A stretch of DNA of 64,000 bases from Candidatus Laterigemmans baculatus (GTDB lineage: Bacteria > Planctomycetota > Planctomycetia > Pirellulales > Pirellulaceae): positions 1 through 64,000 of the forward strand of contig NZ_WRPR01000023.1 in the NCBI RefSeq assembly GCF_010367455.1, read 5' to 3'. Positions 1 to 64,000 of the stretch are shown in pieces. The first letter of the stretch is position 1. Each line of letters begins with the position of its first letter. Position numbers and translations under genes: made by a program. Under the pieces are notes generated by a model that was given only the letters and a program-made list of their open reading frames with translations, had not been told where the DNA came from and searched no databases.

Positions 1-52
1 CTCCCCCCTCCCATTCTCTCCCCCCTCCCACTCTTCTCCGGCCCCCTCCCTG

Positions 53-98
53 CCGCCACGGTCGAGCGCTCCTGCTCGGCCGCTGGCGGTTTTTCTTT
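53..98 (+). terminator. Rho-independent terminator-like hairpin
   Basis: A nested GC-rich stem (CCGCCA pairing with TGGCGG, then CGG with CCG, then CGAGC with GCTCG around a short loop) is followed by a T-rich run (TTTTTCTTT). It would end transcription of whatever gene lies left of the window; in many bacteria trigger factor precedes clpP, but that gene is not visible. Bases 1-50 are a pyrimidine-rich low-complexity stretch, and bases 99-211 show no other clear feature. Confidence 0.7.
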
Positions 99-211
99 GC
101 TCCCAGTAAGCCTCGGACCGTGGCCGGAGATACCACTCTTGTCAGTCGGCTCCATTTCGCGAACACTTAGGTCCATCCCCTTTTTGTCAGGACCCGGGAA
201 AGGCACGCGAG

Positions 212-835
212 ATGAACTACGAGCTAGCCAATAGCTACTCCTACCAGAGCTACCAGCGTCAGCGGCAAATGACGCTTGGCGACCTGCTGCTGGAAAACCG
301 GATCGTCTTTTTGCAAGGCGAGATCTACACCGGCAACGCCAACGAAGTGGTCATGAAGCTGCTCTACTTGCAGAGCGAGAATCGCCGCAAGGACATCCAC
401 TTCTACCTGAACTCCCCCGGCGGATCGGTCACCGCGACGCTGGCGATCTACGACACGATGCAGATGCTCTCGTGCCCGGTCGCGACCTACTGCGTGGGCG
501 AAGCGGCCAGTGGTGCTGCGGTCCTCCTGGCCGGTGGTACCAAAGGCAAGCGGTACGCGCTGCCGAACAGCCGCGTGATGATCCACCAGCCGCTCGGCGG
601 CGTCGGCGGGCAGGTCAGCGATATCGAGATTCAGGCTCGCGAAATCCTTCGCTACCGCGACGTGCTGAACCACATCATGGCGCACCACACGGGCAAACCG
701 ATCGAGCAGATCGCCAAGGATATCGACCGCGACTTCTTCCTCTCGGCCGAGGGCGCGAAAGAGTATGGGCTGGTCGACGATGTGTTGACCAAACCGCCGG
801 TTGATGTGAATGCCGAAGACGACGAGCCGAAGTAG
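212..835 (+). CDS. clpP: ATP-dependent Clp protease proteolytic subunit, paralogue 1
   Basis: Serine peptidase subunit (family S14) that forms the barrel of the cytosolic Clp protease and needs an AAA+ partner such as ClpX or ClpA to feed it. The 207-residue length is normal. The triad is visible: Ser100 in GEAASGAA, His125 in MIHQP, Asp174 in DRDFFLSA. The nucleophile motif differs from the usual AASMGA: Gly-Ala replaces Met-Gly after the serine. An acidic tail ends the protein. It lies 78 bases upstream of a second clpP in the same direction, so the two are probably co-transcribed and may form a mixed or two-ring barrel, as known for other bacteria with two ClpPs. No clpX is in the window. 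Confidence 0.95.
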
Positions 836-913
836 AGCCGCCGCAGCCACTGTTCGCGGTTCCTTCGACTCCACCGATCCAGCCTTTCCTCCATACCATC
901 CAGGTTCACGGCG

Positions 914-1504
914 ATGCCCCTAATTCCCTACGTTGTCGAAAAGAGCGGCCGCGAAGAACGCGTTTACGACATCTACAGTCGGTTGCTCAAAGACCGGATC
1001 ATTTTTCTCGGCCAGCAGGTGAACGACGAAATCTCCAATTCGTTGGTCGCTCAAATGCTGTTTCTGCAGAGCGAAGACCCCAAGGCCGACATCCACCTGT
1101 ATATCAATTCGCCCGGCGGGAGCATCACGGCCGGCTTGGCGATCTACGACACGATGCAGTACGTCTCGTGTGACGTGGCGACTTACTGCATCGGCCAAGC
1201 GGCTTCGATGGGTGCCGTGCTGCTGACCGCCGGGGCCAAGGGCAAACGCTACTCGTTGCCCAGCGCACGGATCATGATCCACCAGCCGCTCGCCGGCATG
1301 CAGGGAACCGCTCAGGAGATCGAGATCCACGTCGAGGAACTCCGCCGCGTGAAGCGGAAGATGAACGAGATCATGATCCGCCACACCGGCCATTCGCTCG
1401 AGAAGATCGAGCAGGATACCGACCGCGACCGCTTCATGTCGGCGACCGAATCGGTCGACTACGGGCTGATCGACAAGGTCGTCACCTCGGTCAGCGACAG
1501 CTGA
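914..1504 (+). CDS. clpP: ATP-dependent Clp protease proteolytic subunit, paralogue 2
   Basis: Second S14 peptidase subunit, 196 residues, with the fully canonical nucleophile motif GQAASMGA (Ser98), His123 in MIHQPLAG and Asp172 in DRDRFMSA. It is closer to textbook ClpP than its upstream neighbour, so it is the likelier main catalytic subunit. Both genes keep all three catalytic residues, so neither looks like an inactive ClpR-type subunit. It follows the first clpP by 78 bases and is followed by a repeat-rich gap. Confidence 0.96.
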
Positions 1505-1535
1505 ACGAGCTCAGGCCAGCCGCTGTTAGAGGACG

Positions 1536-1692
1536 GCGCTTAATAGTCACCCTCCCCGCGGGAGGGTCGAGCGTCAGCGAGGGGAGGGATCGCGATCCCT
1601 AGCGATTGCGCCCCCGTGAAATGCACCGTTGCGGAAACCCTCCCCGCTCGTTCCTCGCGACCCTCCCGGGGGGAGGGTGTCGTGGTTTTTTA
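1536..1692. repeat. MITE-like element, copy 1 (degenerate ends)
   Basis: Member of a family seen seven times in the window. It holds two inverted GC-rich modules: CCCTCCCCGCGGGAGGGT at the left and CCCTCCCGGGGGGAGGGT at the right, with the GCTCGTTCCTCGCGA module inside. The outer CTGTCAGAAAAC ends seen in better copies are eroded here (GTGGTTTTTTATAG on the right). It fills most of the gap between clpP and the next gene. Confidence 0.75.
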
Positions 1693-1701
1693 TAGAAGCA
1701 G

Positions 1702-1752
1702 GTCAGGCTGGAAAGCCTGACGTACTTTCGGGTCAGGCTGGGAAGCGTGACG
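1702..1752. repeat. Two CAGGCTGGAAAGCCTG hairpin repeats
   Basis: Two adjacent copies of a small palindrome: GTCAGGCTGGAAAGCCTGAC (8-bp stem, 4-base loop) and a variant with AAGCGTGAC, each followed by GTA. Further copies occur near 37405, 37441 and 37590. A GTG at 1747, inside the second copy, would open the next reading frame, but a start inside a dispersed repeat is unlikely. Confidence 0.7.
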
Positions 1753-1815
1753 TATGGGGTGGGGTGGGAAGTTGTCTGTACTTCCCTGCCTCGTTTGTGG
1801 TATCGGCCTCGATGC

Positions 1816-4029
1816 ATGGAAGCGTCATCGACCACCGAACCGTTCCGGTTTTCCGCCAGCTCGCCCTCGCTCGAGGGACGGGGTGCGCCTCACGCGCCGC
1901 GCCCCGAGGCGGACGCGCTGGTCCTCGAGACGAAGCGGGAGATTCGGCGGCTCGTGCAAGAGATCGCCGCGCTCTGCCACTCCCGCTTATCGGCTCGCCA
2001 GTTCTGGCCCCGCTTCCTGGCCGACGTCACCAGCGCAATGGCCGCCGAGGGATGCGTCCTGTGGCAGCTCGCCGGTGAGCACTGGGCTTCGGTCGCACAT
2101 CACGGCCATGTCGATCGCCGCCTGCTCGTCCCCCGATTGTCGCCAGGAGACTCGCTCGAGCCGGTGCGGTCCGGCGGGACCAATCGCCACTGGCTGATGA
2201 TCCGTGAAGTCGCCCATGGCGGCGGCCCGATGGTCGTCCCGCCGAGCGGCGACTGGACTGTAGCGGATGCGGAAACGGCTGCCGCGTCGGACGATGGGAA
2301 CGACGCGGTGGAGCCGGGTAATCCCACTGAGTTTCTAGCTGCGGTCGTCCCCATCCCCGTCGATTTGGACCAGCCGGTCGAGTGGATGATGGAGCTGTTT
2401 TTGCCGGTCGGCGGCGGACCGGCCACGCAGCGTGGCTATCTGCGATTCGCGGCTCAGATGGCCGATTTGGCCGCTGATTTTCTTCGCCGGGAACGACTCC
2501 GCGCCGCTCGTGCGCACGCCGACCAAGCCGCGCGGATGCACGAGAGTGTGCTCACCCTCTACCGTTCGACCGATCGCACCACTGCGGAGTCGAGGATCGT
2601 CGACGCGGCGGCCCGCGTCTTCTCCGCGGAACGCGTGAGCTTGGTCCGCCGAAGGGGCGGTTCCTGGCGCGTGGTCGCCGTCAGTGGAGTCGACCAGATC
2701 GATCCCGCACTTCCCGCCGTGCAAGCCATTCGCGAGCTTGCCGCAGGACTCGTCGCGGCGAGCCCCACCAAGACCGACGGCTCCGTCGGTTTCATCCCCG
2801 CCGGCAGCGCCCCCGAGACTTCGGGCAACATCCCCGACGCTGCGGGCGCGGAGCCCGTCGAAGCGGAGCCGGCCGAAGCGGAACCGGACGCGGAGGGGGA
2901 GGCGAGCGAGGGAGCACTCGTTCTTCGTGGCGTCGCGATCGTCGATGCCGCTGGCCAAGCGCGCTTGGTGGTGGAAGACCGGGCGGCGACGGAGGTCGAC
3001 CCCGAACAGCAGCACCGCTGGTCCCTGTTTCTCCAGCACACCGATTGCGTGTTGACGCGTCTCGATCGAACCCGGCAGCCCGGGCTCCGCGGCTGGATCG
3101 CGGCCCGCGGCGAGCGGTTGCGCAATCGTCTGGGACGGTCGGTCGTCGTGCTGGCGATTGCGGTCGGTGGACTCTTGCTCGCCGCTCTCCCGGTTCCGCT
3201 CATCGTGACCGCCGATGCGAGACTCGAGCCGCGGCAAGTGCAAAACCTGTACGCTCCCCGCGACTCGGTGATCGACGAGATCTGGGTCGATCATGGAGCT
3301 GCGGTCGAACCGGGAGAACCGGTGCTGCGGCTGGTCGACCTCGAATTGGATCGGTCGATCAACTCGCTCCTCGGCCGCCGCGCGGTCCTCAGCGAGCGGC
3401 TGGCGGAGATTCGAACCCGGGTCGTCGGCGGCTCGACCAATGATCCCGAAGAAACCGAACGACTGCAAACCGAACAGCAGATCGCCGGCGAGGAGCTGCG
3501 GAGCATCGCCGCCGAACTGGCGGTGTTGGAGCAAGAACGCGAGCGGCTCGTCTTGCGAAGTGACCGCAGCGGGATCGTGGACGCTTGGCAGATCCGCGAG
3601 CGACTGGGCCATCGACCGGTGGGAAGAGGACAGATGCTGTTCCGCATCGTCGCCCCCGAGGGAGGCTGGTTGATCGAAGCCGACGTGCCGCAGAACCGCC
3701 TCGATCACCTCGTCGCGAGCCGCGGGAATGGCCCGGTGGAAGGAACGGCTGTGTTGGCCGCTTTCCCCGACCACGCCGTTGCGGCCCAACTCGAGGACAT
3801 CGGCCCCGCCGCATGGCCCCGAGAAGGTTCACCGTCGCTGGCGACCGCGGCCAGCGGTCCCGATCCGACCGGAACCGTGACCTTTTCTCTCGATGCCGAC
3901 CGCTTGCCCCTCAAGCAACCGGGGGCGCCGGTCAAACTCGGGATCGACTGTGGCCACCGCCCGCTCGCCTACGTCGCATGCCAGGACCTGGTGCGCACCG
4001 TCGTGGGCTGGTTGCGGCTGTACCTGTAA
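1816..4029 (+). CDS. GAF-domain and HlyD-type membrane-fusion protein
   Basis: I chose the ATG at 1816 (737 residues) because the upstream GTG at 1747 lies in a repeat. The N-terminal half looks like two GAF-like sensor modules (roughly residues 30-210 and 230-420), separated by a helical linker and followed by an Ala/Glu/Pro-rich stretch. One membrane helix sits at about 440-463. After it come a lipoyl/biotinyl half-motif (NLYAPRDSVIDEIWVDHG, about 475-495), a coiled-coil hairpin and the second half-motif (GIVDAWQIRERLG), as in HlyD adaptors. It is the first of three consecutive genes with HlyD modules. A GAF input on an adaptor protein is unusual. The function is inferred: ligand- or redox-sensed export across the envelope. 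Confidence 0.75.
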   Translation: MEASSTTEPFRFSASSPSLEGRGAPHAPRPEADALVLETKREIRRLVQEIAALCHSRLSARQFWPRFLADVTSAMAAEGCVLWQLAGEHWASVAHHGHVDRRLLVPRLSPGDSLEPVRSGGTNRHWLMIREVAHGGGPMVVPPSGDWTVADAETAAASDDGNDAVEPGNPTEFLAAVVPIPVDLDQPVEWMMELFLPVGGGPATQRGYLRFAAQMADLAADFLRRERLRAARAHADQAARMHESVLTLYRSTDRTTAESRIVDAAARVFSAERVSLVRRRGGSWRVVAVSGVDQIDPALPAVQAIRELAAGLVAASPTKTDGSVGFIPAGSAPETSGNIPDAAGAEPVEAEPAEAEPDAEGEASEGALVLRGVAIVDAAGQARLVVEDRAATEVDPEQQHRWSLFLQHTDCVLTRLDRTRQPGLRGWIAARGERLRNRLGRSVVVLAIAVGGLLLAALPVPLIVTADARLEPRQVQNLYAPRDSVIDEIWVDHGAAVEPGEPVLRLVDLELDRSINSLLGRRAVLSERLAEIRTRVVGGSTNDPEETERLQTEQQIAGEELRSIAAELAVLEQERERLVLRSDRSGIVDAWQIRERLGHRPVGRGQMLFRIVAPEGGWLIEADVPQNRLDHLVASRGNGPVEGTAVLAAFPDHAVAAQLEDIGPAAWPREGSPSLATAASGPDPTGTVTFSLDADRLPLKQPGAPVKLGIDCGHRPLAYVACQDLVRTVVGWLRLYL

Positions 4030-4062
4030 CCCATTTCACCCTTCCCAGAGAGAGCCGTTTCG

Positions 4063-5211
4063 ATGCAGCCATGCCGCTGGCCACTGTGGATGCGAACATG
4101 GGACGCTGCGGCGACCCTGCTGGCGGCCCTTTTGGCGGCCCTTTTGGCGGCCCTGCTAGCAGCTGGTCCGCTTGCCGCGGACACGCCGCGCCCGGCGACC
4201 GCCCCGAGGCTCGCTTCCGGCGGGTCGCCGGCCGTGGTCGCGGAGGAATGTGTCATTCGCTTTGCCGAAATCGTCGACGTCCCGGCGCTCGATGCTGGCC
4301 CGCTGGCCGAAGTTGCGGTCACGCAGAACGAGGAAGTCGAGGCTGGGCAATTGCTCGCTCGGCTGGACGACCGAACGCTCGCGATCCGGCGACACGCGGC
4401 GGAACTCAAACGGGAAATCGCCCAGCAGCGAGTCGCGGACGATTTGGAAGTTCAATTTGCCGAGACGGCCTACCAAGAGGCTCTCGAAGAACTGGAATCG
4501 AACCGAGCCGTCTACGACGCCAGCTCTGGAGCAGTTCCCCTGAGCACGCTGCGGCGGCTGAGGATTGCGGTGGAGCGGGCGAATTTGGAACGCGAGCGAG
4601 TAAAAAAATCAGGCCGACAAGCGGAGATTGAACTCGAGCTGCAAACGGCTGAGCTGGAAGTGATCGACGACCATCTGAGACGGCTCAAGGTCCAAAGCCC
4701 GATCAGCGGGATCGTGCTGACCGTCGACCACCGCCCCGGCGAATGGTTGGCGACGGGTGAGACGGTCGCCCAGATCGCTCGCCTCGATCGCCTCCACGTC
4801 CAGGTACTCTTGTCCGAAGACATGCTCCCGCAGCGGGCCGCCCCAGGGGCCGCTGTGCTGGTCCGCTGGAGCGAAGCGGGAGTGGAGCATTCGCTTCGCG
4901 GCCGCGTGACTTCGGTGGATCCGCAGCAGATGGCCGGCGGACGTTATCGGCTGCATGCGATGATCGAGAACCGGGCGGTCGCGGGCGGTTGGCTGTTGCT
5001 GCCGGGCCGAGAAGTCCAGATGGTGCTCTATCCGCTGGCGGCGGGAAGCGCGACCGCCGACGGGTCGAGAGCGGAAGAATCTAAAAACTCCGAAGCAGCA
5101 ACCGATCTGCAATCGCCTGCGACAGCCCGCTCAGCTCAGCGTCGCTTGACGGCGCCGGTGGCGCCGGTGGCGCCGGGGGCGCCGGGGGCGCCGGGGGCGC
5201 GGCAGCGATGA
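4063..5211 (+). CDS. HlyD/RND-type periplasmic adaptor subunit
   Basis: Membrane-fusion protein of 382 residues. The N-terminus is a signal peptide built from a perfect LLAA repeat (LLAALLAALLAALLAA), encoded by a 12-base repeat. Next come a lipoyl half-motif (about 77-105), a coiled-coil hairpin (about 105-205), the second half-motif (SPISGIVLTVDHRPGEWL) and a beta-barrel domain. The C-terminus is a low-complexity APVAPVAPGAPGAPGA tail from 9-base repeats. Its stop codon overlaps the next gene's start (ATGA), indicating translational coupling to the M50 gene. No inner-membrane pump or outer-membrane channel gene is adjacent, so its partner is probably the M50 protein itself or proteins encoded elsewhere. 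Confidence 0.85.
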   Translation: MQPCRWPLWMRTWDAAATLLAALLAALLAALLAAGPLAADTPRPATAPRLASGGSPAVVAEECVIRFAEIVDVPALDAGPLAEVAVTQNEEVEAGQLLARLDDRTLAIRRHAAELKREIAQQRVADDLEVQFAETAYQEALEELESNRAVYDASSGAVPLSTLRRLRIAVERANLERERVKKSGRQAEIELELQTAELEVIDDHLRRLKVQSPISGIVLTVDHRPGEWLATGETVAQIARLDRLHVQVLLSEDMLPQRAAPGAAVLVRWSEAGVEHSLRGRVTSVDPQQMAGGRYRLHAMIENRAVAGGWLLLPGREVQMVLYPLAAGSATADGSRAEESKNSEAATDLQSPATARSAQRRLTAPVAPVAPGAPGAPGARQR

Positions 5212-7325
5212 CCGCCGCCGGGACCGGGGCTCGGCCTGGACCGGGAACTTCCTACCGGCTGCGGGGGGATCTCGAAATTCACCCCCGCGAGCGCGCAGGC
5301 CGCCGGCAGTACTGGTTGGCCCATCCGATCAGCGGTCGCGTTGTGCGGCTCGCCGGAGAGGACTATCGCGGGTTGGTGGGAAGAGTCGACCGCGGCGGAG
5401 CGGTTGAGCGTTTACCGGCGGCCGATCCGGCGCTATTGGCCGAGGCTCGTGCGGCGGGGCTCGTTGCTGGAGAGCGTCCGGCCACCGCCGTCCGCGCTCG
5501 TTCCGGATGGTGGCGGAATCCGCTCTACATTCGTCTCTCGGGAGTTCCCGCCGATGGCGTCGGAGCGTGGTTGGCGAAACGCACGTCTTGGCTGTTCTCC
5601 GCGGTGGGCGTCACGTTCTGGGGACTGGTGATCGCGGTCGTCGCGGTGGCGCTACTCGCCCACGCTGGGGAGTTGGTCCGCCGGTTGGATCCGCTGGTCA
5701 CGTTTCAGGCGAAGCACTGGGGACTCGCGCTGGCGACGCTGGCGATCACCAAAGGGATTCACGAGTTGGCCCACGCGGCGGTCTGTCGGCGCATGGGAGC
5801 GGCGGCCCGGGAGATCGGCGTCCTGTTGCTCTGCGGAACGCCCTGCTTGTACTGCGATGTGACCGACAGCTGGCGCGTTGATTCGCGCTTGCGACGGGCG
5901 GCGATCATGCTCGCGGGCGTCTATATCGAATCGGTACTGGCCGCACTCGCCGGAGTGGTGTGGCTGCTCAGCGAGGATGGATTCCTGCGGATGGCCGCGT
6001 TGAATTTGATCTGCGTGTGTGGAGTGAGCACCGTTTTGTTCAATATCAACCCGCTGATGCGCTACGACGGCTACTTCGTTTTGGCGGACTTTTTGGACGT
6101 CCCCAACCTTCGCAGCCGAGCCGTCGAAGCGTGGCGCTCCGCCGTCGTTCGCCGAGTGGCCGGGGCGAGTTATCAGTCCGGGACGTTCGGCGGGAGCGGA
6201 GCGGTTCAGTGGGGGCTCGCAGCGTTTCACTTGGCGTCGACCGGCTACCGCTATGTCGTCCTCTCGGCGCTTCTCGGCTGGGGCTATCTGGTGCTCAGCC
6301 GGGCCGGTGTGGAAAGTCTTGCACGGGGAGCGATCGTGGTGGGAATTGCCGGGTTTATCTGCGGTCAAGCGAATCGACTGTGGCAGGTCGGCAAGGGCCG
6401 CGGGGCGTGGAGCGGCGTGTCTGCTTGGCGGCGGTGGGGAATCGCCAGCGGCTGGACGCTGCTCGCCGGATTGATCCTGTGGGTACCGGTGGAACGCCGC
6501 GTCACCGCCCGAGGCGTGGTGGAACTTCATGCGGCTACGAATGTCTACGCCCCCCGCAGCGGGCGGGTCGAACGGATCGAAGTCGAATATGGGAACGCGG
6601 TCGAGCAAGGTGCGACGCTCGCGCTGCTCGACGAGCCGGCGCTGCGGATCGAGCGGGTACGCCTCACATCGCAGCTGGAGGAGTTGCGGATTCGAAGTGC
6701 CTCGCTCCGCCGCCGAGCTCTTGCGGACCCGGAACTGCTCGACCAACTCGAGGAGCAATCGGCGGCCATCGCAGCGACGGAAGATCAACGGCGGGCGGTC
6801 GAGACGGCGATCGGACAGCTTCACTTAACCGCGCCCCGCAGCGGAACGCTGCTGCCGTACGTCGCACCATCGCACGGCGGCGGGGAGTCCAGCAGCGGTT
6901 CAGGAGCTGGCGTGCGAGCTGCGGCCCCCGCGGCTGCTCCACGGTTGTCGACTCGTGAGGGACAAACGATTCCCGCCGGCAGCGTCTGGTGCTGCGTTGG
7001 GGACGAGAGGTCCAAGCAAGTCGTCTTGGAAGTCGATGCGGCGCAGCGACGGTTCATCGAAAGAGGGGGCGAGGTGCAGGTTCGGCTTGACCCGCTGCCG
7101 GCGGAAATCGTGACCTGCCAAGTTGCGGATGTTTCGGCAATCCGTCACGATCCTCGCAGCTTCGCGGAACTGGTTCCGCGAAATCGATTCGCGGTCGCCT
7201 GCCGGCTGCCGGAAGAGATGGCCGCACGCGTTCCGATCGGCTCGACGGCGACCGGCGTGTTCCGCGGCGAGCCGCTTCGGCTGTGGGATTGGTGCCTCAG
7301 CCGCATCACCGGAGCGGCGCTTTGA
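5208..7325 (+). CDS. M50 site-2-type metalloprotease fused to HlyD adaptor domain
   Basis: Polytopic membrane protein of 705 residues. The zinc site is clear: HELAH at 185-189, with the second M50 motif NINPLMRYDGYF (Asp287) around 279-290. Multiple hydrophobic helices span about 128-390 and 405-440. After a final helix there is a HlyD-like part: half-motif NVYAPRSGRVERIEVEYG, a coiled coil, then LTAPRSGTLLPYV and a barrel. This matches the architecture called putative peptide zinc metalloprotease, seen in some peptide-export and bacteriocin-type loci. It overlaps the upstream adaptor gene by 4 bases. The inferred role is processing or export of a peptide or membrane substrate by the three-protein set; no substrate gene is recognised nearby. 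Confidence 0.88.
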   Translation: MTAAGTGARPGPGTSYRLRGDLEIHPRERAGRRQYWLAHPISGRVVRLAGEDYRGLVGRVDRGGAVERLPAADPALLAEARAAGLVAGERPATAVRARSGWWRNPLYIRLSGVPADGVGAWLAKRTSWLFSAVGVTFWGLVIAVVAVALLAHAGELVRRLDPLVTFQAKHWGLALATLAITKGIHELAHAAVCRRMGAAAREIGVLLLCGTPCLYCDVTDSWRVDSRLRRAAIMLAGVYIESVLAALAGVVWLLSEDGFLRMAALNLICVCGVSTVLFNINPLMRYDGYFVLADFLDVPNLRSRAVEAWRSAVVRRVAGASYQSGTFGGSGAVQWGLAAFHLASTGYRYVVLSALLGWGYLVLSRAGVESLARGAIVVGIAGFICGQANRLWQVGKGRGAWSGVSAWRRWGIASGWTLLAGLILWVPVERRVTARGVVELHAATNVYAPRSGRVERIEVEYGNAVEQGATLALLDEPALRIERVRLTSQLEELRIRSASLRRRALADPELLDQLEEQSAAIAATEDQRRAVETAIGQLHLTAPRSGTLLPYVAPSHGGGESSSGSGAGVRAAAPAAAPRLSTREGQTIPAGSVWCCVGDERSKQVVLEVDAAQRRFIERGGEVQVRLDPLPAEIVTCQVADVSAIRHDPRSFAELVPRNRFAVACRLPEEMAARVPIGSTATGVFRGEPLRLWDWCLSRITGAAL

Positions 7326-7354
7326 CCCGTGACTATTGATCCAGTAAGGAACCC

Positions 7355-7909
7355 ATGACGAACGGCTCTCGTGACGACGGACCTACCGCCTGTGACCCTC
7401 CGCATCCCGCCTGGCTCGAGGAAGCGGAATTGTTGGCGGTGTGCACGATGCAGCAAACTCGCCGTGGCGGACCGGGAGGCCAGCACCGCAACAAGGTCTC
7501 GACGACGATCGTCCTCGTTCACCAGCCGACTGGGATCAGTGCCGAGGCCTCGGAGCGGCGGAGCCAAGCCGACAACCGGCGCGTGGCGCTGCGGCGGTTG
7601 CGTGAAACGTTGGCGCTGCGGCTGCGGACCCGCGGGGTCCCCAGCTCGGCTCCGGAGTCGGCTCCCGTGCGGCTCCGCGCCAAGTACGGTGGAGCGCAGT
7701 TCCGCGTGGCCGAAGACAACGTGGACCGTCCAGCCGTGCTCGCCCTGCTGCTCGATGATCTGGCCCGAGCCGCGGCCCGTCCGGCCGAAGTCGCCGCGCT
7801 CTGGCAGACGACGACGAGCCAAATCGTCCGCTTCCTCCGAGAAATCCCCGCAGCGTTCGCAACGGTCAATCGCTGGCGGGAAGACATGGGACAAAAGCCG
7901 CTCCAGTAG
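7355..7909 (+). CDS. Peptide-chain-release-factor-like protein (GGQ domain)
   Basis: 184 residues with the class-I release factor catalytic loop GPGGQHRNK (GGQ at 41-43), which hydrolyses peptidyl-tRNA in the ribosome. There is no stop-codon-recognition domain, and the protein is too short to be RF1 or RF2. It resembles rescue factors such as ArfB in having an N-terminal GGQ domain, but the C-terminal part is a long helical region instead of the short basic tail of ArfB. It may rescue stalled ribosomes, though the codon-free release role is inference. It sits 29 bases after the M50 gene and is convergent with the next gene. Confidence 0.8.
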   Translation: MTNGSRDDGPTACDPPHPAWLEEAELLAVCTMQQTRRGGPGGQHRNKVSTTIVLVHQPTGISAEASERRSQADNRRVALRRLRETLALRLRTRGVPSSAPESAPVRLRAKYGGAQFRVAEDNVDRPAVLALLLDDLARAAARPAEVAALWQTTTSQIVRFLREIPAAFATVNRWREDMGQKPLQ

Positions 7910-7920
7910 AGCTCGAGTTG

Positions 7921-10900
7921 CTACTTTCGGGGTGCGGCTTGAACGGGTTTGCTGATGTCCGAATGGGGGCGGCCGAGGGTGGTGAGGAAGGCGAGCAGAT
8001 CGGCGGCTTCTTGGGCGGTCAGATCCCGGAGCACTCCATCGGGCATCAACGATTGCGGAGAGACGACCATTTGTTCGATCTCCTCGGTCGGCACTTCGAC
8101 GACGCGGCGCTCCACGTCAGCGACTCTCACGCGCTCCGCTGTCCGCTCGATGAGCAACCCGCTTAGCACGCGACCATCCACGGTCTGGATCAAGTAGGTC
8201 TGGTACGCGGGATCGATTTTTGCCGAAGGCGTGAGCAGACTTTGCAGCAGTTCCTCCCGGCTCCGCTGGTGGCCAATTCCGCTCAGGTCGGGGCCGAGCG
8301 ATGTTCCTTGGCTGCCGGCCGCGTGGCACCGATTGCACTGCAGTAGCTTGTCCGTGAAGAACATCTGCTCGCCCCGCTTCGGATCTCCCTTGCGGCGGAG
8401 GATCGACTCCGGATCGATCCGGTCGCCCAGCCGCTGGCGTTGCTCGTCTTCAGGCAGAAATCGCTCGAAGAGATCGCGGACCAAAGGGTCGTGGTGCGCC
8501 GCTGCCGCGGCGACAAGCTGATCCTGGAGGGCAGGAGGCAGGGAGTCCCGGTCGAGTGCCATCACGCTGCGGAGGGCGGTCGTGGGCGAGGCGAGTTGCT
8601 CGGCCAGTTCGGTCGCGGAAGTGTCTCGATTCGCCGCCGCTCGCAAATCCGCAGGAACGTGGTCCTCGCGTGCGGCGGAGCTCGCCCCCGCCGCTGCCAA
8701 CTCTCCGTCGGGCTTCATCTGCTCGACCCAGCGGTAGAGCAGCGCGAGGCCTCGCGGATCGACCCGATGGGCGCCCAGCCGCGGCATCCGCCCTTGCCCC
8801 GCTTTGGCGATCCGGTACAGCAGCACCGAACGTTCGGGCGCGCCCGGGGCGATGACCCGGGCCCCTTCGATTCCCAGATCACCCTGGGTCGGCGGGGCGT
8901 CGATCATCTGAGTCGCGGCAGGCTCGAGATCGTACGCCATCTGCGAGAGCACCGCGCCGCCCGCATGCAACCGATGGCAGTGGGCGCAGTTCGCATGCAA
9001 GTAACTCCGCGCCCGCTCGTCGAGCGTCGCGTCGGGGTCGTGGGGATCGACCAGCGTCGGTCGCTGTCCCACGTTGTCCGCACTCGCGCCCGCGTCGCTG
9101 GTAACCTCAGCCGCATCGAGCCACTCAAGTCGCTGCAGCTGCAGCGGGTCAAACGCGAGCGGAGGCCCCGACCAGGGGTTGTGGCAGCGGAGGCAGTCGG
9201 ATCGTGACGCGTAGTGCCACTGGACTTGCTGCGGCGTGGCGTCTGGATCGTCCGCCGCAAGCTCCCACACGGCGTCCGCTCCCTCCTCCGGCACCAACTC
9301 CGCGTCCCGCTGATCGGCATCCCAGCGGTAGGAATACGCGTTCCAGTCGCGGCCGTCAAAGTGCAGGAGCTGCGTTTCGAGATGCACGCTTCGGCCGCGG
9401 ACATCGGGGAGCGATAAGGTTTTGACCAGCACGGTGCCGTCGGGAAACTCCCACTTTCCGTCTTTCGCTGCCACTCGCGATTTTCCCGGCAGAGCAATCC
9501 AGCGCTGGCTGGTCGCACCGTCCTGCCACATCGGCGCATGGATCGTATAGCGAACGACCCCCGGCGCCGGTTGCTGATCGGGGACCGAGGTAAAGAGGCC
9601 CGTTTCGCTCAGCCGCTCGGGGAACTCGCTCGGCTGACCGGCCCGCGGGTTCTCGACGAAGCGATGAATCGAACCTGTATGGTCGAGCAGGAACAACTCG
9701 CCGCGGTGGTCGACGCCAAAGCTGACCAGCTTGAGCGTCGAATCGGCGAGCTCTTGGTGCCAGGCGACTTCACCATTCGATCCGAGACGCAGGCCCCAAA
9801 TCTTTCCTGTCTCATAATCCCCATAAATATAAGCCCCCCGCAGCTTGGGCAGACGGTCGCCCCAGTAAACCACGCCGCCGGTGATCGAGGCGGCTTCGGT
9901 ATGGGGATGATCGACCGTGGGGGCCTGAATCGGCGTCGGGCCACGGGGAGCGTCGGAGTTGATCGGCTGTCGGCCCTCCATGATGCTCCAGCCGTAATTT
10001 CCGCCCCGGGTGACGCGATAGATCATCTCCCACAATTCCCATCCCACATCGCCGACCCACAGATCGCCGCTTTCGGGATCGAAGCTCATCCGCCACGGAT
10101 TGCGAAACCCATAAGCCCAGATTTCGCCGCGGGCATCGGGCAGTGAGATGAACGGATTGTCAGGGGGAATGGTATAAGGTCGATTCCCATCCGCGTGATC
10201 CACGTCGATACGCAGCACCGCCGAGAGCAGATTCGTGACGTCCTGGCCGGCGCCATGAGGATCCGGCGGATTCGGCCCCACGCCATCGCCGGTAGAAATG
10301 TAGAGGTAGCCGTCGGGACCGAATTGTAGGCAGCCGCCGTTGTGTCCGCCGGAAAACCAGGTGAGCAAGATTTCTTCGCTATCCGGATCCACGCGCGGCG
10401 GTTCGGTGTCGAGAACCTGAAAACGCGACACGCGACTCCCATCCTCCTGCCCGGGCGGGAGGACATAACACACATACAGCTGTCGATTTTTTTCGAACTG
10501 GGGATGGAACGCGACGCCGTAGAGGTGGTTGAGCTTTGGGGCATGCGCAAGCAGATCAAAAAACAAGTCGGGCGGTGGGGCCGTCGCTTCATTCCCCTCC
10601 GGTGGCAGCTGGAACGAATCCAAGCGACCGCGAAGCCCGGCGACCAGCATCCGACGGGTCCCCGGAATCGCCACGATCTCCACCGGTTGCGGGAACGACA
10701 ATTCGGGAAAGGCGTTCTCGGTCGTATAGGGCAAGGGCGGTTGCGGCGAGCCCACGACGCGGGAAGTCGTCCAGGCCGCCCGCGGTTCGACGCCTGAGGC
10801 CTCTGCTTGCTCCTCGCCACGCGTCGACCCAGCCGGCAACAAAAAACAGCCGGCAATGAAGAGGAGTAGCCGCAGTTTGCACCGACTCCATCCCGCGAAT

Positions 10901-10938
10901 GCTCGTCCGCCATCTCGAGGCACTGTCCGATGTCGCAT
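7921..10938 (-). CDS. Glucose/sorbosone-dehydrogenase-like protein fused to c-type cytochrome domains
   Basis: I chose the ATG at 10938 because it begins a signal peptide (LRLLLFIAGCFLLPAG) and avoids overlap with the upstream gene; the frame is open to 11013. About 1005 residues. The N-terminal half is a soluble PQQ-type glucose/sorbosone dehydrogenase propeller (FRNPWRMSFDP, GGNYGWSIMEG). The middle has a domain with two heme sites, CLRCH (about 579) and CAHCH (about 648). The C-terminus is the planctomycete/verrucomicrobial heme domain with CNRCH (about 865). Expected role: periplasmic oxidation of a sugar or alcohol with electrons passed to the attached hemes. It is the last gene of a four- or five-gene minus-strand set. 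Confidence 0.88.
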   Translation of the reverse strand: MRHRTVPRDGGRAFAGWSRCKLRLLLFIAGCFLLPAGSTRGEEQAEASGVEPRAAWTTSRVVGSPQPPLPYTTENAFPELSFPQPVEIVAIPGTRRMLVAGLRGRLDSFQLPPEGNEATAPPPDLFFDLLAHAPKLNHLYGVAFHPQFEKNRQLYVCYVLPPGQEDGSRVSRFQVLDTEPPRVDPDSEEILLTWFSGGHNGGCLQFGPDGYLYISTGDGVGPNPPDPHGAGQDVTNLLSAVLRIDVDHADGNRPYTIPPDNPFISLPDARGEIWAYGFRNPWRMSFDPESGDLWVGDVGWELWEMIYRVTRGGNYGWSIMEGRQPINSDAPRGPTPIQAPTVDHPHTEAASITGGVVYWGDRLPKLRGAYIYGDYETGKIWGLRLGSNGEVAWHQELADSTLKLVSFGVDHRGELFLLDHTGSIHRFVENPRAGQPSEFPERLSETGLFTSVPDQQPAPGVVRYTIHAPMWQDGATSQRWIALPGKSRVAAKDGKWEFPDGTVLVKTLSLPDVRGRSVHLETQLLHFDGRDWNAYSYRWDADQRDAELVPEEGADAVWELAADDPDATPQQVQWHYASRSDCLRCHNPWSGPPLAFDPLQLQRLEWLDAAEVTSDAGASADNVGQRPTLVDPHDPDATLDERARSYLHANCAHCHRLHAGGAVLSQMAYDLEPAATQMIDAPPTQGDLGIEGARVIAPGAPERSVLLYRIAKAGQGRMPRLGAHRVDPRGLALLYRWVEQMKPDGELAAAGASSAAREDHVPADLRAAANRDTSATELAEQLASPTTALRSVMALDRDSLPPALQDQLVAAAAAHHDPLVRDLFERFLPEDEQRQRLGDRIDPESILRRKGDPKRGEQMFFTDKLLQCNRCHAAGSQGTSLGPDLSGIGHQRSREELLQSLLTPSAKIDPAYQTYLIQTVDGRVLSGLLIERTAERVRVADVERRVVEVPTEEIEQMVVSPQSLMPDGVLRDLTAQEAADLLAFLTTLGRPHSDISKPVQAAPRK

Positions 10939-10987
10939 TGCCCGCGCTCCCGTCGACGCACCAAGGCGAGTCCCGTTGCACAGCCTC

Positions 10988-12322
10988 CTATCGTAGCGAC
11001 TCGGCTTGGCCAATGGCGTAAAGAGCTTCGCCGCTGCGGATCAGAAAGCGTCCCTCGACGGCGACCGCGGCGTAGAACGTCGCTCCAGCGGCAGCCGCTT
11101 CCCTTCCTCCGTCCGATTGCGGTTGGGCTTCGGGAGCAAGTTCGTTTTCGGCGAGCACCTCGAAATCGGGGCCTGCTTGAATCACGGTCGTCGTTCCCTC
11201 TTTTCCGAACAGATAGATCCGCTCTCCAATTCCAATCGGCGTCGCCCAAATGCTTCCCGACGATCGTTTCGCATATTGCTCTTCACCGGACTCGAGATCG
11301 AGGCAGTAGACGACCCCGGCCCGATTGACGAAGTAGGCATATCCTCGGTGGGCGATCGGGGAGCCAAAGGAAGATGTGGCCCGCTCGGCTCGCCAGACCC
11401 ATTCCGCACTGAACGCCCCGTCCGCCTGACGCTTGATCTGGACGACCCCATTGGAGGCCGCCGCCTTGCCTGCATTTGCATCTCCGTTACCCGTCGTCGC
11501 TCCGATCAAAAACCGTCCCTCGCCGAGTGGGACTGGGGTCGGCGTCGAGTTTCCGGATATATCCTCAAAACTCCACAGCCGCTGGCCGGTCCGCGGGTCG
11601 AGTCCTGCCAAGCGACCAATCCCGCTGAGGACGAGATGGTTTGCTTCGCCGATCGGGACCAGCCGCGGGCTGCTCCAGGAGGTGACGCCCAGCCCCTCCT
11701 GCTTCCAGATCGTTTCCCCGGTCGACTTGGAGAGAGCCAACACGTAGGGCGCCTCGCTTCGCTCGATCCACCCATAGATCCGCTCCGCATCCTGCTCGAG
11801 CGACGCTCCCAACCCATGGCGAGAATCGATCGCTCCGTACTCCGCTACCAGATTTCGCTGCCAACGGACTTTGCCGTCATGGGTCAGCGAGATCAAGTTT
11901 CCTCCTTCGAACAATGCCGTCACGCCAGCTTCATCGACGACGGGGGAAGGCGCCGCTTTGCTGACGTAGGTCGAGTTCTCTGCCTGCGAAGCCGCCGCGA
12001 GATCGTGCTGCCAGAGGACTTTCCCCGACTGAAGATCGTACGCTGCGACGTGGCAGTTCTCCTTCATCGCGCCCGAGATCGATGTGACGAACACACGCCC
12101 CTGCCAGACGACGGGACTCGACTGCCCGTATCCCACGAGCGGTGTCCGCCAGGCAACGTTCTGCGTCGACGACCAGCGGAGCGGAACATCCGCGACCGCC
12201 AGACTTTCGTCGACCGGACCTTGGAAGCGAGTCCATCCGTCACCAGCGTGGGCTTCGACCCCGACGGCCAATGCGATGAAGAAGAGATTCACCAGGATGC
12301 GGAGGCGAGACAGAATCGGCAT
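10988..12322 (-). CDS. Secreted PQQ-like beta-propeller protein
   Basis: 444 residues with a signal peptide (ILVNLFFIALAVGVEAHAG) and repeated propeller blades of the outer-membrane assembly/PQQ-like type (AYDLQSGKVLWQ, ALSKSTGETIWKQ, GLDPRTGQRLW, CLDLESGEEQY). In this family the fold either binds PQQ in dehydrogenases or acts as a non-enzymatic scaffold. The size is below that of full quinoprotein dehydrogenases and no heme motif is present, so a scaffold or binding role is likelier. It lies 49 bases upstream of the sugar dehydrogenase-cytochrome gene in the same direction, consistent with one operon. Confidence 0.85.
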   Translation of the reverse strand: MPILSRLRILVNLFFIALAVGVEAHAGDGWTRFQGPVDESLAVADVPLRWSSTQNVAWRTPLVGYGQSSPVVWQGRVFVTSISGAMKENCHVAAYDLQSGKVLWQHDLAAASQAENSTYVSKAAPSPVVDEAGVTALFEGGNLISLTHDGKVRWQRNLVAEYGAIDSRHGLGASLEQDAERIYGWIERSEAPYVLALSKSTGETIWKQEGLGVTSWSSPRLVPIGEANHLVLSGIGRLAGLDPRTGQRLWSFEDISGNSTPTPVPLGEGRFLIGATTGNGDANAGKAAASNGVVQIKRQADGAFSAEWVWRAERATSSFGSPIAHRGYAYFVNRAGVVYCLDLESGEEQYAKRSSGSIWATPIGIGERIYLFGKEGTTTVIQAGPDFEVLAENELAPEAQPQSDGGREAAAAGATFYAAVAVEGRFLIRSGEALYAIGQAESLR

Positions 12323-12357
12323 ACTCGGGCTTTCGAAACAAGTGGTGGCTAAACCGA

Positions 12358-13059
12358 TTACGGACGAACAAACGTGACCGTCAGGTAGTGCGCTTCACCG
12401 GTATAAGGTGTACCGTTGAATTCACCAGTGGTGGTTTTGTCGACCTGGCCGACCAACAGCCCGTGAAGTCCCGCTTCGAGCTTGTTCGCAGGAAAGCTCA
12501 CGCGGCCGTCCGCGTCGGTCGTCGCAGTTGCCTTTTCTTGTCCCTCTCCATCGAGAAGCTGAACCTCGGCTTCGGATAAGGGTTTGCCACGCCAAAAAAT
12601 CTGCGCGGTGATGCCTCCATCCTGCTGACCCACTACCGCTTCGAGGTCGAGATTGCCGGTAGGCTTGGACGCAGCCTTCGACAACTCGCGGTCGAGGATC
12701 GCTTGCGCCGAATAGGTCAGCTTCATTCCATGGTAGAGCCCGTAGTCGACGGTCGACTGCAGTTGTCCCTTCGTGGCGAATTTGTGGGCCGATCGTCGTC
12801 CGATCAACCCATCGGTCTCGACCGCCGCAAAATCGGTTAGCGGTTTGCGAGCTTCGCCGGTCTGATGTTGAACCTGAGCCGCGGCGATCGATTCGGGCAT
12901 GGCGTACTCGCGATCCGCCGGGTTTTCACCAAAGAACAAGATTGCCCGGCCTTCGGCATCGAGGGCCAACCAGGGGAAATGTGCGTGGGTGGATTTTGGA
13001 GTCGCACTGCCGAGCAACAGGAGGACGCCGAGAACGAGCAGAGTTTTGAGATGGTGCAT
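12358..13059 (-). CDS. Secreted DUF4198-like protein
   Basis: 233 residues with a clear signal peptide (LLVLGVLLLLGSATPKSTHA) followed directly by HFPWL, the type of start found in DUF4198/cobalt-nickel-associated periplasmic proteins. The C-terminal half (QIFWRGKPLSEAEVQLLDGEG, then DADGRVSF) is an Ig-like carboxypeptidase-regulatory-type fold that usually binds ligand or packs against a transporter. A purine-rich AGGAAA lies about ten bases before the ATG. It is co-directional with the PQQ-like gene 35 bases downstream. A role in metal handling would fit the Fur-box-like site further upstream, but this is inference. Confidence 0.6.
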   Translation of the reverse strand: MHHLKTLLVLGVLLLLGSATPKSTHAHFPWLALDAEGRAILFFGENPADREYAMPESIAAAQVQHQTGEARKPLTDFAAVETDGLIGRRSAHKFATKGQLQSTVDYGLYHGMKLTYSAQAILDRELSKAASKPTGNLDLEAVVGQQDGGITAQIFWRGKPLSEAEVQLLDGEGQEKATATTDADGRVSFPANKLEAGLHGLLVGQVDKTTTGEFNGTPYTGEAHYLTVTFVRP

Positions 13060-13097
13060 AATTTCGATTTCCTAACTGATGGGTGGAGCCTGATAAG

Positions 13098-13197
13098 GCT
13101 GTGTCAAAAAAACAAATCGACACCCTCCCCGGGCCTAAGAGCCCGACCCTCCCGGGAGGAGGGTATTGGAAAGAAGGCGTCTTCTGAAGGAGCCTCA
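13098..13197. repeat. MITE-like element, copy 2 (short, one module)
   Basis: Inverted ends GGCTGTGTCAAAAAAAC on the left and, read from the right, GGCTCCTTCAGAAGACG flank a single CCCTCCCCGGGCC/GGGAGGAGGGT module containing GGGCCTAAGAGCCC. It is about 100 bases against about 180 for the full form, so it is an internally deleted copy. It begins a few bases after the stop codon of the Kelch gene. Confidence 0.7.
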
Positions 13198-13198
13198 A

Positions 13199-14233
13199 TT
13201 ACTTGACTTGGACGATTCCAATTTCTTCATACTTCCCCTCGGACATGTTCGCCCCTCCGATGAAGACCAGGCGGTCGTCGCCGAGCGGGAGCATGCGATG
13301 AAAGAAGCGGGCCGGTTCCAGTTCGCGGACGATCTCCCACGACTTGCCATCTTCGGCCAGCCGCTGCAAAGTGCCGTGGAGGGTGCTCGTGTAGAGCCGT
13401 CCGCCGACGGCGAATGCGGAGCTTCCAAATCCGTCCATCCCTTCGCCTTGAAGATCCGGTCCTTGGCTCCAAGTGCCGCTGGCCACGTCGTAGACGTCGA
13501 CCCGCGTCGTCGGCTTGCCTTCCTTGGTCATTCCACCGATCGCATACAGCTTCCCTTGGTAGGCTGCCACGCTCAGGGCTCGCCGCTCAAACGGCGGTGG
13601 GGCCAACGCCTTCCACTCCGGCGACTCGGCGGACAAGTCGAGCGCGTAAGCGGTGTCATGCCACAGGTGCTCATCCCCGCGGATCTGCCAGCCTCCGACC
13701 ACATAGATCGTGTGGTCCAGAACGGCGGCATCGAACGAGGAACGTGGCTCGGGGAGCGACGGGAGCTTTTGCCACTGCTCGGCCTTGAGATCGTAGGCGA
13801 CGACGGTGTCTTGAGACCAAAGATCATGTTCTTCCCCGTCGTCGTTCTTGGCCGTGAAACCACCGATGCGGTAGAGCCGGTCTCCGTGGGCAACCATCGC
13901 CAAGCCTTGCAGCCCGACGTCGCTGGCGACTTTCTCCCAGCCCTGCGGCTCGTTGAGATTCAGCCGCCAGAGCGTTTTGCCTTGAGCTTCTGCCGAGTAT
14001 GAGTGGGCCGAGCCGGTATGACCGCCGTAGAGGTAGAGCGCGTCGCCGACGATCGCCGCTCCAAAGCTGGTGACCGGTTCGGGGATGTCCGGGTAGCTGG
14101 TCCGACCCTCTGAAGGAGAGTCGGCGGCGGAGGTCAGCGGCAGCGGACCGCCGAGCAGGATTCCAAGGAGCAGGAGACCGGCGGGGGGCAACCACCGAAG
14201 AAAGGCTGAAGGGTGATATAGGGAAGTGGTCAT
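13199..14233 (-). CDS. Secreted Kelch-repeat beta-propeller protein
   Basis: I chose the ATG at 14233 (344 residues), which opens a signal peptide (LPPAGLLLLGILLGGPLPL); the upstream ATG at 14317 falls in a dispersed repeat. The body consists of about six Kelch motifs with repeating YLYGGHTG, LYRIGGFT, IYVVGGWQ, LYAIGGMT and VFIGGANM blades. Such proteins fold as six-blade propellers and usually bind sugars or proteins outside the cytoplasm; some act as sialic-acid mutarotases, but there is no specific evidence here. It sits between the DUF1559 gene and the DUF4198-like gene on the same strand. Confidence 0.88.
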   Translation of the reverse strand: MTTSLYHPSAFLRWLPPAGLLLLGILLGGPLPLTSAADSPSEGRTSYPDIPEPVTSFGAAIVGDALYLYGGHTGSAHSYSAEAQGKTLWRLNLNEPQGWEKVASDVGLQGLAMVAHGDRLYRIGGFTAKNDDGEEHDLWSQDTVVAYDLKAEQWQKLPSLPEPRSSFDAAVLDHTIYVVGGWQIRGDEHLWHDTAYALDLSAESPEWKALAPPPFERRALSVAAYQGKLYAIGGMTKEGKPTTRVDVYDVASGTWSQGPDLQGEGMDGFGSSAFAVGGRLYTSTLHGTLQRLAEDGKSWEIVRELEPARFFHRMLPLGDDRLVFIGGANMSEGKYEEIGIVQVK

Positions 14234-14283
14234 GAAGGGTGCTTTTGTGATAGGGGGAGGGGAAGGGTCATGGGAAGGGATCA

Positions 14284-14355
14284 TCAGCCGCCGGGCGATA
14301 GCCCCCGGTTTCCTCAAACGTGAACGGAACCGGACGCTAGCGCGTGGCGGCTGAT
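14284..14355. repeat. REP-like GCTAGC palindrome
   Basis: About 70 bases: CATCAGCCGCCGGGCGATAG and CCCCCGGTTT on the left, pairing with AACCGGACGCTAGCGCGTGG plus CGGCTGATT on the right. The same unit recurs at 22797-23044, 45897-45970, 55431-55504 and 60447-60521. As RNA it would form a long hairpin. Confidence 0.8.
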
Positions 14356-14405
14356 TTTGAAATCATCGAAAAGTGACCTGCATTGCCGCTTGTGAGACCG
14401 CGGAT

Positions 14406-15389
14406 TCAATACTCGGCGACCACTTCGCCGCCGGCGCGGGTCGCGAGCGCTTGGTATGTCGCGTACTCGATCGTTTCGGCCACAAACCTCACCGAGCCGT
14501 CGGTCAGGGCGAAGTTGCCGCCACCGGGATGCTGGCTGCGGAATGCTCCATAGACGGTCCCCGCATTGTCGTGGTTGTTGAACGGGTGATAGCTGGTGCC
14601 CCAGCTGTAGCCGATGTAGCCATAGGCCCAAACTCCGCCGTAATCGGTCGAGGGAACTCCCTGGGGCATAAAGTCGGTTTCGCCGGCCAGGAACGTGCTG
14701 GAGGTCCCGTCGATGATATCGCGGAACTTCGTCGGGTTGCGATGGTTGGGGCTGGTTGCCACGGCAGTCTTGATCGGCACGATAGCCCCGTCGTAGGCGG
14801 GCTCACCGGCCGGCATGTACGCCCCGTAGTGCAGCAGACCTGCCTCGGGAGTCCCGGCGCAGAACAGGTAGCTGGCCGGAGCCCGATCTTCGACGCTCAG
14901 CGGCCCCGAGGGCGGCGACATGCTGGGGCAGAGGTAGGTAGGGATCTCCATCTGCTGCAGCGTCGCGTTGCTGTAGCCATCGCCGTCCGCATCGTCGGTG
15001 CTGTTCCGCGGCTGGGCCGGGTCCCAGCGGCTGGCCACGGCGTCCCCTTCGAGGAAGGGCAGGATCTGAATCAGTCCGGTCCCCCAGGTGTCGCTCGTCT
15101 CCGAAGGCATCCGATCGCGGGTCGCGTAGGGAAACTCGCGGTGGGTGTCGTGAAAGTTGTGTGTGGCGAGGGCAATCTGCTTGAGCTGATTGGTGCAAGA
15201 CATCCGCCGGGCCGCTTCCCGTGCCGCTTGGACAGCGGGCAACAGCAGGCCGACGAGTACGCCGATGATCGCGATCACGACCAGCAGCTCGACGAGGGTG
15301 AATCCGGAACGCGCCGCAAGACGGGGTTGCGGGGCGAGTGGCCGCCGCAGCAGGCGGTCGGCGCAGGGGGACGGGCAGCGGGAAGACAT
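14406..15389 (-). CDS. DUF1559 prepilin-like protein
   Basis: 327 residues with a type IV pilin-like N-terminus: a short basic leader, then [15 protein letters not shown] and a long hydrophobic helix ending in [14 protein letters not shown]. The glycine before FTLVE is the expected prepilin peptidase site. The rest is the DUF1559 fold of planctomycetes ([40 protein letters not shown] near the end). Planctomycetes carry many copies, of unknown function, probably anchored to the inner membrane or part of pseudopilus-like structures. It heads the minus-strand redox cluster; a Fur-box-like dyad lies 120 bases upstream. Confidence 0.92.
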
Positions 15390-15508
15390 CCGGCACTCCT
15401 TGAGCGTTGGGCCCGGGGCTAGGATCCCGCGGCAAACGTGTGCCGCGAGAGGAACTAGTCGCGCGTGGCTGGCTCAACAGAAGTGGCTGGCTGCGGTCGC
15501 GATGAAAC

Positions 15509-15523
15509 TGATACTCAGTCTCA
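15509..15523. promoter_or_regulatory. Fur-box-like 7-1-7 dyad
   Basis: TGATACT-C-AGTCTCA reads as TGAGACT-G-AGTATCA on the minus strand. Compared with the classic TGATAAT-N-ATTATCA form, 11 of 14 positions agree by eye. It lies about 120 bases upstream of the DUF1559 start, in a gap that otherwise holds only the repeat array. It could place the DUF1559/Kelch/DUF4198/cytochrome set under iron control. No Fur gene is in the window, and a single site is weak evidence. Confidence 0.35.
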
Positions 15524-15580
15524 ATAGAGGCGAAGTTTAATGGGGAGACGCGGGCTGGTCAACACCCGGGGAGCTTTCGC

Positions 15581-15727
15581 TTCGCCATAGTCGCCTTTCG
15601 CTCCGCGAAAGTAGCGTTCTTGCACCACTTTCGCGGAGCGAAAGGCGACTGTATGCCTGCACCACTTTCGCGGAGCGAAAGGCGACTATATGCCTGCGCA
15701 ACTTTCGCGGAGCGAAAGGCGACTATG
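15581..15727. repeat. CTTTCGC-hairpin repeat array, locus 1
   Basis: One reversed unit (CATAGTCGCCTTTCGCTCC...) followed by three direct units of ACTTTCGCGGAGCGAAAG plus GCGACTATA/TATG, starting at 15627, 15664 and 15701 (37-base period). Each unit is itself a hairpin, CTTTCGC-GGA-GCGAAAG. The right edge supplies the TAG stop codon of the neighbouring minus-strand gene. Confidence 0.88.
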
Positions 15728-16739
15728 CTTCCCCGATCCAGCGGCGGAAGGCGTCGTCGTCGGCGTTGCGACCGCTGATCACGGCGACCACGTCTCCGTC
15801 GCCGGCGAGTTCGACTTGGCCGCTGAGCAGCGCGGCGATGCCGATCGCCCCCGACGGCTCGGTTCGCAGTCCGTGGCGGTCATAAATCCACCGCATTGCC
15901 TGCTGCGTCTCGGCGTCAGGAATGGCGACCGCCTCGCTGACCAACTGACGCAAGATCGGCCAGTTGTGTTCGCCGACGTCGTAGGAGAGCAGCCCGTCGC
16001 AAATGCTCCTCGGATGCTCGATGCGGCGCCGTTCGCCAGCGGCGAGTGACTGGCAGAAATCGTCGGCTTCGCTCGGCTCGACTCCGATAATTCGAGCTTC
16101 GGGGAATCCGTCATGGATCGCGATCGCCTGGCCGGCCATCAAACCTCCGCCGCTGATCGGACAGAAGAAGTGCGAGACCGAGCGGCCTTGCGACTGCAGA
16201 TCGCGGACGATTTCCAGAGCTCCCACGCCGTTGCCGGCGATCACGAACGGATCGTCGTAGGGCGAAGCGGGGATCGCGTTCTCGTTCTCCGAGATCTCGC
16301 GAGCCATCCGTAGCCGATCGCCGGTGATGTGATCGCGCGTAATGTCATAGGTTCGCACCTCCGCGCCAAACGATTGCGTCCGTTCGAACTTGATCCGCGG
16401 GGCGTTCTCGGGCATCACGACGATCACCCGTTTGCCGTACCGCATTCCGGCGTAGGCGATTCCCGAGGCGAAGTTTCCGGAGGAGTGGGCGGCGATCGGG
16501 CGGTCGCCGATCCGCTCGAGATTGTTGTACATCCAGTTCAGCGCCCCCATCAGCTTGAACGAGCCCGAGGGAGTCCAGCCGTAATCTTTGATCCACACGC
16601 GGCGGTTCGGCGAGAGGCCGAGCTGTTTCTCGAGTTCGTAGGAGCGAATCAGCGGTGCCGGCGAAATGTGCTCGCGGATCACAGGCTCAGCGGCGCGAAC
16701 GTCTTCGATGGTTGCGATCCGGATCTCGGTTGCACTCAT
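15723..16739 (-). CDS. PLP-dependent threonine/serine dehydratase-like enzyme
   Basis: I chose the ATG at 16739 because it overlaps the upstream stop (ATGA coupling); 338 residues. This is a fold-type II PLP enzyme. The Schiff-base lysine is Lys62 in SGSFKLMGA, the substrate loop is HSSGNFASG and the phosphate-binding loop is SGGGLMAG. Family members deaminate threonine or serine, racemise serine, or act on other hydroxy-amino acids. The usual SFKxRGA has Met in place of Arg here, so the substrate may differ. No ACT regulatory domain is present. The TAG stop codon lies inside a dispersed repeat. Confidence 0.82.
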   Translation of the reverse strand: MSATEIRIATIEDVRAAEPVIREHISPAPLIRSYELEKQLGLSPNRRVWIKDYGWTPSGSFKLMGALNWMYNNLERIGDRPIAAHSSGNFASGIAYAGMRYGKRVIVVMPENAPRIKFERTQSFGAEVRTYDITRDHITGDRLRMAREISENENAIPASPYDDPFVIAGNGVGALEIVRDLQSQGRSVSHFFCPISGGGLMAGQAIAIHDGFPEARIIGVEPSEADDFCQSLAAGERRRIEHPRSICDGLLSYDVGEHNWPILRQLVSEAVAIPDAETQQAMRWIYDRHGLRTEPSGAIGIAALLSGQVELAGDGDVVAVISGRNADDDAFRRWIGEA

Positions 16740-18253
16740 AGCTTTCCTAGCAATTCGGACACCTTGTCCTCGAAAATCTGTTGCCATGCGGGAGCCAGGA
16801 TACAGTCGCTGTCCTCCTGAGCTCCGCCGATGTTCCGCAACTGTTCGGCGGTCGGCGCGTAATAGATATAACCATTCGTATAGCCGGCGACGAAGGTCTG
16901 TTCGTGCGGCGAGCGTTCTTTGATGCCCAGGCCGATCCGCACGGTCAGTTCACCCGGAAAAGTGACCAGCACGAAGTCTCCGATACGAATCGCTGCGACT
17001 TCGACGTCGATCGTCCGCTTCCCCGAATCGAGCAGGCTTCGCTGATGTTTGCGGAGCAGGGCGAGGTTCGTTTGCAGCCGTGTCAGCTCTTCCATCACGC
17101 GGATGTTTTCGGCATAGGCTTCGATGTTCCGCCGGTTCTCCGCATCGAGCCGGGGCAGGTGCTCGCGGCCGAGCGCTTGGTCGTGCAGATAACGCTGGGC
17201 CGGGGCCAGTGGGTATTCGCCGCCGACCTTATATTTAACGATCAGCGGAAGAAAGGTTTCAAAATTTAAACTCGTCCCGCGGAGCGATTGCAGCAGCCGT
17301 TGTTGCTCGGCTTCCATGGCGTAGATCCGCTCAGTCGGATCGACTCGCGGCAGGGTCAGCGTCTCGTTCAGAACGACGAACCGGGCGTCGTCTCGGCAAC
17401 GAATTTTACGAACCGCCTCGAGCGTGCTCAGGCCGAGCAGGTTGCCGAGCGGTTCGGCGTCGCGAGGCTGGTCGACCGCTTTGTAGCCGATCGGATTGAT
17501 GTCGCCGCCGCAGCCTTGCACGAACAGCGCGATCGCGCCATCGTCCAGGTTGTCTTCAATCACCTGGGAGGCAAAGCCGGTGATATCGGCGGTGTTGCCG
17601 CCGCTCGGGACGCCCTGAATCGGATGGCAGGCGAAGTTATAGACGACGGCCAGCGTGCGACCGTCGTCTTTGCGATCGAGCCGGAGGATTCCAATCTGAG
17701 GATCGACCGGTCCGGCTTCGGCGACTTGTTCGTCCGCTGGAAAGGCATACGCGTGCCGCACGTCGGCCTCTCGGCCGCTCTTGAGCTTCACCCGCCGGTT
17801 CTCCATGATCCGGTCCTCGTGTCCGGAGCCGCTTCCGACAGTGACTGGAACCATGCTTTGCACGGCCGCCTCGACCGCCTCGACGGTGCGCTCGGCGACG
17901 TCCGCACGCACGACTCCATGGCAATGGCTGGCGTTGGCCAGCACATTGGCCGGCTCGATGCCAAGCTTCGCCTTGAGGTGTTGGCGGACCGTCGGCAAGT
18001 AAACGTTCGTGATGTAGCCGATCTCCCCGATCGCGACCGCATCGACGGTGATCAAGACCGCGGTGGTCTCGCCCGACTGGATCGCCAAGGCTTTGACCCA
18101 CAGCGGATCGTTGACGGGTCCCGCCTCGCGGTCGGTGATCTCGACTTTGGCCACCCCCGCCCTCAGCTCTTCGGCGGCTGCCGAAGAGCCGAAGTTCATC
18201 GCCGCGATCGCGGCAACGGCGAGCAAAACGATCTCGGTCGAGCGAAGCAGCAT
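16736..18253 (-). CDS. Neutral/alkaline ceramidase-like secreted protein
   Basis: I chose the ATG at 18253 (505 residues), which starts a signal peptide (LLRSTEIVLLAVAAIAAM). The N-terminal domain resembles neutral/alkaline non-lysosomal ceramidases: KVEITDREAGPVNDPLW, NASHCHGV, FACHPIQGVPSGGNTADIT and FVQGCGGDINPI carry the family's His and Gly-rich zinc-site patterns. True ceramidases cleave the amide of ceramide; planctomycetes have many paralogues of uncertain substrate. It overlaps the downstream dehydratase-like gene by 4 bases, so the two are coupled. It is divergent from the next gene. Confidence 0.85.
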   Translation of the reverse strand: MLLRSTEIVLLAVAAIAAMNFGSSAAAEELRAGVAKVEITDREAGPVNDPLWVKALAIQSGETTAVLITVDAVAIGEIGYITNVYLPTVRQHLKAKLGIEPANVLANASHCHGVVRADVAERTVEAVEAAVQSMVPVTVGSGSGHEDRIMENRRVKLKSGREADVRHAYAFPADEQVAEAGPVDPQIGILRLDRKDDGRTLAVVYNFACHPIQGVPSGGNTADITGFASQVIEDNLDDGAIALFVQGCGGDINPIGYKAVDQPRDAEPLGNLLGLSTLEAVRKIRCRDDARFVVLNETLTLPRVDPTERIYAMEAEQQRLLQSLRGTSLNFETFLPLIVKYKVGGEYPLAPAQRYLHDQALGREHLPRLDAENRRNIEAYAENIRVMEELTRLQTNLALLRKHQRSLLDSGKRTIDVEVAAIRIGDFVLVTFPGELTVRIGLGIKERSPHEQTFVAGYTNGYIYYAPTAEQLRNIGGAQEDSDCILAPAWQQIFEDKVSELLGKL

Positions 18254-18445
18254 GGTGTCGGTCCTCAGCAAAAACGGTCGGGGCAGCCAGCGGGCCGGAG
18301 CGGTTACCGGCGGGGCTGATTCTAGCTCAATTGGTGAGTCTCTGTGTGCCGACTGCCGAGGGAGCTTCGCTCTGAACGCACCGATCGTTAGGATGCAGGT
18401 TCGAACGGCTTCCGTCACCCGTTTCACCAGCTCCGAGGAACCGAG

Positions 18446-19168
18446 ATGTTCGACATTCACCAAAACCTGTCAGATGAATACGGAGAATGGGACGAGGATG
18501 CGGCAGAGGAATACATCGAGGGGCTACTCGAAGCCTTCGACGATTCGCGGGAGGCGAAGGAGCTTTCCGCTCGGGAGACCGAGTTCGGGTGGAGTCGAAT
18601 CTTCCTCGAGTACGGCTTTTCCTATCGGGGCGAAACGCCTCCGCAGATGAACCGGTACAGCATCGAGGAGATCGTCTTCGAACTGTTTCCCCGCAAAGTG
18701 TCGACCCATGCGGATGCAGCGGCGGACATCATCGCAGAGCTGAGAGCGTTTTGGAGTTTCTTGCAGCGAGAATATAAGCTGGCCAACGCCGCGACGATTC
18801 TCGAGGCATTGGATCCTAAAGCTGAGGAGGAGCTCAAAGCGGCCCTCGGCGACAGCTCGAATTTCGGGCCGGCCAAGTCGCTCGTGTTAATGGGACGGGA
18901 GGCTGGGTTTGATATGTCGACCCAGGAAGGGATGGCTGAGTTCATGCAGTACTATAACGCCAACATCGCGGCTCAACGGGCCGAGCGAACCGCGGCCGAG
19001 AAGCCTTTGCCGCCGAGTCGCATCGATCCGCCTAGCCCACTCGGTGGCCTCCGGGACCCCGGCGCACCGCGGGTCAAACGCCCCCTCTCGGTGACTCACG
19101 TATCGCCCGACGAACGCCGCGAGCGAAACAAGAAACTCCGCAAGCTCAAAGGAAGAAAAAGAAAATAG
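18446..19168 (+). CDS. Conserved-looking protein of unknown function, basic tail
   Basis: 240 residues, no recognised family. The N-terminus is acidic (LSDEYGEWDEDAAEEYIEGL), the centre helical, with SRIFLEYGFSYRGETPPQMN and an FWSFLQREYKLANAATILE helix resembling parts of SEC-C/plant-type regulatory proteins, though I cannot assign it. The end is strongly basic (ERRERNKKLRKLKGRKRK), which suggests nucleic-acid or ribosome contact. No signal peptide, so cytosolic. It is divergent from the ceramidase-like gene with about 190 bases between starts. Confidence 0.75.
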   Translation: MFDIHQNLSDEYGEWDEDAAEEYIEGLLEAFDDSREAKELSARETEFGWSRIFLEYGFSYRGETPPQMNRYSIEEIVFELFPRKVSTHADAAADIIAELRAFWSFLQREYKLANAATILEALDPKAEEELKAALGDSSNFGPAKSLVLMGREAGFDMSTQEGMAEFMQYYNANIAAQRAERTAAEKPLPPSRIDPPSPLGGLRDPGAPRVKRPLSVTHVSPDERRERNKKLRKLKGRKRK

Positions 19169-19240
19169 CCCAACGCAATGCCGCAGTCCCGGAGGGACGA
19201 CATACACTAGCCTGGGGCGCGAGCTGCAGTCGCGCTCCAT

Positions 19241-19373
19241 TGAGCCGTAGGCGCTAGCCTCGGGCTCGATCCGTTCCGCGCCGCGGCAAAACGTTGTGCT
19301 GCAGCGGCGGTTAAACATGAGTTCGAGCCATTCGGCAGCGCAACGGAACCCGCGGCTAGCGCCTTGCGGCTCA
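19241..19373. repeat. Inverted REP-like pair
   Basis: GAGCCGTAGGCGCTAGCC at the left pairs with GGCTAGCGCCTTGCGGCTC at the right across about 85 bases. It is a longer-loop relative of the REP-like palindrome found elsewhere in the window. The rest of the gap 19169-19452 holds no gene I can support. Confidence 0.65.
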
Positions 19374-19452
19374 AATGGAGTTTGCATGGGGCTTACGCCA
19401 CCTGGCTATTCTCTGCCGCCGCTCCGCGGCTGAATGCTCGACCTGCCGCAAG

Positions 19453-22400
19453 CTAAGGCCGCACCACCTCGCCTCCGTTGCGGGTGATCAGCTTGGCGAG
19501 TTTTTCCCAGTCGACCGGGTCCATCTCGTGCGCCGCTCCGTCGGCGTTGAGGTAGTAGAGGGGCGAGTCGTCGAAAGGTTTGATGGCCTTTGCATCTTCC
19601 GGTTTTTCGAAGCGAAGATCCTCGGGCTTCGTCCACGGGACGCTGGCCTGGCTTTCCACGATCAGCAGCGTATTACTGGTTCCGTCGCGGAACTCCCGCA
19701 TCGCCAGCCCACCGCCGGTGCCGAGCGCCGTCTGTTCGCCGACGAAACCTTGAAAATGGGTTTCGCCAGCGGGTGTGGGCTTGTCCGAACCTTCCGCCAA
19801 CGGACTGCGATAGACCTCGGGCATCTTCGTAAGCAAGGTTCGGTTGTGCTCGCTGTCCCACGGCTCGTCGAAGCGATACTGATCGAACAACTCGTTCTCG
19901 CCAATGAAGGGCAGGATCGCAACTCGCCAGCTGAACGGTTCGAGCTTCGTTTTTCCACCCGAATGGCGAGCGCCTTCGAGTACATTCGTGCTTCCGGGAA
20001 ATTTGCCGTAGGGCGCGTAAAAATTGTGAAACGCGAGGCCTAGCTGCCTGAGCTTTCCTGGTGTCGCAGCTCCTCGGGAGTCCTTTGGGTCGCCCGCAAC
20101 TGGTGTTGTCGGAAGATCCTGCTCCGCAAAGCCTGCAGGCTTGAGTGCGTTAACAATCGCCTGGGCCAATTCGTGATTCTTCCCTTTTAGGATCGCCTGA
20201 AGTTGTCTCAAGTTTTCTGGTATGTCACCGATTCGTGTGAGGATCTGGTGAGTTCCTGTAGAATCTCGAGACGTTTTTAGCGAAAGTGCAAGTTTGCCAT
20301 CTGGGCGAACGGAGTAGACACCCGGCACTGTTGCGTCAGTGCCAAATTCGATTCGTTCATTTCGAAGGGTGATTCTGTGATGGTGAGCGTCTATACGCAA
20401 ATCGAATGTTCCGCCGCCCGTCAGGGTATTTGCATTAGCGACATAGAATTTCTTGCCGTCGAATGCCCACACGGTCTCAGGTGCGTCTTCGACTTCCTTC
20501 ACGTTCACTCTTAGTTCGCTTACTCGCCAGATCCCCTGGAACTCTTTGAAGCTTTTACTCATCGGATCCGCAGTCGACTTCCTAATCGGCTCGGATCCAC
20601 TGCCCACGCCACGAATCGCGTCGATCAAAGCCTTGATTTGCTCGTCGCTCAAATCGCCCTCCAGGATGGCTTGGCTGCTTTTTAGGCCTGCATGGACGAC
20701 GGGCGCGGCGATGACTTTGCCACCGAGGATGATTGCGATCTGTCGCTGGACACTGGCTTCCGCGAGTTGATTAAGCTTCGCGAATAACGCTTCGTCAAAG
20801 TTTAGCTCGATGCGGTTGATGTCGTTCTGCTTCGTAACCGTCGCGGCAACGTGTCCCTCGATCGTTTCCCAGCCGATCATTCCCGCGGAATCGTTTCTAG
20901 CGAGTACATACCGCTGACCGTTGTGGAATAAGGAGAGCGGCTCGTTGGGACCGGGGGCCACCGCTATTCCCATCGGCATCATACCCGAGTCCAAACCGAG
21001 CCGGCCGTCGGATGCAAGCGGGAAATTCGCTGCCGACAGCGGGTACCAGGTACCGATCTCGGTGGCGACCGGGCGGTTCTTATCGCTGGTCAGGAACTTA
21101 TCGATGGCTGCCCGCACAGCTTCATCTTTGAGATTCGGCTCCGCGAGGATGGCGAATTGAAGTGGCGGGATTCCGGCGGCGTTGCTGAGCGGTTCCGTAT
21201 GCGTGGCTGGCGCGGTATCGCTGTCTGCCTCCCCACTGGTCGCGTCGCCGATCGTCACTCGGCTGCCGGCCGGGGCTTCGAGGCGGACGGTCGTTCCGTC
21301 GGGATACTCGATCGTGAGCAGGATTCCGAGCACTGCGCCCAAAAGCATTCCCGCAACGCCGCTGGCCAGGGCGATCCACAGGGCGATCGGACGGCGGAGC
21401 AGGGGGAGGGTAGGTGGCGAGCTGGGGCGAGTGCTCGGCGACGCCGGCTGAGGGAGCGGTTTTGCAGGTTCGAGAGCTTCCGCCCGCTCGGCGAGCCTTC
21501 CGAGTTCAGCGCCCTGCGTGAACGCGGTCAGCCGCTCAGCGACCGCCTGCGGTGTTTGCGGACGCTTCCGCGGCTCTTTGGCGAGCATCGCCGCGATCAA
21601 ACGCACCAGGCCCGCCGGGGCGTCGGGCAAGCGATCGGCGAGACTCGGCGGCGGCTCGGAGACGTGCGCGGTCATCTTGGCAAACGCGGTCAAATGCTCC
21701 GCGTCGGCGAACGGGGCGGAGCCGCAGAGCAGCTTGAACAGCGTGCAGCCGAGCGAGTAGATGTCGGCGCGGACGTCGACCGAGCGGCTATCGGCGACTT
21801 GTTCGGGAGCGACGTAATCGGCGGTCCCCATGGTCTGACCGGTGCCAGTCATCCCCACCGACTCCAGTTCGTCAAACTGCAATCGGGCCAATCCCAAGTC
21901 GAGCAGCTTCACCTCGCCGCGGCGGCTGAGCATGATATTCGATGGTTTGACGTCGCGGTGGACGAAACCTTGGGAGTGGGTGTAGGCGAGCGCCACGGCG
22001 ACTTGGCGAGCGATCTCGCAAGCGTCTGCCACCGTCAGCGGCCCGGTGCGGGCGACGAGTTCGCTGAGGTCCAGGCCGTCGATGTACTCGGTGACGAGGA
22101 CTGCCGTGCCATCGACTTCGCGAGCATCGTGTGCGGTGACGATGTTGGGATGGTGGAGCTTTCCCACGGCTCGCATTTCGGCATCAAACCGCTCTCGCAT
22201 GCGTGGGTCGCCGAGCCGATGGCCGGCAAGCACTTTCACGGCGACTTCGCGGCCGAGTTTGGTATGGCGGGCGAGAAACACCGATCCCATCCCGCCGCTC
22301 CCCAGCGGCCGCACCAGTTCGTACTCGCCGATCGCCCTCGGCAATTCCGTAGGGACGCCGTCGGAGGTCGTATCGCCCACTGCCGCGAGTGCTCCGAGCG

Positions 22401-22635
22401 CCTTGGCGAGCGCGAGTCGGTAGCCCGGCTCGCCGTCAAACGCCGGCGGGGCTTCCGGAGAACGCAGAGCAGCAACCAGCGAATCCTCGCCATCGGCGAC
22501 CGAAACAATCGCCGAGCGGCACGGTTCGCAGCCGCGCAGATGCTCAAGCAGCTCGTCGCTCCGCTCGTCGGCGAGCCGCCCCGTCGATAGGGCTCGCAGT
22601 TCCTCCGGCGGCGGACACTCAGTCGCGATCATCAT
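19453..22635 (-). CDS. Zinc-motif Ser/Thr kinase fused to SecD-like, TIGR03067-like and DUF1559 domains
   Basis: I chose the ATG at 22635 (ATGATG preceded by GGGGAGA), giving 1060 residues. Order: an H-x3-C-x2-C motif (His32, Cys36, Cys39; HLRGCEPC) like anti-sigma zinc domains; a Hanks-type kinase with Lys134 (VAVKVL), Asp228 (HRDVKPSN) and Asp246 in DLG instead of DFG; a Pro-rich linker; one membrane helix (about 415-440); a region resembling the SecD periplasmic head (QIAIILGGKVIAAP, about 610-680); a TIGR03067-like domain (FQGIWRVSEL); and a DUF1559 C-terminal part (FRDGTSNTLLIVES). The kinase would be cytosolic and the rest periplasmic. It faces an ECF sigma gene divergently, so it is probably that factor's regulator. 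Confidence 0.88.
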   Translation of the reverse strand: MMIATECPPPEELRALSTGRLADERSDELLEHLRGCEPCRSAIVSVADGEDSLVAALRSPEAPPAFDGEPGYRLALAKALGALAAVGDTTSDGVPTELPRAIGEYELVRPLGSGGMGSVFLARHTKLGREVAVKVLAGHRLGDPRMRERFDAEMRAVGKLHHPNIVTAHDAREVDGTAVLVTEYIDGLDLSELVARTGPLTVADACEIARQVAVALAYTHSQGFVHRDVKPSNIMLSRRGEVKLLDLGLARLQFDELESVGMTGTGQTMGTADYVAPEQVADSRSVDVRADIYSLGCTLFKLLCGSAPFADAEHLTAFAKMTAHVSEPPPSLADRLPDAPAGLVRLIAAMLAKEPRKRPQTPQAVAERLTAFTQGAELGRLAERAEALEPAKPLPQPASPSTRPSSPPTLPLLRRPIALWIALASGVAGMLLGAVLGILLTIEYPDGTTVRLEAPAGSRVTIGDATSGEADSDTAPATHTEPLSNAAGIPPLQFAILAEPNLKDEAVRAAIDKFLTSDKNRPVATEIGTWYPLSAANFPLASDGRLGLDSGMMPMGIAVAPGPNEPLSLFHNGQRYVLARNDSAGMIGWETIEGHVAATVTKQNDINRIELNFDEALFAKLNQLAEASVQRQIAIILGGKVIAAPVVHAGLKSSQAILEGDLSDEQIKALIDAIRGVGSGSEPIRKSTADPMSKSFKEFQGIWRVSELRVNVKEVEDAPETVWAFDGKKFYVANANTLTGGGTFDLRIDAHHHRITLRNERIEFGTDATVPGVYSVRPDGKLALSLKTSRDSTGTHQILTRIGDIPENLRQLQAILKGKNHELAQAIVNALKPAGFAEQDLPTTPVAGDPKDSRGAATPGKLRQLGLAFHNFYAPYGKFPGSTNVLEGARHSGGKTKLEPFSWRVAILPFIGENELFDQYRFDEPWDSEHNRTLLTKMPEVYRSPLAEGSDKPTPAGETHFQGFVGEQTALGTGGGLAMREFRDGTSNTLLIVESQASVPWTKPEDLRFEKPEDAKAIKPFDDSPLYYLNADGAAHEMDPVDWEKLAKLITRNGGEVVRP

Positions 22636-22796
22636 CGTTCTCCCCGTGACCTTATAGGATAAACCTTCCGCTAGCCGCGGAGTATCGCTCCGCCGCAATG
22701 AGATGAACGCGAGCGTCTGACACGATTTTTCGAATCGCCGGCAGTCGCAGTTGCAGAATCTCGCTGCACCAACCACTCGCCCGGCTCCTGCATCAG

Positions 22797-23044
22797 CCGC
22801 CGGGCGCTAGCCCCCAGTTCTCGAAAATGCCATGACAACCGGACGCTAGCCCGGATTATTCATCAGCCGCCGGGCGCTAGCCCCCGGTTTCCGAAAACGC
22901 CGTGAGAACCGGACGCTAGCGCGTGGCGGCTGTTTTAACGCACTGTCTCGCGACGGTCTGTCGCAACTTCAAACACCACATGAACTTGTAATACATTTAG
23001 CTAAACGCATGAATAATCCGGGCTAACGCGTGGCGGCTGATTCA
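22797..23044. repeat. Nested REP-like palindromes between kinase and sigma genes
   Basis: An outer REP-like half ending CCGGATTATTCAT (near 22852-22864) is mirrored by ATGAATAATCCGGG (23009-23022) and then GCGTGGCGGCTGATT. Inside lies a complete second REP-like unit (22864-22934) plus about 75 bases of AT-richer DNA. It looks like one element inserted into another. The whole gap 22636-23092 holds no other gene, so promoters of both divergent genes must lie in or beside it. Confidence 0.75.
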
Positions 23045-23092
23045 GAGATGCGTTCGGTGACAGCCGGCATCGCAGCCACTACGATTGGCGGC

Positions 23093-23716
23093 ATGGATCA
23101 TCCCCATCTCCCAACCCCGCCGCCCCCGGAGCATCCGACGCTCTCCTCGACGTTGCTCGGCGATGTGCAGCAGATGGATGCGGCGGCGTGGAGCCGGTTG
23201 GTGGAAATCTTTGGGCCGATCGTCTACCGCTGGTGTCGCACGACCGGCGTCCCGGCGGCGGATGCAGCGGATGTGGTGCAAGAGGTTTTTACTTCGGTCG
23301 CCCGCGGGATCGGCACGTTTCGCCGGCAGAAAGAGGAAGGAAGTTTTCGCTCCTGGCTGGCCACGATCACCCGCAATCGCGTTCGCGATTATTTTCGCCG
23401 ACAAGCCGCTCGCGAATCGGTTCGCGATGCAGCGGTCGGAGGCACCGAGGCGCTGCGGCGGTTGGAACAGCATCCCGACTCGCTTGAGTCGACGATCTGT
23501 CCTGAGTCGGCAGCCGGCTCGATCCTGCGGCACTCGCTCGAGGCGGTCCAAGCCGAGTTCACGCCGACGACCTGGAAGGCGTTTTGGATGGCCGCCGTAG
23601 AAGGGAAGCCCGCAGCGGAGATCGCCGAAACGACTGGGTTGTCGCTGGCCAGCGTCTATCAAGCCAAATCGCGTGTCCTCAAACGCCTGCGTGGTCGCTT
23701 GGCAGAAGTGCCGTAG
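23093..23716 (+). CDS. ECF-type RNA polymerase sigma factor
   Basis: I chose the ATG at 23093 because upstream starts (23030, 23048) lie in or beside a repeat; 207 residues. Sigma-70 region 2 is visible (IVYRWCRTTGV, AADVVQEVFTSVARGIGTF, FRSWLATITRNRVRDYFRR) and region 4 ends the protein (FWMAAVEGKPAAEIAETTGL, then SVYQAKSRVLKRLRGRL). Regions 1 and 3 are absent, as in ECF factors. It is encoded divergently from the zinc-motif kinase, a pairing typical of planctomycete kinase-controlled sigma factors; phosphorylation or sequestration by that kinase is inferred. Confidence 0.92.
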   Translation: MDHPHLPTPPPPEHPTLSSTLLGDVQQMDAAAWSRLVEIFGPIVYRWCRTTGVPAADAADVVQEVFTSVARGIGTFRRQKEEGSFRSWLATITRNRVRDYFRRQAARESVRDAAVGGTEALRRLEQHPDSLESTICPESAAGSILRHSLEAVQAEFTPTTWKAFWMAAVEGKPAAEIAETTGLSLASVYQAKSRVLKRLRGRLAEVP

Positions 23717-23825
23717 AGTCGGAGGCTGGTTAGAGTTCATGCCGCCGCTCATTCGCTTGCCGCGACATCCGGCTTGTCGCGGAGCCTACCATGACGCGAC
23801 CTGAAAGCTCCTGCGAAAGGGCTAC

Positions 23826-23904
23826 TTATTTCAGCGGTTCGATGCGGAAGGCATGCAGCACGAGGAACCGGTGCTTGGGATCGGTGGAGTGAAGGATGCT
23901 GAGG
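23826..23904 (-). pseudogene. Short coding-like tail, minus strand
   Basis: The minus-strand reading gives STDPKHRFLVLHAFRIEPLK and a TAA stop at 23826, resembling the end of a secreted planctomycete protein, but no upstream body exists. It abuts a plus-strand remnant of another gene near 23900, so the join looks like a recombination scar. I cannot name the parent gene. Confidence 0.3.
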
Positions 23905-24030
23905 GCGCTCGGCTACGATCGAACCCGGCAGTTCATCGAGATCATGCGGCACTCGATCGCCCTCAACGGATCGTTCTTCAATACCCAGCGGATGTTGAAC
24001 CAATACGTGATGCGGGCCTATTTCGGTTAG
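23896..24030 (+). pseudogene. C-terminal remnant of an alpha-glucan phosphorylase
   Basis: A 44-codon frame ends in IEIMRHSI, FFNTQRML, NQYVMRAYFG and stop. This matches the pattern that closes alpha-glucan phosphorylases of the GlgP/DUF3417 type (M-K-x-S-I ... F-N-T-x-R-M-V-x-x-Y-V-x-R-Y). Only the last tail is left, with a stop codon just upstream, so it cannot be functional. Its stop overlaps the convergent GYD gene end by 4 bases. The assignment rests on motif memory. Confidence 0.5.
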
Positions 24031-24335
24031 CCAACACCTCCTTCGCTGGATTTCGGGAGGAGCTCTTCCATCTCCGCGGCGGTGAAGGCGCGGTTGGTCG
24101 TGGTCCGCACGTTCCCATGCGAACCGAGTTGCAGCAGAAACGTTGCCGCAGCGGGGTCATCCGGAGCCTCAAAAATCAGCACTCCGTCGTAGGAGCCGAC
24201 GGTCCAGTAGACGTTGGAGATTTTGACTCCCAACTTTTTGGCCGCGGTCTTGATCGCCGCCACTCGCCGCGTCGTTTCACCGACCGTCTTCATCCCCTGG
24301 TCGGTGAACTTGATCGTGCTGATGAAGGTTGCCAT
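24027..24335 (-). CDS. GYD-domain protein
   Basis: 102 residues matching the small GYD family: ATFISTIKFTDQGMKTV at the start, the signature GSYDGVLIFEAPDD, and a ferredoxin-like alpha/beta pattern. Family members are small cytosolic dimeric alpha-beta barrel proteins of unknown function. It is intact although flanked on both sides by gene fragments, so it may be a survivor of a deleted segment or a passenger of transferred DNA. Confidence 0.88.
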   Translation of the reverse strand: MATFISTIKFTDQGMKTVGETTRRVAAIKTAAKKLGVKISNVYWTVGSYDGVLIFEAPDDPAAATFLLQLGSHGNVRTTTNRAFTAAEMEELLPKSSEGGVG

Positions 24336-24408
24336 CGCCCATCTCCTCGCAGTGGAATGCCATGGAACGGAACCCAGCTATCACGATGGGGCTCGCATCA
24401 GCCGGCGT

Positions 24409-24654
24409 CAAGTTTTTAAGATCTGGGACCTCCCGCTCCGGATGGGCGAAGACTTCGGGGGCTCCCTGCCTGAGTATCTCGTGCGGCTCTCGACCCGAAA
24501 GGGACAGACGGTGTTGAACTGGTTCTGCGGATCGGGATCGACTGGCGTGGCCTGCTAGCGCTCGAGTCGGAAGTTCGTCGGCATCGAACGCGACGAGCCG
24601 CATGCCCGGACCGCCGCCGCCCAGATCGCCGCCGCCCAGATCGCCGCCAAATGA
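24409..24654 (+). pseudogene. DNA methyltransferase remnant with in-frame stop
   Basis: The frame reads KIWDLPLRMGEDFGGSLPEY, LVRLSTRKGQ, then the AdoMet motif NWFCGSGSTGVAC, a TAG at 24556-24558, and continues in the same frame with RSSRKFVGIERDEPHARTAA to a stop at 24652. This is the end of an N4-cytosine/N6-adenine DNA methylase: FxGxGST binds AdoMet, and RKFVGIE is the strand that follows it. The target-recognition and DPPY parts are missing. It is broken by truncation and by the stop. A doubled AAAQIAAAQIAAK end comes from a 15-base repeat. Confidence 0.7.
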
Positions 24655-24659
24655 TCTAC

Positions 24660-24870
24660 AATCAGCCCAATCAGTCTCGACCCCCTGAGCTCACAGCACC
24701 CATGCAGGAGGAGGGCCGGAGGAGCATCTCGATGAACTCGCCGATAACGATGCCGACGCGGAGTCGCCCCACGGCATGTTGCAATGGAAGCAGGCAAAGC
24801 AGTGGGCGGTTTGCCAGGGCCTTTGGAAGCTGATCCATGGACCCAGACCAACCCGAGAAGAACCGTAACT
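24660..24870 (+). other. Possible degenerate coding debris
   Basis: One forward frame (about 24714-24870) stays open and reads coherently as HLDELADNDADAESPHGMLQ followed by WKQAKQWAVCQGLWKLIHG and then a stop, but has no plausible start signal or recognised family. With the methylase remnant before it, this is best seen as a residue of lost accessory DNA. Confidence 0.3.
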
Positions 24871-24911
24871 GAGCGAACACGATCGGAATTGGTATTAGGA
24901 ATGAATGAAAG

Positions 24912-25946
24912 ATGAACCGAGCAAGCCTCACTATTGTCGCCCTGTTATTCGTCGGCTGCGCGGCTGTCGCGGCGGATCCTCTGGAGCCAACTTCGTCGGT
25001 GCCGGTTCGGTGCGAGATCGTTCCACTCGCGGACTTTGCAACTTCATTCACGATCGACGGGATCGAGAAAACTCGCTGGCATTTTGACTCCCAGCATCCA
25101 GGACCGTTTTTCTACCCGTTGCGAAGTCCGCGCGGCGGAGTGCTGACTCGGATGGGGCATCCAGGTGCGCCGAACCACGATCACCACCGCTCGATCTGGT
25201 TCGCGCATAAGGACGTCGATGGACTGGACTTCTGGTCGATGGATCAGAAGACGCGGATCCGGCAGAAAGGGTGGTATGGATACGGCGATGGTCCAGACGA
25301 GTGCGTCATGGCGACTTCGCTCGGCTGGTACGACGGCGAGGGCCGAGAGGTGATGGAGCAGGACCTGGTCGTCGCCCTGCAGCCGTTACCGGAGGAGGAG
25401 CATGCTCTGGAAATCCAGATCACGTTGCGGCCGGGCGAGGGGCGGTCGAAGGTGGTGCTGGGCAAAACGAACTTTGGACTTTTTGCTGTCCGCGTCGCGA
25501 AGAGCGTGTCGGTGCATTTTGGTGGAGGAAAGTTAAGCAGCAGCGAAGGCGGAGAGGGAGAACCGGCGATTTATGGGCGTCCAGCCCGGTGGGTGGACTA
25601 CAGCGGGCCGGTGGTCGTTGGCGAGGGAAGTGACCGCAGAGCCGAAGTGGAGGGCATCACCTTTTTCGATCACCCCGACAATCCTCGTTATCCGACGACT
25701 TGGCACGTCCGGTCTGACGGATGGATGGGAGCGGCGTTCTGTCTAAACGGGAGCTACGAGGTGACGGCGGAGCAGCCGCTTGTGCTCCGCTACCTGCTGC
25801 ACGCTCATCGCGGCAGCTGCGAACCAACCACTGCGGAGCAATTACACGAAGACTTTGCAACGCGGCCGGAATATGAGATCCGGAAATCCTCGCAGCCGCA
25901 CCGGCAGTTCGAAGTCGTCCGCACCGCGACCGATTCGAACAGGTAG
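24912..25946 (+). CDS. Secreted DUF6807/PmoA-like protein
   Basis: 344 residues with a signal peptide (LTIVALLFVGCAAVAA; the Cys could also make it a lipoprotein). The core shows the family pattern FYPLRSPRGGVLTR, HPGAPNHDHHRSIWFAHKDV, GRPARWVDYSG and FFDHPDNPRYPTTWHVR. In planctomycetes these proteins are usually encoded with secreted glycoside-processing or FAD enzymes; the catalytic role is not established. The His-rich DHHRS stretch probably forms the active or metal site. Its stop codon directly abuts the stop of the convergent small gene, with no base between. Confidence 0.85.
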   Translation: MNRASLTIVALLFVGCAAVAADPLEPTSSVPVRCEIVPLADFATSFTIDGIEKTRWHFDSQHPGPFFYPLRSPRGGVLTRMGHPGAPNHDHHRSIWFAHKDVDGLDFWSMDQKTRIRQKGWYGYGDGPDECVMATSLGWYDGEGREVMEQDLVVALQPLPEEEHALEIQITLRPGEGRSKVVLGKTNFGLFAVRVAKSVSVHFGGGKLSSSEGGEGEPAIYGRPARWVDYSGPVVVGEGSDRRAEVEGITFFDHPDNPRYPTTWHVRSDGWMGAAFCLNGSYEVTAEQPLVLRYLLHAHRGSCEPTTAEQLHEDFATRPEYEIRKSSQPHRQFEVVRTATDSNR

Positions 25947-26126
25947 TTAGACCCGCGGACGGCGGAGAATGTCGGCGCGGTGCACGTGCCGCTTTTCAAA
26001 CTCCGACAAATCCTCCGGCGGGCATTCCACCGGGTCGTTGGCTTCCTGCAGGCTGACCGAGATCACCAGGAAACTGATCAAGGCGGCCACCATGACGATC
26101 AGGAAACCGAGCAAGAGATAAACCAT
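25947..26126 (-). CDS. Small single-pass membrane protein
   Basis: 59 residues starting at the ATG at 26126, which has a good GGAGGG site 8 bases upstream; longer starts lack this. One membrane helix (YLLLGFLIVMVAALISFLVI) is followed by an acidic then basic cytosolic or periplasmic tail with VECPPEDLSEFE. No family recognised. It lies 123 bases downstream of the phosphoesterase gene on the same strand. Confidence 0.6.
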   Translation of the reverse strand: MVYLLLGFLIVMVAALISFLVISVSLQEANDPVECPPEDLSEFEKRHVHRADILRRPRV

Positions 26127-26249
26127 TGTTTGCACCCTCCAGAGGGGCACGCCCCGAGGGCAGGCGCGCATGGCACGAACCGAAGACGGCCCCGGGTTGT
26201 GCGGCCGCCAGCAGATAAATCGCTGCAAACGTTGGACCTCTCCCTGCGG

Positions 26250-27578
26250 TCATTCACTGCGCGCCGGAGCGAGCGGAGCTTTAGGTGCAAGGCTGAACGA
26301 GTCGATCGGTTTGCGGTCGAGGCCGATCGCTTGGACATGCAGCCCGTCGTCGCGGATCTCCAGTCGATGGACATGGTGGGCGGCGGTGGTCATGCCGGGA
26401 GCTTGTAAATACCAGCGTGATGGATCGGGAGTCCGCTGGGGGACTCCCAGCCCACCATCGCCGATATAGACGATCCCCCGCTTCGGGTCATGTTGGTCGT
26501 TGCGGATTGGGAGCGTCCGCTTCAGGCTATGGTGGTCGGCTTCGCAAACCAGGTCGACATCATACTCCTCGAACAGGGGCACCCAGTGGAGGCGTTGGGC
26601 CTCCCCCTGCCGATAAGACTTCACGCTCCCATACGACGGCACATGGTACTGGGCGATAATCCATTTGCCTTCGTCCGCGCGTTGCCGCCGCAATTCGTCT
26701 TCGAGCCAGTTTCGTTGATCCCCCGCCTTGCTGATTTCCGTGTTCAGCGTGAGCAGAACAGCGCGGTCACTGAGTTCGGTGGCGAAGTAGTAATCGTGGT
26801 CGCGTCCGGGCCAAAAGAACATCTCTTCGAACACGATGTCGCGATCGTGATTGCCGCGAGCCGGAATGATCGGCAAAATTCGGTCGGAGTCGGTGATCGT
26901 CAGCTCGTGATCCGACAGCCAATCGGTCATGAACCGCCAGTGGGCACGGGTGCAGTAGTCGCCGCCATGAAACAGCGCCAGGATCTCGGGATCCTCCTCG
27001 ACCATTTCGGCGATCATGCGGTTGATCTCTCGACGCGCCGTGTGAGCGGCGGGGAGGGATGGAGGCCGCCGCGAGTCGCCGCCGAATAGCAACTTGATCG
27101 GACGATCATCCGCTGGAGCGGTGACGAAATGGAATTCGCGCGAGACCAAATCGTCGCTGGCCACGACGAAATAGTAAGTCGTCGCCGGTTCGAGATTCTC
27201 GAGCAGCAAATGATGGTAGAATCCGGCCGGTGTGCCCTGGTCATCTCCGACGGTGGTGAACCGGCCGGAGCGAGTGACGGGGTGTCGGTTGGCGTACGCC
27301 GAAAGCTCGCCCTGCCGCGGTTGAGTGTCGAAATAGACGCGGTGCTCCTTGCCGGGCTGGCCGGTGGTCCAACTGATCACAGCTTTCGTCGATGGATCAT
27401 GCATCCAAAGAACGCGGAAGTGCATGATCGGCCGGGCGGCGCGTTCGGCGGGCGAACCGATCGTTTCAGCCTGATTGGGGATTTCGGGCTGCTCGGGGGC
27501 TTGGCCGTGCCCCGGCGTGGTGGCGGAGAATAACGACCCGCCGAGCACGAGCAGCGAGCCGAGGAGCCGAAGATTCAT
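26250..27578 (-). CDS. Secreted metallophosphoesterase, purple-acid-phosphatase-like
   Basis: I chose the ATG at 27578 (442 residues), which starts a clean signal peptide (LLGSLLVLGGSLFSA); an ATG at 27614 is also possible. An N-terminal fibronectin-like domain (HFRVLWMHDPSTKAVISWTT, LENLEPATTYYFVVAS) precedes a calcineurin-type phosphoesterase: LLFGGDSRR, ALFHGGDYC, IIPARGNHDRD, AQYHVPSY and CEADHHS are the metal-ligand blocks. Expected to hydrolyse phosphate mono- or diesters outside the cytoplasm. Divergent from the membrane protein gene at 27613. Confidence 0.87.
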   Translation of the reverse strand: MNLRLLGSLLVLGGSLFSATTPGHGQAPEQPEIPNQAETIGSPAERAARPIMHFRVLWMHDPSTKAVISWTTGQPGKEHRVYFDTQPRQGELSAYANRHPVTRSGRFTTVGDDQGTPAGFYHHLLLENLEPATTYYFVVASDDLVSREFHFVTAPADDRPIKLLFGGDSRRPPSLPAAHTARREINRMIAEMVEEDPEILALFHGGDYCTRAHWRFMTDWLSDHELTITDSDRILPIIPARGNHDRDIVFEEMFFWPGRDHDYYFATELSDRAVLLTLNTEISKAGDQRNWLEDELRRQRADEGKWIIAQYHVPSYGSVKSYRQGEAQRLHWVPLFEEYDVDLVCEADHHSLKRTLPIRNDQHDPKRGIVYIGDGGLGVPQRTPDPSRWYLQAPGMTTAAHHVHRLEIRDDGLHVQAIGLDRKPIDSFSLAPKAPLAPARSE

Positions 27579-27612
27579 GAGTCGCAGCGCGGCGAGCGGG
27601 GAGTGAGCAAGC

Positions 27613-28473
27613 ATGGCAACTGGGGGAGATTGGGACCGTGAAAATCGGGATGCGAAAGAGCGCTTTACTTTACTCCTCCTCGGGATCGCTGTGGCCGCGA
27701 CCATGCTGGGGCAGACGTTCGCGGTATTTCGCGGCGACGGCATTTCAATCAACGCTTGGCTGTTCCTCGACCTGGGATTGAGCCACGCCGCCGCGGCTCA
27801 ACTGGAGCGAATCACGCTGGTGGCGGTGAGCGTACTCGCGTGGGTGGCCCTGGCATGGCCGCGATGGTTTCTTCTAGCGCCGGCTGCGCTTTACTTGCTG
27901 CTGGAGTCGCTCGCCGGGTCGATCGTCCGCGGTTATGCCTTCAGCGAGTGGACTTTGGCCGCACACGCGTTGCGGTATCTCACCCCCGTGGCCCTGATCC
28001 TGCTCGCAGCGGCAACGCGCCGACCGCGAGCCTCGAGCTGGGCGCGGGTCAGTGGGACTTGGCTGCTACGGCTGGGCCTGACCAGCGTCTTCCTGGCGCA
28101 TGGTTACGAAGCGTTCGAGCGGCATCCAGCGTTCATCGATCTGATCATCACCAGCAGCCAAAACTTGCTAGGCATCCGGATTGAGGAAAGCCAAGCAGGG
28201 GCGGTGCTGCGGATCATCGCCGTGGTCGACTTTGCCGTGGCTCTGCTGCTGCTCGTCCGGCCATGGCGTCCAATCCTGTTTTGGATGCTCTTTTGGGGGC
28301 TGGTCACCGCTTGCTCACGGATGACCAGCTACGGCTGGGGAGCGTACACCGACGTTCTCCTTCGCACGACGCATTTCGCCATTCCCCTGGCGCTACTGTG
28401 GATGACGCGAAATTCGGCTTCGCGGACGAAGGACGAGCCCGAGCGATCCACGCGGGAAGAGGCTACGGCTTGA
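27613..28473 (+). CDS. Polytopic membrane protein of unknown function
   Basis: 286 residues with about seven hydrophobic helices (for example LLLLGIAVAATMLGQTFAVF, FLLAPAALYLLLESLAGSIV, AVLRIIAVVDFAVALLLLV). A GGGGAG site lies about nine bases before the ATG. Some resemblance to DoxX-like quinone-reductase-family membrane proteins (LTSVFLAHGYEAFERHPAFI), but this is weak. It overlaps the convergent DUF1080 gene by 11 bases. Confidence 0.75.
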   Translation: MATGGDWDRENRDAKERFTLLLLGIAVAATMLGQTFAVFRGDGISINAWLFLDLGLSHAAAAQLERITLVAVSVLAWVALAWPRWFLLAPAALYLLLESLAGSIVRGYAFSEWTLAAHALRYLTPVALILLAAATRRPRASSWARVSGTWLLRLGLTSVFLAHGYEAFERHPAFIDLIITSSQNLLGIRIEESQAGAVLRIIAVVDFAVALLLLVRPWRPILFWMLFWGLVTACSRMTSYGWGAYTDVLLRTTHFAIPLALLWMTRNSASRTKDEPERSTREEATA

Positions 28474-29239
28474 GCGGCAGCAGTTCGACTTTGCGGAATT
28501 GCACGGGGTGACTTTCCGACTGGAGGCTGATCGTACCTTGGCGGATCAGCAAATCGTCACTTGCGATCAACCGCTGTGCGTCGGAGTCGCTCGGATCGTA
28601 CTGGGGCTTTTCGTACTTCAGCACGACCTGTCCATCGAGGATGTGTTTGATCACATCCCCGCCGCGGACTTCGAACTCGGCAGTCACCCATTGGTCGCCG
28701 TGATAAGTTTTGCTCCGCGAACTGTTGCAGTGTCGGGTGATCCGTTCGCCATCGATCACGATGTGGGTGCCGGGGGTACAGACGTTGGATGTCGTGCGTT
28801 CGGCGACGCCATCGCCACCGAGCAATTGTGCTTCGACCGAGACGGGGAACCGCTGATCGACGGTCATCGTTTCCGGCTTTTGGCCGTGTAGCATCACACC
28901 GCTGTTGCGAAAGGCCCACCCAGGGCCGCCGGGGCATTGCTCGCCAATGAAGCGATATTCCACGCGGAGGCGGTAATGTGAGAACGCATCGCGGTAGAAG
29001 AGGTGACCAAACTGCTCATCGAACGTGTCGTATTGGTCGTAGCGGACCGTCAGCAGCCCGTCCTCGACGCGGAAGGTATTGCCAAAGTTCTCACCGACTG
29101 GATGATTCCGAATTTTGACGGTCCAGCCGTCCAGATTCTTGCCATTGAATAGCTGGATCCACGCCTCGTCTTCGGCGGCGAGCGATGTCGAAGCCATTGC
29201 GAACAGGCAAAACGTGGTAGCGATCAGACGACAATACAC
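28463..29239 (-). CDS. Secreted DUF1080 (3-keto-disaccharide hydrolase-type) protein
   Basis: 258 residues, signal peptide LIATTFCLFAMASTSLAA, then the classic DUF1080 opening WIQLFNGKNLDGWTVK and later FRNSGVMLHGQ and VSVEAQLLGGDG. The fold is a concanavalin-like jelly roll; some characterised members hydrolyse 3-keto-glycosides. Planctomycetes have dozens. The frame ends 3 bases short of the neighbouring frame's stop, giving a tail-to-tail overlap. Confidence 0.9.
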   Translation of the reverse strand: MYCRLIATTFCLFAMASTSLAAEDEAWIQLFNGKNLDGWTVKIRNHPVGENFGNTFRVEDGLLTVRYDQYDTFDEQFGHLFYRDAFSHYRLRVEYRFIGEQCPGGPGWAFRNSGVMLHGQKPETMTVDQRFPVSVEAQLLGGDGVAERTTSNVCTPGTHIVIDGERITRHCNSSRSKTYHGDQWVTAEFEVRGGDVIKHILDGQVVLKYEKPQYDPSDSDAQRLIASDDLLIRQGTISLQSESHPVQFRKVELLPLKP

Positions 29240-29277
29240 GGGCGGAGTCCTTTGCGAGCACAGGAGGTAAGTCAGGG

Positions 29278-31314
29278 TCAGCGGCGCGACCGCGCCCGGG
29301 CGGGAGGGGCCGGCTCTCCGGTCACATCATACCACTGCCCATCCCGGAGCACGCTGCGACCGACCGAGGCGGCGATCTCTGGCTTGGGGATTCGAGGCGG
29401 CAGATCCAGGCGACCGAAAAACGCAGCATCCGGTTTCTCATACCGCTTGACGGCATCCTGCACCGTTTCCCCCTCCTCGAGCCTCAGGATGGGAGGGATG
29501 CGGTTTTCGCTGGAGCGGGTCCAGAGCACGTCGGTCCCGCGTCGAATCTCCAGTTCCGCGGTAAACGGAGTGAGCGTCGCCGTGCTCGGCGGCCGCGAGC
29601 CATCGAACCTGCTCACTCCCATGCCACGGAACTTCAGTTCTTGCGGTTTTCCGCGACCGATTTTGGCCACTAGCGTAATCGGGGCCTGCGGGCTGACCTT
29701 CCAGCCCGCTTCTTGCGCCGCCTTGGCGAGTGCCTTTTCGATCTCCGCGGCATCGGTTCCCGGAAGCGCCTCGACTGCGATCGCGACATCCGAGCCGGGG
29801 CGAACGAGCATCGCTTCGTCGCCGGCACGCTTCAGCATTTCCGCGGACTTTTGCGCCGCCTCATGCGGCACGGCGATGCTGACCAGCACACACTCGGAAG
29901 ACGTGGTCGCGGTCAGCAATTGTCCGCCGCGGAGCAGGATGGCGGTGCTCGCCGGACGCGAGTACTTCCAGACCGACATCCCAAGTTCCAAGTCGATGAC
30001 GTCGCCGGAGGAGCATAGGAGCATTTTTGGGCTGAGCCAGTGGACTGGGTGGGAACCAAGATGAGCGGTCGTTGTCGCTTGATGCACAATGCGCTCTTCC
30101 ACACAGTCCCAGACCAGATACTGGTTGGAAAAGCAGATGGCGAGCAGCCGGCCCGAAGCGTCGAATGCGGCTCCAGACATATGGCCTGGCTGGGTCGGGA
30201 CGCGAGCCAGCACCTCGCCCGTCGCGGTTTCGACGATCGCCACATAACTGGGCTGCGGGACCGCCATGTACCTTTGGTTTGCGCTAAACACCGGAGGATC
30301 ATTCGATCGCACTTGTTGGATCTTATAGACCAGCTGGGCCGAGGAGAGGTCCCAGAGCAGAAATGCCCCGTCGAGAATGACCGCGACATGCGATCCTGAA
30401 AGCATCTGTGCCCACTCGATTCGGGGGCGAAAGCCCGGTTTGCCGGCACCCGGCAATATCCGCTTGTAAAGTGGCGAAGCGGACGTTCCCTCGAGATCCT
30501 CATACATCGCCAATATTCCGCCGCGATCGAACTGGTCCAACCCTTGGATCAGCAGGGTCCGGCCGGTGGGCGGATCATGGTCGAGAATCCGTACCGATTC
30601 AGGCTGGTTCCAGATGAGCGACGAGGCTTTGGCACTGAGATCCGCGAGATATATGCGTCCGCGGATCTCCTCCTTCTTTTCCAGTTTGTTGCGACCGATG
30701 GAGACGAGGAACTTACTTCCGGTGGTTCCATATTCCACCGGCGGCGCCACGTGATCGTAGGGATCGACGCTGCCCAGAGCGATCGTCGCCGATGGGGGCG
30801 GCTCGGTAGGGGAAGCGGCGTCGGGGACGAAGGCTTTCTCGGCATCGACCTGCGTCAGGTCGAGCGTCTTGCCCGCATCGGGGAGTGCGAGCGAGGCTGC
30901 AGCGCTCGGTGATTCGGGTAAGCTACGGAGCGTCCCCGGCGCGGATGCCGAGGCGGGACTTGGAGCGTCGCTCTCGGGCATCGCCGCGGCGAACGGGTTG
31001 TCACTCGGAACCGCGAGCGACGCGAGAAACTCCTGGTCGGCCGCGCTTAACCGATCGCGAGGTACGGTGACTTCCCGGCCATTGGCGGCCCGCAGGCGGA
31101 CGGTGGTCGGGGTTTGCTCGACGAGCCTCGCTTCGACCTGAAACTTGCCGGTCGAGTCCTTCCATACCCGTGGGGCGGTGGATTGAGTGGCCGTGGCGGG
31201 TGGTGCTTCGTTCTGTGCTTGTAACGGCGCAGGCGCCCCAGGACAGCCGACTGCAAGGATCAGGGCCAGGCCGAGCGGGCGAGAAAAGGGAGCGGGCAGA
31301 AGTTGGGCGGGCAT
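29278..31314 (-). CDS. SHD1-domain and WD40-like propeller secreted protein
   Basis: I chose the ATG at 31314 (678 residues); a start at 31362 is also open. After a signal peptide (LGLALILAVGCPGAPAP) comes an SHD1 (Sla1 homology 1) domain, RVWKDSTGKFQVEARLVE ... VTVPRDRLSAADQEFLA, common in planctomycetes. The middle is a WD40-like propeller (ILAMYEDLEG, VAVILDGAFLLWDLSSAQLV, YLVWDCVEERIVHQ). The C-terminal part (GDEAMLVRPGSDVAIAVEAL) is an unassigned alpha-beta domain. Probably a secreted or envelope scaffold. Confidence 0.83.
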   Translation of the reverse strand: MPAQLLPAPFSRPLGLALILAVGCPGAPAPLQAQNEAPPATATQSTAPRVWKDSTGKFQVEARLVEQTPTTVRLRAANGREVTVPRDRLSAADQEFLASLAVPSDNPFAAAMPESDAPSPASASAPGTLRSLPESPSAAASLALPDAGKTLDLTQVDAEKAFVPDAASPTEPPPSATIALGSVDPYDHVAPPVEYGTTGSKFLVSIGRNKLEKKEEIRGRIYLADLSAKASSLIWNQPESVRILDHDPPTGRTLLIQGLDQFDRGGILAMYEDLEGTSASPLYKRILPGAGKPGFRPRIEWAQMLSGSHVAVILDGAFLLWDLSSAQLVYKIQQVRSNDPPVFSANQRYMAVPQPSYVAIVETATGEVLARVPTQPGHMSGAAFDASGRLLAICFSNQYLVWDCVEERIVHQATTTAHLGSHPVHWLSPKMLLCSSGDVIDLELGMSVWKYSRPASTAILLRGGQLLTATTSSECVLVSIAVPHEAAQKSAEMLKRAGDEAMLVRPGSDVAIAVEALPGTDAAEIEKALAKAAQEAGWKVSPQAPITLVAKIGRGKPQELKFRGMGVSRFDGSRPPSTATLTPFTAELEIRRGTDVLWTRSSENRIPPILRLEEGETVQDAVKRYEKPDAAFFGRLDLPPRIPKPEIAASVGRSVLRDGQWYDVTGEPAPPARARSRR

Positions 31315-31502
31315 GGGGGTTCTCGGTTCGAAGGCCACCGGGAAGAAATAGTGCCGTGTCATCAGCCCGTTAGCTTAGCTCATCCGGGGGGAAGTCGCCC
31401 CTCGCGTTCTCGAAATCTGCTCTGGAAACACCAGGTGCCGTGACGCTTAAGCTGTACGGCCGGAGCGGGAATGCAGGTGAGCGAGAGCAGGAGAGGAGAG
31501 GT

Positions 31503-32768
31503 ATGTGCGACGAGACGGCAGCTTCGATCCGGGAGCGGATCGAGGAGCTTTATCGGTCTGAATCGCGACGCGTGTTCGCCACACTCGTCCGCTTGCTGGG
31601 CGATTTGGACCTGGCCGAGGAAGCGCTGCACGACGCCTTTGCCTCGGCGATGCAGAAGTGGCCTGGCGAAGGCGTTCCGGAGAATCCTCGCGGCTGGCTC
31701 ATTTCTACCGGGCGGTTCAAAGGAGTCGACGCGATTCGCAGGGGGGTGCGCTTCGATGCTTCGCTAGCCGAACTGGCCCAGCGGGCTGAACAGAAGATGG
31801 CTGCGGGCTCCGCGCGGGAACTGGAGGAGGATCGCGAGGGACTCGAGGACGACCGACTGCGACTGATCTTCACTTGCTGTCACCCGGCGTTGGCGGCCGA
31901 AGCCCAGGTGGCGCTGACGCTCCGCGAGGTTTGCGGGCTGACGACCGAGGAGATCGCCCGCTCCTTTTTAATTGCACCGTCGACGTTGGCTCAGCGGATC
32001 GTTCGGGCCAAGGCCAAGATTCGCCGCGCCGCAATTCCCTACGAAATCCCGCCCCGCTCCGAACTGGCGAGCCGCTTGGATGCGGTGCTGCAGGTCGTCT
32101 ACCTGGTGTTCAACGAGGGCTACGCAGCCTCATCCGGAACGACGCTGACCCGCGCCGATCTTTCGGCCGAAGCGATTCGGCTCGGCCGGCTGCTCGTCGA
32201 CTTGCTGCCGGAGCCCGAGGTGGAGAGTTTGCTCGCGTTGATGTTGCTGCAGGAATCGCGGCGGCTGGCGCGGGCCTCGCCCAGCGGCGAATTGATTCTT
32301 CTGGAGGACCAGGACCGGGCGCTCTGGGATCGGGCTCAAATCGAGGAGGGGGTTGAGCGGGTCCAGCGGGCGTTGACGTCTGGTCGCGTCGGCTCCTACA
32401 CGCTGCAAGCAGCCATCGCGGCGGTGCACGCGGAGGCCCCCACGGCCGCGGCAACCGACTGGGAACAGATCGTCGCCCTCTACAGTCTGCTGTTGCGAGT
32501 CGAGCCGTCGCCGGTGGTCGAACTCAATCGGGCCGTGGCTGTAGCCATGCGAGACGGTCCTGAGGCGGGCCTGGCGGCCATCGACGCGATTCTTGACCGA
32601 GGAGCGTTAGCCGATTTCCACTTGGCCTACGCGGCGCGAGCGGAGATGTGCCGACGGCTGGAGCGGAACGAGGACGCCGCGGCTGCCTACCGCCGCGCAA
32701 TCGGACTCGCCCGCCAAGAACCGGAGCGGCAGTTTCTGGATAAAAGGCTCCGTGAACTCGGCCACTGA
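31503..32768 (+). CDS. ECF42-type RNA polymerase sigma factor with C-terminal TPR-like region
   Basis: I chose the ATG at 31503, preceded by GGAGAGG; 421 residues, about twice the usual ECF length. Region 2 (LVRLLGDLDLAEEALHDAF, GWLISTGRFKGVDAIRR) and region 4 (LTLREVCGLTTEEIARSFLI, STLAQRIVRAKAKIR) are followed by a long helical extension (QAAIAAVHAEAPTAAATDWE, AAYRRAIGLARQEPERQFLD). This extended form is the ECF42 group, whose known genomic partners are DGPF/YciI proteins; one such gene follows here. There is no anti-sigma gene, so the extension is the likely control element. Confidence 0.93.
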   Translation: MCDETAASIRERIEELYRSESRRVFATLVRLLGDLDLAEEALHDAFASAMQKWPGEGVPENPRGWLISTGRFKGVDAIRRGVRFDASLAELAQRAEQKMAAGSARELEEDREGLEDDRLRLIFTCCHPALAAEAQVALTLREVCGLTTEEIARSFLIAPSTLAQRIVRAKAKIRRAAIPYEIPPRSELASRLDAVLQVVYLVFNEGYAASSGTTLTRADLSAEAIRLGRLLVDLLPEPEVESLLALMLLQESRRLARASPSGELILLEDQDRALWDRAQIEEGVERVQRALTSGRVGSYTLQAAIAAVHAEAPTAAATDWEQIVALYSLLLRVEPSPVVELNRAVAVAMRDGPEAGLAAIDAILDRGALADFHLAYAARAEMCRRLERNEDAAAAYRRAIGLARQEPERQFLDKRLRELGH

Positions 32769-32861
32769 CCGCCGCGGAAAAAAAATTTTCGCCGCGGTCG
32801 ATTCTCCTTCGCTCCGGTCGACTACATCATGTTCAAGCCAATTCCCTTGGAGACTCTTCCG

Positions 32862-33293
32862 ATGCGTTTCATGATCTTGATCAAAGCCGACCAGAACACC
32901 GAAGCGGGAAAAATGCCCAGCGAGCACCTGCTGAGCGAAATGGGCAAGTTCAATGAGGAACTGGTGAAAGCCGGTGTGATGCTCGCTGGCGAGGGGCTGC
33001 AGCCGAGTTCCAAAGGAGCACGCGTCAAGTTCTCCGGCAATCAGCGGATCGTGACCGATGGCCCGTTTGCGGAAACGAAGGAGCTGATCGCCGGCTTCTG
33101 GCTGTGGGAGGTCGCGTCGAAGGAAGAGGCCATCGCGTGGGTGAAACGCTGCCCCTGCCCGCTCGAAGGGGAGGCGGAAATCGAAATCCGCCAAGTCTTC
33201 GAAGCGGAGGATTTCGGGCACGAGTTTACGCCCGAGTTGAGGGAGCAAGAGGACCGGCTCCGCGACCAGATCGCCGCCCAGCAGCGCGCGTAG
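32862..33293 (+). CDS. YciI/DGPF-domain protein, copy 1
   Basis: I chose the ATG at 32862 (143 residues); an upstream ATG at 32829 adds 11 residues. Signature RIVTDGPFAETKELIAGFWL (DGPF block) in a small alpha-beta barrel with N-terminal RFMILIKADQNTE. This family is the regular partner of ECF42-type sigma factors and is usually thought to be part of a stress or antibiotic-response module; its biochemical activity is unknown. It follows the sigma gene by about 90 bases. Confidence 0.9.
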   Translation: MRFMILIKADQNTEAGKMPSEHLLSEMGKFNEELVKAGVMLAGEGLQPSSKGARVKFSGNQRIVTDGPFAETKELIAGFWLWEVASKEEAIAWVKRCPCPLEGEAEIEIRQVFEAEDFGHEFTPELREQEDRLRDQIAAQQRA

Positions 33294-33320
33294 TCTCGTT
33301 TGCAGCCGTGCGTTTGGCTC

Positions 33321-33495
33321 TGTCAGAGAACCGATTTTCACCGTCACCCTTCCCCCGGGAGGGTCGGGCTCTCAGGCCCGGGGAGGGCCAGCAGAATCCA
33401 GCTGCATTGAGGGCTCTACGCCGCGCGGATCGCCCTCCCCGCTCGTCCCTCGCGACTCGCCCGGAGGGGGGCATTCACCGTTTTGTGAAAGAGCC
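33321..33495. repeat. MITE-like element, copy 3
   Basis: Left end GGCTCTGTCAGAGAACCG, right end (read inverted) GGCTCTTTCACAAAACGG. Inside are module B (GGGCTCTCAGGCCCG) and then module A (GCTCGTCCCTCGCGA), each bounded by CCCTCCC/GGGAGGG blocks. It separates the first DGPF gene from the VOC gene. Confidence 0.82.
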
Positions 33496-33571
33496 TATCG
33501 CGTTGCAGCTGATGAAGAATCTGACCCGACACGACAGTTTTCTAACCTTACTTCCCCCCAAGAGCATTCCC

Positions 33572-34036
33572 ATGCAACTGCAACCCTATTTGTTTTTTGA
33601 CGGCCGCTGCGAAGAAGCGGCCGAGTTCTACCGCAAGACACTCGGCGCTGAAGTTGTGATGATGATGCGGTTCAGCGAAAGCCCCGAACCGGCTGGCGAT
33701 GCAGAGGGTTGCCAGCCGGGCGACCCTGACAAGGTGATGCACATGAGCCTGCGGATCGGCGACACCGAGGTCATGGCTTCCGATGGCAACTGCTCCGGAA
33801 ATCCCAACTTCCATGGCTTTTCTTTGACGCTCAACGCCGCCGACACCGCCGAGGCCGATCGCTGGTTCGCGGGATTGGCCGAGGGGGGACAAGTCCAGAT
33901 GCCTCTGGGCCCAACCTTTTTTTCACCTCGGTTCGGAATGGTCGCCGATCGGTTTGGCGTCTCATGGATGGTTCTCGTCTCACCGGAACCGTCAGCCCAC
34001 GCCCCGGCCGATTCGCAACGCGCCGCAACCTCCTGA
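33572..34036 (+). CDS. VOC-family (PhnB-like) protein
   Basis: 154 residues from the ATG at 33572; the frame is open further upstream through the MITE, but that part is not coding-like. QLQPYLFFDGRCEEAAEFYR, LRIGDTEVMASDG and FGMVADRFGVSWMVLV are typical of the PhnB/3-demethylubiquinone-methyltransferase-like branch of the vicinal oxygen chelate superfamily. Many members bind metal and act in resistance or isomerisation, others are of unknown activity. It is part of the ECF42-DGPF set: 12 bases separate it from the second DGPF gene. Confidence 0.9.
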   Translation: MQLQPYLFFDGRCEEAAEFYRKTLGAEVVMMMRFSESPEPAGDAEGCQPGDPDKVMHMSLRIGDTEVMASDGNCSGNPNFHGFSLTLNAADTAEADRWFAGLAEGGQVQMPLGPTFFSPRFGMVADRFGVSWMVLVSPEPSAHAPADSQRAATS

Positions 34037-34048
34037 GGACCAGGTGCC

Positions 34049-34459
34049 ATGAAATACATGTTATTGATCTACAGTGACGAGAACGCTTGGACAGAGTCGG
34101 AGCGGGAGCACTGTTATGAGGAATCGACCCAGCTCGTCGGCCAGCTCCGCAGCAGCGGTCAGTGCTTGGCGGCCGCACCGTTGCATCCGGTCTCGACGGC
34201 TACGAGCGTGCGCGTTCGCGACGGCAAACGGCTGGTGACCGATGGACCATTCGCCGAAACCCGAGAACAGCTCGGCGGATACTTTCTGATCGATGCGACC
34301 GATTTGGACGAAGCGATCCGAATCGCAGAACGCATTCCAGGGGCTCGCGTCGGGACGGTGGAAATCCGTCCGGTCCTGGAGATCCCGGGCTTGCCCGAAG
34401 CCTTGGACGCGGTCGCCGCGGCGGACCGGAACGGCCATTCCGTGAGCCGTAGGCGCTAG
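34049..34459 (+). CDS. YciI/DGPF-domain protein, copy 2
   Basis: 136 residues; ATG preceded by CCTCCTGAGGACCAGG. KYMLLIYSDENAW and RLVTDGPFAETREQLGGYFL are the family hallmarks. It is more typical than the first copy. The last residues (GHSVSRRR) and the TAG stop are encoded by a REP-like GAGCCGTAGGCGCTAG sequence, so the C-terminus has probably been altered by element insertion. Confidence 0.92.
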   Translation: MKYMLLIYSDENAWTESEREHCYEESTQLVGQLRSSGQCLAAAPLHPVSTATSVRVRDGKRLVTDGPFAETREQLGGYFLIDATDLDEAIRIAERIPGARVGTVEIRPVLEIPGLPEALDAVAAADRNGHSVSRRR

Positions 34460-34642
34460 CGTTCTGTCAGAAAACTCCCTCTCAGCATTACCCTCCCCCC
34501 GGGAGGGTCGGGCTCTCAGACCCGGGGAGGGCTTAGTGAATTCCGCCGCATGGAGGCTTTACGTCGCGGATCACCCTCCCCGCTCGTTCCTCGCGACCCT
34601 CCCGGGGGGTGGGTGACGTTATGGGTTTTCTGACAGAGCCTA
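34460..34642. repeat. MITE-like element, copy 4 (best preserved)
   Basis: Terminal inverted repeats TTCTGTCAGAAAACTCCC and, inverted from the right, GGCTCTGTCAGAAAACCC, extending inward to CCCTCCCCCCGGGAGGG-type blocks. Inner modules: B (GGGCTCTCAGACCCG) then A (GCTCGTTCCTCGCGA). The right end supplies the TAG stop codon of the minus-strand kinase gene. It sits between the halves of a REP-like palindrome (GAGCCGTAGGCGCTAGCG on the left, TACCGCGTGGCGG on the right). Confidence 0.88.
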
Positions 34643-36310
34643 CCGCGTGGCGGCGGATACTTCGCGGACGGTGCCGCTCATGCCGTCGCCGCGAATTTGC
34701 GCGAGCAGCTCCTGCAGGCAGACCGGTTTGACGACGTGGGCGTCGAATCCGGCTTCCTCGGTTAAGCGGCGATGCTCATCGCCGCCCCAACCGGTCAGTG
34801 CAATGATCTGGGGCTGGTCATTTCCGCAGCGGCGACGGATCTGCTTGGCGACTTCAAAGCCGTCCATCCCGGGCAGCCCGATATCGAGGACGATCGTGCG
34901 ATATTGCTTGCGGTCAATCGTGCGGAGGGCCATCGGGCCATCGTTGACGACGTCCGCCTCCATGCCGTGCAATCGCATCAGTTCGCGGAGACTCGTTCCG
35001 GCATCAACGTTGTCTTCGACGATCAGCACCGCTTCGCCCACCGCAGAGGCCGAACCCTGCGAAGCAAAGTCCATTTCGCTGACAGCGGACGCGTCGCAAG
35101 GGGCGACGCGATTCGCCATGTCCGCGGTTGGGATTTCACGCTGCTCGACTGCACTGTGCCTGCCTTCAGGGTGCCGTCCTTCAGGGTGCTGGGCCTCAAG
35201 AGGCTCGTCGCGCCGCGGTTCGGCAGCGGCGGCTGGCTTCGAGAGTGGCAGAGTGACCGAGAATCGGCTTCCGGTCCCGGGGCCGCGGCTGACCGCTTCG
35301 AGCGTACCGCTGTGCATTTCGACCAGATTGCGGACGATCGATAGTCCCACTCCGAGGCCTCCATACTCGCGGGTTCGGGAGGTATCGATCTGCGTGAAGG
35401 GCTCGAGGATCCGCTCCGCTTCGGACGGTGGAAATCCCATCCCGTTGTCGATCACTTGGATCACGGCCTGGCCATCGAGCATTTCGAGGCTCAAGGTGAT
35501 CCGGCCGTTCTTCGGAGTGTACTTGGCCGCATTGGAGAGCAGGTTTGCCGTCAGTTGCGTCAAACGGACGGAATCGCCGTGGACGTAGACCGGGGCCTTC
35601 GGAAGGATGTAGCAGAAGTTATGAAATTTCTGCTGCATCCATTCATCGGTTTGCTCGATTGCATCGCGGACAGATTCGCGAAGGTCGACAACCGCCAGTT
35701 TCAATTGGACGTTGCCTCGCAGTAACCGAGAGACATCCATCAGGTCATCCACCAACCGGACCAGGTGGGCCATTTGGCGGGCCATCACGCGGCGGTTTTC
35801 TTCGCGAACCGTGCCCGACTTCTCCCAAATCGCCAAGCTGGTTTTGATTGGCGCAAGTGGATTGCGAAGCTCGTGCGCGAGCAGCGCGAGAAACTCATCC
35901 TTGCGGTGATCCGCCTCTCGCAGCGAAGCGGTCAGACGCTCATTGTCCTGCAATCGCATTTCGGCCAACTTCCGCTGGTGATCGCTGGTGACAAAGAGCC
36001 CGATCGCCACGCAGTTGACGAGGACATAGATCGCGAGGCTGACGAGGTCATCCGGCGAGTCTACGATCAGACTCCACGTGGATGAGACGAAGAAAAAAAT
36101 TGCGGCCAACGTGCCCAGCAGCAGGGACAGTAGCGCCGGTCCCGCCCCCGCGATCCACGCCGTCAACAGGACCGACAGGTAGAACAAGCTGAAGGGGCAC
36201 TCCGAGCCGAGACTCGGCTGGAGCAACGACCGTACCCAGACGGCCGTCGCCGTGCTGATAAACGCCACGGTGTAGCGTGAAAGTACATTGTTCCAAACGT
36301 GCGGTGCCAT
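34640..36310 (-). CDS. Hybrid histidine kinase with DUF4118 membrane domain and receiver
   Basis: I chose the ATG at 36310 (556 residues); 36358 is an alternative. Four membrane helices form a DUF4118-like N-terminus (FLSVLL-type segments around residues 20-110, e.g. LSLLLGTLAAIFFFVSSTW). The HisKA domain has His146 in LLAHELRNPLAP. The ATPase has N and G boxes (LLSNAAKYTPKNG, DNGMGFPPSE, GLGVGLSIVRNLVE). A linker is followed by a receiver with Asp476 (IVLDIGLPGMDG). It lies directly downstream of the CsrA-receiver fusion gene in the same direction, so the pair is a probable phosphorelay. Confidence 0.92.
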   Translation of the reverse strand: MAPHVWNNVLSRYTVAFISTATAVWVRSLLQPSLGSECPFSLFYLSVLLTAWIAGAGPALLSLLLGTLAAIFFFVSSTWSLIVDSPDDLVSLAIYVLVNCVAIGLFVTSDHQRKLAEMRLQDNERLTASLREADHRKDEFLALLAHELRNPLAPIKTSLAIWEKSGTVREENRRVMARQMAHLVRLVDDLMDVSRLLRGNVQLKLAVVDLRESVRDAIEQTDEWMQQKFHNFCYILPKAPVYVHGDSVRLTQLTANLLSNAAKYTPKNGRITLSLEMLDGQAVIQVIDNGMGFPPSEAERILEPFTQIDTSRTREYGGLGVGLSIVRNLVEMHSGTLEAVSRGPGTGSRFSVTLPLSKPAAAAEPRRDEPLEAQHPEGRHPEGRHSAVEQREIPTADMANRVAPCDASAVSEMDFASQGSASAVGEAVLIVEDNVDAGTSLRELMRLHGMEADVVNDGPMALRTIDRKQYRTIVLDIGLPGMDGFEVAKQIRRRCGNDQPQIIALTGWGGDEHRRLTEEAGFDAHVVKPVCLQELLAQIRGDGMSGTVREVSAATR

Positions 36311-36386
36311 GAGCGGTCCTCGAACTCCCACGGGGCCCCGCGTCCGATGGCGGGGCATCTCAATCGAGCGGTTTCAGGACCGGAGC

Positions 36387-37169
36387 TCAGTGCACCGACG
36401 TCCGCAATGAACGGCCCGCCTCGCGCGGCGAGTCCAACGACGACAGTAGGGCGGGCACGTTGAGCGGCTTGGAGAACCATCCGTCCCAGCCATCGACGTC
36501 GGGACGCGTCTCCGGCCCCGCGTCCTCGCCGGTCACGGCATAGACGCGGAGGTTGCGGAGCCGCCCGTTGCCGCGGATTTGCGCTAAGGCCTCCAGCCCA
36601 TTGCACATCGGCATGTTGAGATCCATTAGCACGAAGTCCGGTAGCACGGAGGACTGCAACAGGATCTCGAGCGCCTCTTGACCATCGCGGGCAACGCTCA
36701 CATCAAAGCCGCGGGCGACTAACAAGTAGGAGAGCAGCATCCGCTCATTATCCGAATCCTCCACCGCCAGCACGCGTGGCCGATGGGAGGCATCGGCGAC
36801 GGCCGGTGGCCAAGCCGCGATGGGCTCTTCGTCACTTTCGCTCGAAGCCGCTTCGCCAATGATCTGCTCGAGCAGCTTTTCCGCTTCCTCGGTGTTCCCA
36901 CGCTCTAAATGCACCTGCAGAATCTGCAACTTCAACAGCAGCGAGTTCAGCTGGTTCCGCAGCGCGTGGGTCGTAGCCGTGTGCGGGACCGACGGATCGC
37001 TCGGCAGCAAGTCCGCGTCCATACCGACCTCGGCCCGGAGCACCTTGACCGATTCGGGGGCGGCGACGCCGACTTTGACCAGCCGACCGCTGACCTTCAG
37101 CACCCGTACGACAATTCCCAGATTGGGAAAAATGAGATCCTGCCCGGCTCGTCGAGATACGACTAACAT
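36387..37169 (-). CDS. CsrA-like RNA-binding domain fused to response-regulator receiver
   Basis: I chose the ATG at 37169 because GGAGG sits 7 bases upstream and the protein then begins exactly like CsrA: MLVVSRRAGQDLIFPNLGIV, then VKVGVAAPESVKVLRAEV (Arg45 matches the RNA-binding Arg44 of CsrA). 260 residues. Residues 68-105 form a helix starting HALRNQLN, like the H-box of histidine kinases but with no ATPase domain. Residues 131-245 are a receiver with Asp139 in EDSD, phospho-acceptor Asp183 (LMDLNMP), Thr213 and Lys234. It precedes the hybrid kinase gene by 76 bases (to 36310). Phosphorylation-controlled RNA binding is inferred. Confidence 0.85.
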   Translation of the reverse strand: MLVVSRRAGQDLIFPNLGIVVRVLKVSGRLVKVGVAAPESVKVLRAEVGMDADLLPSDPSVPHTATTHALRNQLNSLLLKLQILQVHLERGNTEEAEKLLEQIIGEAASSESDEEPIAAWPPAVADASHRPRVLAVEDSDNERMLLSYLLVARGFDVSVARDGQEALEILLQSSVLPDFVLMDLNMPMCNGLEALAQIRGNGRLRNLRVYAVTGEDAGPETRPDVDGWDGWFSKPLNVPALLSSLDSPREAGRSLRTSVH

Positions 37170-37329
37170 CCAATTGCCTCCTGCATCTCCGCCGAGCCGA
37201 CAAGTCGCTTCATGCGAAGATTTCGACGCCACAAGCCGTGGGTGTGGCTGCCCATCGTCCCCTGCCACAGTTCTTCGCGGACAGGTGCAGACGAGTGGTG
37301 GAATCGGTGCCGTCATCTGCACCGTCAAG

Positions 37330-37622
37330 TGGGCTTGATTCTACGGCTCGCCCATCGCCCCTTCAATGACCGACGCTCCGATTTTCGTAACCCAGCGGTG
37401 CGTACGTCAGCCTTTCCAGGCGGACTCTTACGCTCGAAAGGCCAGGCTGGAAAGCCTGACGCACGTGCAGGCGGACTGTCACGCCAGGCTCTGTCAGAAA
37501 ACCCTGAGCCGACGGCGCTAGCCGCGGGTGCTGCAGCGGAAATCCCGGGGCTGCGAGGCCCGAGGCTAGCGCCTACGGCTCACCCGAGGCTCGCAAGTCC
37601 AGGCTGGAAAGCCCGACGTATG
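37330..37622. repeat. Composite of CAGGCTGG hairpins, a solo MITE end and a REP-like unit
   Basis: In order: GTCAGCCTTTCCAGGC near 37405; GCCAGGCTGGAAAGCCTGAC at 37441; a lone MITE end GGCTCTGTCAGAAAACCC at 37488; a REP-like pair GAGCCGACGGCGCTAGCC ... GGCTAGCGCCTACGGCTC (37508-37580); and CCAGGCTGGAAAGCCCGACG near 37592. No gene is supportable in 37170-37628, so this is a repeat hot spot between the FAD oxidoreductase tail and the CsrA-receiver start. Confidence 0.7.
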
Positions 37623-37628
37623 GGGGAC

Positions 37629-39776
37629 TTACTGGTCGAGCGGCAGCCACTGGACGGCATCGACGATCACGTGCCCCTCGGTCCCCGCGTTGGAGACGGT
37701 GACTTCGGCCGTCAGCTCGGAGAAGTCGTAGCTGCCGAGCGAAATCAGCAGCCCATCGATCGGCGGGGTTTTCTTCTGGTCAACCGACACGGTGGCGGTG
37801 CCCGCTGCGTGCTGGATTCGCACTGGCACGTTGCTCGAGCGGTTACCCCCGGCCGAATAAGCCAGGCGGACTTCGTAACGTCCGGCCGAGGGGAGTTCGG
37901 CGGAGAAGGTCGCCGAGGCTTCCCCTTTGGTGGTGCTGCCGTCGTGGAGGTACCCGCTGGCGACCCATTTGCCAAGCGTGGTGCTGTGGCCCCAGTTGCC
38001 GACCAGCTTCGCCTGCTCGTCGTCGACGACCACGCCGCCGAGCGACTTGGGGGCGACGCCCTGTTTGGTAGGCCGAGGATCGGTCCACTCGAGCACTTGG
38101 CCGTCGGCGACGAGCCGCTCGCGGAGCCGGTCGTAGGGCACTTCTTGAACGCTTAATTCTCCGTCGATCGCCAGCGCCGCGGCAGTCGCTGCGCTTTGCC
38201 CGAGAATCATGAACACGGGCTCCATTCGAATCGAGCCGAAGGCGATGTGCGAGCTGCTAACACAGACCGGGACGAGCAAGTTTTCGCACTCCTCGCGTTT
38301 GGGCACCAGCGAGCCGTAGGCGATTTCATAGGGACCGCGCGTGCTGACTCCGATGTCCCCCTCGTTCTGGACGTAACCTTCCGGAGTAACGTAGCGCTGC
38401 ACGTTATGAGAATCCATCGTGTAGGACCCCATCCCCACCGACTCGGGTGTGGGACGTTTTTTCAGCAGCTCGTTTTCCGTCATCACGTACTTCCCCACCA
38501 TCCGCCGCGCTTCGCGCACATAGATCTGATGGGGCCAGTGGCCGTTGTCGGTGAATTCGTCGCGCGGCAGCCCCCACTGTTGCATCCGCGTGCGAACCTC
38601 TTCGGGAACGCGAGGATCGTTGGCTAGAAAATACATCAGGCCCTTCTGATACGTCTCGTGCTCGCGAATGATCGCTCGCCGCTGATCATAAGAGCCTTCG
38701 GGGTAGTCATAGTTGTATCCGATGTTATCGGTGCTGAAGGGACCGTGATTATTCGTATCGGTTTTGTGATTGGGGATCGGGTCAAACTTGTCGAACGTTT
38801 CCCGCCAACCAGCATCGAAGATCCGCACCAGTAATTCGTACTGTCCGGGATCGTATCCCTCGGGCTTCGGAAAGGGGATTCGGTTTTCGGGAGCGTTCGT
38901 GAGGCACATCCGGAAGCAGTAGGCTTGGATTCGCTTGTCGGCCTCGCCACGCTGCCCCGGGTCCTCGCCGCTGATTCGCGGCAGCAGACCGCTCGAAGGA
39001 TCATCGGGCACCACGTAGGGGCTAATGGGTTTGGGAACCGCGCCGAAGTGATGGCGGTGGTGCAGCACGCCGACTTGCACCCCGTTCCAGGTTTCCCCGT
39101 ACTGGCTGCTCGACTCGCGGCCGACGTGGTAGGAAACACCGGCAGCGGCCATTAGATCGCCTTCGTACGTGGCGTCGATGAACATCCGGCCGCGATAGGT
39201 CTCGCCGTCGAGCGTCGTGATCGAGGCGATCCGATTGTCCTGGAGTTCGACACCCTGCTTGCGGTCGAGCCACGCGTTGCGAACGACGGGAATCCGCAGT
39301 TCCTCGACCCAGGCATCGAAGACCTGTTCGGCCACGTGCGGCTCGAAGATCCACATTGTCCGTTCGGCTTTGTCGATCGCGGGCGTGCCCTGCCCTTTGT
39401 TGCCGTACTCCTCAGCCGCTTGCCATTTCCAGGTTTCCGGCTGCTGATACTCTCTCCAAATCCGGTGATAGAACTGCCGGGCCAGGCCGCCAATGACAGC
39501 TTTATTTCCGCTGTCGGTCCATCCCAGACCGCCGCTCGATAGTCCCCCAAGGTGCTTGTCGGGGCTGACGACGATCGCGGTCTTGCCCATCTCCTGGGCC
39601 TGCACGGCCGCCGTGACCGCCGCGCTCGTCCCCCCGTAGATCACGACATCGTAGACGTCGGCGTCCCGGGTATTGGCACTGCGAGCCGCTCGTTCGTCCG
39701 CAGCTTGCAGCCCCTGAGTCGCAAACAGAAGAAGCGTCAGCGTCGCACAGACACGATGAGAGAGCCGGATCCACAT
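37629..39776 (-). CDS. Secreted FAD-dependent oxidoreductase with C-terminal golvesin-like domain
   Basis: I chose the ATG at 39776 (715 residues), which gives a signal peptide (CATLTLLLFATQGLQA); the frame is open much further upstream. The FAD-binding Rossmann strand is VYDVVIYGGTSAAVTAAVQA, followed by HLGGLSSGGLGWTD; the C-terminal FAD contact block has PVFMILGQSAATAAALA. The last 130 residues are a beta-sandwich of the golvesin/CBM type (GRYEVRLAYSAGGNRSSNVP, VIVDAVQWLP). It belongs to the large planctomycete family of secreted FAD oxidoreductases, probably acting on sugars; substrate unknown. Divergent from the TPR gene. Confidence 0.88.
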   Translation of the reverse strand: MWIRLSHRVCATLTLLLFATQGLQAADERAARSANTRDADVYDVVIYGGTSAAVTAAVQAQEMGKTAIVVSPDKHLGGLSSGGLGWTDSGNKAVIGGLARQFYHRIWREYQQPETWKWQAAEEYGNKGQGTPAIDKAERTMWIFEPHVAEQVFDAWVEELRIPVVRNAWLDRKQGVELQDNRIASITTLDGETYRGRMFIDATYEGDLMAAAGVSYHVGRESSSQYGETWNGVQVGVLHHRHHFGAVPKPISPYVVPDDPSSGLLPRISGEDPGQRGEADKRIQAYCFRMCLTNAPENRIPFPKPEGYDPGQYELLVRIFDAGWRETFDKFDPIPNHKTDTNNHGPFSTDNIGYNYDYPEGSYDQRRAIIREHETYQKGLMYFLANDPRVPEEVRTRMQQWGLPRDEFTDNGHWPHQIYVREARRMVGKYVMTENELLKKRPTPESVGMGSYTMDSHNVQRYVTPEGYVQNEGDIGVSTRGPYEIAYGSLVPKREECENLLVPVCVSSSHIAFGSIRMEPVFMILGQSAATAAALAIDGELSVQEVPYDRLRERLVADGQVLEWTDPRPTKQGVAPKSLGGVVVDDEQAKLVGNWGHSTTLGKWVASGYLHDGSTTKGEASATFSAELPSAGRYEVRLAYSAGGNRSSNVPVRIQHAAGTATVSVDQKKTPPIDGLLISLGSYDFSELTAEVTVSNAGTEGHVIVDAVQWLPLDQ

Positions 39777-40097
39777 GCAGTTTGCCTCGAGGAATATTTC
39801 GCGAGAGAGCGGGTACGGGAGCGGAGACGCAAAGCCGGCCGTGGAGTGAAGGCTGGTGCGCTCCGGTTCTCGTTCCCAGCCTACTCCTCCGTCCGCTCCA
39901 GATCGAGCTCCCGACGTGCCCGTTGCACCGGAGGCGCTGTTTTGCCACTTCGCCCGCGGGGATGCATTACAATCGCAGGCGAGCTGTTCGCTGTGACAGC
40001 GAGTCCCGCCCCGATCCTTCCTGTTGGCACCGATTCCGCTTGGCTGAATTCCGTGCAGCCGAATCTCCCCTCCTGCCGAACCTAGGGTCCACCAGAA
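39777..40097. other. Intergenic region between divergent genes
   Basis: About 320 bases between the FAD oxidoreductase and the TPR-thioredoxin gene. The frame of the former stays open here, but the translation is not protein-like. No repeat of the named families and no clear promoter pair stands out. Confidence 0.4.
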
Positions 40098-42521
40098 ATG
40101 AAAATGAGTCGATCCATCGGCATGCTGCCACTCGCCGCGAGCCTCTTCGGGGTGTGCTTGCTGAGCACCTCGCGACTGGCTGCTGCTGACTCGGTCGAGC
40201 GTTCGGCCGAAGCGGTTGCCGCCGGCCATAGCTACCACGGCGAAGCGTTCAACGAAGGGCCACGGCAAGCGGCAGAGTTGCTCGACGGGATCGCGAACCT
40301 TGACTTTCCGACCTCCGCCAAGGAGGAGCGAACGCAGGCCTTCATCGAACAAGGTGTCGCCCAGCTCCACGGCTTCTGGTACCTCGAGGCGGAGCGGTCG
40401 TTCCGCCAAGCGGCGGCCGCGGAGCCGGAATTGGCAATCGCCTACTGGGGGATGGCGATGGCCAACACCAATAACCAGTCGCGGGCCCGCGGGCTGATCG
40501 ACCAAGCAATGGAGCTTCGCGAAGCCGGCGCCTCACCTCGAGAGAAGCGGTACATCGAGGCCCTCGATCGCTACCTCGGTCCGGCCGAAGATTCGGAGCA
40601 AGCTACCGAGTCGAAGGAAGAGGAATCGGATGAGCCGAAGAGGAAGGCCAAGCCGCAATCCAAAGAGGAGAAAGCTCAGGCCGAGAAGGATGCGAAGCGG
40701 AAGCGAGCTGAGCGGTATCTGTCGGACCTCGAGCAGATTCTCCATGAGTTCCCCGAGGATATCGAAGCCAAGGCCTTGCTCGCCGTCCAGCTCTGGATGT
40801 TCGAACGCGAGGGAGTGACGATGCCGAGCCGGTACGCCGTCGACGCGCTGCTCGGTGATGTCTTTGCCGCGAACCCGATGCACCCAGCGCATCACTACCG
40901 CATTCACTTGTGGGACCGACAGCGACCGCAAAACGCGCTCGAGTCCGCGGCGCTCTGCGGGCCTTCGATGCCGGCGGTCGCCCACATGTGGCACATGCCC
41001 GGGCACATTTATTCGCGGCTGCATCGCTACGCCGACGCCGCGTGGCAACAGGAAGCTTCGGCGCGGGTGGACCATGCCCATATCTCCCGAGCCCGGTTGC
41101 TCCCCGATCAGATTCATAACTTCGCTCATAACAATGAATGGCTGACGCGAAATCTTATCCATACTGGCCGGGTGGAAGACGCGCTTGAGCAGGCCCGGAA
41201 TCTGGTTTCGCTGCCGCAACATCCGAAATACAACTCAATGAAGAAGGGTGGGAGTTTCAAGTACGGTCATCAGCGGCTGCTTCAGGTTCTTACCACGTAT
41301 GGACTGTGGAAAGAGTTGACCGAGGAAGCCGCCGGGCCTTATCTGGCGGTCATCGGAGATGCGAAAGCGGACCGCGAGCGGACGGCTTGGCTCGCCGTCG
41401 CCCATCTCCTGTCGGACAATCGCCGCGAGGGGCGGAGGTTGCAGCGGGAACTTCAAACCCAGCGATTGAAGCTCCAGGAGTCGCTGCTCCAGGCCCAGGC
41501 CGCCGAGGATTCGCCCGCCAAAGACGCATCCGCCACGCCAGAGCAGGAGAAAGCCAACGCGGAAGAGACGGGCGAGTCGACCCCACCGGCCGAGACTCGG
41601 AGCGTTGCGAAGCTGAAGGCGGAGCTTAAGGAACTGAACATCGTCTTGGCCCGCGTGGCCGCGGCGGCGGCCGCTCTTCGCAAGGACTCAGAGGCTGTCG
41701 AGCGGCACGCCAAAGCGGCGAAGCTCGATAAAATCTTGCAGGCTTGCTGGTTGGCCCAGGCGGGCGACCTCAAATCCGCGGCGGAGGTCGCGGCGGAGGC
41801 GGTCAAGGCTGGCGAAGGAGAAGTGCCACCGCTGGCGGTACTGGTCGATGTGCTGTGGCAGCAAGGAAAACAGGAGGAAGCCCAAAAACGCTTTGCGGAG
41901 CTGCAAAAGCTGGCCTGCGACGCTGATCTGACAACTCCGCTGCTGGCAAGGCTCGCACCGGTCGCCGCTGCACTCAAAGCCGGAGAGGATTGGGGAATCG
42001 ACACCCCACCCGCCAAAGATCTCGGCAAGCGGCCGCCGCTTGATCAGCTCGGACCGTTCCGCTGGGAGCCCCCCACCGCGCCCGCATGGCAGGCGGTAGA
42101 TGCGGAACAAGCGGCAGTCAGCGACGATCGTTTCGCTGGTAAGCCGCGGATTCTGATCTTTTACCTCGGCTTTGGTTGTCTGCACTGCGTCGAACAATTG
42201 AAAGCCTTCTCGCCGATGGCCGAGCAATACGAACAAGCCGGAATCGAACTGGTCGGGATTAGCAGTGAAACCGTGAAGCAGCTCCAATTGGGACTCGAAA
42301 ATTTCGACCAAGAGTTGCCGCTGCCGCTGCTAGCCGACCCTGAGCAGAAGGTGTTTAAGCAGTATGCGTGCTGGGACGACTTTGAGCAGCAGCCGCTGCA
42401 CGGCACGTTTTTGATCGATAGCGCGGGGAAAATTCGCTGGCAAGATATCAGCCACGAGCCCTTCACCGATGCAGCGTTCCTGCTCAAAGAAGCAAACCGG
42501 CTGTTGGCTCTGCCGCAGTAG
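40098..42521 (+). CDS. Secreted TPR protein fused to thioredoxin/redoxin domain
   Basis: 807 residues with signal peptide (LPLAASLFGVCLLSTSRLAA). Residues about 60-660 are a TPR-like helical scaffold (GFWYLEAERSFRQAAAAEPE, LAIAYWGMAMANTNNQSRAR, VAHMWHMPGHIYSRLHRYAD) with a charged insert of Lys/Glu (about 165-205). The C-terminal 130 residues are an AhpC/TSA-type thioredoxin fold with a C-x-x-C site, GFGCLHCVEQ (about 694-697), and GTFLIDSAGKIRWQDIS. So it could reduce disulphides or peroxide outside the cytoplasm while docked through the TPRs. The fused order is unusual; single ORF, no sign of frameshift. Confidence 0.85.
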   Translation: MKMSRSIGMLPLAASLFGVCLLSTSRLAAADSVERSAEAVAAGHSYHGEAFNEGPRQAAELLDGIANLDFPTSAKEERTQAFIEQGVAQLHGFWYLEAERSFRQAAAAEPELAIAYWGMAMANTNNQSRARGLIDQAMELREAGASPREKRYIEALDRYLGPAEDSEQATESKEEESDEPKRKAKPQSKEEKAQAEKDAKRKRAERYLSDLEQILHEFPEDIEAKALLAVQLWMFEREGVTMPSRYAVDALLGDVFAANPMHPAHHYRIHLWDRQRPQNALESAALCGPSMPAVAHMWHMPGHIYSRLHRYADAAWQQEASARVDHAHISRARLLPDQIHNFAHNNEWLTRNLIHTGRVEDALEQARNLVSLPQHPKYNSMKKGGSFKYGHQRLLQVLTTYGLWKELTEEAAGPYLAVIGDAKADRERTAWLAVAHLLSDNRREGRRLQRELQTQRLKLQESLLQAQAAEDSPAKDASATPEQEKANAEETGESTPPAETRSVAKLKAELKELNIVLARVAAAAAALRKDSEAVERHAKAAKLDKILQACWLAQAGDLKSAAEVAAEAVKAGEGEVPPLAVLVDVLWQQGKQEEAQKRFAELQKLACDADLTTPLLARLAPVAAALKAGEDWGIDTPPAKDLGKRPPLDQLGPFRWEPPTAPAWQAVDAEQAAVSDDRFAGKPRILIFYLGFGCLHCVEQLKAFSPMAEQYEQAGIELVGISSETVKQLQLGLENFDQELPLPLLADPEQKVFKQYACWDDFEQQPLHGTFLIDSAGKIRWQDISHEPFTDAAFLLKEANRLLALPQ

Positions 42522-42545
42522 CAGCATCCCCTCAGCCACCACACA

Positions 42546-42626
42546 CTGGGCTCTGTCAGAAAACCCATAACGACACCATCCCCCCGGGAGGGTAGTGCCA
42601 AAAGGGATTCTTCTGACAGAGCCTAG
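42546..42626. repeat. MITE-like element, copy 5 (miniature, no inner modules)
   Basis: About 80 bases. Left end GGCTCTGTCAGAAAACCC, right end (inverted) GGCTCTGTCAGAAGAATC, with one CCATCCCCCCGGGAGGGT block between. Both inner modules present in the ~180-base copies are gone, so this is the minimal form defined by its ends. Confidence 0.85.
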
Positions 42627-42695
42627 CTGGACAGCGCCACTTTCTTACGCTGAATTGCGATAAAGTCAGCAGCGCCCAGCAGTTGGCTACCAAGT

Positions 42696-42761
42696 CGTTT
42701 AACGGCAAGCCGAAGGCGACTGTGTTTTAAAAAGCAGTCGCCTGCGGCTTGCCGTTAAACG
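42696..42761. repeat. Long palindrome, 27-bp arms
   Basis: CGTTTAACGGCAAGCC-GAAGGCGACTG and CAGTCGCCTGC-GGCTTGCCGTTAAACG, 26 of 27 positions paired, around a 12-base loop. A half copy (AACAGTCGCCTTCGGCTTGC) lies at 45984-46012. It stands 48 bases before the start of the next gene, so it could form a hairpin in that gene's leader. Confidence 0.85.
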
Positions 42762-42808
42762 ATTTTCATCTGCTTCGAGCGCTATATCCCAGGCAAAAGG
42801 AGACTCCC

Positions 42809-43744
42809 ATGCGGCTGAACATGACGTGGCGTAAGACTCTGCAGTTACTCGCCCTTGCGGTCGCTATCGTCGCGGTCTCTTCAAACCGCTCCATCCTGGC
42901 TCAGGATGCGGCGGCATCGAAACCGCCCGGCGATGAGTCTGCCGAGCGGGTGGCGAACCGAGTCAAGACGCCGGGTATTCTGGAGATCGAGATGCGCTCT
43001 CGCGACCCCGAGAGTGGGAAAGATCGGCAGGAGACCGTGCAGTGGCAAGCGGCGGAAACGGCGATCATTATTTGCGACATGTGGGACGGTCATTACTGCC
43101 AACTGGCCGCGCAGCGCGTCGGCGTCATGGCGCCGCGGATGAATCAGGTCCTCTCGGCCGCTCGCAGCCACGGTGTGATGATCATCCATGCTCCAAGCGG
43201 GTGCATGGATCAGTACGCCGACACGCCTTACCGAGCTCGCATGCAGCAGGCCGCTGCCGCCGAGCCGCCGGTTCCGATCGGCGGCTGGTGTTACCTGGAC
43301 CCGGAGACCGAAGCGCCGCTACCGATCGACGACTCGGTCTCCCCCTGTGACGATCCGGTCGTCGGCCCGGCGGTGCGGCAATTCACTCGACAGCACGCAG
43401 CGCTCGACATCATTGGCTTTGACGGGATCAGCGACAGTGGCACCGAGATTTATAACTTTTGCCGGCAGGAAGGGATTAAGAACATTGTCTTGATGGGCGT
43501 GCACACCAACATGTGTGTGCTCGGGCGGCCGTTTGGGATTCGGCAACAAGTGCGGCTGGGGATGAACGTGGCTCTCTGTCGCGATCTGACCGACGCGATG
43601 TACGATCCGCGTCAACCGCCGTACGTGAGTCACACCCGAGGCACCGAGTTGGTCGTGGAGCACATCGAGAAGTACTGGTGTCCGTCGTTCGAGAGCGAAG
43701 ACTTGACCCGCGTCGTCGCCGGATCAGCCGGACCCGTCGAGTAG
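42809..43744 (+). CDS. Secreted isochorismatase-family cysteine hydrolase
   Basis: I chose the ATG at 42809, preceded by AGGAGA; 311 residues with a signal peptide (LLALAVAIVAVSSNRSILA). Catalytic residues of the family are Asp90 (IIICDMWDGHYC) and nucleophile Cys236 (GVHTNMCVLG). Typical members hydrolyse amides or isochorismate and are usually cytosolic, so the signal peptide is noteworthy and common in planctomycete versions. The substrate cannot be told. A repeat array follows the stop. Confidence 0.88.
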   Translation: MRLNMTWRKTLQLLALAVAIVAVSSNRSILAQDAAASKPPGDESAERVANRVKTPGILEIEMRSRDPESGKDRQETVQWQAAETAIIICDMWDGHYCQLAAQRVGVMAPRMNQVLSAARSHGVMIIHAPSGCMDQYADTPYRARMQQAAAAEPPVPIGGWCYLDPETEAPLPIDDSVSPCDDPVVGPAVRQFTRQHAALDIIGFDGISDSGTEIYNFCRQEGIKNIVLMGVHTNMCVLGRPFGIRQQVRLGMNVALCRDLTDAMYDPRQPPYVSHTRGTELVVEHIEKYWCPSFESEDLTRVVAGSAGPVE

Positions 43745-43750
43745 AAAAGC

Positions 43751-43973
43751 ACAGTCGCCTTTCGCTCCGCCCATAGTCGCCTTTCGCTCCGCGCATAGTC
43801 GCCTTTCGCTCCGCGAAAGTAGCGCGCGCATTCCGCAACTTTCGCGGAGCGAAAGGCGACTATGCGCAACTTTCGCGGAGCGAAAGGCGACTATGCGCAA
43901 CTTTCGCGGAGCGAAAGGCGACTATGCGCAACTTTCGTGGAGCGAAAGGCGACTATGATTGGCGACTATGTCT
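43751..43973. repeat. CTTTCGC-hairpin repeat array, locus 2
   Basis: Three reversed units (CATAGTCGCCTTTCGCTCC) spaced 22 bases, then four direct units ACTTTCGCGGAGCGAAAG plus GCGACTATGCGCA starting at 43838, 43869, 43900 and 43931 (exact 31-base period), the last with a TCGTGG variant. There are no unique spacers, so it is not a CRISPR. The right end carries the TAG stop codon of the next gene. Confidence 0.9.
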
Positions 43974-44310
43974 CGAGGGCATCGAGGGCTTCGGTCACGC
44001 GGGGCAAATAGGTGTAGCCCGGGCCTCCGGACATCATCACGGCAACCGTCGCAGCTTCGAGCACTTGATCGCGAGTTGCCCCGGCTTTCACGGCTCCGCG
44101 GACATGAGTGTAGATACAGTCCTCGCAGCGTAACGCCATGCCAATCGCGAGCGCGATCAGCTCCTTCTGTGCGATGTCGAGCTTACCCTCTCCCATGGCT
44201 GCGACATACATCCCACCGAAACCCTTGAGAAATCCCGGTAGTGCTTCGCGAGTCGGCTCCATGGCGGCGGCATGTTCGCGATAATAACGAGCGGCATTCG
44301 TCTCATGCAT
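43966..44310 (-). CDS. Carboxymuconolactone-decarboxylase/AhpD-like protein
   Basis: I chose the ATG at 44310 (114 residues); the longer frame is not protein-like before it. The AhpD-type redox motif CEDC (Cys62, Cys65) with His69 (LRCEDCIYTHVRGAVKAGA) is complete. Members are alkylhydroperoxidase partners or hydrolases of gamma-carboxymuconolactone; with CxxC the peroxidase type is likelier. Its stop TAG lies in the repeat array. Divergent from the pectate lyase gene with fewer than 80 bases between starts. Confidence 0.87.
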   Translation of the reverse strand: MHETNAARYYREHAAAMEPTREALPGFLKGFGGMYVAAMGEGKLDIAQKELIALAIGMALRCEDCIYTHVRGAVKAGATRDQVLEAATVAVMMSGGPGYTYLPRVTEALDALET

Positions 44311-44385
44311 GGGAGTTCTCACGGCGTTACAGTGGTTGGCTGTGAAATGGATCCGAATTCCAGGCTCTTGCGCCCCGGTGACCGA

Positions 44386-45873
44386 ATGACCCTCAGCGAA
44401 TGGCGTTCCGGCAATCGGCTTTGGTGTCCGCTCCTGTGCTTGCTTGCTGCGGCGCTTGCAGCCCCGTGCGGGGCCCGCGAAGTCGATCCCGCGGAGGCTC
44501 GGCAGGCGATGCATCGGGCCGTCGATTTCTTCCGACAGCACGCGGCTTCGAAAGGAGGCGGTTACGTCTATCGACTCAGCGGAGATCTGATGAAGCGAGA
44601 GGGGGAAGGGGCTGTCGACGCTGCGACCGCATGGGTCCAGCCGCCCGGAACTCCGGCGATCGGAATGGCTTATCTGCAGGCTTATCAGCTGACCGGTGAC
44701 TCAGTGCTTCGCGAGGCGGCGATTGAGACAGCCGAGGCCTTGATCAATGGGCAACTTGAATCGGGTGGCTGGGACAACCGCATCGAGTTCGCTCCCAAGG
44801 AGCGACGTCGGTACGCCTACCGAGTGGAGAAGCACAAAGGGGACCGCAACGTCACGACGCTGGACGACAATAAATCGCAGTCCGCCGCGATGTTCCTGAT
44901 GCGTCTCGACCAGGCACTGGACTTCCAGCATCCAGAGATTCACGAATCGTCGCTCTACGCGCTCGACTCCTTCGTCCGCGCTCAATACCCCAATGGCGCA
45001 TGGCCGCAGCGGTACAGCGAGTTTCCCGAGGCGGAATCGTCGCCACCTCGCAAGGCGAGTTTCCCTGAAAATTGGCCGAGGAAGTTTCCCAAACGAGACT
45101 ACGGCGGATTCTATACGCTCAACGATAATACGATCCGCGACATGATCGAGACGATGCTGGCGGCGCACCGTATCTATGGCGACCAGCGGTATCTTGATGC
45201 AGCGCGTCGCGGCGGGGACTTTTTACTGCGGGCTCAATTGCCGGAGCCGCAGCCAGGTTGGGCGCAGCAGTACAACGAACAGATGCAACCGGCGTGGGCG
45301 CGGAAGTTCGAACCGCCGGCGATCACCGGCGGCGAGTCGCAGGGCGTGATGTCGACGCTGATGCGGCTGTACCGCGAGACGGGAGAGCCAAAGTACCTGG
45401 AACCGATCCCTCGGGCTGTCGAGTATTACCGCAGCCTGCTGTTGGAGGACGGACAACTCGCTCGATTCTATGAGCTCGGTACTGATCGCCCTTTGTTTTT
45501 CACGAAAGATTACCAGCTGACCTACAGCGATGCCGACATGCCGACGCATTACGGATTCAAAGTCGGCTCAAAGCTCGACACGATCGAGCGAGAGTACCAA
45601 CGGTTGGTCCGGCAACCGCCGCCAAAGGTTGCCGACGGTCCTCGCAAGGAGCGCGTTGAAACACCTCGACTCACCGATTCGCTCGCGAAGGACGCCGAGA
45701 AGACCATCGCCGCGCTCGACGAGCGAGGGGCTTGGGTCGAGCAAGGGCGGCTGCGGTATCACGGGGACGAGGACCCCACGCGGGAGGTGATCGATTCCCG
45801 AACGTTTGCGGAGAATTTGCTGGTGCTGGCGCGGTACATCGCCGCGGCGCAGTCGTCCGACAACGAGCGGTAG
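44386..45873 (+). CDS. Secreted pectate lyase, PL10-like
   Basis: I chose the ATG at 44386 (495 residues), which gives a signal peptide (LWCPLLCLLAAALAAPCGA); 44347 is an alternative. An alpha/alpha toroid with QYPNGAWPQRYS, GGFYTLNDNTIRDMIETML and ITGGESQGVMSTLMRLY resembles polysaccharide lyase family 10 (pectic acid cleavage by beta-elimination). Family members act on polygalacturonate with calcium. A C-terminal extension of about 100 residues is less conserved. Marine or soil planctomycetes use such enzymes for plant or algal polysaccharide. Confidence 0.83.
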   Translation: MTLSEWRSGNRLWCPLLCLLAAALAAPCGAREVDPAEARQAMHRAVDFFRQHAASKGGGYVYRLSGDLMKREGEGAVDAATAWVQPPGTPAIGMAYLQAYQLTGDSVLREAAIETAEALINGQLESGGWDNRIEFAPKERRRYAYRVEKHKGDRNVTTLDDNKSQSAAMFLMRLDQALDFQHPEIHESSLYALDSFVRAQYPNGAWPQRYSEFPEAESSPPRKASFPENWPRKFPKRDYGGFYTLNDNTIRDMIETMLAAHRIYGDQRYLDAARRGGDFLLRAQLPEPQPGWAQQYNEQMQPAWARKFEPPAITGGESQGVMSTLMRLYRETGEPKYLEPIPRAVEYYRSLLLEDGQLARFYELGTDRPLFFTKDYQLTYSDADMPTHYGFKVGSKLDTIEREYQRLVRQPPPKVADGPRKERVETPRLTDSLAKDAEKTIAALDERGAWVEQGRLRYHGDEDPTREVIDSRTFAENLLVLARYIAAAQSSDNER

Positions 45874-45896
45874 AACTGAAGTTTCCGTTTCACGGC

Positions 45897-45970
45897 TATC
45901 AGCCGCAACGCGCTAGCGTCCGGTTTCCGCTGCATCAGGGGAGCCGTGGGCTAGCGCCCCGCGGCTGATG
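45897..45970. repeat. REP-like palindrome
   Basis: ATCAGCCGCAACGCGCTAGC and GTCCGGTTT mirrored by GGGCTAGCGCCCCGCGGCTGA. Immediately followed at 45984 by the half copy of the CGTTTAACGG palindrome. Confidence 0.75.
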
Positions 45971-46045
45971 TGACTTCTTGCAAAACAGTCGCCTTCGGCT
46001 TGCCGTCAAACGATCGCGCCTCGAACTCGAAATCCGGACCTTTTT

Positions 46046-47443
46046 GTGAACGCTTCCGCTACTGCACGCTATTCGATCACGCTTCCGGTGTCGCAGCAGG
46101 CGGCATTCGACTATCACGCGCGTCCAGGAGCGCTCCAGCGGTTGCTTCCGCCGTGGCAGAACGTGGAGATCGAATCGTCCGACAACAGTCTGACAGAAGG
46201 CAGCCGCGTCGTTCTACGGATGCGTGTCGGGGGGCTGCCGGTTCGCTGGGTAGCCCAGCACACCGCCTACGATCCGCCGAACGCCTTTGAGGATGTCCAA
46301 CTCGAAGGTCCGTTTGAGCACTGGCATCACCGCCACGAGTTTACGGCTTTGGGGGAGGATCGCTGCGAGTTGATCGATTCGCTGACCTACAAGATCCCCG
46401 GTGGATCGATTGGAGAGCGGATAGGCGAGCGTCGGATTCGCGACCAGTTAGATCAGATGTTCGCCTTTCGGCAGGCGACGATCCTCGGCGATCTGCAGTT
46501 GGCCGCGGCCCATCCATTGCCGAGCCAGCGGATTGCGCTCTCGGGAAGCCGTGGTCTGGTCGGGTCCCACCTCCAAAATCTGTTGACGGTGCTCGGTCAT
46601 CAAGTGCGGCCGATTGTTCGCAAAGCATCTGGAGGCGACGAGGAGGAGATCGCGGTTTGGGCGGACGATGCTCCTCTGGAGAAACTGCGAGAGATCGATG
46701 CGGTGATCCATTTGGCCGGTAAACCGATTGCCGCGGAACGCTGGAGCGAATCGGTGAAGCGGGAGATCCGCGAGAGCCGTGTGCGGAAGACTCGGCAGTT
46801 ATGTGAACGGTTGGCCAAATTGGACGGCGAGGGTCCTCGCACGCTGCTCTGCGCTTCGGCGACTGGATATTACGGGGACCGGGGCGATGAACTTCTGACG
46901 GAAGAGTCGGCGGCTGGCGAGGGCTTTTTGGCGGAAGTGGCTCGGGAGTGGGAGCAAGCCTGTCAGCCGGCCGTCGAGGCAGGAATTCGCGTGGTGCATC
47001 TCCGCTTTGGCGTCATCCTTTCGCCTCGTGATGGAGCGCTGCCGAAGATGCTGACTCCGACCCGGTTGGGACTTGGGGGAAAACTCGGCCGTGGCGATCA
47101 GTGGTGGAGTTGGATTGCGCTCGATGATTGTTTGGGAGCGATCTACCACGCGCTGGCCCGCGAGTCGGTGCAGGGCCCTGTCAACGTCGTGGCTCCCACG
47201 CCGGTTCGCAATCGAGAGTTTGCCCAGACGCTTGCCCGCGTCCTCTCGCGACCGGCGGTGTTGCCTGCGCCTAAGACGGCGCTGCGGCTGATGCTCGGTG
47301 AAATGGCCGATGCACTTTTGTTGGCAAGCGCTCGAGTGCAGCCCGCGCGGTTGGAGCAGACCAACTATCGATTTCGTTATCCCGCACTCGAACCTGCACT
47401 ACGACATCTGCTTGGGCGTGCAGTAGTGGACACAAGTGGATGA
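46046..47443 (+). CDS. SRPBCC domain fused to TIGR01777-type SDR epimerase
   Basis: 465 residues from GTG at 46046. Residues 1-150 are an SRPBCC/START-like lipid or ligand pocket (YSITLPVSQQAAFDYHARPG, HHRHEFTALGEDRCELID). Residues about 160-460 are a short-chain dehydrogenase-like epimerase of the TIGR01777/YfcH family (RIALSGSRGLVGSHLQNLL, DAVIHLAGKPI, LLCASATGYYGDRG, WIALDDCLGAIYHAL). The family uses NAD(P) and may change nucleotide sugars; the natural substrate is unknown. The fusion is seen in several planctomycetes. Confidence 0.9.
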   Translation: MNASATARYSITLPVSQQAAFDYHARPGALQRLLPPWQNVEIESSDNSLTEGSRVVLRMRVGGLPVRWVAQHTAYDPPNAFEDVQLEGPFEHWHHRHEFTALGEDRCELIDSLTYKIPGGSIGERIGERRIRDQLDQMFAFRQATILGDLQLAAAHPLPSQRIALSGSRGLVGSHLQNLLTVLGHQVRPIVRKASGGDEEEIAVWADDAPLEKLREIDAVIHLAGKPIAAERWSESVKREIRESRVRKTRQLCERLAKLDGEGPRTLLCASATGYYGDRGDELLTEESAAGEGFLAEVAREWEQACQPAVEAGIRVVHLRFGVILSPRDGALPKMLTPTRLGLGGKLGRGDQWWSWIALDDCLGAIYHALARESVQGPVNVVAPTPVRNREFAQTLARVLSRPAVLPAPKTALRLMLGEMADALLLASARVQPARLEQTNYRFRYPALEPALRHLLGRAVVDTSG

Positions 47444-47620
47444 GGCAGAGCTGGGCAGGTGCCGTGCCAGGAAGGATTCCCTAAGAGAAAGATCGGCAGA
47501 GTCTTGCGGCAGACTCTTTGCCATAAAGCCAACGAGAGGCGAGTTGCGTCCGGGTTAGAAGGACCGGAATTCTCGTAATGGAAGATAATCTGCCTCTAAA
47601 ATACCCATACGGAAATTTTC

Positions 47621-47649
47621 TTGACTACTGCTCATCGATCCCCTATCGT
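47621..47649 (+). promoter_or_regulatory. Sigma-70-like promoter
   Basis: TTGACT, 17-base spacer, TATCGT. It lies about 65 bases before the start of the DUF1559 gene. The -10 is weak but the spacing is ideal and the region is AT-richer than its surroundings. Confidence 0.5.
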
Positions 47650-47712
47650 GCCGAGATGAGCCAAATCTGGCTCCGTTCTTTTCCTCATTCCCGGATTCAA
47701 GGGGATTAAAGC

Positions 47713-48720
47713 ATGGCGCGCTCTCGCTTGGGGCGTAGGGGCTTCACCTTGGTGGAGTTGCTCGTCGTAATCGCAATCATTGGAGTTTTGGTCGGTCTAT
47801 TATTGCCGGCCGTGCAAGCAGCTCGGGAAGCGGCTCGCCGCATGTCCTGCAGCAACAACATGAAGCAATTGGGGCTGGCGCTACACAACTACCATGACAC
47901 GCACGGCAAGTTCCCGCCGGGTGTGATCTGGGGACCTGGCAAGGCACCGTACACCCAGCCCTATCATCACACGTGGAACGTGATGATCCTGCCGTTCATG
48001 GAACAGCAGCCGTTGTACGACAGCGTCAACCTCGATCTGCCGATTTGGGGTCAGCCGATTGTCAGCACTCCACTCGCAGCGCTTCGCTGCCCGTCGGACG
48101 GCGGACGTTGGGAAATCAGCGAGACGAGCGACATTGCCGTCACCAACTACCCAGGCACCGAAGGCTACCACTGGCACCCAACCGGTTCTGCCAATGGCGG
48201 TGCACCGTGGAACTCCTACGCAGACCCTTTCACCAAAACGTGTGATATCCAGGGGATTTTCGCGCAGACCAAGACTCGGCGGATGTCGGACGTGACTGAC
48301 GGCCTTTCCAACACGTTGGTGATCGCCTAAGGCGACTCGATGGGCTTCGGCGGCGGACCGATTCGCACCTGCGGAACGGGGCTGCGTCGCACTGGAGCCC
48401 CCGTGTTCCACAGCGCGTTTGTTGGCACGGCGCACGCTGGATGGGGTGCGAATGAAAGCGGTGCCAATTGCGTCAACGTCGACGGAAGTGCGAAGTCGAG
48501 CGGCACCTGGTTCCGCAACCACTCGTTTACTCCCACGTTCATCGCGGCTTGGGGCCCAAACGCTTCGTGGCACGGTCCGTCGAGCTACCACCCCGGAGGC
48601 ATTCAGGTGACGATGGGAGACGGTAGCGTGAGCTTCATCTCGGAGACGATTGACTATGGGACGTGGCTGAAGCTCAACGCCATGGCCGATGCTCACAACT
48701 TCATCGATCCTCGCAACTAA
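47713..48720 (+). pseudogene. DUF1559 prepilin-like gene broken by one in-frame stop
   Basis: A 335-codon DUF1559 gene with normal N-terminus ([15 protein letters not shown] after a basic leader) and normal C-terminus ([20 protein letters not shown]). Residue 206 is a TAA (48328-48330) within LSNTLVIA[12 protein letters not shown], where relatives carry Glu (VIAEGD); GAA to TAA is a single change. The rest is in frame with no other damage. It could be a recent pseudogene, a sequencing error, or a read-through case. If translation stops, a 205-residue pilin-like product remains. Confidence 0.85.
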
Positions 48721-48737
48721 GTAACCGGAGTACCACG

Positions 48738-48935
48738 ATGCGGATACTGATGGGAATGTTCCTCGCCTGCCTACCACTGATGATCAGCGTCGGCTGTGGG
48801 GAGAGCCGCCCCGACCCGCGGGCAAATCCGGACTTTGACGAGGAAGCCTACAACGACCCGAACATCATGCCGGGAGTCGAGGAAGGCGAAAGTCTCCTGC
48901 CGCCACCGGGACTGCGAGTTCCCGTGCGGCTGTAG
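48738..48935 (+). CDS. Small lipoprotein
   Basis: 65 residues with a lipobox (LPLMISVGCGES; Cys20) and an acidic, Pro-rich remainder (DPRANPDFDEEAYNDPNIMP). It starts 17 bases after the DUF1559 stop, preceded by CCGGAG, so it is co-transcribed with it. No family recognised. A strong terminator follows. Confidence 0.75.
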   Translation: MRILMGMFLACLPLMISVGCGESRPDPRANPDFDEEAYNDPNIMPGVEEGESLLPPPGLRVPVRL

Positions 48936-48981
48936 CCCCTACGTTTTGCGTGGATTCCTTTCCACCGAAGATCAACACCCA

Positions 48982-49018
48982 CCCCGCCCGGTGCACTTTG
49001 CACTCGGCGGGGTTTTTT
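48982..49018 (+). terminator. Rho-independent terminator
   Basis: CCCCGCC pairs with GGCGGGG around an inner GTGCA/TGCAC stem and is followed by TTTTTT. It ends the DUF1559-lipoprotein unit. A second, shorter CCCCC-GCC-GGGGG hairpin with TTTTT lies near 49256-49274. No gene is supportable in 49019-49352. Confidence 0.85.
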
Positions 49019-49352
49019 CGTGGCGTGGGTGGTACCTCGTTTGCCCGTGACGGCCGAGTTGCGGTCGAGGCAAGTCAGTTGTCCGAGGCGAGGAAAAAAA
49101 TTTTCCGTATTTTTCACGGTTGAGCCACGGCAGTCGGCGGCGGACGGAAGGGCGCTTCGTTTCCGTAGCAGATCGGCCAAGGCAATTTTGCTCCGCGTTC
49201 GCCGACTTCCGCTCCGCTGACGCTCTGGCGAGTTGCTGCCCGTAACACCCTTCGTCCCCCGCCGGGGGGCTTTTTGCCCGATTCTCTTCGCGGCATGCTG
49301 ACCATGCGGTTGTGGATACCGCAGCGAGTTACGTGTTGCAGGAGAGTTTCGA

Positions 49353-50171
49353 ATGTACGGTTACTTGATCGACATGGACGGCGTCATCTACCGCGGCGGG
49401 CAGTTGATTCCCGGGGCGGATCGGTTCATCGCGAGTCTGCGAGCAGCCGAGATCCCGTTTCTGTTTTTGACCAACAACAGCCAGCGGACACGCCGCGACG
49501 TGGCGACGAAGCTTCAGCGGCTGGGGATCGATGCGGGCGAAGAGCATGTCTTCACTTGCGCGATGGCCACGGCTCGCTTTCTGGCCCGTCAAAAGCCGGG
49601 CGGCACGGCGTATGTGATTGGTGAAGGAGGGCTGCTCAATGCGCTGCACAACAATGGTTACTCGATCGTCGACAAAGACCCGGATTATGTCGTCGTCGGC
49701 GAGGGGCGGACGCTGAACTTTGAGATGATGGAAGCGGCGCTGGGAATGATTTTGGGAGGTGCGAAGCTGATCGCTACCAACCTTGATCCCAACTGCCCGA
49801 CGCAGTCTGGCATGCGACCGGGATGCGGAGCCATGGTCGCGTTGCTCGAAGCTGCCGCCGGAGTGAAGGCGTTTAGCGTGGGCAAACCGAGTCCGGTGAT
49901 GCTACGCGACGCACGCAAAGCCCTGGGTCTCACTACCGATCAGACGATTGTGATCGGCGATACGATGGAAACTGACATTCTGGGAGGTGTGCAGCTCGGA
50001 TTCAAAACCGTGCTGGTTCTAAGTGGGGGCACGCGTCGTGAGGACGTCGCCCGGTACACCTATCGGCCCGACCGGATCGTGGAGTCGATCGCCGAGCTGA
50101 CGCACCAGCAATTGGTCGAGGAGTTCACCAGCGTCAGTTCGAGCGACTTTGAGCTCGCGCATGTTGGATAG
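49353..50171 (+). CDS. HAD-family phosphatase, NagD-like (HAD-IIA)
   Basis: 272 residues with nucleophile Asp7 and acid Asp9 in LIDMDGVIYRG, motif II FLTNNSQ, motif III Lys in VGKPSPVM, motif IV GDTMETDILGG, and a C2 cap between. HAD-IIA phosphatases act on sugar or nucleotide phosphates in the cytosol. Isolated between the terminator and the repeat at 50208, so probably a single-gene unit. Confidence 0.92.
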   Translation: MYGYLIDMDGVIYRGGQLIPGADRFIASLRAAEIPFLFLTNNSQRTRRDVATKLQRLGIDAGEEHVFTCAMATARFLARQKPGGTAYVIGEGGLLNALHNNGYSIVDKDPDYVVVGEGRTLNFEMMEAALGMILGGAKLIATNLDPNCPTQSGMRPGCGAMVALLEAAAGVKAFSVGKPSPVMLRDARKALGLTTDQTIVIGDTMETDILGGVQLGFKTVLVLSGGTRREDVARYTYRPDRIVESIAELTHQQLVEEFTSVSSSDFELAHVG

Positions 50172-50207
50172 GCTCGGTGAGAGAAGTGACCTTCGTTGGC
50201 GGGGCGC

Positions 50208-50235
50208 TACTTTCGCGGAGCGAAAGGCGACTATG
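50208..50235. repeat. CTTTCGC-hairpin repeat, single copy
   Basis: CTACTTTCGCGGAGCGAAAG followed by GCGACTAT. One unit, with the same edge as the arrays at 15.6 and 43.8 kb; it provides the TAG stop of the adjacent minus-strand gene. Confidence 0.9.
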
Positions 50236-50890
50236 GCGTCGCTTGCCGCGCTTCGCCGACGACTCGGATGTAGTCGGCGGCAAGGCGGCTCAGTTCCGAC
50301 CAGTTGCCGCTGCGAATGAGGTCCTTGCGGACCAGCGACGACCCGACGCCGAGTGCGACCGCTCCAGCCTTGATCCAAGCGGGCGCGGTTTCCAGATCCA
50401 CGCCGCCAGTCGGCGTGAGGCGAACGTGAGGCAGCGGCCCGTGGATGTCCTTGAAGTAGCTCGGTCCAAAGTGATTCGCCGGAAAGACTTTGACGATATC
50501 CGCTCCGGCTTCCCAAGCCGTCGCGATTTCCGTCGGGGTGAGTGCACCGGGGACCACGACCCGGTCATAGCGATGAGCCGCTTCGATGACTTGCGGTTTG
50601 ACGATCGGCGAGAAGACGAACTCCGCACCGGCATGGATGCTGGCTACGGCCGTTTCGGAATCTAAGACCGTGCCCACCCCCGCGATTCCCTCGTCGCCAA
50701 GTGTTTCCGTCACCTGCTCAATCGCCCGCAGCGCTCCAGGCGTCGTCATGGCGATCTCCCAAGCCAGGACGCCTCCGTCGCGGAGCGCGCGACAGACGTC
50801 GACGGCTTGAGTCGCATTGTCGGCGCGGATCACCGCCACAACACCGGTCGATTCGATCAAAGAGAGGGTTTCCAGGCGGGAGCGAGGCAT
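50231..50890 (-). CDS. KDPG/KHG-type 2-keto-3-deoxy-sugar-acid aldolase
   Basis: I chose the ATG at 50890 (219 residues); the longer frame is not protein-like. Core motifs: VVAVIRADNATQAVDVCRAL, AWEIAMTTPGAL (catalytic Glu), GVGTVLDSETA, KVFPANHFGPSYFKDIHGPL (Schiff-base Lys is in YFKDI), RLTPTGGVDLETAP. It cleaves 2-keto-3-deoxy-6-phosphogluconate or related acids. It lies directly downstream of the altronate-dehydratase-type gene, so both probably serve uronic or aldonic acid catabolism. TAG stop lies in the dispersed repeat. Confidence 0.92.
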   Translation of the reverse strand: MPRSRLETLSLIESTGVVAVIRADNATQAVDVCRALRDGGVLAWEIAMTTPGALRAIEQVTETLGDEGIAGVGTVLDSETAVASIHAGAEFVFSPIVKPQVIEAAHRYDRVVVPGALTPTEIATAWEAGADIVKVFPANHFGPSYFKDIHGPLPHVRLTPTGGVDLETAPAWIKAGAVALGVGSSLVRKDLIRSGNWSELSRLAADYIRVVGEARQATP

Positions 50891-50921
50891 GGTCGGGTTT
50901 TGGTGGGAGGGGGAGAGGGGA

Positions 50922-52442
50922 CTACAACGTGACGCCCGATTTCCAGACGGCGATTTCTCGGTAGCCGTTAATCTCATTGCGGGTCGGTTCGCCGCTGGCG
51001 AAGGCGAGCAGACGCTCAAAGAGGGCATCGGCGAGCGCTTCGGGATCGGCGCCCGCGGCGGCCAGCGGCCCTGCGTCAAAATCGATCCAGGACGGTTTGC
51101 GGTTGGCTAGATCCGAGTTGGTGGAGATCTTCACCGTCGGAGCGGGAACGCCGAATGGGGTGCCGCGGCCGGTGGTAAACAGGATCAGATGCGCGCCGGC
51201 GGCAGTCATCGCGGTGCAACTGACCGCGTCGTTGCCGGGCGCGTTGACCAATCCCAAACCTCCGAGCCGCGGCGTTGCGGATTGACCGTAAGCGAGGACT
51301 TCGGCGACCGGAGCTCTGCCTCCTTTTTGGACGCAGCCGAGCGATTTGTCTTCGAGCGTCGTCAAGCCACCGTCTTTGTTCCCGGGAGATGGGTTTTCAT
51401 AGATCGTCTGACCGTGACGGCGGAAGTAGTCCTTAAAATCGTTGATCAGGTGGACGACTCTTTCAAATACATCTCGATTGACCGCTCGGTCCATCAGCAG
51501 TTGCTCGGCGCCAAACATTTCGGGAACTTCGCTGAGCAAACTCGTACCACCGCCGGCGCAGTGTCGATCGCTGATTCGGCCCACCAATGGATTGGCGGTG
51601 ATGCCGCTAAACCCATCGCTCCCTCCGCATTTCATTCCCAGTACAAGTTCATTCGCATCGATCGGCTCGCGCTGGGCGTTTGAGGCCGATTCGACGAGCT
51701 CGCCGATTAACGCCATGCCATGCTCGATCTCATCCTCCACCTGCTGGGCGTTATAAAACCGAACTCTTTCTCCATTCTCGAGTCCGGCCTGCCGCAGCTG
51801 CATGCGGATCTGATTGTGTTCGCAACCGAGCCCAATCACGAGCACTCCGGCGGCGTTGGGATGGCGGATCAGCGCGCCGAGCAGCGCCTGCGTCGACGCT
51901 AGATCGTCGCCCATCTGCGAGCAGCCGAAAGGATGGGGAAAGCTATAGACGCCATCGATGCCGCGACCAGCAAACTCCATTCTCGCTCGTTCAGCGATCC
52001 GAGCGGCTGTCATATTGACGCAGCCGACCGTGGTGATGATCCAGATCTCATTTCGGGTCGCCACGCGTCCATCGCTGCGGCGAAAGCCTTGGAACTGGCG
52101 GACCTTGGGTTTCGCAGCGGCTGCCCCCGCCGGTGCTGGGCCGCGCCATTCGTACTCGAGGTTTGTGTCGAGCGCGCTGTGGAGATTATGCGAGTGAACG
52201 TGGTCGCCGCTGGAGATCGGGCGCGTCGCAGCGCCGATTGAGAATCCGTATTTAAAGACGTGCTCGCCAGTTTCTATGGGACGGAGCGCGATTTTATGTC
52301 CAGCGGGAATCGGCTGCCGCGTCGTGACTCCGTTGACTTCGACTCCTGCGGGAATTGCGTCGATGGCAACGATGACATTGTCAGCCGGGTGGATCTGCAG
52401 CCAAGCCGGCCGCTGGGCGACGGGTGTCGGACACTCACTCAT
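50922..52442 (-). CDS. Altronate dehydratase-family (UxaA) enzyme
   Basis: I chose the ATG at 52442 (506 residues); 52457 is alternative. It has the N-terminal SAF domain (LQIHPADNVIVAIDAIPAG) and the long catalytic part with VGCVNMTAARIA, HPFGCSQMGDD, GLGCEHNQ, MKCGGSDGFSG and KDGGLTTLEDKSLGC. Members dehydrate altronate or galactarate to 2-keto-3-deoxy acids using iron. Co-directional with the aldolase 31 bases downstream, and together with the pectate lyase at 44.4 kb this suggests uronate use. Substrate identity is uncertain. Confidence 0.9.
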   Translation of the reverse strand: MSECPTPVAQRPAWLQIHPADNVIVAIDAIPAGVEVNGVTTRQPIPAGHKIALRPIETGEHVFKYGFSIGAATRPISSGDHVHSHNLHSALDTNLEYEWRGPAPAGAAAAKPKVRQFQGFRRSDGRVATRNEIWIITTVGCVNMTAARIAERARMEFAGRGIDGVYSFPHPFGCSQMGDDLASTQALLGALIRHPNAAGVLVIGLGCEHNQIRMQLRQAGLENGERVRFYNAQQVEDEIEHGMALIGELVESASNAQREPIDANELVLGMKCGGSDGFSGITANPLVGRISDRHCAGGGTSLLSEVPEMFGAEQLLMDRAVNRDVFERVVHLINDFKDYFRRHGQTIYENPSPGNKDGGLTTLEDKSLGCVQKGGRAPVAEVLAYGQSATPRLGGLGLVNAPGNDAVSCTAMTAAGAHLILFTTGRGTPFGVPAPTVKISTNSDLANRKPSWIDFDAGPLAAAGADPEALADALFERLLAFASGEPTRNEINGYREIAVWKSGVTL

Positions 52443-52555
52443 CGGGCGATGCTCCACTGGGGCCGCGGGTTAGACGGAGCCTATGGTAACCAATCGCGCG
52501 AAGGGAGAAGGAGCGTGAGAGAGAATCGCCGACCGAGGATCAGCCGCCAGACACC

Positions 52556-52726
52556 GAGCTCTGTCGAAATTCGGAACGATACCTTCCCCCCGGGAGGGTC
52601 GCGAGGAACGAGCGGGGAGGGCGCTGCGGGTCGTAGATCGCAGACCGCGGCTCGATTCCGTGAGCCCTCCCCGGGCCTGAGAGCCCGACCTTCCCGGAGG
52701 GAGGGTGATGGTGAAAGGCCGTCAGC
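52556..52726. repeat. MITE-like element, copy 6
   Basis: Left end GCTCTGTCGAAATTCGG, right end (inverted) CTGACGGCCTTTCACC, weakly matched. Inside: module A (TCGCGAGGAACGAGCGGG) then module B (GGGCCTGAGAGCCC), the reverse order of copy 4. The right end overlaps the TGA stop of the glucanotransferase gene. Confidence 0.8.
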
Positions 52727-54278
52727 GGGCGGGGACGGCCGACGCTTCTCGGCCGGTGCGGCGGGTGAGCTCATGAAGCCGCTCGAAGACCTGATCGTCG
52801 AGCATCTCTTCGGTGACTCGCCACGACCAATTGCCGGCGGCGAGGCCGGGGATGTTCATCCGCGCGTCGCTGCCGAGGTTCAGCAGATCTTGGAGCGGGG
52901 CGATGGCCAGCCCGGCTTTGGAACTCCAGGCCGTCTCGATCAACGCCCAGGCGACTTCGTCCGCATCGAGATCGGGGCGGTCGAGCGTCTCGCGGACCAG
53001 TTTCCGCGACTTTTCAGGAAGCTCGGCGTACCAACCTCGCGTGGTGTCGTTGTCATGCGTGCCCGTGAAGACGGCCGTGTTCTCGTCGTACATGTGGGGC
53101 AGGAAGAGGTTGTCGGGATCGCCGTCGAAAGCGAATTGCAGGACGCGCATCCCGGGCAGATGAAACGCGTCGCGGAGAGCCCGCACATCGTCGGTGATCA
53201 GCCCCAAATCTTCGGCGATGAAGGGGAGCCGCCCGAAAGTGTATTGGGCTTGGACGAAAAAGTCGGCACCGGGACCGGGAACCCATTTGCCCGTTTCCGC
53301 CGTGGGAGCTCCGGCCGGTACGTGCCAGGCCGCGGCAAAGGCGCGGAAGTGGTCTAGGCGGACCGCATCGACCAGCGTCAGCAGGGCGCGGAGCCGGTTC
53401 ATCCACCACCGGTATTCGTTCCGCTGCATGGCGTTCCAGTCGTAGATCGGATTGCCCCAGAGTTGGCCGGTCGCGCTGAAGTAGTCCGGTGGGACGCCGG
53501 CCGCCACCAGCGGCTGACGATTCGCGTCCAGGAGGAACAATTCCGGATGCGCCCAAACTTCGGACGAGTCGTGTGAGACGAAAAAAGGTAGGTCGCCAAG
53601 GATCCGCACGTTCCGCCGCGCAGCATGCTCACGCAGCCGGTGCCACTGGCGGAAGAAGAGGAATTGGCCAAACCGGGCCTGCTCGATCCGCGGTGCCAGC
53701 TCCTGGCGAGCTTGAGCGATCACGTCGGGATCGCGGCGGACGAACTCATGCGGCCAGCTGTAGAAGGATGCGCCGCTAAAGCGCTCCTTGAGGGCGATAA
53801 AAAGGGCGTAGTCATTCAGCCAGTGCGCCTGAGCTCCGCAGAAGGCAGCGAACGCCTCGCGGAGCGCCGTGCTCCCGTGGCTTTGGAAATTCTTCCAGGC
53901 AAGTTCCGCCAGCCGCGGCTTAATCACGCGGATCCGATCGAAGTCCACATAATGCGTCGGGTGATCCACTCGCTCGCAATCAGACGGCTCGAGCAGCCCA
54001 TCTTCGATCAACCAGTCGGGGCTGAGCAGGTGCAGGTTTCCCGCGAATGTGGAAAGCGGATCGTAGGGTGAGTTTCCGAGCCCGGTAGGGCCGAGCGGAA
54101 GGATCTGCCACCACCGCTGACCGGCATCCGCCAACCGGTCCACCCAGGCAATCGCTGCGGGACCGAGGTCGCCAATCCCATACGGCGAAGGGAGTGAAGT
54201 GACGTGCAGCAATACGCCCGCTGCGGGATCATTGGGCGAGAGCAGCGCGGGCGTTTGCGGATTCTGGTTCTCAGACAT
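52722..54278 (-). CDS. malQ: 4-alpha-glucanotransferase (GH77)
   Basis: I chose the ATG at 54278 (518 residues), which fits the family start; the frame is open further upstream. GH77 motifs are complete: GVLLHVTSLPSPYGIGDLGP, WWQILPLGPTG, nucleophile Asp in AVRLDHFRAF, acid/base Glu in FIAEDLG, and HDNDTTRGWY. It transfers maltosyl chains in glycogen and maltodextrin metabolism in the cytosol. The gene is solitary; a phosphorylase fragment at 23.9 kb shows related glycogen genes exist or existed in the genome. Confidence 0.94.
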   Translation of the reverse strand: MSENQNPQTPALLSPNDPAAGVLLHVTSLPSPYGIGDLGPAAIAWVDRLADAGQRWWQILPLGPTGLGNSPYDPLSTFAGNLHLLSPDWLIEDGLLEPSDCERVDHPTHYVDFDRIRVIKPRLAELAWKNFQSHGSTALREAFAAFCGAQAHWLNDYALFIALKERFSGASFYSWPHEFVRRDPDVIAQARQELAPRIEQARFGQFLFFRQWHRLREHAARRNVRILGDLPFFVSHDSSEVWAHPELFLLDANRQPLVAAGVPPDYFSATGQLWGNPIYDWNAMQRNEYRWWMNRLRALLTLVDAVRLDHFRAFAAAWHVPAGAPTAETGKWVPGPGADFFVQAQYTFGRLPFIAEDLGLITDDVRALRDAFHLPGMRVLQFAFDGDPDNLFLPHMYDENTAVFTGTHDNDTTRGWYAELPEKSRKLVRETLDRPDLDADEVAWALIETAWSSKAGLAIAPLQDLLNLGSDARMNIPGLAAGNWSWRVTEEMLDDQVFERLHELTRRTGREASAVPAR

Positions 54279-54392
54279 GCTCTGAAACGCTTTTCCGGTG
54301 CAACCAGTCGAGGGAAGGGGCGAGGCGGTGCTCGGAACTACAGCCGAAGCATCTGCCATGCCCAAAGTATCGCCTCGAGCGGGTTTCCGGGA

Positions 54393-54600
54393 GCCGGGAG
54401 CAGGGAGCAGGTTTCAGGGTTTAGGTTTCAGGGGGGCCACGGAAGGACACGGAACGGCACGGAAGGGAGAGGGGACGTCAGGTATCGTGCTCGTGCTCAG
54501 TGAAGCGGTGCTCGTGCTCGTAATCGAAGAGGAGCGAAGGGGGGACAACCACGAATGACGCGAATGGTGGCCACGGAAGGACACGGAACGGCACGGAAGG
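54393..54600. repeat. Low-complexity and CCACGGAAGGACACGG repeats
   Basis: Tandem AGGTTTCAGG-like runs (about 54410-54432), two copies of CCACGGAAGGACACGGAACG (54437 and 54571), and GTGCTCGTGCTC runs between. A third CCACGGAAGGACACGG copy is at 60072. No gene is supportable between 54279 and 54670. Confidence 0.7.
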
Positions 54601-54670
54601 GAGTGGGACCGCGGATAGCACGGAGAACGCGGATGAAGAGGGGGAGGGAGAATGCAGGTCGTTGGAGCCG

Positions 54671-55303
54671 CTACGGGTTGGCGGACTGAGGCGGGGCTTG
54701 GTTGGGCTTCCAGTAGAACTGGCGGTCGGGCAGCCGCGGGCGGAACGGGACCGAGGGATAGTAGCCATCGGCGTAGGGCGGAACCGGATAGGGCGAACGC
54801 GGCCCCGAAGGGTAGGGCTGATAGGGCATCGGAGGTTGGGGGCCCCCACCCCGATGGCCCCCACCCCAATCGTCATCGCCCGGATGGTCATGGCCCGGAT
54901 GGCCGCCGGGGCCAGGGTGGTAGCCGGGGTAGCCGTAGGGGAAACCGCCGAGATTCAGGCCGGCGAGCGGCGCACCCCACTCGGGATAAGGCACCGAGTA
55001 GGGGCGATAGGGAAACCGCCATTCGCCGTAGGGTCGGACCGGCGGGCCCCACTGTTCAACGCGGTGGTAGTTGTCGGCCGATTGTCCGACTTGAATCGAG
55101 CTGCGGAGGTGGGTGTAGCCGCTCGAGCGAAAGCTAGCCGGTTGTGGGACCGCCGCCGGCGGCGGGGCGGCGTACTGGCTGGTCCGCAGGCCCGTATGAG
55201 GATCGTGCGTGTAGAAGCTCGGCGCGGTCAGCCACTCCCCGCCGCGGGCATTCCCGGCGGCGTTGGCTGCGAGCAGGACGAGCAGGGCGAGCACGGTTCT
55301 CAT
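54671..55303 (-). CDS. Secreted Pro/Gly/Tyr-rich protein
   Basis: 210 residues from the ATG at 55303, with a signal peptide (TVLALLVLLAANAAGNARG). The rest is low complexity, rich in Pro, Gly, Tyr and His (GYPGYHPGPGGHPGHDHPGD, PYQPYPSGPRSPYPVPPY), with no cysteines and no recognised family. Such sequences are found in envelope or matrix proteins of planctomycetes. Isolated gene. Confidence 0.65.
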   Translation of the reverse strand: MRTVLALLVLLAANAAGNARGGEWLTAPSFYTHDPHTGLRTSQYAAPPPAAVPQPASFRSSGYTHLRSSIQVGQSADNYHRVEQWGPPVRPYGEWRFPYRPYSVPYPEWGAPLAGLNLGGFPYGYPGYHPGPGGHPGHDHPGDDDWGGGHRGGGPQPPMPYQPYPSGPRSPYPVPPYADGYYPSVPFRPRLPDRQFYWKPNQAPPQSANP

Positions 55304-55430
55304 CCGCACCAAAATAGTTCACCCCGAGGCCAAAGCCGGCATCGGGGGAAAATTTTTGCGGCGGATGCGGCTAAAGAGCCCGCATAATCGGAACGGCCGG
55401 CAGGAATGGGAGCGGCTTGTCCAGGTCAAT

Positions 55431-55504
55431 CATCAGCCGCCGGGCGCTAGCCCCCGGTTTCCGCAAACTCCGCAGTAACCGGACGCTAGCGCGTGGCGGC
55501 TGAT
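55431..55504. repeat. REP-like palindrome
   Basis: CATCAGCCGCCGGGCGCTAG and CCCCCGGTTT paired with AACCGGACGCTAGCGCGTGG and CGGCTGATT. Nearly identical to the copies at 14.3 and 22.9 kb. Confidence 0.85.
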
Positions 55505-55543
55505 TTCACTGAGCCTTCACCCGTGCAGCGGATTTGCGACGCG

Positions 55544-56836
55544 TCAGTCGTCGGTGACCGTTTCGAGGAATCGGGCCAAGCGATGGAAGTCGCTGCCGGG
55601 TTCGATGAAGCGGACTTTGGTGACGAGCGTTTTCGGGTCGACGAGTTCATCGAACGGCACGAAGTGCAGGTCGAGCTGGCCGGTGACGCTGACCATCACC
55701 CCATTGAGTCGCTCTTCCATCAGGGCCCGGTAGGCACCGACGCCGAGCTGGGAGCCGAGCATCACGTCGAAGGCATGCGGGGCGGCACAGCGGGCTTCGT
55801 AGCCGAGCTGCAATCCGTTGACTTTGCGGGCCCGGCCGGTCCGCTCCTGATAGCGGCTGGCGATCAGGCGGGCGAACATCGAGCTGAGGTTGATGCTGCT
55901 GATGCTGATGTGGCCGTGGTCATCGCGCTCGATTCCCTCGAGGCGTTCCATCGGCAGGTACTCGGCCAAACCTTCGGCGATCACAATCACGCCGTACTCG
56001 CGCTTCTCTCGTTCGCGAGCGAGCATCATGTCGACGATCCGGTCGATGACCCGGTCGACGATCATGATCTTGCGGGTCTGGCCAGTCTCGGAGTTAGTGA
56101 CTTCTTCCCCGGCCAGCGCGCCGGTGATGTCCTCGACGCTGAGCACCATGCTCCCTTCGCCGGCGATCGTCGCCCCATAGGCCAACCAGCCGGCGCTGCG
56201 GCCCATGCATTCGCAGAGGAAGTAGGCTTTGCCGGCCGCCGCATCGTAGTTCAGGTTGCGGATCTCTTCGGCCAGCGTCTCGACGGCGGTGAAGTAACCG
56301 AAGGTGAAGTCGATCCCCATGTAGTCGTTGTCGATCGTCTTCGGCAGGTGCACGACCGGCAGCCGCTTGGCATCGGACGGCAGATTGTCCTGGAACATCT
56401 TGAGCTTGTTGGCCGTCTTCAGCGTGTCGTCGCCACCGATCGAGATCAGGGCATCGACGCCGAGCGACAGCAGCCCCTCGTAGACTCGGCGGAGCGGTGC
56501 CGAAAGCTCCGCGTCCTTGAGGTGCTCGGGCGAGCTGACGTGTTTGCCGGGGTTGGTCCGGGCGGTCCCGATCATGATCCCACGGCTGGTTCGGCTGTGA
56601 GTCAGCATCTCGTGGGTGAAGCGGATGTAGTCGGTGCCTTCCTGCAGCGGACCGGACGCCGTGTACTCGGCCAAGCGGCTGTAGCCGTGCTTGAGGCCGA
56701 TCACTTCGACCCCTTCGTTGAGGAACGAAAAGGCAGCCGTCGAGATCACCGCATTGGCACCGGGGGCGGGACCGCCGGCAAACAGGATCGCGACGCGTCG
56801 CAGGGGAGCTTGGGTATCTTTTTTCGAAGCAGCCAT
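55544..56836 (-). CDS. Pyrophosphate-type 6-phosphofructokinase
   Basis: 430 residues of the phosphofructokinase fold (LFAGGPAPGANAVISTA, GRSAGWLAYGAT). Two residues set donor use: Asp137 in GGDDT and Lys166 in PKTIDND, where ATP enzymes have Gly at both. This is the signature of PPi-dependent enzymes, which run fructose-6-phosphate phosphorylation reversibly. The length is greater than bacterial ATP-PFK (about 320). It lies 27 bases upstream of... no same-operon gene; the accC gene ends 26 bases before its start, same strand, so it may be co-transcribed. Confidence 0.93.
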   Translation of the reverse strand: MAASKKDTQAPLRRVAILFAGGPAPGANAVISTAAFSFLNEGVEVIGLKHGYSRLAEYTASGPLQEGTDYIRFTHEMLTHSRTSRGIMIGTARTNPGKHVSSPEHLKDAELSAPLRRVYEGLLSLGVDALISIGGDDTLKTANKLKMFQDNLPSDAKRLPVVHLPKTIDNDYMGIDFTFGYFTAVETLAEEIRNLNYDAAAGKAYFLCECMGRSAGWLAYGATIAGEGSMVLSVEDITGALAGEEVTNSETGQTRKIMIVDRVIDRIVDMMLAREREKREYGVIVIAEGLAEYLPMERLEGIERDDHGHISISSINLSSMFARLIASRYQERTGRARKVNGLQLGYEARCAAPHAFDVMLGSQLGVGAYRALMEERLNGVMVSVTGQLDLHFVPFDELVDPKTLVTKVRFIEPGSDFHRLARFLETVTDD

Positions 56837-56862
56837 AGGTGTTGGATCAGCCGGAATGGACT

Positions 56863-58209
56863 TTACGGTTTAAGAAAGACGCGATCGACAAACGTGGTGT
56901 CGCAGCGACCTTCGACAAATTCGGGATGCTGCAGGACGCGATCGTGGAACGGGGCGGTGGTGGCGATCCCGCGAACCTCGAGCTCCGCCAGGGCGCGGCG
57001 CATCGTGGCGATCGCTTCCTCGCGCGTCGGGCGGTGGACGATCAGCTTGCCGATCATCGAGTCGTAGTGGGGCGGGACGGTGTATCCGCCGTAGATGTGG
57101 GAATCGAAGCGAACGCCGAGCCCGCCGGGGACGAACAGGTGTTCGATCTTGCCCGGCTGTGGCTGGAAATTGCGGCTCGGATCTTCGGCATTGATGCGGC
57201 ACTCGATCGCTGCGCCTTGGCAGCGGATATCGTCCTGCGCGAAGGACAGGTTTTGGCCAGCCGCAACGCGAATCTGCTCGCGAATCAAATCGACGCCCGT
57301 GATCATTTCGGTCACCGGATGTTCGACCTGGATCCGCGCGTTGACTTCGATGAAGTAGAAACTGTCGTCCGGGGCGACGATAAATTCGACCGTTCCGGCG
57401 TTGGTGTATTTGGCTTCGCGGATCAGCCGCACCGCCGCATCGCACATCGCCTGCCGACGGTCTTCGGGGAGCCGCGGCGAGGGGGCTTCCTCGATCAGCT
57501 TCTGGTGTCGTCGCTGGACGCTGCAGTCGCGTTCGTGGAGGTGGACGACGTTGCCCGCCGAGTCGGCGATGACTTGGACTTCGACGTGCCGCGGACGCTC
57601 GATGTACTTTTCCAAGTAGACGCCGGCGTTGCCGAACGCCGCTTGGGCTTCGTTCTTGGCTTGCTGCAGGGCGCTTTTGAGGACCAGCTCGTTGGCGGCC
57701 ACTCGCATCCCTTTGCCACCACCGCCGGCGGTCGCTTTGATCAGCACCGGGAAACCGATTTCGCTGGCCACGCGGACCGCTTCGGCGTCGTCTTCGAGCA
57801 ATCCATCGCTACCGGGCACGACTGGCACTTCGGCTCGCTTGGCCAGAGCCCGCGCGGAGTTCTTGTCGCCGAGCATCGCCATCGCTTCGGGCGAGGGCCC
57901 GATGAAATCGATCTGGCAGGAGCGACAAACTTCGTTGAAGTGGGCGTTTTCCGAGAGAAAACCGTAGCCCGGATGGATCGCGTCGACGTTGCCGATCTCG
58001 GCGGCGCTGATCACTTGGTCGATAGCCAAATAGCTTTGGGCGCTGCGAGCCGGACCGATGCAGATCGCTTGGTCGGCGAGCCGCGCGTGGGCGGATTCGC
58101 GATCGGCCTCGCTGAAGACGGCGACCGATTCGATCCCCATTTCGCGGCAAGCGCGGATGATCCGCAACGCGATTTCGCCACGGTTGGCGATCAGGATGCG
58201 ATTGAACAC
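56863..58209 (-). CDS. accC: Acetyl-CoA carboxylase, biotin carboxylase subunit
   Basis: 448 residues, the usual length. It carboxylates biotin on AccB with ATP and bicarbonate. ATP-grasp blocks: [33 protein letters not shown] (phosphate loop), [40 protein letters not shown]. The catalytic arginine-containing loop NARIQVEHP is intact. The gene follows accB by 88 bases on the minus strand. Confidence 0.97.
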
Positions 58210-58297
58210 TGCGAGCAGACTTTCCGTGGAGGGTGGGGCAGTGGAGGGAAGAGGAACCGACGGCGTGGTGGCAGCGGCGAGTAACTCGCCGCGCCCT

Positions 58298-58810
58298 TTA
58301 CGCCGAGGTGTCGATCTTGAACAGCGGCTTGCCGAACTCGACCGACTGTTCGTTGTCCACCAGCACCGCCACGACCTTGCCGCTGACTTCGGCCGGGATC
58401 TCGTTGAAGACCTTCATCGCTTCGATGATGCAAATCACCGTGTCGGACTGGACCATCGAGCCGACTTTGACGAACGCGTCCGTCTCGGGATTCGGGCGGC
58501 TGTAGAACGTGCCGACCATCGGTGCTTTGATCGTCACGATGTTCGGACCATCCTCGGCCGGTGCGGAGGGCTGGGCTGGAGCGGCCGCCGCCGGGGCAGC
58601 CGCTGCCGGGGCCTGGTGGACCACCGGCGCCGCAGGGGCCTGCGGGTACACCATCGGCGGCGCCTCGGGGCCCCGTTTCAGATTGATTCGCTCTTCCCGC
58701 TGACGCAGGTCGATTTCCGAGAGGTCATGTTCTTCCATCAAACGGACAAGCCGCCGGATGCGTTCCACGTCAAAGACGTCGTCCGATTTTGATTTTCCGC
58801 CTTCGCTCAT
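58298..58810 (-). CDS. accB: Acetyl-CoA carboxylase biotin carboxyl carrier protein
   Basis: I chose the ATG at 58810 (170 residues); 58849 is alternative. The biotin-attachment lysine is Lys133 in [10 protein letters not shown], within the lipoyl-like fold ([20 protein letters not shown] to the end). The N-terminal part ([20 protein letters not shown]) and an Ala/Pro-rich linker are typical of AccB. Co-directional with accC. Confidence 0.96.
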
Positions 58811-58895
58811 TTCCATCGGCCCCAGCAATTTCTTCGAAGCTGTCGGCACCTGCCTGACGCATGATGTCGCAGGCCGGGCCGGAAAAGTCCAGAAC

Positions 58896-59987
58896 TTACA
58901 GAATCACTTCGGTTTCTTCGAGGCCCTTGGGCAGCGAAGAAAGGACCTCGTGGCCCCCGGGAGTGACCAACACGTCATCTTCCAAGCGAATTCCGATCTC
59001 TCCAGGCAAATAAATCCCCGGTTCGACCGTGACCACCATGCCCGCAGCGAGCTTGCCCGATTCGGGGCTGGCCAATCGCGGCGGCTCGTGCACCTCCAGC
59101 CCAATCCCATGCCCGAGGCTGTGGCTGAACGCTTCGCCGTAGCCCGCCGCAGCGATCACCTGGCGGGCCGCCGCGTCCACGTCGCGGAGCAAGACCCCCG
59201 GCCGAATCGCTTCAATCGCTGCCAACTGGGCCTCGAGCACGATCGGGTACAGCTCTCGCATTCGCGGCGTCGCCCGGCCCATCGACAGCGTCCGCGTCAG
59301 ATCGCTCGTGTAGCCCTCGAACCTCGCCCCCCAGTCGACCAACAAGCCTTGGCCAGCGGTGATCATCGCCCGCCCGGGCTGATAGTGGGGCAGGGCGCCC
59401 GACGGGCCGACAGCGACGATCGAGGGAAATCCACACCCGCTGCCGCCGAACTGGCGGATCGCCGCTTCGAGCAAATACGCCGCTTCGAGCTCGCTCATCC
59501 CCTCGCGAAGCGAAGCCCGCAGGACCCCGAACGCTCGCTCGCCGCAGCGGACCGCGCGGCGGATCGTCTCGAGCTCCTGTTCGTCCTTGACCGCCCGCAG
59601 CTCGCTGACCCAGCCGCTGGTCGGCGTCAGCGCAACGCCGGCAAGCGTCTTTTCAATTCCTCGCAGCAGGCTCCACGGGACCGCATGATCCTCCAGCCCC
59701 AGCCGCTTGATGCCCGCCTCGCGAACGACGCTCCCGATCCACTCGGTCATCCGCGTCTCGGGGCCGCGGATCTGCGGCGTCAATTCAGGGCACTCGCTGG
59801 CGATCTGCGTCTCGAACCGCCGGTCGCTGAGGATCGACGTCCCATGCCCGGTGATCAGCAGCGAACTGCTGTCACCGGTAAATCCCGACAAGTAGCGGAC
59901 GTTGACCGGGTCGCTGACTAGCAAACCGTCGAGCTCCGCGTCCGCCAGCGCCGGAAGCAACCTCTGAATTCGCGCCGTGAATCTCAT
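58896..59987 (-). CDS. M24 aminopeptidase P-family (Xaa-Pro) peptidase
   Basis: I chose the ATG at 59987 (363 residues). Metal ligands are present: Asp in LVDWGARFEGYTSD and SDLTRT, His in HSLGHGIGLEVHE, Glu in VVTVEPGIY and IRLEDDV. The N-terminal creatinase-like domain starts RFTARIQRLLPALADAELDG. It removes or cleaves N-terminal X-Pro dipeptides in the cytosol. In many bacteria it sits near efp and accB/accC, and here it lies just upstream of accB; efp is not visible. Confidence 0.94.
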   Translation of the reverse strand: MRFTARIQRLLPALADAELDGLLVSDPVNVRYLSGFTGDSSSLLITGHGTSILSDRRFETQIASECPELTPQIRGPETRMTEWIGSVVREAGIKRLGLEDHAVPWSLLRGIEKTLAGVALTPTSGWVSELRAVKDEQELETIRRAVRCGERAFGVLRASLREGMSELEAAYLLEAAIRQFGGSGCGFPSIVAVGPSGALPHYQPGRAMITAGQGLLVDWGARFEGYTSDLTRTLSMGRATPRMRELYPIVLEAQLAAIEAIRPGVLLRDVDAAARQVIAAAGYGEAFSHSLGHGIGLEVHEPPRLASPESGKLAAGMVVTVEPGIYLPGEIGIRLEDDVLVTPGGHEVLSSLPKGLEETEVIL

Positions 59988-60071
59988 GCTGCTCCACAAG
60001 GAAAGGGGGCGGATCTATGTCCGGATTTAGCCGGAAGTGCAACCACGAAGGACACGAAGAGCACTGAGGGT

Positions 60072-60103
60072 GGCCACGGAAGGACACGGAAAAGCACGGA
60101 AAG
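60072..60103. repeat. CCACGGAAGGACACGG repeat, third copy
   Basis: GGCCACGGAAGGACACGG and AAAAGCACGGAAAGGGG, matching the two copies at 54.4-54.6 kb. No gene is supportable from 60000 to 60592; the rest of that gap is filled by the MITE and REP-like units listed separately. Confidence 0.7.
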
Positions 60104-60189
60104 GGGAGGAACCGTCCAGATCCAATAGTCCCGGGACTCGGATACTCCAGCGGCGGGGGATGGTGCAACCACGAAAATTTTTGAGCCGT

Positions 60190-60381
60190 AGGCGCGAGCC
60201 TCTGTCCGAAAACCCGTAACGACACCCTCCCCCCGGGAGGGTCGCGAGGAACGAGCGGGGAGGGGGTTGCGCGACGTACAGCCTCCACATGGCGAAATTC
60301 AGCGGGCCCTCCCCGGGCCTGAGAGCCCGACCCTCCCGGGGGGAGGGTAATGGCAAAAGGGAGTTTTCTGACAGAGCCTAG
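60190..60381. repeat. MITE-like element, copy 7
   Basis: Left end GCCTCTGTCCGAAAACCCG, right end (inverted) GGCTCTGTCAGAAAACTCCC. Module order A (TCGCGAGGAACGAGCGGG) then B (GGGCCTGAGAGCCC). On the left it abuts GAGCCGTAGGCGC, and on the right CTAGCGTCG, so again it sits within a REP-like unit. Confidence 0.86.
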
Positions 60382-60446
60382 CGTCGTGACGCCCGGGTTT
60401 CCGCTGCAGCACCCGCGGCGAGCGCCCAATGCCATCTACTTTGGAC

Positions 60447-60521
60447 CATCAGCCGCCACGCGCTAGCGTCCGGTTCTTTGCAGTTCCCAAGGAACCGGAC
60501 GCTAGCGCGTTGCGGCTGATA
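60447..60521. repeat. REP-like palindrome
   Basis: CAGCCGCCACGCGCTAGC and GTCCGGTT mirrored by AACCGGACGCTAGCGCGTTG and CGGCTGATA. This is the most symmetric copy in the window. It is followed by a gap up to the PVC cytochrome gene. Confidence 0.87.
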
Positions 60522-60592
60522 ACAAAAATCCGCGAAAGTAGATGGCGTTGGGCGAGCGCCGCCGGCACAGGGCCCTCGCCGCTCGCCTCTCT

Positions 60593-63500
60593 TCAGTTTC
60601 CTCCGACGATCGTCAGTTGCGTGGCAGAGTCTTTGCCGCGGACGACTTCGACCGTCAGCTCTTTCGGCAATTCGCCTTGCTCGCTGACGACGTACACGTG
60701 GTGCCGGCCTTCGCTGAGGCTCGTGGTCTGCGAACCGTTGGGCGCGAGCGATTGGCCGGCGAGGACGACTTGCAGGTTCTCGGCCGGAGCGACGCGAACA
60801 GCGACGGGTCCACCGACGACGACGTCGATTGTTCCTCGCAGGATCACCGGTGCATCGCTTGAGACCTTTGTGAGTTCCGTGGTCGGCAGTCGACCATCGA
60901 CCAGCGCGTAGGCGGGTTGCCACGCGGCCGCGTCGATCGCGTCGAGCTGAGCTTCGAGCTCCCCTTCACCGAGCGCGGCGAGTCGTTTTTTGACCGCCGG
61001 GTCGGCGAGCACCTCGAATCGCTGGACCGTGGGGCGGGAGTTGACGACAAAGTCCCCCGGTTTGCCGAGGGCGGAAAGGAAGGCGACGACGTCGATCAGC
61101 TCCCGCTCGGTCATGAGGTGATGCAGTCCCTCGGGCATCAGCGAGGGGCCCTCCGTTTCCGCTTCGATGTCGTCGGCCGCGATCACGATCTCGCGGCCTT
61201 CCACGTCCCGGAGGACCAAGCGTTCTTCGTCCGAGTCGACTTTGACGCCGCGGACGATCGACCCATCGACCGTCAGCACATTTAGCGTCGCGTACGCTTC
61301 CTTGATCTGCTGGGAGGGGAGCAGGATGCTGTCGAGCAGGTATTCGACCGGGCTGGTCACGCCGACGCCGCTGAGGTCGGGACCGATTTGGCCCCCGGCT
61401 CCGCTGAGGGCGTGGCATTTGATGCAGTTGAGTTCTTCGCGGCGGTAGATCCACTGGCCGGCGTGCGGGTCTCCTTCGCGTTCGATCCGGGCAATCAGCT
61501 GCTGCTTTTCCTCGGCCGACATTTTCGACTGGCCGTCGATTCCCGCCGCTTTTTGCAGCGTGGCGAGCAGCTCCGCATCGCTGTTTCCGGCAGCGTACAT
61601 CGCGCGGAGGATCAGCTTGGCGGAGTCGGTATCGATCTGGCTGTTCTTGACCACCGAGGCGAGCTCAGCGGCCCCGTTCTGCTTGCCCAGGTAAGCGGCG
61701 ACGACCAGCCGAACAAGCTCGTAGTCGTCGGTCCCTTCGTTGAATGCCGAAACGAAGAGCTGTTTGGCTTGGCCCGAACGCTTGGCGGCCAACGCGGCGG
61801 CTGCACGCAACCGGAGCGGGACCGGAATCGGCTGGCGGGTGAGCGAGCTGAGGCTGTCGCTCGCCGTGGGAGTGCTGAACTGCGTCAGGGCGGTCAGCGA
61901 GGCTTGGATGACTTCACCCGCGGTGTCGGGGTCGAAGGCGGCCGATTGCAGAGCCCCTTCGGTGCCGCTGACCTGCCAGTCGCCGGCCACTCGAGCGAGC
62001 TCCGCGGCCAGTCCCGGACGACCCTCAGCAACCGCCGAGCGGAACGCAGCGAGCAGAGCATTGGCATCCACCACGGGCGTCACTTTCCGCGTCGCCGCGG
62101 CGGCGGCCAGCTCGGCGAGCGCGTCGGCTTTGACCTGAGACTCGTAGGGTCCGGCGAGGACACCGCCGAAGATCTTGCCGAGTTGCACGGGAGTCGCCGT
62201 GCGGGCGGCCAGACGGATCACCGAGACGAGCTGCGGCTGTGGCACTTGGCTCTCCGCCAGCTGCTCGCTCAAGTCCGCGGCCCCTGAAGACTCCGAACCC
62301 CCGCGGCGGTCGAGTGTCGTCGTCGTCTCGCCGATCGTGTAGTTCAAGTAGTAATCGAGTGGTTTCTGCATCGCTGCGGCGACGACCCGGCGGCCTTCCG
62401 GGGCGTCGAGGAAGCTGGCCGCGCGGACCGCTTCGAGCCGAACTCGCGGATGTTCGTCGCTGGCCGAACGGACCAACAGATCCGCGGCATCGTCGACCTG
62501 CCCCCGCCAGTAGCAGAGCACGCGGGTCGCCGCGGCGCGGGCACGCGGATCGGGGGACTGAAGCACCCGCTCGAGCGCTTTGCGGTCGACCGCGTCGTGA
62601 TGCTGGCGGACCCAGAGCGCTTCGAGGTGGGCGTGTTCGACGGCGGTCGGGTCCGCTGCTTCACGCTCGACTTTGTCCAGCCAACGCTCGAGCGCCGCCA
62701 GCACGTCCTCGGTGGGATGCGTCCGCAGCACCGTTCGCGCGGTCAGCCGCGTCGCATCTTCGTAGGCCCCGAGCAGTTCGACCAATTGATCGAGCGACGC
62801 GCCTTCGAACTGCGGCGGCTCGAGCAACGGCTTCTGGGTGTATCGCACCCGCCAGATCCGGCCGTGATGTTTGTCTCGCTTCGGATCGCGGAGATTGTGC
62901 TGCATGTGACCGATCAGGGGATTGAACCAGTCGACCAAGTACAGCGCGCCGTTGGGACCAAAGCTGAGGTCAACTGGGCGGAAGTTCGTGTCGGTGCTGC
63001 TCAGCAGCGGTTCGACCGGCTCGGCGCTGAATCCGCTGCCGTCGTCCCGCACGCGATACTGCAGCGTGCCGAGGAAGCCGATCGTATTGTTGAGCAGATA
63101 ATTGCCCTGCATCTCGTCGGGAAAGTTTCGGCTGCTGACCATCAAGCAGCCGCAGGTCGGCCGCCACTGTTTGACCAAGAACGCTTCCATCCGGCGGTGC
63201 TTGTCGGGATAGACGACTTGGCCGGAGAACGCGGTGCCGTAGTAGTTGGCTCCACCCGAAGCATCGGCGACGAAGTTCTGACCCCAGCGATCGAAGCAGT
63301 GTCCCCAAGGATTCGCGAAGGGATAGGAGACGAAAATCTCGAAGTCCTCGGTCCGCGGCGCGTAGCGAAAGACCGCGGCGTCCTTGACTCGCCGGGGACC
63401 GCGAGGCGTCTCGACCTGCGTGTGGTGAAACGTCCCTTCCTGGAAGTACATCGCGCCGCCCGGTCCCCACGTGAAGGCGCTGATCGAATGGTGGGAATCG

Positions 63501-64000
63501 GCTGAGTCAAAACCGTGCAGGATCGTCTTCCGCACATCCGCCACGTCGTCGCCGTCGGTGTCTTGGAGAAACACCAGATTGGGCTGCTGCGAGACGTAGA
63601 CGCCGCCGTCGCCGAGCACGAAGCCGATCGGCAGGTGCAGTCCATCGGCAAAGACAGTTTGCTTGTCCATCCGGCCGTCGCCGTCGGAATCCTCTAGGAT
63701 CAAGATCTTGTCGTCCGGCGGCGTCCCCGGCAGATACATCGGGTAGCTCGGCATCGTGCTGACCCAGATCCGGCCGCGCTCGTCGAACTTGAAAGCCACC
63801 GGATTCTGCAGGTCGGGAAACTCGACTTCCGAAGCGACCAGCTCGACTTCAAAACCTTCGGGAACTTTGAATTTCTTCAGCGACTCTTCCGGCGTCGAGT
63901 GCGTGACCGCTTCGGCGACGTTGCTCTCGACCGCAGGCAGTTCGCCCGTGCCGGAGTCGTCGATCTCGGCGCTGACCGGGCGTCCGGCGGCGAGGTCCCA
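60593..64000 (-). CDS. PVC-type heme-binding propeller/HEAT protein (5' end outside window)
   Basis: The frame is open from the stop at 60593 to the right edge, so the N-terminus is missing (at least 1135 residues). Order: a six-blade propeller of the PVC/sugar-dehydrogenase type (EGFEVELVASE, AFKFDERGRIWVSTMPSYPM, LVDWFNPLIGHMQHN); HEAT-like helical repeats; a c-type cytochrome domain with CIKCH (about 61412-61431) and ISGVGVTSPVEYLLDSILLP-type surroundings; then a Verrucomicrobia/planctomycete C-terminal domain. Such proteins are secreted and probably electron-transfer dehydrogenases. Last gene of the window; no operon partner visible. Confidence 0.87.
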   Translation of the reverse strand, partial: WDLAAGRPVSAEIDDSGTGELPAVESNVAEAVTHSTPEESLKKFKVPEGFEVELVASEVEFPDLQNPVAFKFDERGRIWVSTMPSYPMYLPGTPPDDKILILEDSDGDGRMDKQTVFADGLHLPIGFVLGDGGVYVSQQPNLVFLQDTDGDDVADVRKTILHGFDSADSHHSISAFTWGPGGAMYFQEGTFHHTQVETPRGPRRVKDAAVFRYAPRTEDFEIFVSYPFANPWGHCFDRWGQNFVADASGGANYYGTAFSGQVVYPDKHRRMEAFLVKQWRPTCGCLMVSSRNFPDEMQGNYLLNNTIGFLGTLQYRVRDDGSGFSAEPVEPLLSSTDTNFRPVDLSFGPNGALYLVDWFNPLIGHMQHNLRDPKRDKHHGRIWRVRYTQKPLLEPPQFEGASLDQLVELLGAYEDATRLTARTVLRTHPTEDVLAALERWLDKVEREAADPTAVEHAHLEALWVRQHHDAVDRKALERVLQSPDPRARAAATRVLCYWRGQVDDAADLLVRSASDEHPRVRLEAVRAASFLDAPEGRRVVAAAMQKPLDYYLNYTIGETTTTLDRRGGSESSGAADLSEQLAESQVPQPQLVSVIRLAARTATPVQLGKIFGGVLAGPYESQVKADALAELAAAAATRKVTPVVDANALLAAFRSAVAEGRPGLAAELARVAGDWQVSGTEGALQSAAFDPDTAGEVIQASLTALTQFSTPTASDSLSSLTRQPIPVPLRLRAAAALAAKRSGQAKQLFVSAFNEGTDDYELVRLVVAAYLGKQNGAAELASVVKNSQIDTDSAKLILRAMYAAGNSDAELLATLQKAAGIDGQSKMSAEEKQQLIARIEREGDPHAGQWIYRREELNCIKCHALSGAGGQIGPDLSGVGVTSPVEYLLDSILLPSQQIKEAYATLNVLTVDGSIVRGVKVDSDEERLVLRDVEGREIVIAADDIEAETEGPSLMPEGLHHLMTERELIDVVAFLSALGKPGDFVVNSRPTVQRFEVLADPAVKKRLAALGEGELEAQLDAIDAAAWQPAYALVDGRLPTTELTKVSSDAPVILRGTIDVVVGGPVAVRVAPAENLQVVLAGQSLAPNGSQTTSLSEGRHHVYVVSEQGELPKELTVEVVRGKDSATQLTIVGGN

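Follow-up and report, generated by a model that had tools for sequence, protein, structure and literature searches.

A CsrA-receiver fusion protein with a histidine helix pair recurs beside sensor kinases in relatives of Candidatus Laterigemmans baculatus

The window analysed here is a stretch of 64,000 nucleotides from Candidatus Laterigemmans baculatus, and its positions 36387..37169 hold, on the minus strand, an open reading frame of 260 aa in which a CsrA domain, a DHp-like helix pair and a receiver domain are joined. The Pfam profile search scored the beginning of this frame as CsrA (PF02599, residues 1-48, 37026..37169 on the minus strand), with 44.1 bits and an E value of 2.1e-11 against a cut-off of 27 and with 47.2 bits in a genome-wide scan, in agreement with the initial annotation, which had proposed a CsrA-like start at this position. 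The NCBIfam equivalog cut-offs for csrA, the free form, are missed by a wide distance (37.5 and 36.4 bits vs 73 and 70.1), so this is not an ordinary CsrA. Its RNA-contact positions are R6 and R45, which we take to be the arginines of strands 1 and 5 (R6 and R44 in E. coli CsrA numbering). The receiver (Response_reg, PF00072) covers residues 133-244 (36438..36773, minus strand) with 58 bits, an E value of 1.3e-15 and a cut-off of 30.2, and is as complete as had been claimed: D138 of the acidic pocket, the phospho-acceptor D183 (36621-36623), T213 as the Ser/Thr and K234 as the Lys are all in place. Between the two lies the DHp-like (HisKA/Spo0B-type) helix pair, residues 64-108 (36846..36980, minus strand), with H68 at 36966-36968. 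Single-sequence structure prediction of the fusion was poor (pLDDT 44.7) and placed helices at 64-89 and 93-108. Pfam found no HATPase_c in the 260-aa protein, which is therefore not a kinase.

The start codon follows a Shine-Dalgarno sequence, AGGAGG, which contains a GGA (37177..37182, minus strand). The initial annotation had chosen this start for its strong GGAGG site, and the choice is backed by the family, whose members begin at the same Met (ML stands at the protein start in 105 of 106); with both the site and the shared Met in view, a longer 313-aa form starting at TTG is unlikely. The next gene, annotated at first as a hybrid histidine kinase, is indeed one: Pfam finds a DUF4118 membrane domain, HisKA, HATPase_c and a receiver in 34640..36310 on the minus strand (alternative start at 36358), and an HPt domain gave no match there. 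By its position, this adjacent DUF4118-HK-REC kinase is the probable partner of the fusion.

Several features lie on the other side of the gene. An imperfect inverted repeat at 37505-37582, with 33-nt arms that are 79% complementary and stand 12 nt apart, lies in the interval that separates the fusion gene from its upstream neighbour, an ORF that presumably encodes an FAD-dependent oxidoreductase, judging from its sequence. A short REP-like repeat at 37385-37480, likewise upstream of the fusion, has at least 37 matches in the genome, itself and some both-strand matches included. A sigma-54 promoter upstream, considered because of PMC12316311, was rejected: candidates occurred in 3 of 106 members and in 41 of 2120 random 300-base stretches, with no enrichment. 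The window had no Rfam match at gathering thresholds. In a plasmid collection, 1406 records matched some part of the query and 0 covered 80% of it in one place.

Proteins of the same layout turned out to be common among relatives. An insensitive pattern scan of the genome contigs with the single protein returned one relative, matching residues 130-256 only. A first search with residues 1-116 against 98 related genomes found many proteins of this layout, and the collection profile was made from 16 CsrA-plus-helix sequences and run on 392 genomes of the phylum and 199 genomes of the window's family. Since all 16 of these sequences carry the His, the profile favours His-bearing members, and the His count may be high. 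Among the matches listed in the phylum scan, 18 in 16 genomes lie in frames of 230 aa or more and extend to position 95 or beyond of 114; every one of these listed matches belongs to the window's class and none lies outside it. The scan of the window's family gave at least 119 matches in at least 88 of 199 genomes (position at least 93 of 114, frame at least 230 aa), a count of CsrA-plus-helix frames in which the receiver was checked only at fetched loci and to which one genus contributes six genes whose receivers are decayed.

We fetched 100 stretches and, together with the earlier loci, obtained 196 ORFs with a CsrA match and a usable start, 136 of them distinct. A receiver profile scores above 15 bits in 106 of these and stays below that mark in the other 30. 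The resulting set of 106 distinct proteins, drawn from 101 fetched loci overall, consists of the window protein, six proteins from the loci of the 98-genome search and the others, and it answers the suggestion that CsrA-receiver architectures be sought in planctomycetes; its members are related to one another, so that the counts below are not independent. Pfam recognizes CsrA in all 106 and Response_reg in 105 (E up to 1). When the family profile was compared with solved structures, the best 60 of 318 matches aligned best over the receiver.

The residues on which both activities would depend are strongly conserved. In the CsrA half, R6 and G34 are present in all 106 proteins, R45 in 105 and E47 in 100, and the Arg45 singled out at first as conserved is thus nearly invariant. 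In the receiver half, the counts are 100 for D138, 104 for D183, 103 for S/T213, 105 for W231 and 101 for K234. The helix part is somewhat more variable, with H68 in 91, R71 in 94 and N72 in 84. Taken together, the positions predicted to bind RNA and those predicted to serve phosphorylation are both kept in nearly all 106 members. The fused CsrA also has a signature of its own, F14-P15 (102 and 103 of 106), which is missing from the five other CsrA of the same genome. That genome has six CsrA matches, of which only the fusion lies in a long frame (317 aa) and the others lie in frames of 69-161 aa. One of its CsrA genes stands beside FliW on contig C114 (53980-54752), apart from the fusion.

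The helix pair carries a conserved H-x-x-R-N motif and corresponds to the segment that had been described as a kinase-like H-box without an ATPase (HALRNQLN). For the window protein alone, the HisKA match is below threshold (13.5 bits vs a cut-off of 26.9) and so is its score for SPOB_a, a model whose matches are weak; across the family, 19 of the 106 proteins match Pfam HisKA with E values no higher than 1, the best being 1e-4. The comparison of profiles was clearer. When 31 helix segments (every third one among the 91 His-bearing segments) were aligned by hhalign with 23 of the 49 kinase DHp segments from the loci, the probability was 97.1 and the score 48.5, with His falling on His, and the controls stayed far lower: at most 17.9 for 100 column-shuffled profiles, 11.3 for a reversed profile and 12.7 for a coiled-coil control. 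TPR models also match a few helix segments, as they would short helical hairpins, and against solved structures the helix profile gave 16 weak matches, mostly to repeat proteins and designed helical bundles. By this profile comparison, the helix pair and the DHp domains of kinases are homologous. The fusion shares with Spo0B and with HisKA DHp domains a helical hairpin bearing H-x-x-R-N, whereas it has no ATPase-type domain after the helix pair; we take it to resemble Spo0B beyond the weak SPOB_a matches.

To describe the neighbourhood, we used the 103 of 106 proteins with usable flanks, three having been dropped for short loci. A simple longest-ORF script delimited the neighbouring genes and one phmmer query picked out the kinases, which makes the following numbers rough. 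In 59 of 103, a kinase or CheB-CheR protein (CheBR) stands no more than 600 bp away (38 CheBR, 10 DUF4118, 11 other HK); 6 more have one farther off, and for 38, some of them on truncated stretches, none was found. Of the 74 members whose flanks reach 4 kb or more on the upstream side and 3 kb or more on the downstream side, 44 have such a neighbour within 600 bp (30 CheBR, 8 DUF4118 and 6 other HK), 4 have one farther away and in 26 none was detected. A kinase match was obtained for 43 of these 44 nearest neighbours and, in 42 of them, a receiver match as well. By comparison, rough arithmetic from the 48 HATPase_c matches in the 5.76 Mb of the own genome gives about 4% adjacency expected by chance. 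In many related bacteria, then, this three-part protein stands next to a sensor kinase.

Six partner kinases were scanned with Pfam, which found HPt in none of them and a receiver in five (those of the window, L104, L099, L103 and L181:10391-14413). The neighbours at L104, L099 and L181:10391-14413 are CheB-CheR-PAS-HisKA-HATPase-REC hybrids of 1328-1386 aa, and the sixth, L181:4370-7663, is a CheB-CheR-PAS kinase without a receiver. Locus L181 (3451-15500) carries two copies of the fusion about 11 kb apart and additionally has, between them, a CheB-CheR-PAS protein without a kinase. Copies are likewise paired at L164, L157 and L168, with CheB-CheR-type genes or kinases between them, and in all four pairs the His is kept in one copy and lost in the other.

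The type of kinase follows the relationships of the fusion. On a quick protein tree with several long branches, all ten members partnered with a DUF4118 kinase, the window protein included, fall in one branch of 14 rows, the remaining four having no partner found or truncated flanks. The DUF4118 or CheBR label requires 1 change on this tree, and 500 shuffles required 9.2 on average and 6 at the minimum; on this tree, then, kinase type tracks the clade of the fusion protein. Four of the ten DUF4118 kinases lie on the 5' side in opposite orientation and six lie downstream on the same strand. Given that side and orientation vary in this way, the link has survived rearrangement.

We consider it probable that the fusion is a response regulator with a CsrA-type RNA-binding output, fed by the adjacent hybrid kinase, although no kinase or CheBR was detected in the flanks of 26 of 74 members and it stands more than 600 bp away in 4 of 74. 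In such a system, whose phosphate flow, RNA switch with its direction, and targets we infer, the membrane-linked hybrid kinase would sense a signal and hand phosphate to the fusion, where it would end on Asp183. The DHp-like helix pair probably keeps the fusion dimeric beside the CsrA dimer, and His68, present in most members, may join the phosphate path. Phosphorylation would alter the geometry of the dimer and with it how tightly CsrA binds hairpins that carry a GGA in the leaders of mRNAs, and the translation of a set of targets would be switched without a decoy RNA of the CsrB type. The initial annotation had proposed a link between two-component signalling and post-transcriptional control. 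Its premise, that signalling acts directly on the CsrA protein, is favoured by the retained residues, the adjacent kinase and the agreement of kinase type with clade; the proposed switch in RNA binding is the part that stays at the level of a prediction.

A more specific reading is that His68 takes part in a four-step phosphorelay, in which phosphate would pass from the kinase His to the Asp of the kinase receiver, then to His68 acting as a Spo0B-like phosphotransferase and finally to Asp183 of the same protein. The partners have the composition that such a relay would use, in that 42 of the 44 nearest ones within 600 bp combine a kinase with a receiver and, among the six scanned, none has HPt and five have a receiver; the fusion itself offers His68 in 91 of 106 members on a DHp-like helix pair without an ATPase. 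The pattern of losses bears on the same question. In a set of 112 proteins (the 106 members and six further proteins of one genus), D183, S/T213 and K234 are all intact in 101. The other 11 have lost at least one of them, in one case merely through a Lys-to-Arg change, and all 11 also lack His68, so that the His occurs in no member that lost any of these three sites. A Fisher test for coupled loss, in which D138 was counted too and relatedness was ignored, gave a p of 1.8e-7. However, the receiver-site trait amounts to about four changes on the tree, and a sign test on these as independent events is not significant (median p 0.25). Moreover, 10 of 112 lack only the His and retain D183, S/T213 and K234, which indicates that the receiver is usable without it, and three His-bearing members have D138 alone changed. 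The coupled loss is compatible with a His whose usefulness depends on a functional receiver, and is no proof of it. We therefore regard His68 as a relay step only tentatively, the alternatives being that the helix pair is a dimer module only or that it serves both purposes.

A feedback loop might be added to such a relay. The Shine-Dalgarno GGA of the window gene could lie in a short hairpin, UGC-AGGAG-GCA (37175-37185, minus strand), which is a family-level signal and is not the minimum-energy fold of the window leader. Among the 106 leaders, 94 had a usable GGA, and their 5' and 3' halves were swapped among members as a control. The Shine-Dalgarno GGA fell in short hairpins more often than expected from the swaps (7.91 vs 6.95, with 1 of 1000 swaps as high), also after near-copies had been removed (69 leaders, 7.76 vs 6.75, sd 0.27, 0 of 1000). 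A control set of 275 other gene starts looked random in composition and was not relied on. The window leader itself has another structure as its minimum-energy fold, with z values of -0.35 and -0.16 at two lengths, and the leaders of two other members folded no better than shuffles. Autoregulation through a CsrA hairpin is thus a weak lead at the level of the family. The full proposal, a complete His-Asp-His-Asp phosphorelay ending on a CsrA protein with its own Spo0B-like helix and with feedback through CsrA-type GGA hairpins that many members would have at their ribosome-binding sites, seems to us rather doubtful.

Two further readings leave the response-regulator arrangement a different meaning. 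In one, the fusion pairs with free CsrA and the receiver controls this pairing, so that the fused CsrA need not bind RNA as a homodimer. CsrA acts as a dimer, and the own genome supplies five other CsrA matches, one of them the gene beside FliW on contig C114; but R6 in 106 of 106 and R45 in 105 of 106 are what is expected of a domain that contacts RNA itself, and the F14-P15 signature sets the fused CsrA apart from the genome's five others, which makes this reading unlikely. In the other, which we judge slightly less likely still, the receiver is a phosphate sink or a kinase-docking module and CsrA binds RNA constitutively. It finds a precedent in six proteins of one genus (L139, L142, L151, L153, L154 and L159), in which the receiver active site and the His have decayed and R6 and R45 of CsrA are kept, whereas intact D183, S/T213 and K234 in 101 of 112 suggest regulated use, even if a sink would need these residues too. 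That an assembly or start-site artefact had led to a receiver gene being read together with unrelated upstream sequence is refuted by the recurrence of this three-part order, with CsrA N-terminal, in 106 distinct proteins, which come from 101 fetched loci.

As a rule, the global post-transcriptional regulator CsrA is under indirect control, exerted by decoy RNAs or by FliW. The FliW-CsrA partner switch is likewise a control of CsrA at the protein level, and differs in that FliW is found on contig C114 and not at the fusion locus. E. coli CsrA has, to our knowledge, no receiver. We disregarded its tabulation as an orphan response regulator in PMC12471899. The BarA-UvrY / CsrB-CsrA cascade is also a two-component control of CsrA activity, in which, according to PMC4682653, CsrA is sequestered by decoy RNAs that the regulator produces; the fusion differs in having receiver and CsrA in one chain. 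ANTAR response regulators (AmiR, NasR, PdtaR, the last described as a response regulator with an ANTAR domain in PMC12471899) likewise combine signal transduction with RNA binding as the output. Their ANTAR domain is C-terminal and works through antitermination, whereas CsrA is N-terminal in the fusion and a target of the GGA-hairpin type would be expected.

The initial annotation had called the system under-described, which is fair for its function within the open-access literature searched, but its combination of CsrA and receiver had been listed before. CsrA is named as a receiver output, beside ANTAR as an RNA-binding output, in the response-regulator classification of Galperin 2006, as cited in PMC2222644, and the CsrA-receiver combination was therefore already catalogued; those CsrA-output response regulators share the combination of receiver and CsrA and may be the same family. 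PMC1183210 does not mention CsrA. Within the open-access literature we found no functional study of a CsrA-receiver protein and no paper on CheB-CheR-PAS hybrid kinases in planctomycetes. To what was catalogued, the present analysis adds the DHp-like module, the agreement of partner kinase types with the protein tree, a picture of the distribution and a set of clear predictions.

Given this repeated pairing of the three-part protein with sensor kinases, the choice of mRNAs that are bound in these bacteria may be under the direct control of an outside signal. The covalently attached receiver would connect a sensor kinase directly, and in a testable way, to the translation of mRNA. Some of the large CheB-CheR-PAS hybrid kinases may likewise have their output in the fusion; we know of no output of this kind for them. 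If the His-Asp-His-Asp relay is true, it would carry a signal to the control of mRNA without a transcription factor or a decoy RNA.
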